50,842 bases of DNA. It comes from Acidobacteriaceae bacterium. Its GTDB lineage: Bacteria; Acidobacteriota; Terriglobia; Terriglobales; Acidobacteriaceae. Within the stretch, counting starts at the first letter, position 1. Each line of letters opens with the position of its first letter. The DNA is taken from NCBI GenBank assembly GCA_025360645.1, contig JANYBT010000157.1:1-50842 (forward strand), written 5' to 3'. Positions 1 through 50,842 of the stretch are shown piece after piece. Position numbers and translations under genes: made by a program. The notes under the pieces are model-generated. The model worked only from the letters and a program-made list of their open reading frames with translations, was not told the origin of the DNA and ran no database searches.

Positions 1-1
1 T

Positions 2-1174
2 ATGAAGATCCATGAATATCAGGGCAAGTCGATACTGAAGAAATATGGCGTGGCCGTGCCGCGCGGGCACATGGTGGAAAGCAGGGAAGCTGCCGAAGCC
101 GCCGCGAAAGAGCTGTTCGCCGCAGGGGCCAACGGCGTAGTGGTGAAGGCGCAGATCCACGCGGGTGGACGCGGCAAAGGCGGCGGAGTGAAGATTGCCA
201 AATCGGTGGAGGAAGCGGCCGAGTTGGCGGGTAAGATCCTCGGCATGACGCTGGTGACGCATCAAACCGGCCCCGAGGGTCGCGTGGTGCGGCGGTTGCT
301 CGTGGAAGAGACGTTGCCGATCGAGAAGGAGCTCTATCTCGGAATTCTGGTGGACCGCGCCGAAGGCAAGCCGGTTTTCATGGCGTCGGCCGCGGGCGGA
401 ATGGACATTGAGCAGGTGGCGTCCGAGACTCCGGATGCGATCCACAAGCAGTATGTGGATCCCGGCATGGGGCTGGAGCCGTTCCAGGCGCGCAAAATCG
501 CGTTTGCGCTGGGCCTGAAGCCGCAGCAAATTAGTCCAGCGGTGCAGTTCCTGACCGGGCTTTACCGCGCGTTCTTGGAAACCGACGCATCCCTAGTGGA
601 GATCAATCCTTTCATCACGACCACGGACGGCCGGTTGTTTGCGCTGGATGCGAAAATGACTTTCGACGACAACGCGCTGTTCCGGCATCCCGACCTGCGC
701 GAGTTCCGCGATATCACCGAGGAAGATCCGCTCGAAGTGGAAGCGTCAAAATACAGCCTGAACTACATCAAGCTCGACGGCAACGTGGGCTGCATGGTGA
801 ATGGCGCAGGCCTGGCGATGGCGACCATGGACATCATTAAGTACGCGGGCGGCATGCCGGCGAACTTCCTGGATGTGGGCGGCGGCGCTAATGCCGAACA
901 GGTGGAACATGCGTTCGAGATCCTGCTGAGCGATCCCCACGTGAAGGCCGTGTTGATCAACATTTTTGGGGGCATTCTGCGTGTAGATACCCTGGCCACG
1001 GGCGTGGTGGAAGCGGCCCGCAAGACCAAGATGAAGCTGCCCATCGTGCTGCGGCTGGAAGGAACCAATGTGCAGGAAGGGAAGAAGATCCTGCAGGAGT
1101 CGGGGCTGAATTTTATCGTCACGGAGACGATGAAGGACGCGGCCGATCGAGTGGTAGCAGCAGCAAGAGGGTAA
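2..1174 (+). CDS. sucC: Succinyl-CoA synthetase (ADP-forming) beta subunit
   Basis: This subunit carries the ATP-grasp fold and, with SucD, converts succinyl-CoA, ADP and phosphate to succinate, CoA and ATP in the TCA cycle. The 390 residues match the usual length of about 388 and begin with the family start MKIHEYQGK. The glycine-rich nucleotide-binding segment GGRGKGGGVK lies near residues 55-64, the metal-binding EINPF motif near residue 200, and the C-terminal CoA-ligase domain contains GGGANAEQV and NIFGGILR. The ATG is the second base of the window, so its ribosome-binding site and promoter lie outside. sucD follows after 41 bases, the standard operon order. The identification is secure. 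Confidence 0.97.
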   Translation: MKIHEYQGKSILKKYGVAVPRGHMVESREAAEAAAKELFAAGANGVVVKAQIHAGGRGKGGGVKIAKSVEEAAELAGKILGMTLVTHQTGPEGRVVRRLLVEETLPIEKELYLGILVDRAEGKPVFMASAAGGMDIEQVASETPDAIHKQYVDPGMGLEPFQARKIAFALGLKPQQISPAVQFLTGLYRAFLETDASLVEINPFITTTDGRLFALDAKMTFDDNALFRHPDLREFRDITEEDPLEVEASKYSLNYIKLDGNVGCMVNGAGLAMATMDIIKYAGGMPANFLDVGGGANAEQVEHAFEILLSDPHVKAVLINIFGGILRVDTLATGVVEAARKTKMKLPIVLRLEGTNVQEGKKILQESGLNFIVTETMKDAADRVVAAARG

Positions 1175-1215
1175 ATTCGCGGCAGGCCGAGTTTTGAGGG
1201 GAAGAGAGAGTAATC

Positions 1216-2094
1216 ATGGCAATCCTGGTGGATAAGAATACGAAACTGCTGGTGCAGGGCCTGACGGGACGCGAGGGCACATTCCATGCCAAGGCCAGCG
1301 CTGCTTACGGGACAAGAATTATGGGAGGCGTGACTCCCGGCAAGGGTGGAACGACCCACGAAGGCTGGCCGATTTTCAACACCGTGCAGGAGGCGGTGGA
1401 CAAGACGGGCGCCAATACCACGGTGATTTTTGTGCCGCCACCGTATGCGGCGGACGCCATTATGGAAGCAGCCGATGCCGACATTGAACTCATCGTTTGC
1501 ATTACCGAAGGCATTCCGACGCTCGATATGGTGCGAGCCTGGGACTTCCTGCAGGACCGGCGCTCGCGGCTGATCGGCCCGAACTGTCCGGGGATTATTT
1601 CCCCTGGCAAATGCAAGATTGGCATCATGCCAGCCAGCATCCACAAAGAGGGCTCGGTGGGCATCGTGTCGCGCTCAGGCACGTTGACCTACGAGGCAGT
1701 GCACCAGTTGACCCAGCGCGGCATTGGGCAGTCCACCGCGATTGGGATTGGCGGCGATCCCATCATCGGGACTAACTTCATTGATGCGCTGGACTTGTTC
1801 AACCGCGATGGGCAGACCGAAGCGGTGATCATGATCGGCGAGATTGGCGGCAACGCGGAAGAGCTGGCGGCCGACTTTGTAAAGACCCACATGAAGAAGC
1901 CGGTGGTCGGGTTCATCGCTGGGCAGACGGCGCCTGCGGGACGGCGCATGGGCCATGCCGGAGCGATTATCTCCGGCGGCAAGGGAACGGCAGCGGAGAA
2001 GATCAAGGCGATGGAAGCGGCGGGGATTCGGGTCGCAAAATCGCCGGCTGAGATTGGCGAGACGCTCGCGGCAGCGCTGGGCGGGAAGAACTGA
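1216..2094 (+). CDS. sucD: Succinyl-CoA synthetase alpha subunit
   Basis: The alpha subunit binds CoA and carries the histidine that is phosphorylated during succinyl-CoA cleavage. The 292 residues are normal length. Visible signatures are the N-terminal [12 protein letters not shown] Rossmann segment, [11 protein letters not shown] in the middle, and the active-site stretch [17 protein letters not shown] near residues 240-256, whose His is the phosphorylated residue in the family. The start is preceded by a GAGAGAG Shine-Dalgarno run at about 1203-1209. It is cotranscribed with sucC. The next gene, ndk, starts 75 bases downstream on the same strand and may share the transcript. Confidence 0.97.
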
Positions 2095-2169
2095 AGCTGA
2101 TTGCCAACAGGTTTTAGAACTGCACAAAGGACATCCAAATACACGATCGAGAGTTGAGAAAACGAATTT

Positions 2170-2595
2170 ATGAAAACATTGCAGCGCACCTTTACCATCA
2201 TTAAGCCCGACGCGGTCCAGAAGAACGCGATCGGAGATATTATCGAGCAGTTCGAAAAGAATGGCTTTAAAATTCTCGCCATCAAGATGCTGGAGATTAC
2301 CAAGCATCAAGCCGAGCAGTTTTATGCGGTGCACGCGAGCCGGCCGTTTTATGGATCGCTGACCGATTTCATGTCAAGCGGCCCCATCGTGGTGTTGGCA
2401 TTGGAAAAGGAAAACGCCATCGCTGACTTGCGGATGCTAATGGGCGCCACCAACCCAGCCCAAGCCGAGGAAGGCACGATCCGCAAGAAGTGGGCCACCA
2501 ACATCGAATTTAACGCTATCCACGGTTCCGATGCGGAAGACACGGCGCGGTTCGAGCTGAGCTTTTTCTTTGCGGGCTACGAGCTGTCGAAGTAG
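2170..2595 (+). CDS. ndk: Nucleoside diphosphate kinase
   Basis: Ndk transfers the gamma phosphate from ATP to other nucleoside diphosphates through a phosphohistidine. The 141 residues match bacterial Ndk. The active-site motif NxxHGSD is present (NAIHGSD), with the catalytic His at residue 118. The N-terminal [11 protein letters not shown] and the [14 protein letters not shown] nucleotide-binding loop are also typical. It lies downstream of sucCD in the same orientation; succinyl-CoA synthetase makes ATP or GTP that Ndk can redistribute, and the two are often neighbours. No strong Shine-Dalgarno precedes the ATG. Confidence 0.97.
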
Positions 2596-2680
2596 GTTCG
2601 CCGGAAGCACCGGACGGGGCGAGCTATGCTTGCCCTCGTCCATTTGCAGCAGTGCGATTTGAAGTGATTCGAGGATCCCC

Positions 2681-2872
2681 ATGCCCCTGGTACAAGTCAC
2701 CATGCTCCAAGGCCGCAGCGTCGACCAAAAACGCAAGCTGGCGCAACGCATCACGGACGCGATGGTCAAAGAAGCTGGCGCCCGCCGCGAAGCCATCGTG
2801 GTTGTTTTCCATGAAGTGTCCCAGGAAAGCTATGCCTCAGGCGGGATCCTGATGACCGACAAGGCGAAGTAG
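2681..2872 (+). CDS. 4-oxalocrotonate tautomerase family protein
   Basis: This 63-residue protein has the size and fold signature of the 4-OT subgroup of the tautomerase superfamily, which uses the N-terminal proline exposed after Met removal as catalytic base. Counting from that Pro1, Arg11 is present (GRS) and position 50 is aromatic (Tyr, where 4-OT has Phe). Position 39, an Arg in classical 4-OT, is Val, although Arg34 and Arg35 are close. Family membership is therefore supported, but the substrate is not. A GAGG ribosome-binding site at about 2671-2674 supports this start over a longer overlapping frame. No aromatic-degradation genes are nearby. Confidence 0.85.
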   Translation: MPLVQVTMLQGRSVDQKRKLAQRITDAMVKEAGARREAIVVVFHEVSQESYASGGILMTDKAK

Positions 2873-2953
2873 AGAACGTCTTTCCTGCTGGCCTGCCCCT
2901 GCTACCATTTTCGCCTCCCTCCGTCTAAATGCACGTAAGGGAGATCCCAAGCA

Positions 2954-3415
2954 ATGAAAAATGACAAATTTGCCTATTGGCTGGCAGCGGCAGTGCTGGT
3001 TGCCGGCGTCAGCAACAATCATCGGTCCAGCGGGTCGCTCCAACTGCGGCAAGTAGTCGCGTCGGTCCACGCGCGGGCTAATTTCCTCCAGGCAAAGGTG
3101 AGAGAGCAGGTTGGGCTGGTCAAGTGTCTGGTTGGGCGAGGAGCTTTGCCAAACAGTTTGGAAGCTTTCGAACGTCTGTTAGGTCTCGATCAAGAGGCGC
3201 CCAGCATGGAGGCCGCTCAACCGGTGGTGATGCAGGCGCGAGTGAAGGTGTTCTCCAGCCGTAACGCAATGCTCATGGCGATGAAGCAGGTCCATTCGGC
3301 GCAGAGGGACTCTCGTCTGGCGGACATGAGGACGACGCGCTTTCTTCGGGTGGTTCGATTCGCGAGCGCCCCGGTGCCCATCTCGTTGCGGATTGTCGGA
3401 AAGTCGACTTATTAA
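2954..3415 (+). CDS. Hypothetical basic protein with N-terminal hydrophobic segment
   Basis: I do not recognise this 153-residue protein. It starts MKNDKFAYWLAAAVLVAGVS, one hydrophobic stretch at residues 8-20 that could be a signal peptide or membrane anchor. The rest is strongly basic (many Arg, few acidic residues), with a central helix-like region around residues 35-75 that includes a single Cys. A good AAGGGAG Shine-Dalgarno at about 2937-2944 precedes the ATG, which is the best sign that it is real. It stands between the tautomerase gene and ftsQ, with 188 non-coding bases after it. A spurious frame remains possible. Confidence 0.55.
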   Translation: MKNDKFAYWLAAAVLVAGVSNNHRSSGSLQLRQVVASVHARANFLQAKVREQVGLVKCLVGRGALPNSLEAFERLLGLDQEAPSMEAAQPVVMQARVKVFSSRNAMLMAMKQVHSAQRDSRLADMRTTRFLRVVRFASAPVPISLRIVGKSTY

Positions 3416-3534
3416 AGAGGTTGCCATCAAGCTCCCCGCCCCCAGCCCTGCGTCGCTAGATTTCAGGCGGCGATGTGGCCGGGACCCTTTGTTTTCTTCC
3501 ACAGCTTTCTTCATTTTGCCTAAGAAAACTTGTA

Positions 3535-3575
3535 TCGCTTTTCCAAAAAACGAGTTATATTTAACTTGCTCAGCG
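3535..3575 (+). promoter_or_regulatory. Possible ftsQ promoter region (AT-rich)
   Basis: The 188 bases between the basic hypothetical gene and ftsQ hold no gene. Their 3' half is strikingly AT-rich for this genome and contains TTGTAT followed about 19 bases later by TTATAT/TATATT, roughly 40 bases before the ftsQ ATG. The spacing is longer than ideal, so the exact boxes are uncertain. There is no clear Shine-Dalgarno before ftsQ. Confidence 0.3.
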
Positions 3576-3603
3576 GTTCCCTTGCGGCAATTGACTTGAT
3601 TTG

Positions 3604-4803
3604 ATGGCGCGGAGAAGCGGCCCCACCATCGAAGCACAAGACTCGTATCGTCCTACCAGCGATGATTTTCGCCGGGGCGATCACGAAGACGTGCGCCTGA
3701 TCGATCTGGATGCCGAACAGGAATCGCCATTCCTTCGCGGTCAAAAACGCGTTCCCGCTCGTCGTGGGCCCCTCCCAAAAAAGACGGCGGTGCGGCTGAA
3801 ATGGATCGCCCTGGCGGGTTTGATCGTTCTCCTGGTGGGAGCAACAGGGTTCGCACTCTACGATTACGGCGAGCACTCGTGGCGCTTCCGCATTAACTCC
3901 AGCGACAACATTGCCATTACTGGCTTGCATAACGTGACCCGGTTGCAGGTGATGGACGCTCTGGGGGGAGACATTGGGCGCAATATCTTTTTCGTACCGC
4001 TGGCGCTGCGGAAACAGCAGCTAGAGCAAATTCCCTGGGTGGAATCTGCCAGCGTGATGCGCTTCGTTCCCAACCAACTGAAGGTCGAGATTCACGAACG
4101 CTCCCCGGTCGCGTTTGTGCGCAACGGGGCGCGGATTCTGCTGATCGATGCCAATGGCGTGTTCCTGGAGCTTCCCGCCAGCCGTCGTAAATATTCCTTT
4201 CCCGTGATTGTCGGGTTGAGTGCCGCGGAGCCGCTGAGTATGCGGGCTGCGCGCATGAGAGTCTTTGGGCAACTGCTGCGCGAAATCGATAGCTCGGGAG
4301 CACATTACTCGCAGGACATCGACGACGTGGACCTCTCCGACTCGGATGACGTGAAGATCACGGTGGCCGATTCCGGCAGGCAGGTTGCGATTCACCTGGG
4401 TTCGTCCAATTTCCTGGAGCGCTACCGGACGTATGTGGCGCACATCCGGGAATGGCACCAGCAGTTCGAGAAGATTGAATCGGTGGATCTGCGGTACGAC
4501 CACCAGATTATCGTCAATCCCGATGTGAGCCACGTTGTGCCTGTGCCGGTTCCTGCAGCGTCAGTGGGCGATTCGGCTGCAGCAAACAAGCCAGTTGCCC
4601 CTTCAAAAGCAAAGCCACCCGTCTTGAAACATGCGACCAAACGGGCTGCGGTGAAGCCGGCGCCAGTGTATTCCGGGGCTGTCGCTGAGCAGTCTGAAAA
4701 CAAGCCGGGAGGGAAACTTGCGGGTCATCCCACGCCGCCGCCCAGTGCGGGAGCCAGCAGGAAACCGAGTGCGGCGATTATGAAAGATCAAGGAAAACCA
4801 TAA
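3604..4803 (+). CDS. ftsQ: Cell division protein FtsQ (POTRA domain)
   Basis: FtsQ is the bitopic divisome protein that recruits the FtsB/FtsL complex through its periplasmic domain. From the ATG at 3604 it has 399 residues. These comprise a charged cytoplasmic tail of about 66 residues, one membrane helix at about 67-87 (WIALAGLIVLLVGATGFAL), and a POTRA segment starting ITGLHNVTRLQV with the characteristic IPWVESASVMRFVPN. An FtsQ beta domain follows, including SPVAFVR and LLIDANGVFLELP. The last 85 or so residues are a Pro/Ala/Lys-rich, probably disordered tail not seen in typical 250-280 residue homologues. ftsA starts 5 bases after the stop. murC/murB/ddl, often upstream, are absent here. 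Confidence 0.9.
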   Translation: MARRSGPTIEAQDSYRPTSDDFRRGDHEDVRLIDLDAEQESPFLRGQKRVPARRGPLPKKTAVRLKWIALAGLIVLLVGATGFALYDYGEHSWRFRINSSDNIAITGLHNVTRLQVMDALGGDIGRNIFFVPLALRKQQLEQIPWVESASVMRFVPNQLKVEIHERSPVAFVRNGARILLIDANGVFLELPASRRKYSFPVIVGLSAAEPLSMRAARMRVFGQLLREIDSSGAHYSQDIDDVDLSDSDDVKITVADSGRQVAIHLGSSNFLERYRTYVAHIREWHQQFEKIESVDLRYDHQIIVNPDVSHVVPVPVPAASVGDSAAANKPVAPSKAKPPVLKHATKRAAVKPAPVYSGAVAEQSENKPGGKLAGHPTPPPSAGASRKPSAAIMKDQGKP

Positions 4804-4808
4804 CCAGT

Positions 4809-6029
4809 ATGGCAAATGATCACGTAAGTTTCTTGACCGCGATTGATTTGGGCAGTGCCAAGACGGTGGCATTGGTTGCCGAAATCACGGAGACCGGCTT
4901 GCGCTACCGCGGGCACGGGGTGGCCGAGTCGGTGGGATCACGCAAAGGCATCATCACCGAGCTTGACAAGGCGGTCTCGTCGTTGCAGCGGGCCATCGAG
5001 CGGGCGGAAGACAGCGCCGGTATGGCGGTGGAGCGCGCGCTGGTAGGCATAGCCGGGCCGCATGTGCGCAGCGTGAACAGCCAGGGCGGCATCAGCCTGG
5101 GTGCGCGCCCTCACGAAGTGGGCCGCGAGGAAATTCGGCTGGCGGTGGACAAGGCCCGCGACATTTCCATCCCCAATGATCGCGACATCCTGCATCTGTT
5201 GCCACAGGAGTTCATTCTCGATGGCCAACCCGGGCACCACGAGCCGCTGGGACTGATGGCGAGCCGACTGGAAGTGCGGATGCACATGATTACGGCGGCA
5301 TCGAGCGCGGTGCAAAACGTTGTTACCGCGGTCAATAAAGCCGGCGTCCATGTGGACGACACGGTGTTCGAGCCGCTGGCTTGTGCGGATGCTGTATTGC
5401 GACCGGAAGAGCGCGAACTGGGAGTCTGTCTAGTCGATTTGGGCGCAGGCTCGTGCGACATGATTGCCTTTGCGGAAGGCGCGGTGACCCATAGCGCAGT
5501 GATCCCAGTGGGCGGGGACCACTTTACGGGGGACTTGGCAGTGGGTCTATGCACGGCCATGAGCGAAGCCGAGACCATCAAAAAACACTATGGTAACGCC
5601 GTCGCCTCGCTGGTTCCGGAGGGCAATGAGGTGGAGGTGCCATCGGTGGGCGACCGCCCGCCTCGCTTTCTGCCGCAGCGGCAAGTGGCGGAAATCCTGG
5701 AGCCACGTGCGCAGGAACTGTTTGAGATGATGCGAGATAACCTTCGCAACAATGGCGTGCTGGATCGCTGCATTGCGGGAATTGTCTTGACCGGCGGAGC
5801 ATCGCGCCTACCCGGGTTGGTCGCAATCGGCGAATCAGTGCTGCGCCGACCGCTGCGCGTTTCCTGGCCGGCAGCGATGGCCAAGATGCCATCGGAGTTG
5901 GCTGAGCCAGAATTCGCCACGGTGCTGGGCTTGATTTACTACGGACATCGTGCGCGGCTGGCGCGCGGGCAAGCCGACGGCGGGTGGAGCAACCGCCTGC
6001 GATTATTTTTCATGAAGAAGGGCGCGTAG
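4809..6029 (+). CDS. ftsA: Cell division protein FtsA
   Basis: FtsA is the actin-like ATPase that tethers FtsZ polymers to the inner membrane. The 406 residues are normal. The N-terminal phosphate-1 motif IDLGSAKTVALVAE is at about residues 11-24; the SHS2 subdomain with RGITEL-like RKGIITELDKA follows; VDLGAGSCDMIAF is the phosphate-2 motif and ILTGGASRLPG-like VLTGGASRLPGL the adenosine motif near residue 320. The C-terminus, WSNRLRLFFMKKGA, is the amphipathic membrane-targeting helix. It is tightly coupled to ftsQ (5-base gap), and ftsZ follows 77 bases later. Confidence 0.96.
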   Translation: MANDHVSFLTAIDLGSAKTVALVAEITETGLRYRGHGVAESVGSRKGIITELDKAVSSLQRAIERAEDSAGMAVERALVGIAGPHVRSVNSQGGISLGARPHEVGREEIRLAVDKARDISIPNDRDILHLLPQEFILDGQPGHHEPLGLMASRLEVRMHMITAASSAVQNVVTAVNKAGVHVDDTVFEPLACADAVLRPEERELGVCLVDLGAGSCDMIAFAEGAVTHSAVIPVGGDHFTGDLAVGLCTAMSEAETIKKHYGNAVASLVPEGNEVEVPSVGDRPPRFLPQRQVAEILEPRAQELFEMMRDNLRNNGVLDRCIAGIVLTGGASRLPGLVAIGESVLRRPLRVSWPAAMAKMPSELAEPEFATVLGLIYYGHRARLARGQADGGWSNRLRLFFMKKGA

Positions 6030-6106
6030 CGAACAGATAAGAAATGGGGCAATGGGCCCACGGTTTCGGAGAAATAGCAGCACGAACTTTTTGCGACGAG
6101 GTGCAT

Positions 6107-7303
6107 ATGAACAACGACAGTGGAATTCGTATCAGCTTCAATGATGAGACGCGCAACGATGCTCGAATCAAGGTCATCGGCGTTGGCGGCGGCGGGAATA
6201 ATGCGGTCAACCGAATGATTGATGCCGGCATGGAAGGCATCGAGTTCATAGTCGCGAACACTGACTTGCAGGCGCTGCGCATGTCGCGAGCGGCGGTAAA
6301 GATCCAGCTGGGCGTGAAGCTGACCAACGGACTGGGCGCGGGCGCAAATCCGGAAATTGGACGCCAGGCCGCGCTCGAAGATTCGGAGAAAATCATCGAG
6401 GCGCTGGAAGGCGCCGACATGGTTTTTGTCACCACCGGATTGGGTGGAGGAACCGGAACCGGCGCGACCCCGATCATCGCGTCGCTGGCCAGCGAAATGG
6501 GCGCGCTTACGGTGGCAGTCGTCACCAAGCCCTTTGCTTTTGAAGGCAAGCGCCGCATGCAGCAGGCGGAGCGTGGGGTTTCAGAGTTGATGGAGTCAGT
6601 GGATACAACCATCGTCATCCCGAACGAAAAGTTATTGGCGGTCGCGGAGAACGCCGGGTTCTTCGAATCGTTCCGCATTGCTGACGATATCCTGCGCCAG
6701 GGCGTGCAGGGAATCTCAGACATCATCACCATTCCGGGCATCATCAACCGGGATTTTGCCGACGTGAAGGCGATCATGGCGGGGATGGGATATGCGGTGA
6801 TGGGCACGGCCACCGCTTCGGGCGAACGGCGGACCATGGAAGCAGCGCAGCGGGCGATAGCGTCGCCCTTGCTGGAAGCGGGCGCAATTGACGGTGCACG
6901 CGGTATTTTGATCAACATTACCGGTTCCACTTCACTGAAGCTGGCCGAAGTGCAACAGGCTTGCACCATCATCCAGAATGCGGCGCATGAAGACGCGAAC
7001 ATCATTTTCGGGGCCGTGCTGGATGAAAAGATGAAAGATGCGGTGAAGATCACTGTCATCGCCACAGGTTTCAAGGATGTAGCCATTAATCGGAGGCCGC
7101 GGCAGCAGGAGCGCCACAGTGCGTTCGTTGTGTCGCGCGATGCCAGCAGTTTCGTCGCACCGGCGGTGGACGACTCCCGGCCTGCGGCGCACACCCATCC
7201 CGCAGAGATCATCGAGATGGATACGCGCACGAGTGCCGCACCTTACGAGAAAGATGACCTCGACGTGCCGGCTTATCTGCGCAAGAGGGGCGACGCGATC
7301 TAG
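6107..7303 (+). CDS. ftsZ: Cell division protein FtsZ
   Basis: FtsZ is the tubulin-like GTPase that forms the Z ring. I choose the ATG at 6107 (398 residues) rather than an in-frame start at 6044, because a GACGAGGTG ribosome-binding site sits just upstream and homologues begin close to this point. The GTPase signatures are complete: [18 protein letters not shown], and the tubulin signature [12 protein letters not shown] near residues 105-116. A variable linker of about 60 residues precedes the conserved C-terminal peptide [12 protein letters not shown], which binds FtsA. The gene ends the ftsQAZ cluster; a strong hairpin lies downstream at 7349-7377. Confidence 0.97.
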
Positions 7304-7348
7304 GCCGGTCTCACATCACGCATGGGCGCGAGTGATGAATGGTTTTGT

Positions 7349-7377
7349 GGGAGGACACGACTGGAGGTGTCCCTCCC
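7349..7377. terminator. Hairpin between convergent ftsZ and metallophosphoesterase genes
   Basis: GGGAGGACAC and GTGTCCCTCCC form a stem of about ten pairs with one bulged G and an 8-base loop. It lies between the stops of two convergent genes, so it could end transcription from both sides. There is no clean T tract on either strand, so a factor-dependent end or transcript-stabilising role is also possible. Confidence 0.5.
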
Positions 7378-7423
7378 GCCAACCGAGACCTTCAGTCGGG
7401 CCTGCAAGGCGCTCCCGTCACTG

Positions 7424-8572
7424 CTAATGCTCTTCGCAAGACCTGTCTGCGACCTGGGGCGCCAAGTTCCGGTTGCTGAGGAAGCACTGGTCAATGAAGT
7501 CTTTACCGTAACGGGCCACGACTTCCTCTGGCACGTCGCTCTCCGTCATTTCCTGATACTCAAACTTGACCTTGCCCTCGGCGGAAACTTCTGCCAGCAA
7601 GTAGCCATAGGTGTGTGTTTTGGCGAGGATGGTAGAGGGTAAATTTTCGGGCAGCAGGTAGCGGACCGCGCCAGCGGTTCCGACCAGCCAGCCTGGGAGG
7701 ACTACCCCGCCGTGGACGGAATTCTGCCAGTAAGGAGTGTCGTAGATGTTCTGCATCAGGAAGTGGGAGTGGCTGGCCAGGAGATAGACATTTTTCCTGG
7801 TCTCCTGGTTCCAGCGCACTAGCCAGTCATAAGCTTTGCGTCCGCTGATGCGTGCGGGCTCAGTCTCATTCATGCTGTGACCACAGCTCCAGCTATAGGG
7901 CAAAGCGCGGTGCATTCCGACCACGATGGATTTCACCTGGGAGTCCGTGCGGTCGGCGTCAAGCACAAGGCGCAGCCAGGCGAGCTGGTCGTTTTCAAAA
8001 CCGACGTCGCCGGCATTATCGAGATAGATGAAATCCACGCCTCCCTTCTTCCAATGGAAATAGGCGTTCAGTGCATCCGCCGCGCCCGGCTTGTTCTTGT
8101 AGTCGGCAAGACGTTGGCTGTGGAGATCGGGGGCATCGAGCCAATAGGCAAACTGGCTAGTGAAATTTACGCGGCTGCTGGCTTCGTCAGAAGCCTGGTA
8201 GATCTCATGGTTGCCGATGCCCAAATAGACGCGGGTCAAGCCGAATGGCGCGACCTGGTGGGAGAGGAAATCGCCCCAAGCGTCGCGATGGTAGTCCTTT
8301 GGGTCGAGCTGGCCATGGTATTGCTGGCGCATGTCTTCGTCGAGGCCGTCGTCATCGGTGGTGACCATGCCGAAGCGCCGGAAATCCCCGAGGTGCCAGT
8401 AAAAGTCTACTTTGTGTGCGTTCGCGCTCTTGGCGATGGCGGGCATGACGACGTCGCCACAGTTACGAGAATCGCCGGAAACAGCGAAGCGCAGAGTCTC
8501 CGCGGGTGGCTGCTGCGGGAAGGCGCAGACTGCGGCGAGAAGAACGAGAGCGACAGCGATGCGTGAGAACAT
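7424..8572 (-). CDS. Secreted calcineurin-like metallophosphoesterase
   Basis: This is probably an exported dimetal phosphohydrolase; the substrate is unknown. From the ATG at 8572 it has 382 residues. The start is supported by CAGGAG about 8 bases upstream and by the signal peptide MFSRIAVALVLLAAVCAFPQ that follows. The calcineurin-like motifs appear in order: SGDSRNCGD (GD-x-H-like), HLGDFRRFG, GIGNHE (the GNHE motif), GMHRALPY, and LASHSHF in place of the usual GHxH. The intervening domain is longer than in minimal family members. It is convergent with ftsZ and divergent from the sialidase-like gene, with about 180 bases between the two starts. Confidence 0.85.
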   Translation of the reverse strand: MFSRIAVALVLLAAVCAFPQQPPAETLRFAVSGDSRNCGDVVMPAIAKSANAHKVDFYWHLGDFRRFGMVTTDDDGLDEDMRQQYHGQLDPKDYHRDAWGDFLSHQVAPFGLTRVYLGIGNHEIYQASDEASSRVNFTSQFAYWLDAPDLHSQRLADYKNKPGAADALNAYFHWKKGGVDFIYLDNAGDVGFENDQLAWLRLVLDADRTDSQVKSIVVGMHRALPYSWSCGHSMNETEPARISGRKAYDWLVRWNQETRKNVYLLASHSHFLMQNIYDTPYWQNSVHGGVVLPGWLVGTAGAVRYLLPENLPSTILAKTHTYGYLLAEVSAEGKVKFEYQEMTESDVPEEVVARYGKDFIDQCFLSNRNLAPQVADRSCEEH

Positions 8573-8752
8573 GAACCACTCCTGCAGGATAGGGTCGTGC
8601 GGCGCCGGCGGGGCCACCGTGCCGTGGTTGGAGTATAGCGCAGGGCGAGGCGAGTCAGCGATTGCGTGCCAGTTGCAGGCCATGAAATACTGAGGGCGCT
8701 CGTTACCCTCAATTTTCGAGCTATCAAATTTCCCAATCGAGGTTCGTTTCTT

Positions 8753-10228
8753 ATGCGTAGTCGCTCGACTCGGCCACTGCTGTGCATGGCCCTTGCACTG
8801 TTTCTCTCTGCGGCCGGTCATACCCAGGCCCAGGTAACGCTCAACAAGATCAGCACCGACACTTTCACCAACAGCTCGAGCCAGCACGCCACGGAAGTCG
8901 AGCCTGACACCTTCTCCTATGGCAACACGATCGTCAGCGCCTACCAGGTAGGACGCATTTTCGGAGGCGGCGGCGCGGATATCGGCTTTTCAACTTCGAC
9001 CGACGGCGGAAACACTTGGACCCACGGCTTTTTGCCGGGCATCACGACGTTCAACGGCGGGACGTTCTCCGCGGTGAGTGATGCCGCAGTGGCATACGAC
9101 GCGGCCCACGGGATTTGGCTCATTAACACCCTGCCCATCGGCAACAACACTCAGCTATCTGTGAGTCGCTCGACCGACGGCATCAACTGGGACAACCCGA
9201 TCACCGTGAGCACGGCAGGCAGCCCGGACAAAAACTGGATTGTGTGCGACAGCTACCCGGCTAGCGCCTTTTACGGTCACTGCTATGTGGAGTGGGACGA
9301 CACCAACACCGGCGACACCATCAAGATGAACACCTCGACCGATGGTGGCCTAACCTGGAGCGCGGCGCTGAAGACTGCGGGCAATGACGGCGGCATCGGT
9401 GGACAGCCGTTGGTCATGCCCAATGGCACGGTGGTCGTGGCGTTCAATGGCAACAGCGGCAACATGATGGCCTTCACCTCCACCAACGGCGGAACCAGTT
9501 GGAACAAAGCAGTAAAAATCTCGACGATTAAAGAACATGGGGTGGCGGGCAACCTGCGTACCTCTTCGCTGCCGACTGGCGAAATTGACGGTGGTGGCAC
9601 AATCTATATCGCGTGGCAGGACTGCCGTTTCCGCACCGGTTGTGCTTCCAACGACATTGTCTACAGCACCTCGTCCAATGGAAGCACCTGGTCGGCTGTG
9701 AAGCGGGTACCGATTGATCCGACCAGCAGCACGGTGGATCACTTCATCCCCGGCTTGGCAGTGGACACCAGCACCAAAGGCTCCAGCGCACACCTCGCGT
9801 TGACCTACTACTACTATCCGATTTCCAAATGCAGCAGTTTGTGCAACCTGTACGTCGGATACACTTCGTCATCCAATGCCGGCAAAACCTGGACCGCGTC
9901 GCAAACTCTCACTGGCGCGATGCAGTTGAGCTGGTTGCCCAACACTTTTGCCGGTTTGATGGTGGGTGACTACATTTCCACTTCGTATGCTTCCGGCTTG
10001 GCGCACGGCGTGTTTGCGAATGCCAATGCCAAGTCCGGCAGCGTGTTTGACGAAGCCATGTACACGACGACTGCGGGATTGCAGGCTCCCGTGGACGCCG
10101 CTGAAGTCAGTGCTGAGAATGATCGCCCAGTTCCGGGCACTCGTTCCGATATCGGGCCCCGGCAGTACTGGGACTTGGAGCACACCAAACCGATCCCGCC
10201 CTACTTGAAGCTGGGCGAGCCGAATTAA
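8753..10228 (+). CDS. Secreted sialidase-like beta-propeller (Asp-box repeats)
   Basis: From the ATG at 8753 (GAGG at 8739-8742) the protein has 491 residues and a clear signal peptide ending SAAGHTQAQ. It contains repeated Asp-boxes (S-x-D-x-G-x-T-W): STDGGNTW, STDGINW, STDGGLTW, STNGGTSW, SSNGSTW and SSNAGKTW. That pattern defines sialidase/BNR six-bladed propellers. I cannot identify the catalytic Arg triad, Tyr/Glu pair or Asp acid with confidence, so enzymatic activity on sialic acid is not established; many propellers of this type in soil bacteria are annotated only as exo-alpha-sialidase-like. A strong terminator follows the gene. Confidence 0.8.
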   Translation: MRSRSTRPLLCMALALFLSAAGHTQAQVTLNKISTDTFTNSSSQHATEVEPDTFSYGNTIVSAYQVGRIFGGGGADIGFSTSTDGGNTWTHGFLPGITTFNGGTFSAVSDAAVAYDAAHGIWLINTLPIGNNTQLSVSRSTDGINWDNPITVSTAGSPDKNWIVCDSYPASAFYGHCYVEWDDTNTGDTIKMNTSTDGGLTWSAALKTAGNDGGIGGQPLVMPNGTVVVAFNGNSGNMMAFTSTNGGTSWNKAVKISTIKEHGVAGNLRTSSLPTGEIDGGGTIYIAWQDCRFRTGCASNDIVYSTSSNGSTWSAVKRVPIDPTSSTVDHFIPGLAVDTSTKGSSAHLALTYYYYPISKCSSLCNLYVGYTSSSNAGKTWTASQTLTGAMQLSWLPNTFAGLMVGDYISTSYASGLAHGVFANANAKSGSVFDEAMYTTTAGLQAPVDAAEVSAENDRPVPGTRSDIGPRQYWDLEHTKPIPPYLKLGEPN

Positions 10229-10256
10229 CCGCAACACAAACGAAGCAAGGCAATCC

Positions 10257-10284
10257 AACGGGCGGCGAAAGTCGCCCGTTTTCC
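10257..10284 (+). terminator. Rho-independent terminator of the sialidase-like gene
   Basis: AACGGGCG (10257-10264) pairs perfectly with CGCCCGTT (10273-10280) around an 8-base loop and runs into TTTT (10279-10282). It lies 29 bases after the stop codon. Confidence 0.85.
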
Positions 10285-10360
10285 GATGGGACGCACACTG
10301 CGCTGCATATGGTTGGTTCGCCGCCTTGAAACCGCACTGCCCTCTCCGTAAACTCAAGAT

Positions 10361-11296
10361 ATGCACTCCCACGCAAGGCACGGGGATCACCACCACGGCG
10401 CAGGACGGGTTCTGAAGGCATCGCTGGTGGCCACATTCGCCTACGTGGTTCTGTTGGTGATCGCCGGCATTCATGCCCACTCGCTGGCACTGTTGTCTGA
10501 AGCGGGACACAATCTTTCCGATTTTCTGGCGCTACTGTTGTCGCTGGGTGCCGTATTTTTGCAGAGTCGTCCGCCCAACCAGAGCAAGACCTACGGCTAC
10601 CATCGCGCTGGAGTGCTCGCCGCGCTGGTCAACGCGGCGTCATTGGTGGTGGTCGCTGGATTTATTTTCTATGAGGCAGTGAAGCGCCTGCAGAACCCGG
10701 AGCCAGTCCACGCCGGGATGATGATCTGGGTGGCGGCTGCGGGCGTGGTAATGAATGGCGTGATCGCGTGGCTGCTGTATCGCACCAGCGGCGACGTGAA
10801 TATTCGCAGCGCTTTGGTGCACCAGGTGGGCGACACGCTCTCCACGGCGGCGGTCATCGCCGGGGGCTGGGCGATCCTGGCGACCGGGCGGTATTGGATT
10901 GACTCGGCACTTTCGTTTGGGATTGGCGCGCTGATTTTGTGGTCAGGCCTGGGAATTGTGCGCGAGACCATGAACATCCTGCTGGAGGGAACACCGCGCG
11001 GAATGAAGCTAGAGTCGATTGCTGTCGCCATCCGCTCGGTCGCCGGCGTGAACGATGTTCACGACCTGCATGTGTGGAGCATTGGCAGCGAAACCCACGC
11101 CCTTTCCTGTCACATCGCGATTGAAGACATTCCGCCGTCGGCGAGCGAGAGAATCCTGCGTGAGGTGAATGACACACTGGCGGACGAGTTTAAGATTGGC
11201 CACACCACCATCCAGTTCGAGGCCGTGGAATGCGAAGTGGCGCACGGCTGCGTGATTCCGGTCAAAAGCGACGCGCGACCCGGGCACGTCCACTAG
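10361..11296 (+). CDS. Cation diffusion facilitator (CDF) family metal efflux transporter
   Basis: CDF proteins export Zn2+, Co2+ or related cations in exchange for protons from the cytoplasm. The 311 residues begin with a His-rich segment (MHSHARHGDHHHGAG), then six predicted membrane helices. The CDF metal site is visible as HNLSD near residue 50 (helix II, HxxxD) and HQVGD near residue 155 (helix V, HxxxD), which points to a Zn-type His/Asp site. The C-terminal cytoplasmic domain has the family sequence VHDLHVWSIGSETHALSCH. The gene resembles czcD/zitB, but the metal is inferred only. It follows the terminator of the previous gene. Confidence 0.93.
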   Translation: MHSHARHGDHHHGAGRVLKASLVATFAYVVLLVIAGIHAHSLALLSEAGHNLSDFLALLLSLGAVFLQSRPPNQSKTYGYHRAGVLAALVNAASLVVVAGFIFYEAVKRLQNPEPVHAGMMIWVAAAGVVMNGVIAWLLYRTSGDVNIRSALVHQVGDTLSTAAVIAGGWAILATGRYWIDSALSFGIGALILWSGLGIVRETMNILLEGTPRGMKLESIAVAIRSVAGVNDVHDLHVWSIGSETHALSCHIAIEDIPPSASERILREVNDTLADEFKIGHTTIQFEAVECEVAHGCVIPVKSDARPGHVH

Positions 11297-11324
11297 GTGA
11301 GGCAACCGCGGCGACGGGGCGACG

Positions 11325-11333
11325 TGTGATAAT
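11325..11333 (+). promoter_or_regulatory. Extended -10 promoter candidate for the DUF1385 gene
   Basis: TGTGATAAT is an extended -10 (TGn followed by a 5/6 match to TATAAT) about 44 bases before the DUF1385 start codon. No good -35 is visible, which extended -10 promoters can tolerate. Confidence 0.4.
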
Positions 11334-11376
11334 CTTGAATCTGAGACTTCCTCCCGCAGTCAGCATCTAAGTTCTT

Positions 11377-12366
11377 ATGAGTTATTTGCGCAATCTTTGG
11401 CGGTTTTTCGTGGCGATCCAGCTTCTACCGGCTTTGGAGAGTGGGGAGGAAACTACCCTGGTCGGCGGGCAAGCAGTGCTGGAAGGTGTGATGATGCGGT
11501 CCCCCCACGCCTGGGCCATCGCAGTGCGCAGGCCGTCGGGCGAGATCACAACTCACTGCGAGCCCATCGAACGGTCGTCCGAAAAACACAAATGGATGGG
11601 CTGGCCGGTGGTGAGGGGCGTAGTGACGTTGGGCAATGCGATGACGCTGGGTTTCCGCGCCTTGAAGTTTTCGGCCAATGCCGCATTGGATGAAGTTCCT
11701 GCCGGCGAAAATGGCAAGAAGCTGGAAGTCAGCGGATGGGTAGCCGCGCTGAACATCATTTTCTCGGTTGGGTTCTTCATTTTCATGTACAAGTATTTGC
11801 CGCTGCTGGCGGCGACCGAATTGAAGCGGCTAAATCCCCTGTTCGGGCAGCAAATCATTTTCAACCTGGTGGACGGGATCATCCGGCTGGCGCTGTTTTT
11901 ATTGTTCATCTGGGGTGTGTCGTTGTTAAAGGATATCCGGCGTGTGTACGAGTATCACGGCGCCGAGCACAAAACGGTGTATGCGTTTGAGAACGGCGAC
12001 CCGCTCAATGCTTCGGCGGTGCAGAAGTACTCAACTTTTCACCCGCGCTGCGGGACCAGCTTCCTGATGACGGTGATGATCATCTCGATCTTCGTTTACA
12101 TGCTGGTGCCGGTGACGACGTTCTGGGCCCGTTTCGCAGTGCGAATCGCATTCCTGCCCCTGATCGCGGGAGTGTCGTATGAGATTATTCGTTTCGCCGC
12201 CAAGCACCGTGGGTCTTTGTTTGCGCTGATGACCGCGCCCGGTTTGTGGATGCAGCGAATCACCACGCAGCCTCCCGCCGACAGCCAAGTGGAGTGCGCC
12301 ATTGTAGCCCTCGACCAGGCTATGGAACTGGAAAAGCAGCATGGCGGCGAATTAGTCATCGCTTAG
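11377..12366 (+). CDS. DUF1385 family membrane protein
   Basis: This is a conserved membrane protein of unknown function, 329 residues. The family N-terminal motif GGQAVLEGVMMRSPHAWA is at about residues 31-48. Membrane segments are predicted near 123-150, 165-185, 228-250 and 255-275. Between them are two conserved polar motifs, YHGAEHKTVYAFENGDPL (a His-Ala-Glu-His arrangement) and FHPRCGTSFLM. I infer these might bind a metal, which is not proven. It precedes prfA and prmC in the same orientation, a neighbourhood also known from other phyla, so a link to translation termination or cell-envelope housekeeping is plausible. Confidence 0.88.
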   Translation: MSYLRNLWRFFVAIQLLPALESGEETTLVGGQAVLEGVMMRSPHAWAIAVRRPSGEITTHCEPIERSSEKHKWMGWPVVRGVVTLGNAMTLGFRALKFSANAALDEVPAGENGKKLEVSGWVAALNIIFSVGFFIFMYKYLPLLAATELKRLNPLFGQQIIFNLVDGIIRLALFLLFIWGVSLLKDIRRVYEYHGAEHKTVYAFENGDPLNASAVQKYSTFHPRCGTSFLMTVMIISIFVYMLVPVTTFWARFAVRIAFLPLIAGVSYEIIRFAAKHRGSLFALMTAPGLWMQRITTQPPADSQVECAIVALDQAMELEKQHGGELVIA

Positions 12367-12411
12367 GGCGGCCCTGCCGCGAAAAACCGCTTCACTCCCC
12401 GACCAAGTCCG

Positions 12412-12417
12412 TACAAT
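12412..12417 (+). promoter_or_regulatory. Possible -10 element upstream of prfA
   Basis: TACAAT lies about 34 bases before the prfA ATG, in the 85-base gap after the DUF1385 gene. The best upstream hexamer, TTCACT, is only 15 bases away, so this is a weak prediction. A GGAGG ribosome-binding site follows just before the ATG. Confidence 0.3.
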
Positions 12418-12451
12418 GGTAGATTAGTTTCCCCGCGGCTGCGGAGGAAAA

Positions 12452-13546
12452 ATGACCGCTGACCCTATGTTTGAGCGTTTAGAACAACTCGAAAGTCGCT
12501 ACGAGGAATTGAATCAAGCTCTCGCTTCGCCGGACATCGTCCACGACTCGGCGAAATTCCAGAAGACCGCGAAGGCGCACAGCGAAATCGCACCGGCGGT
12601 GGAGAGATATCGCGAGTACAAAGACCTGACTCGCGGCATCGCAGAAAGCAAGGAGCTGCTGGCGGGCGAAGCCGATGTCGAGATGCGCGCCTACGCGGAA
12701 GAGGAACTCGCAAAGCTGGAAGCGCGAGTCACCGCAACCGAAGAAGAACTGAAAGTTCTCCTCATTCCGAAAGACCCCAACGACGAGAAGAACGTGGTGC
12801 TGGAAATCCGCGCGGGCACGGGCGGCGACGAAGCCACGCTGTTTGTCGCGGAAATGTTCCGCATGTATAACCGCTACGCGGAAACGCACCGGTGGAAGGT
12901 GGAAGTGCTCTCCACCTCTGAGTCGGGAATTGGTGGGCTGAAGGAAGTGATCGCGCTGATCGAGGGAGATCGGGTGTACTCTCAGATGAAATACGAGAGC
13001 GGAGTGCATCGGGTACAGCGCGTACCGGCAACCGAGCAGCAGGGCCGCGTGCATACTTCTGCGGTCACGGTGGCTGTGCTGCCGGAGGCGGAGGATGTGG
13101 ACGTCAAGATCGAAGCCAAGGACCTGCGCATCGATACCTTTTGTTCGTCGGGCCCCGGCGGTCAGTCGGTGAATACGACCTATTCGGCAGTGCGCATCAC
13201 TCACATTCCCACCAACACGGTTGTGAGTTGCCAGGACGAAAAATCGCAGATCAAGAATCGCGAAAAAGGCATGAGGGTCCTGCGGTCACGTCTGTATGAA
13301 ATTGAAATGCAGAAACAACAAGACGCGTTGGCCAAAGAGCGCAGATCCATGGTGGGGTCGGGCGACCGCAGCGAAAAGATCCGCACTTATAATTTTCCGC
13401 AGAACCGGGTCACCGATCACCGCATCGGCTTCACCATGCACCAACTCACCGAAGTCATGGACGGCAAGCTGCAACCCATGATCGAAGCGCTGACCACCCA
13501 CTACCAGTCGGAGAAGTTGAAGCGGGAAACCACTGCGGTAGCGTAA
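12452..13546 (+). CDS. prfA: Peptide chain release factor 1
   Basis: RF1 recognises UAA and UAG stop codons and triggers peptide release. The 364 residues match the family. The stop-codon recognition motif of RF1 is present as PAT within [18 protein letters not shown]. The universal GGQ peptidyl-hydrolysis motif is in [20 protein letters not shown] near residues 230-250; its Gln is the residue methylated by PrmC, encoded just downstream. The long N-terminal coiled-coil region and the C-terminal [17 protein letters not shown] are standard. GCGGAGGAAAA supplies a strong Shine-Dalgarno. Confidence 0.97.
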
Positions 13547-13593
13547 GCGGAGGTGTCACCCTCAAGCGGTGACGGATTTCTGACTTTCACCCT

Positions 13594-14433
13594 ATGCTTC
13601 TCCGCGATGCTCTTACCTTTGCTGTGGAACAACTCACCGCCGCCCATACGCCTTCCCCGCGCATGAATGCCGAGGTCTTGCTGATGTTCGCACTGGACTG
13701 CGACCGATCTCATCTCTACGCCTATCCGGAGCGGCGGCTCACCTCGGAAGAGCAGGGCCGCTACGAACATGCGATTGCAGAACGCGCGAGAGGTGTGCCG
13801 GCGCAGTACATCACCGGCCATCAGGAATTTTGGGGCCTTGGCTTCTTGGTTTCTTCGGCGGCGCTGATACCGCGACCAGAAACCGAGCACCTAATTGAGA
13901 CCGTGCTGGAACTGACCGCCGGAAAAGGAAACTGGCGAATGGTGGACGTGGGAACCGGCTCGGGAGCCATCGCCATCGCGCTTGCGCACGAGCTCCCCGG
14001 CGCCAGCCTCGACGCAACGGATATTTCACCCGCCGCACTGGCCGTAGCAGAGATGAATGCGGCACGCCTTGAAGTCAGCTCGCGCATTCAATTCCATCAG
14101 GCCGATCTGCTGGACGGACTCCCCCCCGCCCACTTTGATTTCGTGGTTTCCAATCCACCCTACGTCGGCGAATCTGAGGAAGACGAAGTCCAACTCGAGG
14201 TGCGCAAGTTTGAGCCTCGCAATGCGGTCTTCGCCGGGTCGGTGGGAACCGAGATCATTGCCCGCCTCATCCCGCAAGCCCACGCCGCGCTGCGCCCCGG
14301 TGGATGGCTGGTCATGGAAATCAGCGGAACCATTGCCCCCGCGGTACGGGAATTGCTAGCCGAGTGGACGGAGGTCGAAATCACCCCCGACCTGCAAGGC
14401 ATCCCGCGCATCGTGCGAGCGCGCAAACACTGA
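13594..14433 (+). CDS. prmC: Release factor glutamine N5-methyltransferase
   Basis: PrmC (HemK) uses S-adenosylmethionine to methylate the Gln of the GGQ motif of release factors. The 279 residues include an N-terminal helical substrate-binding region and a Rossmann methyltransferase domain. The SAM-binding motif is VDVGTGSGAIAIALA near residues 115-129, and the NPPY motif (SNPPYVGES near residue 186) positions the Gln amide. It lies 47 bases after prfA, encoding its substrate, and the two are almost certainly cotranscribed. The run of seven C residues inside this gene (14121-14127) leaves the frame intact. Confidence 0.95.
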   Translation: MLLRDALTFAVEQLTAAHTPSPRMNAEVLLMFALDCDRSHLYAYPERRLTSEEQGRYEHAIAERARGVPAQYITGHQEFWGLGFLVSSAALIPRPETEHLIETVLELTAGKGNWRMVDVGTGSGAIAIALAHELPGASLDATDISPAALAVAEMNAARLEVSSRIQFHQADLLDGLPPAHFDFVVSNPPYVGESEEDEVQLEVRKFEPRNAVFAGSVGTEIIARLIPQAHAALRPGGWLVMEISGTIAPAVRELLAEWTEVEITPDLQGIPRIVRARKH

Positions 14434-14456
14434 CGTGTGCCGCTGCCAGCTCTTTC

Positions 14457-14987
14457 CTACTTCACCCGTTCCCAGCGGATGGTCCACACCACCTCCACCT
14501 TCTGGCCTGATGGCTTCACGTCCGTGCGAGTATCGCTGAAGTAGAAACTGTCCGGGCCGGTGATGCGATAGGGCCGGTTCTGGACCGTGCCCACCCAGTT
14601 CGGACTCCACGCGGTTTCGGGGTGATGCACCATAATCTGTTGCGGCTCGCGGACCTCGTAGGTCCCGCAATACGACAGAAAGCCATTGGTTCCGGAGAGC
14701 GCTTCCCCGGCGGTGGGATGGCGGTCGTTCTTCCAATTCGGGCGAATCGGATTCATCAACTGCGCGCACATATGACCAGTGCGGTCATACATCAAATAGC
14801 CAAGCCCCTTGGGTCCGACTTCGGTATAGGGCTCAGTCGTGCCGTCGGCGTAACGGTTCTCGGTCGAGACCAAGCGCCAGGTTCCGGCGAAATAATCTAT
14901 GATCGGGCCCTTTGGCGCAGAAGGCTGTGGTTTCGGTTCCGGAACTTGCGCGCCCAGCGGCGCAAGCAGGCAGATTACGGACAGCAA
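14457..14987 (-). CDS. Lipocalin-like domain secreted protein (apparent N-terminal frameshift)
   Basis: The intact frame gives 176 residues from a TTG at 14987. The mature part resembles the lipocalin-like family of small barrels: FAGTWRLVSTENRYADG, LGYLMYDRTGHMCAQL, and a Trp-rich C-terminus VVWTIRWERVK. Function is unknown. The likely true start is the ATG at 15007-15009, which has GGGGAG about 9 bases upstream and would encode MKSMSIFLLSVICLLAPLGAQ, a textbook signal peptide. That reading needs seven A residues on the plus strand where the sequence has eight (14986-14993). The gene is therefore either frameshifted by one base at this homopolymer, affected by a sequencing error, or slippage-regulated. 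Confidence 0.7.
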   Translation of the reverse strand: MLSVICLLAPLGAQVPEPKPQPSAPKGPIIDYFAGTWRLVSTENRYADGTTEPYTEVGPKGLGYLMYDRTGHMCAQLMNPIRPNWKNDRHPTAGEALSGTNGFLSYCGTYEVREPQQIMVHHPETAWSPNWVGTVQNRPYRITGPDSFYFSDTRTDVKPSGQKVEVVWTIRWERVK

Positions 14988-15102
14988 AAAAAATGGACAT
15001 GGACTTCATTGGTTTCGGCTCCCCGGTCGCGTGGAATCTGACTTAACATCCGCCGCTCACGAATTGTACGTGCTCCGGGGCACCGCCGTCTGAAGCTGCG
15101 GT

Positions 15103-18100
15103 CTAAAACGTCACCCTCACTCCAAACTGCGCCGCGAACGGGATGCCTACCGTTGTCCCCGGCCCAAAGAAGTCTCCCACCGCCCCAGCCGGTTGCCGCA
15201 ATTGGTTGAGGCTGGTGATGGGGATGAGCATGGTGCAAGTGGGATCCCCGCAGGTGTGCGTCACGTTGCCAGCGGCTACTTCGTTCTGCGGCACGTTCAA
15301 CGCGCCGATGTCCGCGATATAGTTGTTCGCCGGATTATTCCGGTTGAAGAGGTTGAAGAATTCAACGAACGGATCCACGTTGACCCGTTCTCCAATGTGG
15401 AACGGCCGGCTCACCCGCACATCCGCTTGAATAAAGGGGGTGCCGCGGAACTGGTCGAGCGTGGTCTGCACTCCGTTGACCACGGCCCGATTGTTCCCTG
15501 GATTACCCAGCCCGTTCACGTCCACGCCGGTGGCCAGGGTATAGGGTCGCGCACTCTCCACCTGGGTCAGCGTGCTCAATTCAATCCCCAAGGGAGCTTG
15601 CAAAACACCGGCCAGCACAAATCGATGGCGCACATCTTCGCCGGACGGGCCGTAGTCGCCGGGGCCAAAAGGTTTCAAAGGATTGCACACGCCGTCCACG
15701 TAATCGAACAGTTCTCCCACTACACAGCCCCAGGTCTTGGCGCTGGCTAGCGTGTAGTGGGCGATCAGGTTAAAGCGCTGCGACACGTTGCCCTGCACTT
15801 TCACGGAAAACGCGTCATAGACCGAGCGGTTGCCCGTCTTGTAGAGGGTGACGTTGGGCACCAGACTCTGATTTTGCGGATCGGGCGCAAACAGGGTGGT
15901 GCCGGCAATGAAGTTGAGCGCTTGATAGGCGTGGTTGCCCTGCTCGTGGGTCCAGTCGGCGCTCACCGTCCAGTGTTGGTTGAAAGCATGCTGCACCCCT
16001 GCGCTGGCGTGGATGGCGTAGGGTGTCTTGTAATTCGAATCAATCAGCGCACCCTGGCCGCCGCCCGGAATGCAGCCCGCATCGCCGGGATTGACGCACG
16101 GTGCAGGCGCCGCGTTCACCGCTTGCAACGCCGGCACCCAGCCATTCTGTGCCAGATCGTTGTAGTACAAGCCGAACCCGGCGCGAATCACGGTTTTCTC
16201 GGACGCTCCCGGCGCGTAAGCAATGCCCAGCCGCGGACCAAACCCGCGGCGATAGTCATGCGGCGCACCTTGAGACAGATTGATCCTCAGCGACTTCAGC
16301 GTCAAATACGCCGGATTTTGCAGCTGGCTGTGGCCCGAGGCGTCGAACAGCCCCAAGGTCGTATCCCAGCGCAACCCGTAGTTCACCGTCAAGTTATGGC
16401 TGACGCGCCACGAATCCTGCGCATACAGGCCCAGGCGCTTAGCATTCTGACGGAAGCTCCCGTCACCCGCCGGCGTGAAGGTGCAGGAGGCATTACCCGC
16501 GCACGAAATATCGGTCGCGAACTGAACCGGGTTGCCGATGTAATCCGCCGGATTTAACGGAAAAGCAATCAGCGTCTCTTGCTTCCCCAGCAGTGCGCCG
16601 CTCAGCACCGGCTCGTGAATAAAGCTCACACCAAACTTGGGCGCGTGCTTGCCCGAGGCGTGGCTCACGTCGTAACGGAACTGGTATTTCTGCTGATCGC
16701 GCAATACTGGGAATGCCGTGATGGGCGTGGCGAACTGGTTGTCGCCAAATGTCTCAAATCCCGAGATAGTGTGAAACGTCGCGCTGAAGGGGAACGCCAG
16801 CGCAAATCCCAGGTTCGAGTTGGGCGCTTCGGTGTGATGCAAGAAGCTTGCGCCAATGGTCAGCGAGCCCACCCAGGTGGGTTCAAATACAAACTGATTG
16901 CCCAGCACGAAGTTTTCGTACTTCGAGCCGGAAGTCGCGCCGGTCGAGGCCAGGGTCGCCTGCTGCACCAGATCGTTGCGGGTGGTGTAGTTGTCAATCG
17001 CCCCCCGCAGAAACCACTGCGAGCGCGGCGACTGCGCGTAGTCAAACCGCGCCAGCCCCAAGTAGTTGCGGAACGGCACCGGCACGTTGTTGGGAACCGG
17101 AATCGAACTCACTCCCGGGATCAGCCCTTGCTGTGCAAACCCGGCCAGCGCGTTGAACTGGGTCAGGCTGCTCGGGCTGTAGCTGATGCTGGCGTTCTCG
17201 CGCACGCCTTCAAACGAAGTGAAGAACCACACTTTGTCGCTCTTCACCGGGCCGCCCAGGGTCGCAATGTAGTTCTGCCGCGAAAACGGCTGCTTGGGCT
17301 CGGGCGCAGGGTTGTCAATGGGATAGCGCGCGGTCAGGGCCGAATCCCGTCCGTAATACGCAGCGCTTCCGTGCCAATCGTTGCCGCCGTGCTTGGTGGT
17401 GATGACCACCGACCCGCCGACGGTTCGTCCAGTATCGGCATCCTGCTGCGAGGTGCGCACCGCGAACTCTTGGATCGCGTCGGGCGAGAAGTTTTGCAGG
17501 AAACCGCCGATATAGTCATCGGTGTTGTCGGCGCCGTCCACCGAAAGATCCACGTTCAGCCCGGAACTGCCGCCGAAAGCCACCGCCGTGATGCGGGCCT
17601 TGGTCGGGTCGGAGGGCTCCACCGGCTCGGTGCCGGGCACCAGATACGCGATGTTGGCGAAGGTCCGCGAAGCTAGCGGCAGGGTATCCAAGTCATGCGA
17701 CGTGACCGCGCCTTGATGGACCGCGCTAGCGGTATCGAGAGTCTGTGTCGTGATCGATGAGGCCTCGCCACTGACGCTTACTGTCTCGCGCACAGCCTCC
17801 GGCTTCAAGCGCACCGCCACATCGCGGACGGTGCTCACCACCACATCCACCTCAGCACTTGCTTCCCCAAAACCCTTGGCGCTGACCACCAGGCGATAAG
17901 GCCCCGGCAGCAGACCGTCAATGCGGAATTCGCCGCGCTCGTTGCTGGTGGCCTCGCGGGTGATCGCCGACCGCGCCGACATCAGATGGACGGCCGCCGA
18001 CGCCACTCGCCCACCCGCCGCATCTTCCACCTCCCCGCGCAGAGCCCCGCGGGGATCTTGGGCATACAACAGGGTGGTCGGCAGTGAGAGCGTGAACAGG

Positions 18101-18150
18101 GCACCGCATGCCACAAAACGGCGGACAATCGTAGACGCAAACATTGGCAT
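15103..18150 (-). CDS. Oar-like TonB-dependent outer-membrane receptor with carboxypeptidase-regulatory domain
   Basis: This very large outer-membrane protein (1015 residues from the ATG at 18150; a second ATG lies at 18144) belongs to the Oar-like receptors expanded in acidobacteria. After a signal peptide (VRRFVACGALFTLSLPTTLLYAQ) comes a carboxypeptidase-regulatory-like Ig domain at about residues 30-115 (ALRGEVEDAAGGRVASAAV, GEFRIDGLLPGPYRLVV). A TonB-box-like ETVSV follows, then a plug-like region with SVDGADNTDDYIGGFLQNFS, and a long beta-barrel rich in aromatic residues. The C-terminus, FGVRVTF, ends in Phe as expected for BAM-dependent folding. The substrate is unknown; oligosaccharide uptake is often proposed for relatives. 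Confidence 0.88.
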   Translation of the reverse strand: MPMFASTIVRRFVACGALFTLSLPTTLLYAQDPRGALRGEVEDAAGGRVASAAVHLMSARSAITREATSNERGEFRIDGLLPGPYRLVVSAKGFGEASAEVDVVVSTVRDVAVRLKPEAVRETVSVSGEASSITTQTLDTASAVHQGAVTSHDLDTLPLASRTFANIAYLVPGTEPVEPSDPTKARITAVAFGGSSGLNVDLSVDGADNTDDYIGGFLQNFSPDAIQEFAVRTSQQDADTGRTVGGSVVITTKHGGNDWHGSAAYYGRDSALTARYPIDNPAPEPKQPFSRQNYIATLGGPVKSDKVWFFTSFEGVRENASISYSPSSLTQFNALAGFAQQGLIPGVSSIPVPNNVPVPFRNYLGLARFDYAQSPRSQWFLRGAIDNYTTRNDLVQQATLASTGATSGSKYENFVLGNQFVFEPTWVGSLTIGASFLHHTEAPNSNLGFALAFPFSATFHTISGFETFGDNQFATPITAFPVLRDQQKYQFRYDVSHASGKHAPKFGVSFIHEPVLSGALLGKQETLIAFPLNPADYIGNPVQFATDISCAGNASCTFTPAGDGSFRQNAKRLGLYAQDSWRVSHNLTVNYGLRWDTTLGLFDASGHSQLQNPAYLTLKSLRINLSQGAPHDYRRGFGPRLGIAYAPGASEKTVIRAGFGLYYNDLAQNGWVPALQAVNAAPAPCVNPGDAGCIPGGGQGALIDSNYKTPYAIHASAGVQHAFNQHWTVSADWTHEQGNHAYQALNFIAGTTLFAPDPQNQSLVPNVTLYKTGNRSVYDAFSVKVQGNVSQRFNLIAHYTLASAKTWGCVVGELFDYVDGVCNPLKPFGPGDYGPSGEDVRHRFVLAGVLQAPLGIELSTLTQVESARPYTLATGVDVNGLGNPGNNRAVVNGVQTTLDQFRGTPFIQADVRVSRPFHIGERVNVDPFVEFFNLFNRNNPANNYIADIGALNVPQNEVAAGNVTHTCGDPTCTMLIPITSLNQLRQPAGAVGDFFGPGTTVGIPFAAQFGVRVTF

Positions 18151-18217
18151 TCGAGCCCCCAAAAAGCACTAGAAATCAATAGAAGATTGCTCTTCCAATC
18201 TAGGAGATTGGTTGGCT

Positions 18218-18235
18218 TACTACCATCCAGTAGTA
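18218..18235. other. Small inverted repeat downstream of purF
   Basis: TACTAC and GTAGTA form a perfect 6-base inverted repeat around a 6-base loop, ten bases past the purF stop. There is no T tract, so terminator function is doubtful. Confidence 0.3.
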
Positions 18236-18244
18236 GCGAGGGTC

Positions 18245-19654
18245 TTAGCGGAGAGGGGAAATGGCCTGCACGTCAACCAACAGCGTTGGGTACTTGCCGG
18301 TGTAGCAGGCGGAACAATACTTCATGCGCTCGTTCTCATCGCACGCCTTCTTCAATCCTGCCAGCGAGAGGTAGGCAAGCGAATCGGCCCCAATATACTG
18401 GCGGATCTCCTCGACGCTCTTATTGGCGGCGATGAGTTCCTTCTTGGAAGGCGTATCAACACCATAGAAGCATGGGGAAATGGTGGGCGGGCAGGAGACT
18501 CGCATGTGCACTTCCTGCGCTCCGGCATTGCGAATCATGCGCACAATTTTCTGGCTGGTGGTGCCGCGCACAATGGAATCGTCAATCAAGATCACGCGCT
18601 TGCCTTCCAGCAGGCTGCGCACTGGATTCAGCTTCAACTTCACCCCGAAGTCGCGCAGTTTCTGCGAAGGCTCAATGAATGTGCGCCCCACGTAGTGGTT
18701 CCGGATCAGGCCAAAGCGGAATGGGATGCCGCTCTCCGCCGCATACCCCATGGCCGCGGTTACGCCCGAGTCTGGCACTGGCACCACCAGGTCCGCGTCT
18801 ACAGGAGATTCCAGCGCCAGTTGCCGCCCCATCGCTTCCCGGCTCTGGTTCACCGAGCGTCCAAACACAATACTGTCAGGCCGCGAGAAGTAAACATGCT
18901 CGAAAATACAACTCGACTGCGGTCCCGCCGGGGCGTAGAAGTGCGACGAAACCCCCTCCGGCCCGACCATCACCAGCTCGCCTGGCCTGACATCGCGGTC
19001 GTAGGTGGCGCCAATCAAATCAAAGGCGCAGGTTTCGGATGCGAACACCACCGTATCGTGCTTGTCGCCGCGAATGTGGCCCATGGCCAGCGGACGGAAG
19101 CCATGCGGGTCGCGAGCCGCAAAAATCTGGTCGGGGCTGATCATCACCAGCGAAAACGCGCCTTCCACCCGGCGCAGCGCATCGGCCATGGCTTCGGGCA
19201 GGGTCTGCTCTTTGGAAAGCGCAATCAGGTGCACCAGCACCTCAGTATCGCTGTTGGTCTGGAAAATTGAGCCGTGCGCCTCCAACCGGCGCCGGATCTC
19301 CTGCGCGTTCACCAGGTTGCCGTTGTGCGCCATGGCCAACGCGCCTTTGTTCGATTGCACCAGTATCGGCTGCGCGTTGAGCAGCGCGGAATCGCCTGCC
19401 GTGGAATAGCGCGTGTGTCCAATGGCCGAGCTTCCCAACAGCCCCGCCAACACCGCAGGAGTGAAGATATCGGCCACCAACCCCATCGCCTTGTGTTGGC
19501 GCAGGCTCGACCCGTTCGAGGTCACCATGCCTGCCGACTCTTGCCCGCGATGTTGCAACGCGTACAAGCCGAGATAGGCGAGCTTTTCCGCCTCCGGGTG
19601 GTTATAAATCGCTACCACGCCGCACTCGTCATGAAATTTGTCGGAAGTTGTCAT
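18245..19654 (-). CDS. purF: Amidophosphoribosyltransferase
   Basis: PurF makes phosphoribosylamine from PRPP and glutamine, the first committed step of purine synthesis. The 469 residues show the Bacillus-type form. A 10-residue propeptide (MTTSDKFHDE) precedes Cys11, the Ntn-hydrolase nucleophile, in CGVVAIYNHPEAEKLAYLG. The PRPP-binding motif is VILIDDSIVRGTTSQKI near residue 350. Cysteines at the positions of the Bacillus 4Fe-4S cluster are visible in SSCIFEHVYFSRPDS, SPCFYGVDTP and YCSACYTGKYP, so an oxygen-sensitive cluster is predicted. It lies 37 bases downstream of purL on the same strand, forming a purL-purF operon. Confidence 0.96.
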   Translation of the reverse strand: MTTSDKFHDECGVVAIYNHPEAEKLAYLGLYALQHRGQESAGMVTSNGSSLRQHKAMGLVADIFTPAVLAGLLGSSAIGHTRYSTAGDSALLNAQPILVQSNKGALAMAHNGNLVNAQEIRRRLEAHGSIFQTNSDTEVLVHLIALSKEQTLPEAMADALRRVEGAFSLVMISPDQIFAARDPHGFRPLAMGHIRGDKHDTVVFASETCAFDLIGATYDRDVRPGELVMVGPEGVSSHFYAPAGPQSSCIFEHVYFSRPDSIVFGRSVNQSREAMGRQLALESPVDADLVVPVPDSGVTAAMGYAAESGIPFRFGLIRNHYVGRTFIEPSQKLRDFGVKLKLNPVRSLLEGKRVILIDDSIVRGTTSQKIVRMIRNAGAQEVHMRVSCPPTISPCFYGVDTPSKKELIAANKSVEEIRQYIGADSLAYLSLAGLKKACDENERMKYCSACYTGKYPTLLVDVQAISPLR

Positions 19655-19691
19655 GGGCTCCTGTATTTCGCCAGTGCCTAATCGGGCCGCG

Positions 19692-21980
19692 CTACTCGGC
19701 CCGCAAGGCGTGTTCCAGCGCGCTTTCGTACGCCAATCGGAGTTCTACCCCGCTGGCGGAAACCGCCAGTCCCCCATCCACCTGGATCTGCACTCCGTCT
19801 CCGCCAGTGATCCCGATTTCGGTTACGTGGAGTCCGTATAACACCCCTATATCTTTGATTCGTGGCAAGTTCGATTTGACGCAAGAGATTACGACTCGGC
19901 TGGCATCCTCGCCAAACAGCACAAATTCCGGCGGAAGGCCCGCCGATTTCAGGTCAATCCGGCAGCCCACGCGCTTCGCGAAGGTTGATTCAGTCAGGGT
20001 CACTGCAATGCCGCCGTCACTGCAGTCGTGCGCCGACTCAATCAGGCCGGCCTGGATCATCTGCACCACGGCCCTCTGCAACGCCGCTTCCTGCTCCAAA
20101 TCGAGTTCGGGAGGATAGCCCCACACCGCGCCCAGCACTTCTTTGGCGTACTCGGACGAGCCAAATTCCGATTCCACATCCGCCATGTCGCCCGGGGACT
20201 CGCCGCACAGCAGCACAATGGCGTGCCCGGCCTCTCGGAAGTGCATCTTGGCGGCGGTGTGAACGTCCTGAAGAATGCCGACGATGCCCAGCACCGGCGT
20301 GGGATAAATGCCTTCGCCCAGAGTCTCGTTGTAGAAGCTGACGTTGCCGCCGGTGATAGGCACATCCAGCTCTTCGCAGGCTTTGGTCATGCCATCAATC
20401 ACCTGGGAGAACTGCCACATGATATGCGGCTTCTCCGGGTTGCCGAAATTCAAACAGTTGGTGGCGGCCACCGGGGTGGCCCCGGTGCAGGCGACATTGC
20501 GTGTGGCCTCCGCCACCGCATGCATCGCGCCCAGGCGCGGGTCGAGATAGCACCAGCGCCCGTTGCCGTCGAGCGCCATGGCCAATCCGCGATTCGATCC
20601 CTTGATGCGAATGACTCCCGCGTCGCCCGCACCCGGAGCTTCCACCGTGTTGGTCTGCACCATGTGGTCGTACTGCTGCCACACCCAGCGCTTACTGCAA
20701 ATGTTGGGCGACGCCAGCAATTGCTTGAAGTTCTCGGTCAGGTCGCCAGATGCAACCAGCTTGATGTTCTCCGGCATCTCGCGTTGGACCGGCGGCTCCC
20801 AGCGTTCCAGATGGCGTTTGTAGAGGGGCGCGGCTTCGGTCAGCGCGTCGTTCGGAATTTCCGCCACTACTTCGCCGTGATGCCGCACCCGCATCTTGCC
20901 GTCGAGCGTCACCCGGCCCACCTCCACTGCGTCCAGTCGCCACTTCTGGAATACGCGGAACACTTCACCTTCGCGCCCCTTCTGGGCCACCAGCAACATG
21001 CGCTCCTGCGACTCGCTCAGCATGATTTCGTACGCGCTCATGCCGGTTTCGCGCTGCGGCACCAGGTCCAATTCAATTTCAATGCCGGTGCCGCCGCGGC
21101 CGCCCATCTCGCAGGTCGAGCAGGTCAACCCAGCCGCACCCATGTCTTGAATGCCAATGATCGCCCCGGTCTGCATCGCCTCCAGGCAGGCCTCCAGCAG
21201 CAGCTTCTCCATGAAGGGATCGCCCACCTGCACGTTGGGCCGCTTGGCTTCGGAGGTTTCGCTGAACTCCTCGCTGGCCATGGTGGCTCCGTGGATGCCA
21301 TCGCGCCCCGTCTTGGAGCCGACATAAATCACCGGATTGCCTTCGCCTGAGGCACGCCCGTAAAAGATCTGGTCGTGCCGCACCAGTCCCAACGCAAACG
21401 CGTTCACCAGTGGGTTGCCGGAATAGCACGGCTCGAACTTGGTTTCGCCCCCGAGGTTGGGCACGCCAAAGCAATTGCCGTACGACGCTACGCCGCTGAC
21501 CACTCCTTCCATCACCGAGTGGTTCTTGTGCAGTTCCGCCTGGGTCGTGCCCGGAGCGGGCTTGATAGGGCCGAAGCGCAGCGAGTCCATGATCGCCACC
21601 GGACGCGCTCCCATAGTGAAGATATCGCGCAGGATTCCACCCACACCGGTGGCCGCGCCCTGGAATGGCTCAATGAACGACGGATGGTTGTGCGACTCGA
21701 TCTTGAAGGCGCAGGCCCAGCCGTCGCCGATGTCAATGATGCCGGCGTTCTCGCCGGGGCCCTGCATTACCAGCTTACTGCGAGTGGGCAGACGCTTCAG
21801 ATGCACTCGCGAAGATTTGTAAGAGCAATGTTCGCTCCACATCACGCTGAAGATGCCCAGTTCGGTGAGCGACGGCTCTCGCCCGCCCAGCAACGATTTC
21901 AGCTTTTCGTATTCATCCGCTGTGATCCCGTGGTCGCGGATAACTTCGGGTGTGATGGCTGCAATTGAGGAAGTGCTCAT
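19692..21980 (-). CDS. purL: Phosphoribosylformylglycinamidine synthase subunit PurL
   Basis: PurL converts FGAR to FGAM using ATP and ammonia delivered by PurQ, with PurS as partner. The 762 residues from the ATG at 21980 match the small PurL type, which lacks its own glutaminase domain, so purS and purQ must lie elsewhere. Signatures include [56 protein letters not shown] and [12 protein letters not shown]. Longer in-frame starts up to 22085 would run into the divergent selB gene and are unlikely. No strong Shine-Dalgarno is visible. purF follows in the same transcript. Confidence 0.96.
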
Positions 21981-22048
21981 AGGGGAATCTCTATTTTCGC
22001 ATCTTGGCTGCTCGCTGGATAGAAAACATTTTCCGACTCCCTCTCGGC

Positions 22049-22054
22049 TATGAT
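22049..22054 (+). promoter_or_regulatory. Possible -10 element immediately upstream of selB
   Basis: TATGAT ends only 8 bases before the selB ATG, inside the 82-base divergent purL-selB gap. If used, the transcript would be almost leaderless. No convincing -35 is seen. Confidence 0.25.
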
Positions 22055-22062
22055 TCAGAGGC

Positions 22063-23967
22063 ATGAAATCTGTCATCGTGGGCACCGCTGGTCACATCGA
22101 TCACGGGAAGACCGCGCTGGTGAGGGCCCTGACCGGCATTGACGCCGACCGCCTGGAAGAAGAAAAGCGCCGCGGGATCACCATCGATATTGGGTTTGCC
22201 CATCTCGATCTGGACGCGCCCGGTGGTGAGACGGTGCACCTCGGCTTTGTGGACGTTCCGGGCCACGAGCGTTTTGTGCGCAACATGCTGGCCGGAATCG
22301 GCGGCATCGATATGGTGCTACTGGTGATCGCCGCGGACGAAGGCATCATGCCCCAGACCCGCGAGCACTTTGACATCTGCCGCTTGCTCTCAGTGCAACG
22401 TGGAATCACTGTGCTCACCAAGTCAGACGCGGTGGATAGCGATACGCTCGAGGTGGTGCGGCTGGAGGTGGAAGAGTTCCTGCGTGGTTCGTTCCTCGAT
22501 CCCGTCCGAGCCCCGATTCTCGCCGTGAGTTCGTTGACCGGGGAAGGGTTGGGCGAATTGACCCACGCGATCGCCAAAGTTGCAGCTGAGGCCGTTGTTC
22601 GCGATTCGACCGCGCTGCCCCGGCTGCCCATCGACCGCGTATTCACCATGAAGGGATTCGGAACCGTGGTCACCGGAACACTGGTATCGGGAACGGTCAA
22701 CAGAGAAGACGAGATGGAAGTCTTTCCCCAGGGCCGTCGAGTGCGTGTCCGCGGAGTGCAGGTGCACGGAAGCGCTGCGGAACAAGCCATTGCCGGGCAG
22801 CGCACGGCTCTGAATCTGGCGGGAGTGGCCACTGGCGATTTGGCTCGCGGGATGACCCTAGCCCCGCCAGACACTCTCCGCGCCACCCGCCGGGCTGACG
22901 TTTCCCTGCGAGTGTTGCCGTCCGCACGTCCCCTTAAAGACCGTGCCCGGGTACATTTTCACGCATTCACCACAGAGACGCTGGCCGAGGTTGTGCTGAT
23001 CGGAGAAAAGACCGTCGCCCCGGGTGGAGCGGGCTACGCGCAGTTGCGACTTGCGGACCCCACCCTGCTTCTGCCGGGAGACCATTTCATCCTGCGCCAG
23101 TTTTCACCCGTCGTGACCATCGGGGGCGGAGTTGTCATTGATGCCGCGCCCATCCCGCGTCGCAGGCAGCCTGCAGCTACGCTGGAATTCCTCCGTTCGA
23201 TTGAGACAGGCCCAGACGAAGAAGTCCTTCTGGCCCGCATTGAGCGTCGAGGCAATCAGGCGCTCAACATTAACGATGCGATTGCGGAAACGGGATGGCC
23301 TAAGCACCGCATGGCTGGGCCGTTGCAAGTCCTTCTCGACCGCCACCAGATCTTCCGCGCCGGAGAAGAGTTCATTGCAGCTTCCCATTTCGACGCGGCA
23401 AAGCAGGCCGCGCTCGCTGAAGTAACCGCTTACCACAACGCCAATCCGCTGGTGGCGGGATTCGGCAAGGAAGCGCTGCGAGAGAAGGTTGGCCTTGGCG
23501 AGGCTGTCTTTTCCGCAGTCATGGCTTCTCTGGTGGCCGAGAAGAAACTGGATATCGCGGGCGAAGTGGTTCGGTTGCCCGGTCGCGGCGTCCGGTTAAA
23601 AGATGAAGAGTCAGAGTCCAAGCAAGTCATTGAAACCGCATTTGCATCCGCCGGCCTGAAAGTCCCAGCCCTCAAAGATGTGCTCGCTGGACTGAAGATC
23701 GACAGAGTCCGCTCTCAAAAGATCGTCACTCTACTGCTGCGGGACCGCGTGCTAGTGAAAATCTCCGAAGACTTAGTTTTTCACCATAGCGCGCTGGAGA
23801 ACCTGAAACGCGCCGTGATTGCGCTCAAGCCAAATACCCCGAAGATTGACGTCGCTCGATTTAAAGACCTGACCGGAGTCAGCCGTAAATACGCCATTCC
23901 GCTCCTGGAATACCTGGATCGCGAGCGGGTGACACTGCGCGTTGGGGATGAGCGGGCAATCCTATGA
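22063..23967 (+). CDS. selB: Selenocysteine-specific translation elongation factor SelB
   Basis: SelB is the EF-Tu-like GTPase that carries selenocysteyl-tRNA to UGA codons marked by a SECIS hairpin. The 634 residues are normal. The GTPase motifs are [11 protein letters not shown] (G1, residues 7-17), RGITIDIGF (G2), DVPGHE (G3) and TKSD (G4), and the SelB-specific [21 protein letters not shown] stretch separates it from EF-Tu. EF-Tu-like domains 2 and 3 follow ([19 protein letters not shown]). The last 250 or so residues are the winged-helix array that binds SECIS RNA, ending [20 protein letters not shown]. No selA, selD or selC is in the window. A 16-base direct repeat begins at its stop codon. 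Confidence 0.95.
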
Positions 23968-23999
23968 AAACTGAATCTTCTGCTGAAAACTGAATCTTC
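23965..23999. repeat. 16-base direct repeat spanning the selB stop codon
   Basis: TGAAAACTGAATCTTC occurs at 23965-23980 and again at 23984-23999 (period 19). The first copy begins with the selB TGA stop codon. The rest of the 109-base gap to the AhpD-like gene shows no tRNA or other gene. Confidence 0.75.
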
Positions 24000-24076
24000 C
24001 GGATTAGTTTTTAAATCCCATCTTCCGCGAAGGCATCAGTTCCTCTGGTGTCCGCTGCTGCCTACGGCCTTCGCCG

Positions 24077-24604
24077 CTAGATTCTTTCTTCCGGGAATTC
24101 CACTTCTAACCCCAGCGGCCCAGTGACGCGATTGGTCAAATTCGCCAGCCCGATCAACATGTGCAGATCGAGAATCTCGGCATCCGAGAAGTGTTGCTTT
24201 AGCCCGGCAAAGTCGGCGTCATTGGCATCGCGAGAGGCCAACGTCAGTTTCTCGGCATAACGCAGAGCCACCTGCTCCTTTTCGCCGAAGCGCGAATAAT
24301 CGCCGGCTTTCAGCGCCGTCAAATCCTCGAGCGTCAGGTTCGCGCGCTTGGCCCCAGCAATATGGTGTTGCGAGCAATAGTGGCAGCCGTTCAACAGCGA
24401 AACTCGCAGGTACACGGCCTCATACAGTTTGCGGTCGAGCGAACGTCCCACGCTGGCATAGAACGGCAGAAATTTCGCCAGCATCTCAGGACGATGGCCC
24501 AGGGCTTTCTGGATGTTTCCAGGCTTGCCGCGCAAGATGCCATCGTAGATTTCCTTGACTTCGGGAGCTGCCTGTTCCGGTTGAATGAGTCCGATGCGCG
24601 CCAT
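24077..24604 (-). CDS. Carboxymuconolactone decarboxylase/AhpD-like peroxidase-related protein
   Basis: This 175-residue protein belongs to the AhpD-like superfamily of helical proteins. It contains the redox motif CxxC with downstream His (NGCHYCSQHHIAG near residues 72-84), the AhpD catalytic arrangement, so a thiol-based antioxidant role is likely. The region ALRYAEKLTLASRDANDADFAGLKQHFSDAEILDL is typical of the uncharacterised peroxidase-related group. Both Cys are encoded by normal Cys codons, so it is not a selenoprotein despite lying next to selB. The ATG has GGAG about 8 bases upstream. It diverges from trmFO, with a shared AT-rich promoter region between them. Confidence 0.88.
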   Translation of the reverse strand: MARIGLIQPEQAAPEVKEIYDGILRGKPGNIQKALGHRPEMLAKFLPFYASVGRSLDRKLYEAVYLRVSLLNGCHYCSQHHIAGAKRANLTLEDLTALKAGDYSRFGEKEQVALRYAEKLTLASRDANDADFAGLKQHFSDAEILDLHMLIGLANLTNRVTGPLGLEVEFPEERI

Positions 24605-24633
24605 AGTGAACTCCGATTTAGGATGCGTACTCG

Positions 24634-24639
24634 TATAAT
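24634..24639 (+). promoter_or_regulatory. -10 element in the divergent AhpD-like/trmFO promoter region
   Basis: TATAAT is a perfect -10 hexamer about 74 bases before the trmFO ATG. The same AT-rich block (TATAATTAAA) reads TTATAC on the other strand, about 30 bases before the AhpD-like start, so it may serve both genes. No strong -35 is visible in either direction. Confidence 0.45.
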
Positions 24640-24713
24640 TAAACTCGCGCAGTAGCAGATTGTCGAATTCTGCTCGCTTCCAACTACTCCTAAGTGGGAC
24701 TCATCGACCCTCC

Positions 24714-26042
24714 ATGAAAGACGCTGTCAAGATCATCGGCGCCGGGCTGGCTGGCTCGGAAGCGGCCTGGCAATGTGCGCGCCAGGGGATCGCCGTCGCA
24801 CTCTACGAGATGCGCCCAGTGCGGCCGACCCCGGCGCATCAGACCGCCGACTTTGCCGAACTGGTCTGCTCCAACTCCCTCAAGTCGGAGAGCGAAAACA
24901 CCGCGCCCTGGCTTCTAAAAGAAGAAATGCACCGCGCTGGATCGTTGCTGCTGCAGATTGCGCGCGAGTGTTCGGTGCCCGCCGGCCATGCGCTGGCCGT
25001 GGATCGTCTCGCTTTCGCCGCGAAAGTCACCGAAGTGATCGCTCGCGAGCCACTCATCACCGTGCACCGCGAAGAAGTTACCCAGATCGACGAAGCCGCC
25101 ATCACTGTGATCGCCACTGGTCCCCTCACCTCCGACGCTCTCTCCGCCGAGATCGCGCGCCTCACCGGCGGGACTCACCTCTACTTCTACGATTCCATCA
25201 GTCCGATCGTCGAAGCCGACTCCATTGATCGCGATCGAGTGTACCTGGCCGCGCGTTATGACAAGGGGACTGCCGACTACATCAACTGCCCCATGTCGAA
25301 AGAAGAATACGACACTTTCTACGATGCCTTGCTGGCCGCTCAGTCAGTCGAGGACCGCGACTGGGAAAAGCTTAATTACTTTGAAAGCTGCTTGCCCATT
25401 GAAGAAATTGCCCGCCGCGGCCGCGACACCCTGCGCTTCGGCCCCATGAAGCCGGTCGGCTTGAACGATCCACGCACCGGCAGGATGCCCTATGCGGTGG
25501 TCCAGTTGCGCCAGGAAAATCTGCGTGCCGACTCTTACAATCTGGTTGGCTTTCAGAACCATTTGAAATATGGGGAGCAGGCGCGCGTGCTGCGGCTCAT
25601 CCCCGGTCTCGAAAGAGCCCGCTTCCTTCGCTATGGCCAAATTCATCGCAATACCTACATCAACTCACCCACCCTACTGAACCAGACCCTGCAAATGAAA
25701 CTCCATCCCCGAGTCCTGTTCGCAGGCCAGATTTGCGGTGTGGAAGGCTATGTGGAATCCATTGCTACCGGGTTACTGGCAGGCCTCTTTACCTCGGAGC
25801 TGGCGCGTGAAGCCACTCCTGTCGCCCCACCTCGCGCCAGTGCGTTCGGCAGCCTGATCCACTATGTCACCCGCGCTGAAGCCAAGAACTTTCAGCCCGC
25901 CAACATTACTTTCGACCTTTTGCCCGCACTGGAAACGCGCGTGCGCGACCGCAAGCAACGCCACCAACTCCAGTGTGAGCAAGCCCTGCGGGCGTTCGAT
26001 TTGTGGTGGCAATCGGGTGCGCCTCCAGCTCTTATTGCTTGA
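24714..26042 (+). CDS. trmFO: Methylenetetrahydrofolate-tRNA-(uracil-5-)-methyltransferase TrmFO
   Basis: TrmFO is the folate- and FAD-dependent enzyme that makes 5-methyluridine 54 in the T loop of tRNA, replacing the SAM-dependent TrmA in many lineages. I place the start at 24714 (442 residues), giving MKDAVKIIGAGLAGSEAAW with the FAD-binding GxGxxG directly at the N-terminus as in homologues; an upstream in-frame start at 24660 has no support. Further signatures are YEMRPVRPTPAHQTADFAELVCSNSLKS, RFGPMKPVGL, GFQNHLKYGEQ and AGQICGVEGYVESIATGL. It stands alone between the AhpD-like gene and a membrane protein gene 55 bases downstream. Confidence 0.96.
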   Translation: MKDAVKIIGAGLAGSEAAWQCARQGIAVALYEMRPVRPTPAHQTADFAELVCSNSLKSESENTAPWLLKEEMHRAGSLLLQIARECSVPAGHALAVDRLAFAAKVTEVIAREPLITVHREEVTQIDEAAITVIATGPLTSDALSAEIARLTGGTHLYFYDSISPIVEADSIDRDRVYLAARYDKGTADYINCPMSKEEYDTFYDALLAAQSVEDRDWEKLNYFESCLPIEEIARRGRDTLRFGPMKPVGLNDPRTGRMPYAVVQLRQENLRADSYNLVGFQNHLKYGEQARVLRLIPGLERARFLRYGQIHRNTYINSPTLLNQTLQMKLHPRVLFAGQICGVEGYVESIATGLLAGLFTSELAREATPVAPPRASAFGSLIHYVTRAEAKNFQPANITFDLLPALETRVRDRKQRHQLQCEQALRAFDLWWQSGAPPALIA

Positions 26043-26097
26043 CCAGCGCCGCCCGGCACATTACCTTGCTCTTTCACCGAAATTGAGGAAGTCGCCC

Positions 26098-27327
26098 ATG
26101 CCCATCTCCGCTGTTGACTCCATCAGCCCCGCTTGGACCCACATGAAGCAACAATTGTTTAAGCCTTTTCGCTGGGGACAATGGCTGCGTCTGGCCGTCG
26201 TCGGACTGCTGGCTGGCGAATTGAGCTCGACCGGAAGCTGCAACTTCAGCGGTGCCAACTGGAACAAAAACCGCCACCCCAGCGAGGAATTGCTCTCGCT
26301 CCCAGCCGGTTTTCCTAACTTTGACCCGGCAAAACTGGGAAAGTATGTGGGGCTGATTTTGCTAGCGGTATTCGTAATCTTTGTTCTTTACATGTTGCTG
26401 ATCTATGTAAGCAGCGTCTTTCGCTTCATTCTGTTTGATTCGGTGTTGCGCAAGCACTGCTCCATCCGCCAGGGCTGGGACCGTTGGCATTCGTCTGGGC
26501 GGCGCTTTTTTCTGTGGCGGATGGTGTTCCTGACCGCCAGCAGTCTGGCCATGGGAGTGTTCATAGGCATTCCGCTCTTACTGGCCGCTGCCGCGGGCTG
26601 GCTGAAGGATCCCAAAGAGCACGTCGCCCCACTGGTGCTGGTCGTGTTCGTTATCGTGGTGATGGTGGCGTGCACGGTTCTTGCCATGTTGGTTGTGGAA
26701 GTATTCTCCAGAGATTTCCTGGTCCCCATCATGGCGCTCGAGGATGTGGATTTTGCCGATGGCTGGAGCCGCTTCTTCTCCATCATGCGCGGGGACAAGG
26801 GCAGCTATGTCGGCTATCTGCTGCTGAAGATTGTAATGGCGATCGGGGCGTTGTTTGTGATCGGCATTGCTACTTTCCTGGCGGTGTTCGCGTTCCTGAT
26901 TCCGGTGGGAGGAGCGGGCGCCGCAGCAGTCTTGCTGGGCAAAGCAGCGGGACTCACTTGGAATGCTGCCACGATTACCGCGGGGATTGTTGCTGGGTCC
27001 CTGGCCCTGGCGGTGCTAATTTATTTGATCTCGTTGGTGGCGGTTCCCACCTATGTGTTCTTTCCCGCCTACTCGATCTACTTCTTCGCTTCGCGCTACC
27101 CGCGGCTGGATGCCATTCTGCACCCCGCTCCGCCGCCAGTGGACTTGCCGCCGTTGCCAGCCATCGCTCTCGCGCCGTACGCCGACTCCGCACCGCTAGC
27201 GAGTGCAGAGCCACCCCAACCGTCGACCGCCCCCGCACCCAGCGAAGGAGGGCAGTCGAAACCCGAGAGTGGGCCTTCGGACGAACCGCAGAGAGCCGAT
27301 TCAGACGAATCGGAGCCTATCCAGTAG
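26098..27327 (+). CDS. Multi-pass membrane protein, unknown function
   Basis: The 409 residues start at an ATG with GAGGAAG about 7 bases upstream. The N-terminus carries amphipathic text SPAWTHMKQQLFKPFRWGQWLRLAVVGLLAGE, common in uncharacterised acidobacterial membrane proteins. About five or six membrane segments follow: near 83-105, 140-165, 175-205, 245-275, 285-305 and 310-330. The C-terminal 65 residues are a Pro/Glu/Ser-rich cytoplasmic or disordered tail. The pattern of alternating helices with an FxLFDSVLR motif resembles the membrane domain associated with glycerophosphodiester phosphodiesterases, but I cannot assign it. It follows trmFO on the same strand and may be cotranscribed. 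Confidence 0.78.
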   Translation: MPISAVDSISPAWTHMKQQLFKPFRWGQWLRLAVVGLLAGELSSTGSCNFSGANWNKNRHPSEELLSLPAGFPNFDPAKLGKYVGLILLAVFVIFVLYMLLIYVSSVFRFILFDSVLRKHCSIRQGWDRWHSSGRRFFLWRMVFLTASSLAMGVFIGIPLLLAAAAGWLKDPKEHVAPLVLVVFVIVVMVACTVLAMLVVEVFSRDFLVPIMALEDVDFADGWSRFFSIMRGDKGSYVGYLLLKIVMAIGALFVIGIATFLAVFAFLIPVGGAGAAAVLLGKAAGLTWNAATITAGIVAGSLALAVLIYLISLVAVPTYVFFPAYSIYFFASRYPRLDAILHPAPPPVDLPPLPAIALAPYADSAPLASAEPPQPSTAPAPSEGGQSKPESGPSDEPQRADSDESEPIQ

Positions 27328-27387
27328 TCATAGCTCGGGCGCTTTCTGAGGGTCGGCGCCAACCCTGCGGCCCACGACAACGGGACC

Positions 27388-28212
27388 CTACCACTTCCAG
27401 TTGAACCGTCGCCCTATGATTCCCTTGACGATCAAGTGATCGGTGGAGCGCGTGGTTCCCACCCCCACCCCGAAGTTCACTTCCCACTTGGGATCGAGGT
27501 TCAAGTCAATGGAAGGAAAAAACTGGTGTTGCTGGTCTCTTGCCACTGCGAAGTCGGTGAACGGGCCATACCCGCCGTAGTATTCCAGACCCGCTGTGAT
27601 CTTTTTCGTGAAGTCATAACTGACTTTTACGTTGGGCGAAAACTGTGGTTCGCTCCTCGTGCCGGGGCCGTGCAAAGCAATTACCACTGTCGGGTTGAAC
27701 GCAAGATACCAGCGTCCCAGTTTCTTGTCCACGATGGGACGCATTTCCCAAGTCCAGGTGTCGGTGGAAAACTGCCGCCGTTGATACCCGATTTCGTTCG
27801 CCAGGCTCACTCCCACGGGCCAATGCCACGAGTCCGGCGCACGGACCTTGGGACGAATGTGACTCCCCACATATTGCCAACCGCCATCTGGCTGAATGCT
27901 GGTGAAGGTGTAGAGCGCGGTCTCAAACCACGGCGTGATCCCTTGTGTTATCTCCAGCGTTTCGTGCACCGCATGATTGGTTGGGAGCACACCGTCTCGT
28001 ATGGTCTTGCTGCCATCGACCGTGAAATTGCTGTGCAACTCCACCATCAAATTGTGTGGAGGGGTCGTCTCTGAGTCGTACACCTGGATCTCGTAATTGT
28101 CTTGCGCTCCGGCCGAGACAGCGGCAAGTACTACCACCGCCAGCGCCAACCCGGCTTGAGGCAGTGAACCCAATCTTGGCCTTTTCCGCGCTCTCAGGAT
28201 TGTGGTCTTCAA
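27388..28212 (-). CDS. Predicted outer-membrane barrel protein, unknown function
   Basis: I choose a TTG start at 28212 (274 residues) because GAGAGAGGGG sits 6-8 bases upstream and the product then begins with a signal peptide (MKTTILRARKRPRLG... ending VSAGAQ). The mature part has alternating polar and hydrophobic strands rich in Tyr/Trp (GITPWFETALYTF, FSPNVKVSYDFTKKITAGLEYYGGYG, WEVNFGVGVGTT) and ends in aromatic NWKW. This fits a 10-12 stranded outer-membrane barrel. No catalytic motif is seen. It is downstream of der on the same strand, with a 176-base gap that contains no other gene. Confidence 0.75.
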   Translation of the reverse strand: MKTTILRARKRPRLGSLPQAGLALAVVVLAAVSAGAQDNYEIQVYDSETTPPHNLMVELHSNFTVDGSKTIRDGVLPTNHAVHETLEITQGITPWFETALYTFTSIQPDGGWQYVGSHIRPKVRAPDSWHWPVGVSLANEIGYQRRQFSTDTWTWEMRPIVDKKLGRWYLAFNPTVVIALHGPGTRSEPQFSPNVKVSYDFTKKITAGLEYYGGYGPFTDFAVARDQQHQFFPSIDLNLDPKWEVNFGVGVGTTRSTDHLIVKGIIGRRFNWKW

Positions 28213-28388
28213 ACTTGCCCCTCTCTCGCTGTTGTAATCCAATTTAGAATGACTGAAGAAACTTTCCGTGATGTTGCCTGCCCATCGCCTTCCCGAAACA
28301 GAACAGCCAACATTTTCAAAAGGCAGCGAAACACTCAGAATTCCTAATATGGGAAATCAGTTTCCGCCTTGTCGCTTCTGGGCCCTGG

Positions 28389-29960
28389 TCAATCCCGCGC
28401 TCGGTTCTTGATCCAGATCGGCGTGCCGATAAAACCAAATACCTTACGGATTTGGTTTTCTACAAATCGCTGATACGAAAAGTGCAGCTTCACTTTCCGG
28501 TCCGTAAACAGAACGAACGTAGGCGGAGCGATCGCGGCCTGCGTCATGTAGTAAATCCTCACCGTCTTGTTGGCGGGCACCGATGCGCGGTCGAAGTCAA
28601 TCGTCTTGAGGAAGCGGTTCATCTGGCTGGTCGTCACCCGCTTGCGCCGCTCCGCAGACACTTTCTCGATCATTGGCAGAATCTTGTCCGTCCCAACCCC
28701 CGTGACTGCGGACACGAACAACACCGGCGCGTAGCTCAGAAACTTCAGCCCATATCGCAACCTCTCCTCGTAATACGACTGGTCTGCGGGGCGGTTGCTC
28801 CCTTGGATTCGCGCGGTCTTGGATTGCGTGACTGGCTTCTTATCGCCGCTGATGATCAAGTCCCACTTGTTGACGACGATGATGACCGAGCGCCCGCTTT
28901 CATGCGCGTAGCCGGCGATGGTCGCGTCCAGCCCGCTGACGCCCTCTGTAGCGTCAATCAGAATCAGCGCGATGTCCGCTTCTTCCAGATGCTTGCGCGA
29001 CATCACCACCGAAAGCTTTTCTGCCATCAGGTGGGTCTTGCCTTTGCGGCGGATGCCCGCGGTGTCGATAAATCGGATCTCGCGGCCGTTGTATTCCACC
29101 ACTTCATCCACCGCATCGCGCGTGGTGCCCGGAATCGCCGACACAATCGCGCGCGATGTGCCCGTGAGCTGATTCAGCAGCGTGGACTTGCCGACATTAG
29201 GATGCCCGATGATCGCGACTCTGATTTCACGCGGTTCCACATCGGCCGCCTCCACCGGCTCCCCCCGCAACCCTGACTCTGCGCCGTCGATCGGTTCGAC
29301 AGCGTCCTCTTCGTCCGCGGCTTCGATTTCTTCCACATCCTCGTGTCCGCGCCGCTGTTCTTTCTCTTCCGCCACGGCGGGTTCCAACTTGAGCTTGCTG
29401 ATCACCGCATCCAGCAGGTCGTCCAGGCCCCGACCATGTTCCGCTGAGATGGGGAAGAGTTCCCGAATGCCCAGGCTGTGGAACTCGGCGGCCGCGCCTT
29501 CCTGCTTGCTGCTGTCCATCTTGTTGACCGCCAGAAACAGCGGCTTGCCGGAACGCAACATCAGCCGCGCCAGTTCCATGTCCGGAGATGCCAGTTCCGT
29601 GCGCCCGTCCACCAGCAGGATGATGGCGTCGGCTTCCTCGATCGCAACTCGTGCCTGGCGATAAATTTCCGCCGGAATCAGGTCTTTGTCTTCGGGGACA
29701 ATGCCGCCGGTGTCCACGACGCGGAACCAGCATCCGCGCCACTCGGCATCGCCGTACAGACGGTCGCGAGTGATGCCGGGCTCGTCGCCAACAATGGCGC
29801 GGCGCGCTCCCACCAGTCGATTAAATAGCGTGGATTTGCCCACATTGGGGCGCCCGACGATGGCAAGGACCGGGTGCGTGGCCGCGTTGGCTTCAGCGGT
29901 AATTGAGTAATGCCGATGAATGGTCAATGTGTGGGTCAACCACCGGACAAACAGGCTCAC
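28389..29960 (-). CDS. der: Ribosome biogenesis GTPase Der (EngA)
   Basis: Der has two tandem GTPase domains and is needed for 50S ribosomal subunit assembly. Both are complete: first domain AIVGRPNVGKSTLFNRL, DTGG and NKMD; second domain AIIGHPNVGKSTLLNQL, DTAG and NKWD. They are followed by a KH-like C-terminal domain (VHFSYQRFVENQIRKVFGF-like). A Glu/Asp-rich insert of about 50 residues (EDVEEIEAADEEDAVEP) separates the two G domains, longer than usual. The 523 residues assume a GTG start at 29960; a TTG about 11 codons later is possible, since homologues begin only a few residues before the first P-loop. It is divergent from and nearly touches the helicase gene. Confidence 0.95.
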   Translation of the reverse strand: MSLFVRWLTHTLTIHRHYSITAEANAATHPVLAIVGRPNVGKSTLFNRLVGARRAIVGDEPGITRDRLYGDAEWRGCWFRVVDTGGIVPEDKDLIPAEIYRQARVAIEEADAIILLVDGRTELASPDMELARLMLRSGKPLFLAVNKMDSSKQEGAAAEFHSLGIRELFPISAEHGRGLDDLLDAVISKLKLEPAVAEEKEQRRGHEDVEEIEAADEEDAVEPIDGAESGLRGEPVEAADVEPREIRVAIIGHPNVGKSTLLNQLTGTSRAIVSAIPGTTRDAVDEVVEYNGREIRFIDTAGIRRKGKTHLMAEKLSVVMSRKHLEEADIALILIDATEGVSGLDATIAGYAHESGRSVIIVVNKWDLIISGDKKPVTQSKTARIQGSNRPADQSYYEERLRYGLKFLSYAPVLFVSAVTGVGTDKILPMIEKVSAERRKRVTTSQMNRFLKTIDFDRASVPANKTVRIYYMTQAAIAPPTFVLFTDRKVKLHFSYQRFVENQIRKVFGFIGTPIWIKNRARD

Positions 29961-30000
29961 GTCTGCGCCGGCGGTGCGCTACAGCTATTATAGAGACTCG

Positions 30001-32004
30001 GTGGCTTCCACTTCCCAATCGCCCTCGTCCGGCCCGGCCCGCACCCCTGCCAGCCAGCCTACGCTTCATCAGTTCTTCGCCCCCGGCGGCGTGCTTTCCC
30101 AGGCGCATCCCGCGTATGAATTCCGCCGCGGACAGTTGCAAATGGCCCAGGCCGTGGAGCAGGCGGTCGAAGAAAAACGCCATCTCATCGTGGAAGCCGG
30201 TACCGGTACCGGCAAGACCCTCGCCTACCTCGTGCCGCTCATCCGTTCCGGCAAACGCGTCATCATCTCCACCGGCACCAAGAATTTACAGGAGCAGCTC
30301 TTCCATAAGGACGTTCCATTTCTGGAGCAAACTTTGTTTCCTTCAGGAGATGGCAAGCTGAACGTCTGCTACATGAAGGGTCGCAACAATTACCTCTGCC
30401 GCCTTAAACTTTACGACCTCACCGACCAGCCGGTGCTGAGCGGCTTGGAGGAAATCGAACAGTACCGCGCCATCTCCGCCTGGGAGAAAGTAACTCAAAC
30501 CGGAGACCGCGCTGAACTGGCCGAGATGCCCGAAGCCAGCGCGCTTTGGCACAAGCTCGATGCCCGCTCTGACACTTGCCTGGGCCAGAAGTGCAAAGAA
30601 TATGAGCGCTGCTTCATCACTGAGATGCGCCGCCGCGCCGCTGCAAGCGACATCATCATCGTCAATCACCACTTGTTCTTCGCCGACCTCGCCATCAAGC
30701 AGGCGGCTGACAATGCGCCTGACGCGGGTGTCTTGCCCGATGTGGGCACCGTAATTTTCGACGAAGCTCACGAGTTGGAAGACGTGGCCGGCAATTACTT
30801 CGGAGTCTCCATCGGCAACCCCCGCGTCGAAGAACTGGCTCGCGATGTCGAGGCGACCCTCCAGCACCACCGCATGTACTCCGCCTCTGCTTCCGGCGCC
30901 ATCAAGAGCTTGCGCGAGCGTTCCCTGTTTTTCTTTTCTCTGCTGCCCCCGGGAGAAGGACGCTTTTCTTTCCAAGGCCGGCGCGAGTTCATGGAAGAAA
31001 ACGGCGATGAGTTCCTCGCCCTTATCCATGCGCTGGGCAGGCTAGTGAGCGAATTGGAAGGCCTGCCGCAGAAGCCCGAAGAAGTTTTTAGCCTGGTCCG
31101 CCGCGCCCACGAGATTCAGGTGCAGTTGGCATTCGTGATGGAGAACGAAGATCCCAACACCGTTTTCTGGATCGAGCGCCGCCGCGGAGCTCGCGACCGA
31201 TCGAACGTCTTTCTGCAGGCCACGCCCATCGATGTCGGCCCGATTCTGCGCGAGTGCTTGTGGTCGAAGCTAGACTGCGCCGTGCTTACCTCCGCCACCT
31301 TGGCTGTCGGCGGGAGTTTTGATTACGTCACCGGTCGGTTGGGGTTGGAACATGCGCGCCATAACGTGCTGCCTTCGCATTTCGATTACGAAAGCCAGGT
31401 CATCTTTTACGTTCCGCCGGACTTGCCTGACCCTCGCGATACCAATTTCGTTGCCCTCGCCTCCGATCGCATCCGCCAACTCCTGCAAATCACTCGCGGC
31501 CGCGCTTTCGTCCTCTTCACCAGCTACGCGCAAATGAATCAGATTTATGACCGCCTGTTGGTCGAACTCGACTTCCCCATGCTGCGCCAGGGCGACGCCC
31601 CGAAGAACGCGCTGCTGGAAGAATTCCGCATCACTCCGAATTGCGTTTTGTTCGGCACTTCTTCGTTCTGGCAAGGCGTGGATGTCCAGGGCGAGCAACT
31701 GAGTTGTGTGATCATCGACCGCCTCCCCTTCGCCGTGCCCAGCGACCCGGTTGTCGCGGCGAGGGTCAAGCTCATCGACGAAAGCGGCGGCAACGCCTTC
31801 TTCCAGTACCAGGTGCCCGCCGCAGTCATCACCCTGAAGCAGGGCTTCGGTCGCTTGATTCGCTCCCTGCACGACCGCGGACTGCTCGCGCTGCTGGATA
31901 ACCGCATCCTCAAAAGGCGGTACGGGCGCGTCTTTATCGAGAGTTTGCCTAACTACCAGAGAACCACGGAACTCGCCAAGGTCGAGCAATTCTTCTCCGT
32001 GTAG
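30001..32004 (+). CDS. ATP-dependent helicase, DinG/XPD-like
   Basis: This superfamily 2 helicase is of the DinG/XPD type, which unwinds DNA or DNA-RNA hybrids 5' to 3'. From the GTG at 30001 it has 667 residues (an in-frame ATG at 29920 would overlap the der start). Motifs: Walker A EAGTGTGKT near residues 65-73; DEAH box FDEAHELED near 254-257; and motif VI GFGRLIRSLHDRG near 620. Between I and II are four Cys (YLCRLK, DTCLGQKCKEYERC), the pattern that holds a 4Fe-4S cluster in XPD-like enzymes. No exonuclease domain is fused. A TATTAT lies 9 bases before the GTG, so the mRNA might be leaderless. Confidence 0.9.
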   Translation: MASTSQSPSSGPARTPASQPTLHQFFAPGGVLSQAHPAYEFRRGQLQMAQAVEQAVEEKRHLIVEAGTGTGKTLAYLVPLIRSGKRVIISTGTKNLQEQLFHKDVPFLEQTLFPSGDGKLNVCYMKGRNNYLCRLKLYDLTDQPVLSGLEEIEQYRAISAWEKVTQTGDRAELAEMPEASALWHKLDARSDTCLGQKCKEYERCFITEMRRRAAASDIIIVNHHLFFADLAIKQAADNAPDAGVLPDVGTVIFDEAHELEDVAGNYFGVSIGNPRVEELARDVEATLQHHRMYSASASGAIKSLRERSLFFFSLLPPGEGRFSFQGRREFMEENGDEFLALIHALGRLVSELEGLPQKPEEVFSLVRRAHEIQVQLAFVMENEDPNTVFWIERRRGARDRSNVFLQATPIDVGPILRECLWSKLDCAVLTSATLAVGGSFDYVTGRLGLEHARHNVLPSHFDYESQVIFYVPPDLPDPRDTNFVALASDRIRQLLQITRGRAFVLFTSYAQMNQIYDRLLVELDFPMLRQGDAPKNALLEEFRITPNCVLFGTSSFWQGVDVQGEQLSCVIIDRLPFAVPSDPVVAARVKLIDESGGNAFFQYQVPAAVITLKQGFGRLIRSLHDRGLLALLDNRILKRRYGRVFIESLPNYQRTTELAKVEQFFSV

Positions 32005-32035
32005 GAGAAAAGCGGGCCGGGAGGTCCGCTCTCTT
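32005..32035 (+). terminator. Terminator-like hairpin after the helicase gene
   Basis: AGCGG (32011-32015) pairs with CCGCT (32026-32030), flanked by GAG and CTC that can extend the stem, directly after the stop codon. Only a short CTCTT follows, so efficiency is uncertain. Confidence 0.5.
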
Positions 32036-32119
32036 ACCGGCAGCACTTGGTCGCTGCGAGTCATGCCCCTCCGCTTTCTGATTCTTGGTAGACTGCTCTC
32101 ATCCATTCGGGAGAACGTC

Positions 32120-33265
32120 ATGCCGCCATTGTCCAAGTCTGCTTTCCAGCCCGCCTCCATATCCGCCGTGTTCGCCGCCGCTTCAGTGCTCGCTGTTGTT
32201 CTCGCCACCGCGCAATCCTCGCCTGCTCCCAGCCCCGCGCCCAAAACCGCTTCGCAGCAGTTCAAGAATATCCAGGTACTGAAAGACATTCCTCCCGACC
32301 AGTTGATGCCTGCCATGCAATTCATGCAGGCATCGCTCGGCGTCGAGTGTGATTTCTGCCATGTTCAGGGGGCATTTGAGAAGGACGACAAGAAACCCAA
32401 GCAAACCGCGCGCGCAATGATGAAGATGATGTTCGCCATTAACCAGAACAACTTCGACGGTCACCGCGAAGTTACCTGCTACACCTGCCATCGCGGCTCG
32501 AACGATCCTTCGGGCACTCCGAAAGTCGTGGAAGTGGGCGCCAAACCCACGGAAGCGATGAAGGTTGAGGAGTCGAAAGCCGACCTCTCCAAGCTACCCG
32601 CTTCCGCGGAGATCATCGACCGTTACATCGCAGCGCTGGGTGGAGCCGAAGCCATCAAGAAATTAGAAAGTCGGGTTCAGCACGGCAAGGCGAATTTCGG
32701 CGGCCATGAAACGCCAATCGACATTTACGTCAAAGCACCAAACATGCGTGCCAGCGTGATGCACACCGCGGAAGGAGACAACGTCACCGCATTCGACGGA
32801 ACCACCGGATGGCTTGGCATGATCGGCGGACATACTCGCGAAGTTCACGGTGCCGATGTGGAGGTACTGAAGATCGATTCCGACCTGCGCTTCCCGCTTC
32901 ACCTGAAAGAAATGTGGCCTGACCTGAAAAACGCGAATCCAGAAACTATCGCTGGACACGAGACCTATCAGGTCATCGCGCGTGGCGAAGGCAGACCCAC
33001 TCTCCGTCTCTTCTTCGATCTGCAATCCCATCTGCTGGTGCGCATGATCCGCTATAGCGAATCGCCGTTGGGGCGCATCCCGAATCAGCTTGATTACGCA
33101 GATTACAAAGGCAGTGACGGTTTCGCCAAGACGCCAACTAAGTGGTCTATCGCGCGTCCCACCGGCGCGTTCAGCATCCAAGTGGACGAGATGGAGATGA
33201 ATCCGAAAATCGACAATTCACGTTTTGCCGTGCCTCTGTCGCCACCTCCACCGCCCGCCAAGTAA
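32120..33265 (+). CDS. Diheme cytochrome c, photosynthetic-reaction-centre-subunit-like, with extra C-terminal domain
   Basis: The ATG at 32120 has GGGAG at 32109-32113 and gives 381 residues; an upstream in-frame ATG at 32063 lacks such a site. An N-terminal signal or anchor (residues 10-31) precedes a c-type cytochrome domain. It has two heme motifs, CDFCH (Cys77, Cys80, His81) and CYTCH (Cys120, Cys123, His124), in the arrangement of the reaction-centre cytochrome family, which is widespread in non-phototrophic acidobacteria. Residues 155-375 form a second domain (IIDRYIAALGGAEAIKKLESRV, FDLQSHLLVRMIRYSESPLGRIPNQLDYADY), a lipoprotein-carrier-like beta fold by appearance. The protein is probably periplasmic, and its electron partner is unknown. 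Confidence 0.85.
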   Translation: MPPLSKSAFQPASISAVFAAASVLAVVLATAQSSPAPSPAPKTASQQFKNIQVLKDIPPDQLMPAMQFMQASLGVECDFCHVQGAFEKDDKKPKQTARAMMKMMFAINQNNFDGHREVTCYTCHRGSNDPSGTPKVVEVGAKPTEAMKVEESKADLSKLPASAEIIDRYIAALGGAEAIKKLESRVQHGKANFGGHETPIDIYVKAPNMRASVMHTAEGDNVTAFDGTTGWLGMIGGHTREVHGADVEVLKIDSDLRFPLHLKEMWPDLKNANPETIAGHETYQVIARGEGRPTLRLFFDLQSHLLVRMIRYSESPLGRIPNQLDYADYKGSDGFAKTPTKWSIARPTGAFSIQVDEMEMNPKIDNSRFAVPLSPPPPPAK

Positions 33266-33326
33266 GAGTCTGAAACTGCCCTTTTCGGGAGGTTAGCGAA
33301 GGCCGAGTGCTCTGTTCAAAACAGTC

Positions 33327-33363
33327 TTGGTAAACTATTGAAAATAAACAACTTAAACCAAGC
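33327..33363. other. AT-rich block bounded by a 6-base inverted repeat, upstream of gyrB
   Basis: CTTGGT and ACCAAG enclose about 25 bases of very AT-rich sequence in an otherwise GC-rich genome, about 30 bases before the gyrB extended -10. This could be a UP-type element or a regulator site. No known operator is recognised. Confidence 0.3.
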
Positions 33364-33391
33364 TAAGCCCTTCCAGGAACCCCTCCCAGCG

Positions 33392-33400
33392 TGCTACAAT
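33392..33400 (+). promoter_or_regulatory. Extended -10 promoter candidate for gyrB
   Basis: TGCTACAAT matches an extended -10 (TGn plus 5/6 of TATAAT). It lies 113 bases before the gyrB ATG and gives a leader of about 107 bases. The gyrA promoter candidate is nearly identical. Confidence 0.5.
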
Positions 33401-33459
33401 ACAACTAGTCCGTCGGGCCTCCAAACTTAGAATAATTCCAACCCTTGACGGTAAATTGA

Positions 33460-36146
<2,687 letters not shown>

Positions 36147-36271
36147 GCGGTACTGAGTACGAAGATCCGCAAAAACTTCCTGCAAGCTTTCGCCTGCCAA
36201 GCATTCCCAATCTAGCAGCGGAAGCGGCTCCCCCGTTCCGCGGCAAGATCGTCGCGTAACGGAGGCAGGAC

Positions 36272-37351
36272 ATGGATCTGGCATGGCCGCAAAGCTTGCA
36301 GAAGCCAGTGAGGAACAATCGCCTGCTGATCGCGTTGACTCTGGTCACCCTTGGCGTGACCTTTCTGGTCTACCAACAAAATTCCCTCGTGCGCCGCGGC
36401 GAGCAAGCTCAGGTTTACCGACAAACCGCCATCGCGCAACGCTCCGCAACAGCATACTCCCGTCCGATGGCTGTGCGGACTTCTGGCCCGAGCCCGGCAT
36501 ATGCAAGGGCGCAAATTCCGGCGAGCATGGCGGATTCAGCCATGCAGGGCCCAGCGCCGGGCGTTGCTGAGGAAAACAGCAACACGCCCCGAAACGCGGC
36601 CTCTCCCGCTGCAACGGACGCAGCTGCCGACCGCAAAATGGTGCGCAGCGGTACTCTCGATTTGATTGTGAAAGACCCGACCGCCGCCGTCGGGAAGGTG
36701 GGCCAATTTGCCGTCCAACTGGGAGGCTATGTGGTTACGTCGGAAGTCAACCGCTCCGCCGACTCTCCGTCCGCATCCGTCACCATCCGGGTCCCGGTCG
36801 CACGCATGGAGCAGGCCTGTGAGCAAATCCGCAGCCTCGGCGTGCGGGTGGAAAGCGAAAAACTGGCCGCCGCCGACGTGACTCACCGATATGTAGACCT
36901 GGAGGCGCGACTGCGCAACCTGCGCGCCACCGAAATTCAATACTTGTCGATCATCAAAAATGCGCGGACGATTAAGGACACGCTCGCGGTCACTGAAAGG
37001 CTGGACGATGTCCGCGGGGACATCGAGCAACAGCAAGCCGAATTTGCCACGTTGTCAAAGCAAGTGGAAACCGTCGTGCTCACAGTTTCGCTGCGCGCCG
37101 AAGCCGATGCGCAGGTGCTCGGACTGCAGTGGCGCCCCTTGTATCAACTCAAGCTTGCGGTGCGCGACGGCCTGGATGGGCTCGCAAACTATAGCGCCAG
37201 CATGGTGACCTTTTTGCTGTTCCTGCCCACCGCTCTGCTTTGGATGGCCACAGTATTCGCGGGAATTCTGCTGGGCTGGAAACTCCTGCGATGGCTGGCG
37301 CGAAAGTGTTTTGGCTGGGAGATCAACCCAAGCTCCACACGCGCTGCATAA
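36272..37351 (+). CDS. DUF4349 domain membrane protein
   Basis: The 359 residues begin at an ATG with ACGGAGG upstream. An N-terminal membrane segment (residues 18-36) precedes a Pro/Ala-rich linker. Next comes the DUF4349 domain at about residues 120-290 (DRKMVRSGTLDLIVKDPTAAV, GYVVTSEVNRSAD, VTHRYVDLEARLRNLRATE, LDDVRGDIEQQQAEFATLSKQ), which contains a coiled coil. A hydrophobic stretch near 306-338 and a basic C-terminus follow. The family is exported or membrane-bound and of unknown function. It may be cotranscribed with gyrB (139-base gap), but nothing ties it to topology. Confidence 0.85.
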   Translation: MDLAWPQSLQKPVRNNRLLIALTLVTLGVTFLVYQQNSLVRRGEQAQVYRQTAIAQRSATAYSRPMAVRTSGPSPAYARAQIPASMADSAMQGPAPGVAEENSNTPRNAASPAATDAAADRKMVRSGTLDLIVKDPTAAVGKVGQFAVQLGGYVVTSEVNRSADSPSASVTIRVPVARMEQACEQIRSLGVRVESEKLAAADVTHRYVDLEARLRNLRATEIQYLSIIKNARTIKDTLAVTERLDDVRGDIEQQQAEFATLSKQVETVVLTVSLRAEADAQVLGLQWRPLYQLKLAVRDGLDGLANYSASMVTFLLFLPTALLWMATVFAGILLGWKLLRWLARKCFGWEINPSSTRAA

Positions 37352-37437
37352 CGGGAGGGCACAACTTAAAGTCATACCGCATCGATGGCAATCAATGCTG
37401 AACTCCGAGGGGAGAGCGGGGGGCGGGCGGGGCGAGC

Positions 37438-38433
37438 CTACGCGGGCTTCCCCCAACGCTGCTCCGCCCCCTTGGTCTCCGGATACGCTCGGCTGAACGC
37501 CAGCCACATCACCGCAATCACCACAAACACCAGCGCGCTACCCTCGGGACCGACGGATCCGCCGGTCAGCCAGCGTGGGCCGTGGAAAGTCGGATTGAGC
37601 AAGTGGCCGGAAACCATTGTCCCGCTGTCCAGCACTGAGTAGAAAAAGCTCTCCGCCCAGTCCCAAGCTGCGTGGAAGCCCACCGCCCACCACAGGCTCC
37701 CTGTCCGGCGCAGGGTCAGGCAAAAGAACATCGCGATACACCCGGCGGCGAGTGCTCCCGCCCAAGCCTCTCCAGGGTTGTGCAGGTGGACGGCTCCGAA
37801 AAGAAGAGAGAACAGGAACGCCGAGGGCCAGAACCCAATCGCCTTTCCCAGCGTGAATTGGGCGTAGCCGCGGAACGCGAATTCCTCGAAAAAAGCCACC
37901 AGCAGGAAAAACGCAGCATAGAAAATTGCGTACTTAAGAATACGCGTGCCGTGCAGCGCCAGCCCGCCGAAATAAAATACGTTGTCCACGCGCATTGCCA
38001 GCAACAGAAGCGACAGCGAGACAAATCCCCAGACCGCGCCCACCCAAAAATTCCGGCCAAGCGCCGACTGCTGCGGCAGGCCGTATTTGCCAAACCGACG
38101 CTTCTCGATCATCCCCATCACCGCAGCCGGAAAAATGGCAGCTGCGACGAGCATTGCCTGGGCCAGCAGCATCCCCTGGAGCGGATGAACTCCCCACTTG
38201 TGCATGAGGTGTTGCACCAGCCCCAGCAAAACGAAGCCGAGACCAACCAGTCCCAGGTAAATTGCCAGCCTCCAGCCGGACCGCAAGCCGTCGTCTCCGA
38301 AGAAGAGCTGGTTGGGCCGCGGTTCCGAAATTGAACTCGCGACGGCAAGCGCAGGCGTTTCCTCGACCGGAGCGATCTGTTCCGAAGCACGAAGCTCCGG
38401 AGTGATTTGGTGGGGATTTTCGGGATTCGACAT
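37438..38433 (-). CDS. CPBP family intramembrane metalloprotease
   Basis: This 331-residue membrane protein carries the signature of the CPBP (Abi/Rce1-like) protease family: EEFAFRGYAQF (EExxxR, motif 1) near residue 210, FSLLFGAVHLHN (His motif) about 30 residues later, and GFHAAWDWAES (motif with second His). These residues form the metal and catalytic site in Rce1-like enzymes. About seven membrane helices are predicted after a 60-residue hydrophilic N-terminus. The ATG has AAGGAAG upstream. The substrate is unknown; relatives act in CAAX-like processing or bacteriocin immunity, but no bacteriocin genes are present. It diverges from the next gene with only 20 bases between starts. Confidence 0.88.
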   Translation of the reverse strand: MSNPENPHQITPELRASEQIAPVEETPALAVASSISEPRPNQLFFGDDGLRSGWRLAIYLGLVGLGFVLLGLVQHLMHKWGVHPLQGMLLAQAMLVAAAIFPAAVMGMIEKRRFGKYGLPQQSALGRNFWVGAVWGFVSLSLLLLAMRVDNVFYFGGLALHGTRILKYAIFYAAFFLLVAFFEEFAFRGYAQFTLGKAIGFWPSAFLFSLLFGAVHLHNPGEAWAGALAAGCIAMFFCLTLRRTGSLWWAVGFHAAWDWAESFFYSVLDSGTMVSGHLLNPTFHGPRWLTGGSVGPEGSALVFVVIAVMWLAFSRAYPETKGAEQRWGKPA

Positions 38434-38453
38434 GTCTTCCTTGACTACGCAGA

Positions 38454-39716
38454 ATGTACGCGTTCGATTCCGTCATGTTAAAACACAGCTTCACCTTCAT
38501 GGGACACTTTTTCACACGTGAGCGGTTTGGACAACCGCAATTTCTGGCCGCTGCCCTCTTGCTGCTGTTTGCGGCGCAGTGTCTCTGGCTGGTGCGGAAG
38601 GCGCCGATCGAAGAAGATCAGCTATTCCGCATCCGCCAAGGCTTGACCCAATGGCACGGCGGTCCCCTCGCCGGCATGACCGGCCTGGCGCACTCCGATG
38701 TCAGCGCCGAGCCCCAGTCCTGGCTGTTGGCCCGCAACCACGGCGACGTCGGCGCACATTCCCCTTTGACCTACCTGGTCGCCGCCGCTCCACTGCTTCC
38801 GTGGCCGGCAAATCTCAGTGCGGACTCCATGCCCTACTGGGCTTGGGCGGCGCGAGCGCCCTACTTGATGTTTGGTCTGCTGCTGGGCGCCTCGCTCTGG
38901 TACGTCTGCCGCCGTCTTTATGGAAATGCAGGTGGGTATATCGCGCTGACGCTCTATTGTTTTGCGCCCGGCATGATTCGGGCCAGTTCGCTGCACTTTG
39001 CGGAACCCGTAATCGGCGCGGCCTGGGGTACATTCGGCGCGGTGTTTACCGCGATTGCAGTAGCCCACACCCTGTACGCCCCGCGCGAAGTGGTGTTGTG
39101 GAACTGTCGCCGAATCCTGTTGCTGGGGCTCTCACTGGCCCTGGCTGTCGGCACAGAGTTCTCTCTGCTTACGGCAGTTCCTGTCGCCCTGCTGCTGATG
39201 TTGTGGGTCGCGCCCGCGCGCAAAGCCGCCGCTCTCGTGATTTGGTGCGCCGCGCTCGTCTTCGCCGTGTTGCTTTTATTCGTCGCTTACTTCTTTCACC
39301 CGCGCTGGTTTCTCATCGGGCTGCAGCATGCGCGATTTTTTCCTTTTTCTCCGCAAGCCTTTGGGATGACGCGTGTTTATTCTCAAGTTGCAGGCCAGAT
39401 TTTCCAGGCGTGCCCGGCGCTGATCCTGGCGCTTCCCGCTGCCGTCGTGGCGTTCCTTTCGTGGAAGCGCGCGCGCTACTTTGGCAATACCGCTCCGCTC
39501 CTCCTCGCCCTTCTGTTTTTGGCGATGAGCGTTGCCACCCCGCACGCTTCCGGCGCCGTGTATACGATAGTTGCGACCACATTTTTCTTTGTCTTCGTCG
39601 CTGGGGTATGCGCCGATCTGCTGGAGACGTCGCAAAGCCTGCTGGTGATGGCCTGTTTGTGGGGCCTTCTGGCCGCCTCTTCCGTGTGGAACCTGTGGCA
39701 ACTGGCGCGAGTCTGA
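38454..39716 (+). CDS. Polytopic membrane protein, GT-C (PMT/ArnT-like) glycosyltransferase-like
   Basis: The 420 residues contain about ten membrane helices. After the first helix there is an acidic loop (RKAPIEEDQLFRIRQGL), and further on AHSPLTYLVAAAPLL, which resembles the PPLYY-type motif of GT-C enzymes that use polyprenyl-linked sugars. A glycosyltransferase family 39-like role is thus suggested but not shown. The start is uncertain: ATGs at 38454, 38475 and 38499 are all in frame and none has a clear Shine-Dalgarno. The extreme closeness to the divergent CPBP gene implies that one promoter overlaps the other coding region. Confidence 0.7.
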   Translation: MYAFDSVMLKHSFTFMGHFFTRERFGQPQFLAAALLLLFAAQCLWLVRKAPIEEDQLFRIRQGLTQWHGGPLAGMTGLAHSDVSAEPQSWLLARNHGDVGAHSPLTYLVAAAPLLPWPANLSADSMPYWAWAARAPYLMFGLLLGASLWYVCRRLYGNAGGYIALTLYCFAPGMIRASSLHFAEPVIGAAWGTFGAVFTAIAVAHTLYAPREVVLWNCRRILLLGLSLALAVGTEFSLLTAVPVALLLMLWVAPARKAAALVIWCAALVFAVLLLFVAYFFHPRWFLIGLQHARFFPFSPQAFGMTRVYSQVAGQIFQACPALILALPAAVVAFLSWKRARYFGNTAPLLLALLFLAMSVATPHASGAVYTIVATTFFFVFVAGVCADLLETSQSLLVMACLWGLLAASSVWNLWQLARV

Positions 39717-39807
39717 GTTTTTTGGAGTGTAAACCGCGACTTTATCCGCGCAGCGGGTTGAAACTTGATGGATAATAGTGGCATCAGAGCAAGCAGAGGT
39801 TCTTGCC

Positions 39808-40503
39808 ATGGCATTGCCTTCGAATTGCGTGCGTTCCTTCCCACGGATGATCATCCTGGCGGCTGTGGCGTGCGCCGCGGTTTCAGCGGCGGGCCAGATC
39901 AATGGCGTGCCCTCGTCGGTAACATCGTACGGATTTGGCGGTCACTTCAGCCAGACCCCGGGATTCGCATCCAGCGTGACCTCGCTGGGCCCCAACGGCT
40001 ACGGGAGATCCCCCTTTGTTTACGGACGCAATTTCGGCGCTTCCAACTGCTGCTTGAACTCATTTCCCCGGCGCCATCGCGAGGGCTTTCTGCCCTATGC
40101 GGTCCCGGTGTATGTGCCCTACACCCAGGTAGTTGAGATTGACGCGAATGACTCGCCGGACGACTATGTCGAGATCGCGCCACGACGCCGTCCCCGGCCT
40201 ACCCTGGATCCAGGCCCGGACGAACCGCCGGCCCCCAGGCCGCATCCCGCTGAGGTGAGCAAGCCAGCCGAGCCGACTCCGCCCGCCCCACCCGAGCCAG
40301 AGCAGCTCGCGACGATAGTGGTTTTCAAAGACGGTCACCAACTGGAACTGAAGAACTATGCCATTGTGGGCGATACGTTGTTCGATCTCTCGATCCCCCG
40401 CCGCAAGATCGCCTTGGAGGATCTCGATGTACCCGCCACGCAAAAACGGAACGACGAGCGCGGCTTGGACTTCCGGCTGCCCTTGGCCACCGCTGCGAAC
40501 TAG
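39808..40503 (+). CDS. Secreted Pro-rich protein with acidobacterial-type C-terminal domain
   Basis: From the ATG at 39808 (CAGAGG 8 bases upstream; a GTG at 39778 is a poorer choice) the protein has 231 residues. It starts with a signal peptide ending VSAAGQ. Residues 25-75 are Gly/Ser/Phe-rich, residues 120-165 are a Pro-rich linker (RRRPRPTLDPGPDEPPAP), and the C-terminal 60 residues form a compact domain. This domain (ATIVVFKDGHQLELKNYAIVG, FDLSIPRRKIALEDLDVPAT) is one I have seen as a recurrent C-terminal module in acidobacterial proteins, without known function. It lies upstream of gyrA on the same strand, separated by 255 bases. Confidence 0.72.
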   Translation: MALPSNCVRSFPRMIILAAVACAAVSAAGQINGVPSSVTSYGFGGHFSQTPGFASSVTSLGPNGYGRSPFVYGRNFGASNCCLNSFPRRHREGFLPYAVPVYVPYTQVVEIDANDSPDDYVEIAPRRRPRPTLDPGPDEPPAPRPHPAEVSKPAEPTPPAPPEPEQLATIVVFKDGHQLELKNYAIVGDTLFDLSIPRRKIALEDLDVPATQKRNDERGLDFRLPLATAAN

Positions 40504-40623
40504 GTCGAGGTGCCCGGCGAAGGCCGTTCTGCCGCGTTATCAGGACTCCAGAGGGGTCTCCCGAAATCCTGCACAGCCGCCCTCCAGTCGAGCCCAACCA
40601 CAGGCCACAATGTGTTCAAAAAC

Positions 40624-40632
40624 TGCTATAAT
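40624..40632 (+). promoter_or_regulatory. Extended -10 promoter of gyrA
   Basis: TGCTATAAT is a perfect extended -10, 126 bases before the gyrA ATG, in a locally AT-rich patch of the 255-base intergenic region. It implies a leader of about 120 bases. It differs by one base from the gyrB element at 33392-33400. Confidence 0.65.
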
Positions 40633-40758
40633 AAAGCTTCGGCTGGGTGGACATAACATCCTGTAAATGCAGTCATTTAGCGGCAATCGCGGCATATGCG
40701 CGAGGCCCTGCTAGAAGCTGCGGTCTGCCAGCCAACCGCGAGAGTTTAGAAGCCAACC

Positions 40759-43428
40759 ATGCCTGACGATCAGAACCCGCAACTGCCTTTGACGCCGCCG
40801 CCTCCCGATGGTGGCGATCGCGCCAATCCCCTTGGCGCTAACATTCAGCCGGTCAACATTGAAGAGGAGATGCGCCGGTCGTATCTTGACTATTCGATGT
40901 CGGTGATCATTGGCCGCGCGCTGCCTGACATTCGCGATGGGTTAAAGCCCGTCCACCGCCGCATTCTTTACACCATGCAGCAGATGGGCCTCGCCTACAA
41001 CAAGTCCACGCGCAAATGCGCCAGGATCGTCGGCGAAGTCATGGGCAAGTATCACCCGCACGGGAACCTCGCGGTTTACGATGCCTTGGTTCGGCTGGCG
41101 CAACCCTTCGCTATGCGCTACCCGTTGGTGGACGGACAAGGCAACTTCGGCTCCGTCGATGGAGATCCGCCGGCTGCTGATCGTTACACCGAAGCTCGCT
41201 TGACTCGCGTCGCGGGATCTTTGTTGGAGGACCTCGACAAGGAAACCGTTGACTTCCGTCCGAACTATGATGGCAACGAAATCGAGCCCGACGTCCTGCC
41301 CACGCGCATTCCGAACTTGCTGGTCAACGGCTCCAACGGAATCGCCGTCGGGATGGCGACCAACATTCCGCCGCACAATCTGACGGAAATCGTGGACGCC
41401 ACCATCCTGATGGTGAACAATCCCGGCACCTCGCTGCCGGAGATTCTGCGCATTGTAAAAGGGCCTGATTTTCCGACCGCCGGAATTATCCACGGCAAGA
41501 GCGGGATCCTCGCAGCTTACCTACATGGCCGTGGCCGCTTTATGATGCGCGCCAAGGCGGCGATTGAGACGTTCAACAAAGATCGCCAGGCTATCATCGT
41601 CACCGAAATTCCTTACCAGGTGAACAAGGCGCGGCTGATCGAGCGCATCGCGCAACTGGTGAACGACAAACAGATTGATGACATCTCCGACATTCGCGAC
41701 GAGAGCGACCGCGATGGGATGCGAATTGTAGTGGAATTGAAGCGTTCGGCCGAGCCCCAGATCGTGCTCAACCAACTGTTCAAGCACACCGCCATGCAGG
41801 AAAGTTTCAGCATGATCTTCCTCGCCGTGGTGAATGGCCAGCCGAAGGAAATGGGGCTGCTCGAGGCCATCCAACACTTCATCAATCATCGCGTGGATGT
41901 GGTACGGCGCCGCACCGCCTACCTGTTGCAGAGGGCGAAAGATCGCGAACACATTCTCGAAGGCTACCTGACCGCGTTAGATCATCTGGACAATGTGATC
42001 ACCATCATTCGCGCCAGCGCAAACCGCAGCGATGCCCGCGAAAACCTGATCGCCTACTTCGGCGGCAAGAAAATTGAAATCAACCTCACCGGCCGCATCG
42101 CAAAGCTCGATCCGGAAAAACCCTTCACCGGGATCCAGGCGGATGCAATTCTGGAGCTGCAACTCCATCGCCTCACCAAGCTTTCCATCGACGAGATCAC
42201 CAAAGAGTTGGGCCAGGCCCGCGAGAGCATCGCTGAATACGAATCCATTTTGGGTTCTGAAAAGAAGCTGCGCAGCGTCATCACCAAAGAGCTGGAAGAG
42301 GTGAAGAAGCAATTTGGGGACGCGCGCCGCACCGTCATTGAAGATGAAGCCGCGGAGATTACGCTGGAAGACCTGATCGCCGACGAACAAGTCGCGGTTA
42401 CGGTCAGCCATTCCGGCTACATGAAACGTACCCCCATTTCCACCTACCGCATGCAGCGTCGTGGTGGCGTGGGCCGGACCGGCATGAAGACGCGCGACGA
42501 AGATTTTGTCGAGCACTTGTTCGTCGCCTCGACCCACGCCTATATCCTGATCTTCACCAATATCGGGCGGGTTTATTGGCTCAAAGTTTACGAGATCCCC
42601 GACATCGCGGCCGCTGGCAAGGGCAAACACGTGGGAAATCTGGCCGGCCTGCAGCCAGGCGAGTCCGTCCGCACCATGTTGGCGATTCGCGACCTGGAAG
42701 AGGAAGGGAAGTACATCTTCTTCGCGACCCGCAACGGCACGGTCAAGAAGTGCGAGCTCAAGGATTTCTCACGTGTGCGCACGTCTGGGATCAACGGGAT
42801 TAACATCGCCGAGGGCAACGAACTCGTGGCGGTCAGCCTTACGGACGGACAGCAGGTCATCTTCATGGCGTCGCACGAGGGTCAGGCGATTCGGTTCGTG
42901 GAAGATGACGTGCGATCTATGGGCCGCGGTGCGGTGGGTGTGCGCGGCATGAGACTTAAAGCCGGTGATTACATAGTGGGCATGGCGACCACTCCGAAAC
43001 CTGGCGAAGGCAACGAGCCCAAAAAGAAAATTGCAGGGGCCCCCGAGGCGGGCCAAGACGTGCTGCCGGAGAAGGGGTCGCTGATTCTCTCGGTTACCGA
43101 AGGCGGTTACGGCAAGCGCACTCCTGCCGACAGCTATCGCCTCACCGGGCGCGGAATGCAGGGAGTCAAGAACCTGAAGACCACCGAGCGCAACGGCAAA
43201 GTCGTGGGGATCGCGCAAGTGTCAGAGAAGAGCGAGGTGATGCTAATCAGCCACTACGGCAAGATCATCCGCATGGACTCCAAGACCATCCGCGAGTGTG
43301 CGCGTTCCTCGCAGGGTGTTCGCCTGCTGAACCTCGAGCCGGGCGACCGGGTGGCCGCAGCAGTAGTCATTCCACTGGAAGAAGAAAACGGCAACGGCAA
43401 CGGAGGGAACGGCAGCTTGTTACAGTAG
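40759..43428 (+). CDS. gyrA: DNA gyrase subunit A
   Basis: GyrA is the DNA breakage-reunion subunit of gyrase. The 889 residues begin with a 30-residue Pro-rich extension. The winged-helix catalytic Tyr is Tyr143 in DRYTEARL. The quinolone-determining region reads [10 protein letters not shown] (residues 99-108), so E. coli Ser83 corresponds to Leu104 and Asp82 to Asn103, while Asp87 is kept as Asp108. A coiled-coil arm follows. The C-terminal propeller contains a GyrA box, QRRGGVG, needed for DNA wrapping and supercoiling, which marks it as gyrase rather than topoisomerase IV. The C-terminus is a short Asn/Gly tail. A strong terminator lies downstream. Confidence 0.97.
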
Positions 43429-43461
43429 GCGCCAGACCGGCGTCTCCAATCGCAAAGCCCT

Positions 43462-43490
43462 GGGCGCAAATCATCGCGCCCTTTGTTTTT
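43462..43490 (+). terminator. Rho-independent terminator of gyrA
   Basis: GGGCGC (43462-43467) and GCGCCC (43476-43481) form a perfect stem around an 8-base loop, followed by TTTGTTTTT (43482-43490). It lies 33 bases past the gyrA stop. Confidence 0.88.
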
Positions 43491-43535
43491 GGGGACGAAC
43501 CCGTTTCCAGTTACCCTCTTTGCTCGCTCCGCCTT

Positions 43536-43565
43536 TTGCCGCCCCTCTTCTCAAGAGCCTATAAT
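43536..43565 (+). promoter_or_regulatory. Promoter of the kinase-propeller gene (possibly leaderless)
   Basis: TTGCCG (43536-43541), an 18-base spacer, and a perfect TATAAT (43560-43565) are present. The -10 ends only 11 bases before the ATG, and no Shine-Dalgarno is visible, so transcription would start about 5 bases before the start codon. That arrangement suggests a leaderless mRNA. Confidence 0.6.
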
Positions 43566-43576
43566 CAACCCTATCC

Positions 43577-45640
43577 ATGGCCCTGGCGAATGGCACCAAA
43601 CTTGGTCCCTACGAGATCATGGCGGCTATTGGCGCGGGCGGCATGGGTGAAGTGTATCGTGCTCGGGACAGCCGCCTGGACCGCACCGTGGCCATCAAGA
43701 TCCTTCCTTCTCACCTCTCCGGCGACGCGCTTCGCCGCCAGCGCTTCGAACGCGAAGCCAAAGCCATCTCCAGCCTGAACTATCCCCACATCTGCACCCT
43801 GCACGACATCGGCCGGCAAGATGGCATTGATTTCATCGTCATGGAGCACTTGGAAGGCGAGACCCTGGCCGCACGCTTGCTTCGGGGTGCGCTGCCCGTG
43901 CCCGAAGTGCTGCAAGTTGGCTCTCAGATCGCCAGCGCCCTCGACCGTGCCCACCGCAGCGGTGTGACCCACCGGGACCTCACGCCCGGCAACATCATGC
44001 TGACCAAATCTGGAGCCAAGCTGCTGGACTTCGGGCTGGCCAAGGCGGTACCAGCTCTCGCTATCGACGCTACCCGCACCGAGGCGTCGCCGCTCGCCAC
44101 CCCAATCACGCGCAACAGTGGAGTGGTGGGTACAATTCCCTACATGTCGCCCGAGCAAGTGGACGGCAAAGAAGCCGATGCTCGCGGTGACATCTTCTCC
44201 CTGGGCTCCGTGCTCTATGAAATGGTCACCGGGAGCCGTGCCTTTCAGGGAGAAAGCCCGTTCAGCGTGGCCTCCGCCATCCTGGTGAAGGACCCGAAGC
44301 CAATCAGCACTCTGCAGCCCCTCACCCCTCCGGCGCTGGAACGCACGATCCAGCTTTGTCTGGCCAAGGATCCGGACGAACGCTGGCAATCGGCCGGTGA
44401 CCTTTGGAAGGAGCTGCGCTGGATCGCGGAAGGTGGTACGCAAACTGGTGTGCCCATCGCATCTGCCCTGCGGAGGGCGCTCCGTCTTCGCGCCGGCTGG
44501 ATCGTGGCGGCCGTGCTTGCCGCCGTTGCCATCGCCGCGCTCGTGCATGCAGGCCTCTCCCGGCCCGCTTCCGAGTCCCTTGTCTTCCATCAGGTAAACT
44601 TCCGGCGCGAGGCCGTCTTCCAGGCGGCGTTCGCCGAAAAGGACACCGTCGTTTCCAGCGCCGCCACCTCGGGCAACACGCCACAGATTTTCACGGTCCG
44701 CCCCGATTATCCCGAGCCCCAACCGCTTGGCCCGCCGGGCATGGAGTTGCTCGCCGTATCGTCCAAGGGGGAACTGGCCGTCCTTAAGGGCGCGCAATAC
44801 CTTTGGTACCGGATCTTCACCGGCACCCTGGCGCGCATGCCCCTCGACGGTGGCGCTCCGCGTGAGATCCAGGAGGGAGTTCGCCAAGCCGACTGGTCTC
44901 CCGACGGCTCGCAGCTTGCCATCATTCGCGAGGTCGCCGGCAAGGACCGCCTGGAATACCCCATCGGAAAAGTTCTCCGCGAGGTGAGTGGCTACATGAG
45001 CGATGTGCGCATCTCTCCCGGCGGAGATCGCATCGCCTTCTTCGAGCATCCTCGCAAGTGGGATGATCGGGGCTCGGTCAACCTCATGGATCTCGCCGGC
45101 AGCAACACCGTGCTCTCCGACGGCTATTGGAGCGAACGTGGCCTCGCCTGGTCGCCCAACGGTGGCGAGATCCTATTTTCCGCCAGCCCAGCCGGAGGGA
45201 GTTACACCGTCTACGCCATCACTCCGACCGGCCAGCGCCGTATCGCCTATCAAGCCCCCGGAGGGCTCTCCATCCAAGCGGTCGCGCGCGATGGACGATG
45301 GCTTACGAATCGTGTGGACTTTCGCTACGTCGCGATGGTTCATACCCCTGGCGCCGCCGCAGATCGCTATCTTTCCTGGCTGAATACTTCGCATGTGCGG
45401 GCGCTCTCCCAAGACGGCCAGACCCTGCTCTTTGCCGAGACCACCGTGGGCTCAAATTATGCAGTGTGCTTGCGCAATACCCGCGGCTCACCCGTCTTGC
45501 GGCTCGGCGACGGATGGCCTGCCGACCTCTCCGCCGACGGCAAGTGGGTGCTCGCGGTGGTTCAATCCCATCCCCCCCCAGTTGGTCGTTTATCCCGCGG
45601 GGGCGGGCGAAACTCGCCAGCTCCAACGCGGCGGCATTGA
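43577..45640 (+). CDS. Serine/threonine protein kinase with TolB/WD40-like propeller (5' part, frameshifted)
   Basis: The frame encodes 687 residues. First is a PknB-type kinase domain (about 11-280): glycine loop GAGGMGEVY, Lys41 in TVAIK, HRDLTPGN (132-139), DFG (151-153), and GTIPYMSPEQ. The Lys that normally follows HRD-L is Thr136. A membrane helix at about 296-318 follows (AGWIVAAVLAAVAIAALVHAG). Then comes an extracytoplasmic propeller with repeats such as ADWSPDGSQLAI, RISPGGDRIAFF and LAWSPNGGEILF. At the C8 run 45572-45579 the frame shifts and ends in nonsense; seven C residues would restore an 855-residue protein ending at 46145. Such membrane-spanning sensor kinases are common in acidobacteria. 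Confidence 0.85.
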   Translation: MALANGTKLGPYEIMAAIGAGGMGEVYRARDSRLDRTVAIKILPSHLSGDALRRQRFEREAKAISSLNYPHICTLHDIGRQDGIDFIVMEHLEGETLAARLLRGALPVPEVLQVGSQIASALDRAHRSGVTHRDLTPGNIMLTKSGAKLLDFGLAKAVPALAIDATRTEASPLATPITRNSGVVGTIPYMSPEQVDGKEADARGDIFSLGSVLYEMVTGSRAFQGESPFSVASAILVKDPKPISTLQPLTPPALERTIQLCLAKDPDERWQSAGDLWKELRWIAEGGTQTGVPIASALRRALRLRAGWIVAAVLAAVAIAALVHAGLSRPASESLVFHQVNFRREAVFQAAFAEKDTVVSSAATSGNTPQIFTVRPDYPEPQPLGPPGMELLAVSSKGELAVLKGAQYLWYRIFTGTLARMPLDGGAPREIQEGVRQADWSPDGSQLAIIREVAGKDRLEYPIGKVLREVSGYMSDVRISPGGDRIAFFEHPRKWDDRGSVNLMDLAGSNTVLSDGYWSERGLAWSPNGGEILFSASPAGGSYTVYAITPTGQRRIAYQAPGGLSIQAVARDGRWLTNRVDFRYVAMVHTPGAAADRYLSWLNTSHVRALSQDGQTLLFAETTVGSNYAVCLRNTRGSPVLRLGDGWPADLSADGKWVLAVVQSHPPPVGRLSRGGGRNSPAPTRRH

Positions 45641-46145
45641 AAACTACGTCACCGCACAGTGGTTCCGCGATGGCACCCGCGTGCTCATCGGCGGCAACCA
45701 GCCCGGCAAGAGCACCCGCTTCTACGTGCAGCCCATCGCCGGAGGGGATCCCCGGCCGGTGACTCCCGAAGGCACCAGCGCGGGTTGGATTTCCCCTGAT
45801 GGAAGCCTCGTGCTTGCGCTGGGGCCGGATGCCGGTTATTCCCTCTACCCGGTTGCGGAGGGAGAGCCGCAAGCAGTGAATGGGCTTACTCAGTCGGACG
45901 CAATTGCCCAGTGGAGCCCCGACGGCAAGTCTGTGCTGGTGTACCGTCGCGCCCAGATTCCCTGCCGCATCGAGCGCGTCGACCTGGCCACCGGACGCCG
46001 TACACTTTTCCAGGAGATTGCTCCCGCCGACCGCACCGGCCTCTTGTCAATCCGCGAGGTGTTCGTCAGCGATGATCTGCGGTCGTGGGCGTACACCGCG
46101 TATTACCAGGTATCCAGCCTGTTTGCGTCCGAGAGCAAGCCGTGA
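45572..46145 (+). pseudogene. 3' part of the kinase-propeller gene, in the shifted frame
   Basis: After the C8 tract the propeller continues in the +1-shifted frame: PQLVVYPAGAGETRQL, AQWFRDGTRVLIGG, AGWISPDGSLVLAL, AQWSPDGKSVLVYRR, then a stop. These are the same WSPDG-type blades as the upstream part, so this is the missing end of the kinase protein and not a separate gene. No ribosome-binding site or signal peptide suggests independent translation. Whether the break exists in the cell or only in the assembly cannot be decided from the sequence. Confidence 0.8.
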
Positions 46146-46230
46146 AGTGCGCCCCCGCTTACTCCGCACCCCTGTTCCGGTGTAGACTCTAGGTTTTGAT
46201 AACTGCCCACTCTCGTTCTGGAGAAATTGC

Positions 46231-48528
46231 GTGAAACGTTTTGTCGCTGTCATTTTTCTGCTCTTTGCGTTGGGCCAGATGCAAGCCCAGCGCGAACCCT
46301 CCCTCGACCCCAAAACGCCCCCGAAAAAGCCTCTCACGGTTGAGGAGATTTATGCCCCTGGGGGGGTGACCGGACGTGAGCCAGAAACCACCAAGTGGAG
46401 TCCCGATAGTTCCCAGGCCACTTTCGTGCTGCGCGACGTCACCGGTGACCATGCCGACCTCTGGTCGCTGGATCCTGGCACCGGCGAAAAGAAGATCTTG
46501 GTCAGCGACGCCAAGCTCACCGCGCTGGCTCCGTCTTCTGACAAGATCAAGGACGAGCGCGAAAAGGAGCGCGTCAATCGGTACCACGTCGCGGCTTACG
46601 ACTGGGCCCCCGACTCTAAGCACATCCTGTTTAACTCGGGCGGCCAGCTCTGGTTCTACGATCTGGCGAGTGCCACAGCTCTGCAAATGACCTTCACGGA
46701 GAAGCCGGCACAAGACCCGAAGTTTTCTCCCGACGGAAGCAAGCTCGCTTACCTCCAATTGCACGACCTCCACGTGCGCAATGTCTCCGGAAAAGATGAC
46801 GACAAATCGCTCACCAAAGACGGCGGCGACAATCTGTTGAATGGCGAAGTCGATTGGCTCTACGCGGAAGAACTGAGTGTGCGGAGCAACTATTTCTGGT
46901 CACCCGACAGCCGCGAGATCGCATTCCTTCAGTCCAACGAGTCCCGCGTGCCCACCTACCCGATTGTCAATTGGCTCCCCACTCATCCCACCGTCGATCC
47001 AGAGAAATATCCCAAGGCCGGCGATCAGAATCCCGAGGTACGCCTCGGCGTGCTAAATGCTGAGAACGGCAAGCTGAAGTGGATCTCGCTCCTCATTGAT
47101 GCTGACACCTACATCCCGCGTTTTGGTTGGGTGCGCCCGGGCATTCTGTGGGCGCAGGTCCTGAACCGTAAGCAAGACCAGATGGACCTGTACTTCGTGG
47201 ATGCGCACTCCGGCAAGTCGCGGAAAGTTCTCACTGAATCCAGTCCGGATGCGTGGGTCAATGTCAATGACGACTTCCGCATTCTCAAGTCCGGGGATCG
47301 TTTCTTGTGGTCGAGTTGGCGCGACGGCAATACCCACCTCTACCTTTACAGCTTCGACAAGGTCAATCCCCTTAAGGGCGAAGCCAAACTGGAACGCCAG
47401 ATCACTCATGGCGATTTCGAAGTCCTCGGCGTGGAGGTCGTGGATGAGGAGATGGGCGTCGTTTACTTCGCGTCCAACCTCAGTGACTATCGCCAGGAAC
47501 AGATCGGCGCTGCCAAGCTGGATGGCTCCAAGCTCCAGGATTGGGAGGTCAATCGCCTCACGCTCGACATCGGCTCGCACCACGGGATTTTCAGCCCCAA
47601 CGCCAAATACTACATAGACAGTTTCTCGTCGGTGAAGGCGCCGTCACGCATGTCCGTTTGCGGCATCAAGTTCCTGCTGGGTGCGCCTGCCTCCGACAGT
47701 ATCGACCTTCCCTGCCATGTGTTTCATCGTCCCAAAGATCTTACCGACTATAACCCCAATCAGCCGCTCTTTCTTACCTTTCGGGCTGACGATGATACTA
47801 TTCTGTTCGGCCAGTTGCTAATGCCTCCCGATATGGCCAAGGACGCCACGGCCAAGATCCCGCTTATCGTCAATGTCTATGGTGGCCCTGCCGCGCAGTT
47901 AGTGCAAAATACTTGGGGCGGGTCCGGCCAGTTGTTTAATCAGATCCTGATGCGGCGAGGCTTCGCCGTCTTCTCGGTCGACAATCGAGGTACCCCTAAC
48001 CGTGGGCGCAAATTCTCGGCTGCCATCCGCGGTCAGTTTGGCGGCATCGAACTGAAAGACCAATTGCGCGCCCTTGATACCTTACTCAAGAGCTATCCGC
48101 AGCTCGATCCGAAACGGATTGGCATCTGGGGATGGTCCAACGGCGCTTCCATGACCCTTTATGCCATGACCCACTCGGACCGGTTCAAGGCCGGGATCGC
48201 CGTCGCCCCCGTCACGGACTGGCACGACTACGATTCGGCCTACACCGAGCGCTATATGGGTCTCCCTAAAGACAACGCCAAGGGCTACGACCTCTCTATG
48301 CCTCACGCCGCCGCTGACCTGCGCGGTTCGCTGTTTCTGGTGCACGGTACCAGCGACGATAACGTTCACATGCAGAACAGCATTCAGATGATCGACGCTC
48401 TGGTGAAAGCCGGCAAGCCGTTTCGCCTCATGATCTATCCCAACAAGACGCATGGCATTTCCGGGCAGGAGGCGCGCACCCACTTGTTTAACATGATGCT
48501 GGACCACTGGGAGAAAGAGCTGAAGTAA
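46231..48528 (+). CDS. Dipeptidyl-peptidase IV-like S9 family serine peptidase
   Basis: This 765-residue exported peptidase starts at a GTG with GGAG 8 bases upstream, followed by the signal peptide MKRFVAVIFLLFALGQMQAQ. The N-terminal two thirds form a beta-propeller; within it DWLYAEELSVRSNYFWSPD carries the double Glu that binds the substrate amino terminus in DPP IV. The C-terminal alpha/beta-hydrolase domain has the catalytic triad Ser636 (GWSNGAS), Asp709 (HGTSDDNVH) and His741 (KTHGISG), with spacing close to human DPP IV (630/708/740). It probably removes X-Pro or X-Ala dipeptides in the periplasm. It follows the kinase gene by 85 bases. Confidence 0.93.
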   Translation: MKRFVAVIFLLFALGQMQAQREPSLDPKTPPKKPLTVEEIYAPGGVTGREPETTKWSPDSSQATFVLRDVTGDHADLWSLDPGTGEKKILVSDAKLTALAPSSDKIKDEREKERVNRYHVAAYDWAPDSKHILFNSGGQLWFYDLASATALQMTFTEKPAQDPKFSPDGSKLAYLQLHDLHVRNVSGKDDDKSLTKDGGDNLLNGEVDWLYAEELSVRSNYFWSPDSREIAFLQSNESRVPTYPIVNWLPTHPTVDPEKYPKAGDQNPEVRLGVLNAENGKLKWISLLIDADTYIPRFGWVRPGILWAQVLNRKQDQMDLYFVDAHSGKSRKVLTESSPDAWVNVNDDFRILKSGDRFLWSSWRDGNTHLYLYSFDKVNPLKGEAKLERQITHGDFEVLGVEVVDEEMGVVYFASNLSDYRQEQIGAAKLDGSKLQDWEVNRLTLDIGSHHGIFSPNAKYYIDSFSSVKAPSRMSVCGIKFLLGAPASDSIDLPCHVFHRPKDLTDYNPNQPLFLTFRADDDTILFGQLLMPPDMAKDATAKIPLIVNVYGGPAAQLVQNTWGGSGQLFNQILMRRGFAVFSVDNRGTPNRGRKFSAAIRGQFGGIELKDQLRALDTLLKSYPQLDPKRIGIWGWSNGASMTLYAMTHSDRFKAGIAVAPVTDWHDYDSAYTERYMGLPKDNAKGYDLSMPHAAADLRGSLFLVHGTSDDNVHMQNSIQMIDALVKAGKPFRLMIYPNKTHGISGQEARTHLFNMMLDHWEKELK

Positions 48529-48555
48529 GCTCAACCGCAGGCCACGGAGTCTCTC

Positions 48556-49401
48556 ATGCACCGCACAACTTTAGGCGATTTCGAATTGACCATCGTCTCG
48601 GACGGCACTTACTTCCTGGACGGCGGAGCTTTCTTCGGGGTCGTGCCTAAACCGATGTGGTCGAGGAAAGTGCAAGCTGATGAGCAGAACCGCGTAGTCG
48701 TTGGACTTAACTCACTGCTGGTTCGTACGGGCAGACAGAACGTGCTGATCGAGACCGGCATCGGGAATAAGATGCCTGAGCGCCTCATCAAAGTCTTTGG
48801 TCAGCCAGCCAAGCTACTGGACAACCTGAGTGCCGCCGGCGTCGCTCCCGAAGACATCGACGTCGTCATCAACACCCACTTGCATTTCGACCACTGTGGC
48901 TGGAACACCGTCCGTAAGGGCGATCAGATGGTTGCGACCTTTCCCAAGGCGAAATACTACGTGCAGGAGGCCGAGTGGCAGCATGGACGCCGCCAGCACG
49001 AGCGCGACGCCATCAGTTACATGAGCGACAACTACGATCCGCTGATTCGCAACGGGCAGATGCAATTGATTTATGGCGAGCAGGAGGTTGTACCGGGAGT
49101 GTCGGTCAAAATCTTTCCCGGCCACACCGCCAACATGCAGGCGGTCATGGTGCGCAGCGGCGAAAAAACCGCCTGTTATATCTCCGACCTCATCCCCACC
49201 AGCGCGCATGTGGACCTCACCTGGGTGATGGCCTTCGACCTGTTTCCCTTGCAGACGATTGAGAGCCGCAAGAGCTACTACGCTCAAGCGGTGCCGGAAA
49301 AATGGCTGACCATATTCACTCACGATCCCACCATCCCCTGGGCATATGTGGAGAAGGACCCGTTGGGGAAGATGCTGGTGAAGACGCCCGAGGGGCAGTG
49401 A
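48556..49401 (+). CDS. MBL-fold metallo-hydrolase
   Basis: This 281-residue protein of the metallo-beta-lactamase fold superfamily starts at an ATG with GGAG upstream. The zinc-binding motif HxHxDH is present as THLHFDHCG near residues 109-117, followed by the later ligands GHTANMQ (His) and ISDLIP (Asp). There is no signal peptide, so it is cytoplasmic. The N-terminal VSDGTYFLDGGAFFGVVPKPMW is typical of a lactonase-like subgroup that includes quorum-quenching enzymes, but the substrate cannot be told from sequence. It is 27 bases after the S9 peptidase and likely cotranscribed. Confidence 0.9.
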   Translation: MHRTTLGDFELTIVSDGTYFLDGGAFFGVVPKPMWSRKVQADEQNRVVVGLNSLLVRTGRQNVLIETGIGNKMPERLIKVFGQPAKLLDNLSAAGVAPEDIDVVINTHLHFDHCGWNTVRKGDQMVATFPKAKYYVQEAEWQHGRRQHERDAISYMSDNYDPLIRNGQMQLIYGEQEVVPGVSVKIFPGHTANMQAVMVRSGEKTACYISDLIPTSAHVDLTWVMAFDLFPLQTIESRKSYYAQAVPEKWLTIFTHDPTIPWAYVEKDPLGKMLVKTPEGQ

Positions 49402-49523
49402 GGGCCTCAAGGTATAGGTGCTGGTTCACTTTTTCGCTAGGGGAGTAAGTAAAACTTCTGATAATGGATCTATTTCGTCTCCGGTGACGAACTCTTCCGT
49501 GCTGTCTTTTTGGATCCGCCGTC

Positions 49524-49567
49524 AAGCCAAAAGAGGCTTCAAATTAGTAGGCCATGGAGTTGCCTAC
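49524..49567. other. Two small hairpins between convergent MBL and dus genes
   Basis: AAGCC/GGCTT (49524-49539, 6-base loop) and GTAGGC/GCCTAC (49547-49567, 9-base loop) lie just past the dus stop, within the 169-base convergent gap. Neither has a good T tract. They may form a weak bidirectional transcription end. Confidence 0.3.
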
Positions 49568-49570
49568 CGC

Positions 49571-50677
49571 CTACGCCGGGACGATGCTAATTACCTGCTC
49601 GTTTGCGTCTACCCGGGCGCCGGTTTCCAGCCTCGCCTCAAAGAACTCTTCTACCCGCGCCAGGATCTCCGGCCCGGTCTTCGCTTCGTAGATGGCCTTG
49701 CGCAGTCCGGCGCCCCCCGGGACGCCATGGGTGAACCACGACGCAAACTGTTTCATCTTGCCTTCCGCATCGCGCAGGCCCTCTTCCAGCAGCATGCGGA
49801 AATACGTCCTGATCATCTCGTAGCGGTCGGCTTCGCTGGGTTCGTCGTAACGGCCCGTCGCGGAGTACTGCTCGATCTGGCGGAAAATCCACGGATTGGC
49901 CGGTGCCATGCGTCCGATCATCACCGCATCGCAGCCGGTTTGCGCGATCATGGCGCACGCATCTTGGGGCGAGCGAATGTCTCCGTTCCCAATCACCGGT
50001 ATTTTGACCGCCTGCTTCAGCGCCGCGATCCATTCCCAGCGCGCCGCGCCGCTGTAGCCTTGCTCGCGCGTACGGGCGTGCAACGCAACCGCAGCCAGCC
50101 CACAGTCTTCCGCCATGCGCGCCAATTCAACGCATACGATCTCGTCGTCACTCCAACCGGCGCGGAACTTCACCGTAAACGGGATCTTCACCGCCGCCCG
50201 CACTGCCTCAAAAATGCCGCGAATCGCCGGCAAGTCGCGCAGCAATCCCGAGCCGCCATTGCACTTCACCACTTTCTTCGCTGGGCATCCCAGGTTCAGA
50301 TCCACCAGGTCAAAACCAAGGCCCTCGACCATGCGCGCCGCCTCCGCCATCACTCGCGGATTGCTTCCAAAGAGCTGCGCTGAAATGGGATGCTCGTCTT
50401 TGTAGAAGTGCAAATAACGCTTGGCCTTCTGGTCCTTGCCGCGCAGCACTCCATCGGCCGAGGTGAATTCGGTCATGATCAACCCGCATCCATCCAGGTT
50501 CCGAATGAAGCGGCGAAATACAGTATCCGTCACGCCCGCCATGGGTGCCAGCACGGTTGCCGGGGAGATCGTCACCTCGCCAATGCGCAACGCCGCAGGC
50601 ACAGGGGTCGCCGGACGAGTTGCCTCTATAGTTCGGCCGCCCACGCTCGGTTCCGGATTTTCCCAATACTTGCGCAC
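49571..50677 (-). CDS. dus: tRNA-dihydrouridine synthase (DusB-like)
   Basis: Dus enzymes use FMN and NADPH to reduce specific uridines in tRNA. The 368 residues show the TIM-barrel signatures LAPMAGVTDTVFRRFIR, VDLNLGCPAKKV with the catalytic Cys, VKFRAGW, LHARTREQGYSG, VIGNGDIRSPQDA and MIGRMAPANPWIF. The type resembles DusB, but subfamily assignment needs a tree. The GTG at 50677 gives a 30-residue N-terminal extension with no clear Shine-Dalgarno, so the true start may lie downstream. It is convergent with the MBL gene. Confidence 0.93.
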   Translation of the reverse strand: MRKYWENPEPSVGGRTIEATRPATPVPAALRIGEVTISPATVLAPMAGVTDTVFRRFIRNLDGCGLIMTEFTSADGVLRGKDQKAKRYLHFYKDEHPISAQLFGSNPRVMAEAARMVEGLGFDLVDLNLGCPAKKVVKCNGGSGLLRDLPAIRGIFEAVRAAVKIPFTVKFRAGWSDDEIVCVELARMAEDCGLAAVALHARTREQGYSGAARWEWIAALKQAVKIPVIGNGDIRSPQDACAMIAQTGCDAVMIGRMAPANPWIFRQIEQYSATGRYDEPSEADRYEMIRTYFRMLLEEGLRDAEGKMKQFASWFTHGVPGGAGLRKAIYEAKTGPEILARVEEFFEARLETGARVDANEQVISIVPA

Positions 50678-50697
50678 GTTTCTATTCTACTCAGTCC

Positions 50698-50729
50698 AAA
50701 AAACAAAGCCCCCGCCGGAGCAAGGGCTG
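50698..50729 (-). terminator. Rho-independent terminator of the gene at the window's right edge
   Basis: Read on the minus strand, AGCCC and GGGCT (50707-50711 and 50724-50728 on the plus strand) form a stem followed by TTTGTTTTTT. It lies 40 bases after the stop of the partial gene and upstream of dus. Confidence 0.75.
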
Positions 50730-50768
50730 GAAGATTGTTGTGCCTTCCCAGATCTGCCAGAACGGACG

Positions 50769-50842
50769 TTAGCTCTTGGCTGCCTCGGGTGTAGCTGCTT
50801 CGGGATTGGCTGCCTCGGCGGGCTTCGCCGGCGCATTTTTGG
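50769..50842 (-). CDS. C-terminal tail of an unidentified gene (partial)
   Basis: Only 23 codons and the TAA stop lie in the window. They encode an Ala/Pro/Glu/Lys-rich tail (KPAEAANPEAATPEAAKS) with an imperfect EAA repeat, the kind of disordered extension found at the ends of some ribosomal and chaperone proteins. The product cannot be identified. A good terminator downstream (50698-50729) supports it as a real gene end. Confidence 0.5.
   Translation of the reverse strand, partial: KNAPAKPAEAANPEAATPEAAKS

Follow-up and report, generated by a model that had tools for sequence, protein, structure and literature searches.

A kinase-propeller gene split at a C8 tract in an Acidobacteriaceae draft genome, probably by recent homopolymer slippage

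The closest described relatives of the gene analysed here are the acidobacterial Ser/Thr kinases with a C-terminal PD40/WD40-like propeller (PknB-type), with which it shares a Pkinase domain, a hydrophobic segment and a mostly-beta C-terminal half. In contrast to these proteins, its reading frame is broken at a run of eight C and its catalytic-loop Lys is replaced by Thr. The break, as assembled, resembles the single-base homopolymer pseudogenes of bacteria in its one gained base, truncated product and otherwise intact gene; nothing notable sets the locus apart from that class. An intragenic run of eight C is likewise shared with the G/C-tract contingency loci of Campylobacter and Neisseria. 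Campylobacter G/C tracts mediate switching, and the cited passage of PMC8355987 describes G8 as biased to insertion; a C5/C6 tract in Neisseria varies between strains, according to the passage cited from PMC5084427. Unlike these loci, the present tract is not conserved among relatives, and such tracts are not enriched in the window.

The window, a whole contig of 50,842 nucleotides (C107), belongs to a draft assembly of 3.82 Mb in 158 contigs with 99.89% completeness. Between gyrA (40759-43428, identified from its translation) and an S9 peptidase gene (46231-48528) sits the kinase-propeller gene, whose features are collected in the table below. The open reading frame 43577-45640 opens with a Ser/Thr kinase domain (residues 12-271), followed by a hydrophobic stretch at about residues 307-324, called a putative membrane helix by eye, and by the proximal two thirds of the putative propeller. 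Directly after an in-frame CAT (45569-45571) comes the C8 tract, past which the frame reads three Pro and 19 more residues before a TGA at 45638-45640. The neighbouring frame stays open across the tract up to 46145, and the two pieces joined give 665 + 190 = 855 codons with no stop. One continuous orthologous protein (L148) is matched by residues 1-664 of the first piece at 77% identity and by residues 1-187 of the second at 74%, and the two pieces meet in the orthologue proteins within one codon; the frame change is therefore not a chance overlap. The first-pass annotation had read the locus as one gene split by one extra C, with seven C giving a continuous protein of 855 residues. Both statements hold: the two frames were verified, the joined frame is stop-free and the orthologues are continuous. 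Opposite the kinase gene runs an antisense open frame of 492 aa (43571-45049, minus strand); long antisense frames are common in the window.

Table. Coordinates of the split gene, its break and the 3'-only pieces found in relatives
Feature	Position	Strand	Basis or remark
5' piece of the kinase-propeller gene	43577..45571	+	Pkinase profile; 75-77% identity to five close whole orthologues
Codon 136, Thr replacing the catalytic-loop Lys (HRDLT vs HRDLK)	43982..43984	+	Alignment of kinase domains
C8 tract, point of frame change	45572..45579	+	Homologous codons in relatives with C run of at most 5
Shifted-frame 3' piece (190 codons plus stop), distal third of the putative propeller	45573..46145	+	65-74% identity to C-termini of five close whole orthologues
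Out-of-frame tail of the 687-aa truncated product, ending in TGA	45580..45640	+	Sequence
3'-only piece	L149:4938-5795		Relative G333
3'-only piece	L153:7512-8078		Relative G186
3'-only piece	L155:7285-7617		Relative G128

Relatives were sought by a DNA search with a 765-base query (45381-46145) against 398 genomes sampled evenly across the family. Matches occurred in 31 genomes, the source genome included; nine others were strong (E < 1e-18), and the remainder were weak or short. Six of these nine (G409, G232, G397, G365, G294 and G059) carry the whole gene as a single open frame, 49-77% identical to the 5' piece. A scan of named genomes returned as its top two loci L039, from a Candidatus Sulfotelmatobacter MAG, and L040, from the Acidobacteriaceae MAG bog_209; these correspond record for record to G409 and G294. 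The scan did provide a seventh whole orthologue, L041. This sequence, 53% identical over the 5' piece, lies in a MAG titled Candidatus Eisenbacteria, a placement that could reflect either inter-phylum transfer or a misbinned contig. Eight window neighbours, including gyrB and gyrA, were looked for in the nine stretches fetched around the orthologues; none was matched, nor was any in a rerun with a relaxed cut-off that included a positive control.

At the tract site, all seven whole orthologues encode Pro-Pro, by CCG followed by CCC, CCT, CCG or CCA and once by CCC CCA. The longest C run there is five in G232, four in G409 and two to three in the other whole orthologues, while the 3' fragments that cover the site reach four (G186) and two (G333). 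L084 and L012, two more distant sequences that are complete or almost complete (46-48% identical; omitted from the alignments), read Pro-Asp and Pro-Glu, with no long C run. Since the run does not exceed five in any of the seven whole orthologues, the tract is not conserved, and a long C run is, on the sequences compared, private to the window lineage.

Three of the nine strong-match relatives (G333, G186 and G128) show only an open 3' piece, in each case contig-internal. In the 10.7-12 kb retrieved around these pieces, the kinase part of the gene was not found. The stretch from G186 does contain two different kinase genes (40-44% identical), and similarity in G186 starts at the codons homologous to the C run of the window. 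With a query taken from the 3' part alone, the search favours 3'-only pieces and would miss 5'-only ones. Repeated gene loss could have left the pieces behind as remnants; alternatively they could be propeller fragments that were retained, or products of assembly joins or misassembly in draft genomes.

A consensus or assembly error would mean that the organism carries C7 and an intact kinase-propeller of 855 residues. Such an error would suit a distal frame that is pristine over 190 codons (no stop, dN/dS 0.06) and that a run of seven C would restore, in a draft genome that is the only one of its genus in the comparison. The homopolymers of the assembly bear on this. The 3.8 Mb hold 31 distinct C/G runs of at least 8 (25 of exactly 8 and six longer; 44 overlapping matches grouped by hand and counted without a shuffle control), and a C8 tract is in itself no rarity. 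Coding potential was scored on both sides of 115 homopolymers of at least 6, taken from the window and from 30 stretches around the other C/G runs of at least 8, a small and non-random sample. Same-strand coding on both sides made 56 of them informative: 53 lie in one frame, including 11 of the 25 C/G runs of exactly 8, and three were flagged as frame changes. Two of the flagged cases were dismissed, one being a continuous gene and thus a false alarm of the score, the other a gene junction, and the window C8 is the sole confirmed frame break among the informative runs. With 53 in-frame runs against one confirmed break, a general homopolymer problem was rejected for the stretches scored. The lack of any other confirmed homopolymer frame break in these stretches makes an assembly error somewhat less likely, and we regard it as a rather unlikely explanation that still deserves serious weight. 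Two further runs were noted in passing. A G10 run (L160), uninformative by score, appears on visual reading to lie within an uninterrupted gene; the longest among the C/G runs listed, a G14 run (L185:2001-2014; contig C136:7195-7208), does not lie inside one coding frame by a cruder score and has a long open frame on one side.

The same counts bear on a phase-variable switch, which the first-pass annotation had offered as one reading and in which the length of the tract would toggle between a full-length and a truncated kinase sensor. Both frames are intact in the window gene, and known G/C tracts are of such length in Campylobacter or shorter in Neisseria; on the C5/C6 variation described in the passage cited from PMC5084427, a short tract would not by itself exclude switching. 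Against this, the C run at the site is at most five in the seven whole orthologues and at most four in the two fragments covering it. Neither are such tracts enriched in the window, where C8/G8 occurs once against 2.5 expected from dinucleotide shuffles and C7 has four matches against 10.5 expected. Among the other 30 C/G runs of at least 8 in the assembly, 11 lie in one frame and none is a confirmed frame break, 19 being uninformative by score, and the break in the kinase gene falls at 78% of its length. A switch is thus unsupported, and we consider it improbable.

In protein kinases the residues of the VAIK, HRD, HRDLK and DFG motifs are catalytic, and the HRDLK Lys has a role in catalysis. 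The window protein keeps the VAIK Lys, the HRD Asp and the DFG Asp, with Thr136 in place of the HRDLK Lys, and scores 136.5 bits against the Pfam Pkinase profile (cut-off 31.7), where five close orthologues score 150.7-162.0. Position 136 is Lys in 93 of 94 other aligned kinase domains, a set that omits domains shorter than 270 residues, sequence from the same genome and the close orthologues; the exception, L097, reads HRDLN. Two more near-invariant sites are changed in the window, H69Y (His in 93 of the 94) and G181S (Gly in 88). The window differs at 14 columns where all seven orthologues agree, six of them in the kinase, with K136T, H69Y and G181S included in the six. The same count against all others is six for G232, five for G294, three each for G397 and G365 and none for G409, the last three taxa sitting on shorter branches. 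The private kinase changes of the window were on average no more severe than those of G232 and G294 (Mann-Whitney p = 0.43). Overall, the substitutions are suggestive of a kinase activity that is reduced or lost, and HRDLT may impair the kinase independently of the frameshift; a wider decay of the domain beyond the frameshift is only suggested. Given the replacement of the HRDLK Lys by Thr136, the protein is best described as a Ser/Thr kinase by descent whose catalysis is doubtful. Taken with the single confirmed break among the 56 informative homopolymers, the lost Lys makes the C8 lean towards being real, and a genuine loss-of-function allele appears more likely than a consensus error.

Selection along the gene was estimated with a dN/dS branch model for six of the eight aligned taxa, namely the window and five close orthologues, on a fixed star-like topology, since the base of the tree does not resolve (supports 44-55). 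G059 and L041 were excluded from these fits as too distant, the fragments of G333, G186 and G128 were compared pairwise only, and removal of columns gapped in any of the six taxa retained 853 of the 855 window codons. Over these codons the window branch has an omega of 0.065 versus 0.073 elsewhere (2dlnL 0.37), revealing no relaxed selection on the branch. By region, window-branch and background values were 0.059 versus 0.080 in the kinase, 0.057 versus 0.041 in the proximal propeller and 0.063 versus 0.078 in the distal part past the tract. In that distal part omega = 1 was rejected (2dlnL 54.2), the 3.84 rule placing the window-branch value between just below 0.03 and about 0.12.

These values bear on the possibility of an old, long non-functional pseudogene. 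The lost catalytic-loop Lys and the lowered kinase profile score would fit such a history, but no further stop or frameshift occurs in 855 codons, and the rejection of neutrality past the tract excludes, unless the branch model is seriously mistaken, an old pseudogene, to which we give next to no chance. The 'true pseudogene' of the first-pass annotation accordingly fails as an old one, with a distal omega of 0.063 and no decay, and survives only as a very recent one. From the upper bound on omega, any neutral phase would occupy at most roughly 5% of the window branch, a coarse timing given nearly saturated synonymous change (t about 3-6 for that branch). Private amino acid changes in kinase, proximal and distal parts number 18, 11 and 18 in the window, 10, 13 and 6 in G232, and 9, 13 and 13 in G294, so that window amino acids evolve somewhat faster in the kinase and past the tract; since this excess is seen before as well as after the tract, it gives no date for the frameshift. 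The frameshift is best read as a single slippage event, recent when set against the divergence from the closest relatives compared.

A conserved distal frame could also reflect leaky or programmed recoding, in which a +1 slip of the ribosome on CCC-C, or slippage during transcription, yields some full-length protein. Precedents exist on both counts. The cited portion of PMC4519876 describes native E. coli tRNA-Pro(UGG) as able to shift to the +1 and +2 frames on CCC-CG, and the cited portion of PMC3017870 reports transcriptional slippage as demonstrated for some homopolymer-frameshifted genes of Blochmannia and Buchnera and proposed for eight genes of B. vafer. As described in the same sources, however, the +2 shift is dominant for tRNA-Pro(UGG), m1G37 suppressing +1 shifts (PMC4519876), and the Blochmannia precedents are poly-A/T (PMC3017870). 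The whole orthologues need no shift, and a conserved slippery or programmed frameshift site was rejected, as the site is not conserved among them. Distal conservation is, moreover, accounted for by a recent origin without any rescue. We therefore hold recoding to be quite improbable. Still more speculative, and in our estimation very improbable, is a C8 allele with two products: a predominant truncated membrane kinase whose propeller is open and blind to its ligand, and small amounts of full-length protein made by slippage on the C run. If true, an acidobacterial population would thereby have two states of the sensor.

The consequence for the protein was considered on an AlphaFold model of an intact orthologue (P0005), built on a seven-sequence alignment with a mean pLDDT of 75.5 and a pTM of 0.52. 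Residues 348-867 of the model form 42 strands and little else, and the position homologous to the break separates strand 673-678 from strand 684-689, so that 14 of the 42 strands would be lost. Of the six whole orthologues scanned, three (P0005, P0009 and P0011) attain the PD40 cut-off of 20.9 bits; the window piece just equals that cut-off, and no individual stretch passes alone. The top Foldseek matches of the P0005 model are the kinase domains of M. tuberculosis PknB and PknA, and one propeller appears among the 50 matches listed (2ymu_A, rank 46, query TM 0.25). The propeller itself is thus poorly matched, and the case for that predicted fold comes from the strand pattern together with borderline PD40 matches. 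A propeller truncated at this point would hardly be able to close; the product would still have its kinase and membrane segment.

The explanation we prefer, with moderate confidence, is a recent homopolymer slippage. It most likely left the sampled population with a genuine loss-of-function allele, and the gene itself is probably dispensable. In its favour stand the seven whole orthologues with Pro-Pro at the site, the dN/dS values of the window branch, the single confirmed homopolymer break, the changed near-invariant kinase sites with the lower Pkinase score, and the three of nine strong-match relatives with a 3' piece only. The ancestral gene would have encoded a Ser/Thr kinase, a membrane segment and a C-terminal beta-propeller, a type common in Acidobacteriota. 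In the window lineage the Pro-Pro codons would have become CCC CCC before CAG, producing an uninterrupted C7, to which replication slippage would then have added one C. Ribosomes would be out of frame past the resulting C8 and stop about 20 codons on, releasing a product without the last third of its propeller. Weighing against this slippage reading are the chance, given above, of an isolated consensus error, a kinase dN/dS that is not raised on the window branch, private kinase changes of ordinary severity, the bias of the search towards 3'-only pieces and the coarse timing.

Little depends on the finding, made in a kinase-propeller family where some relatives show a 3' remnant only. If the slippage reading is right, the locus would offer a clean example of a synonymous change that builds a homopolymer which then breaks the gene. 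Should the population prove to be a true C7/C8 mixture, the tract would represent standing variation in an environmental signalling gene.
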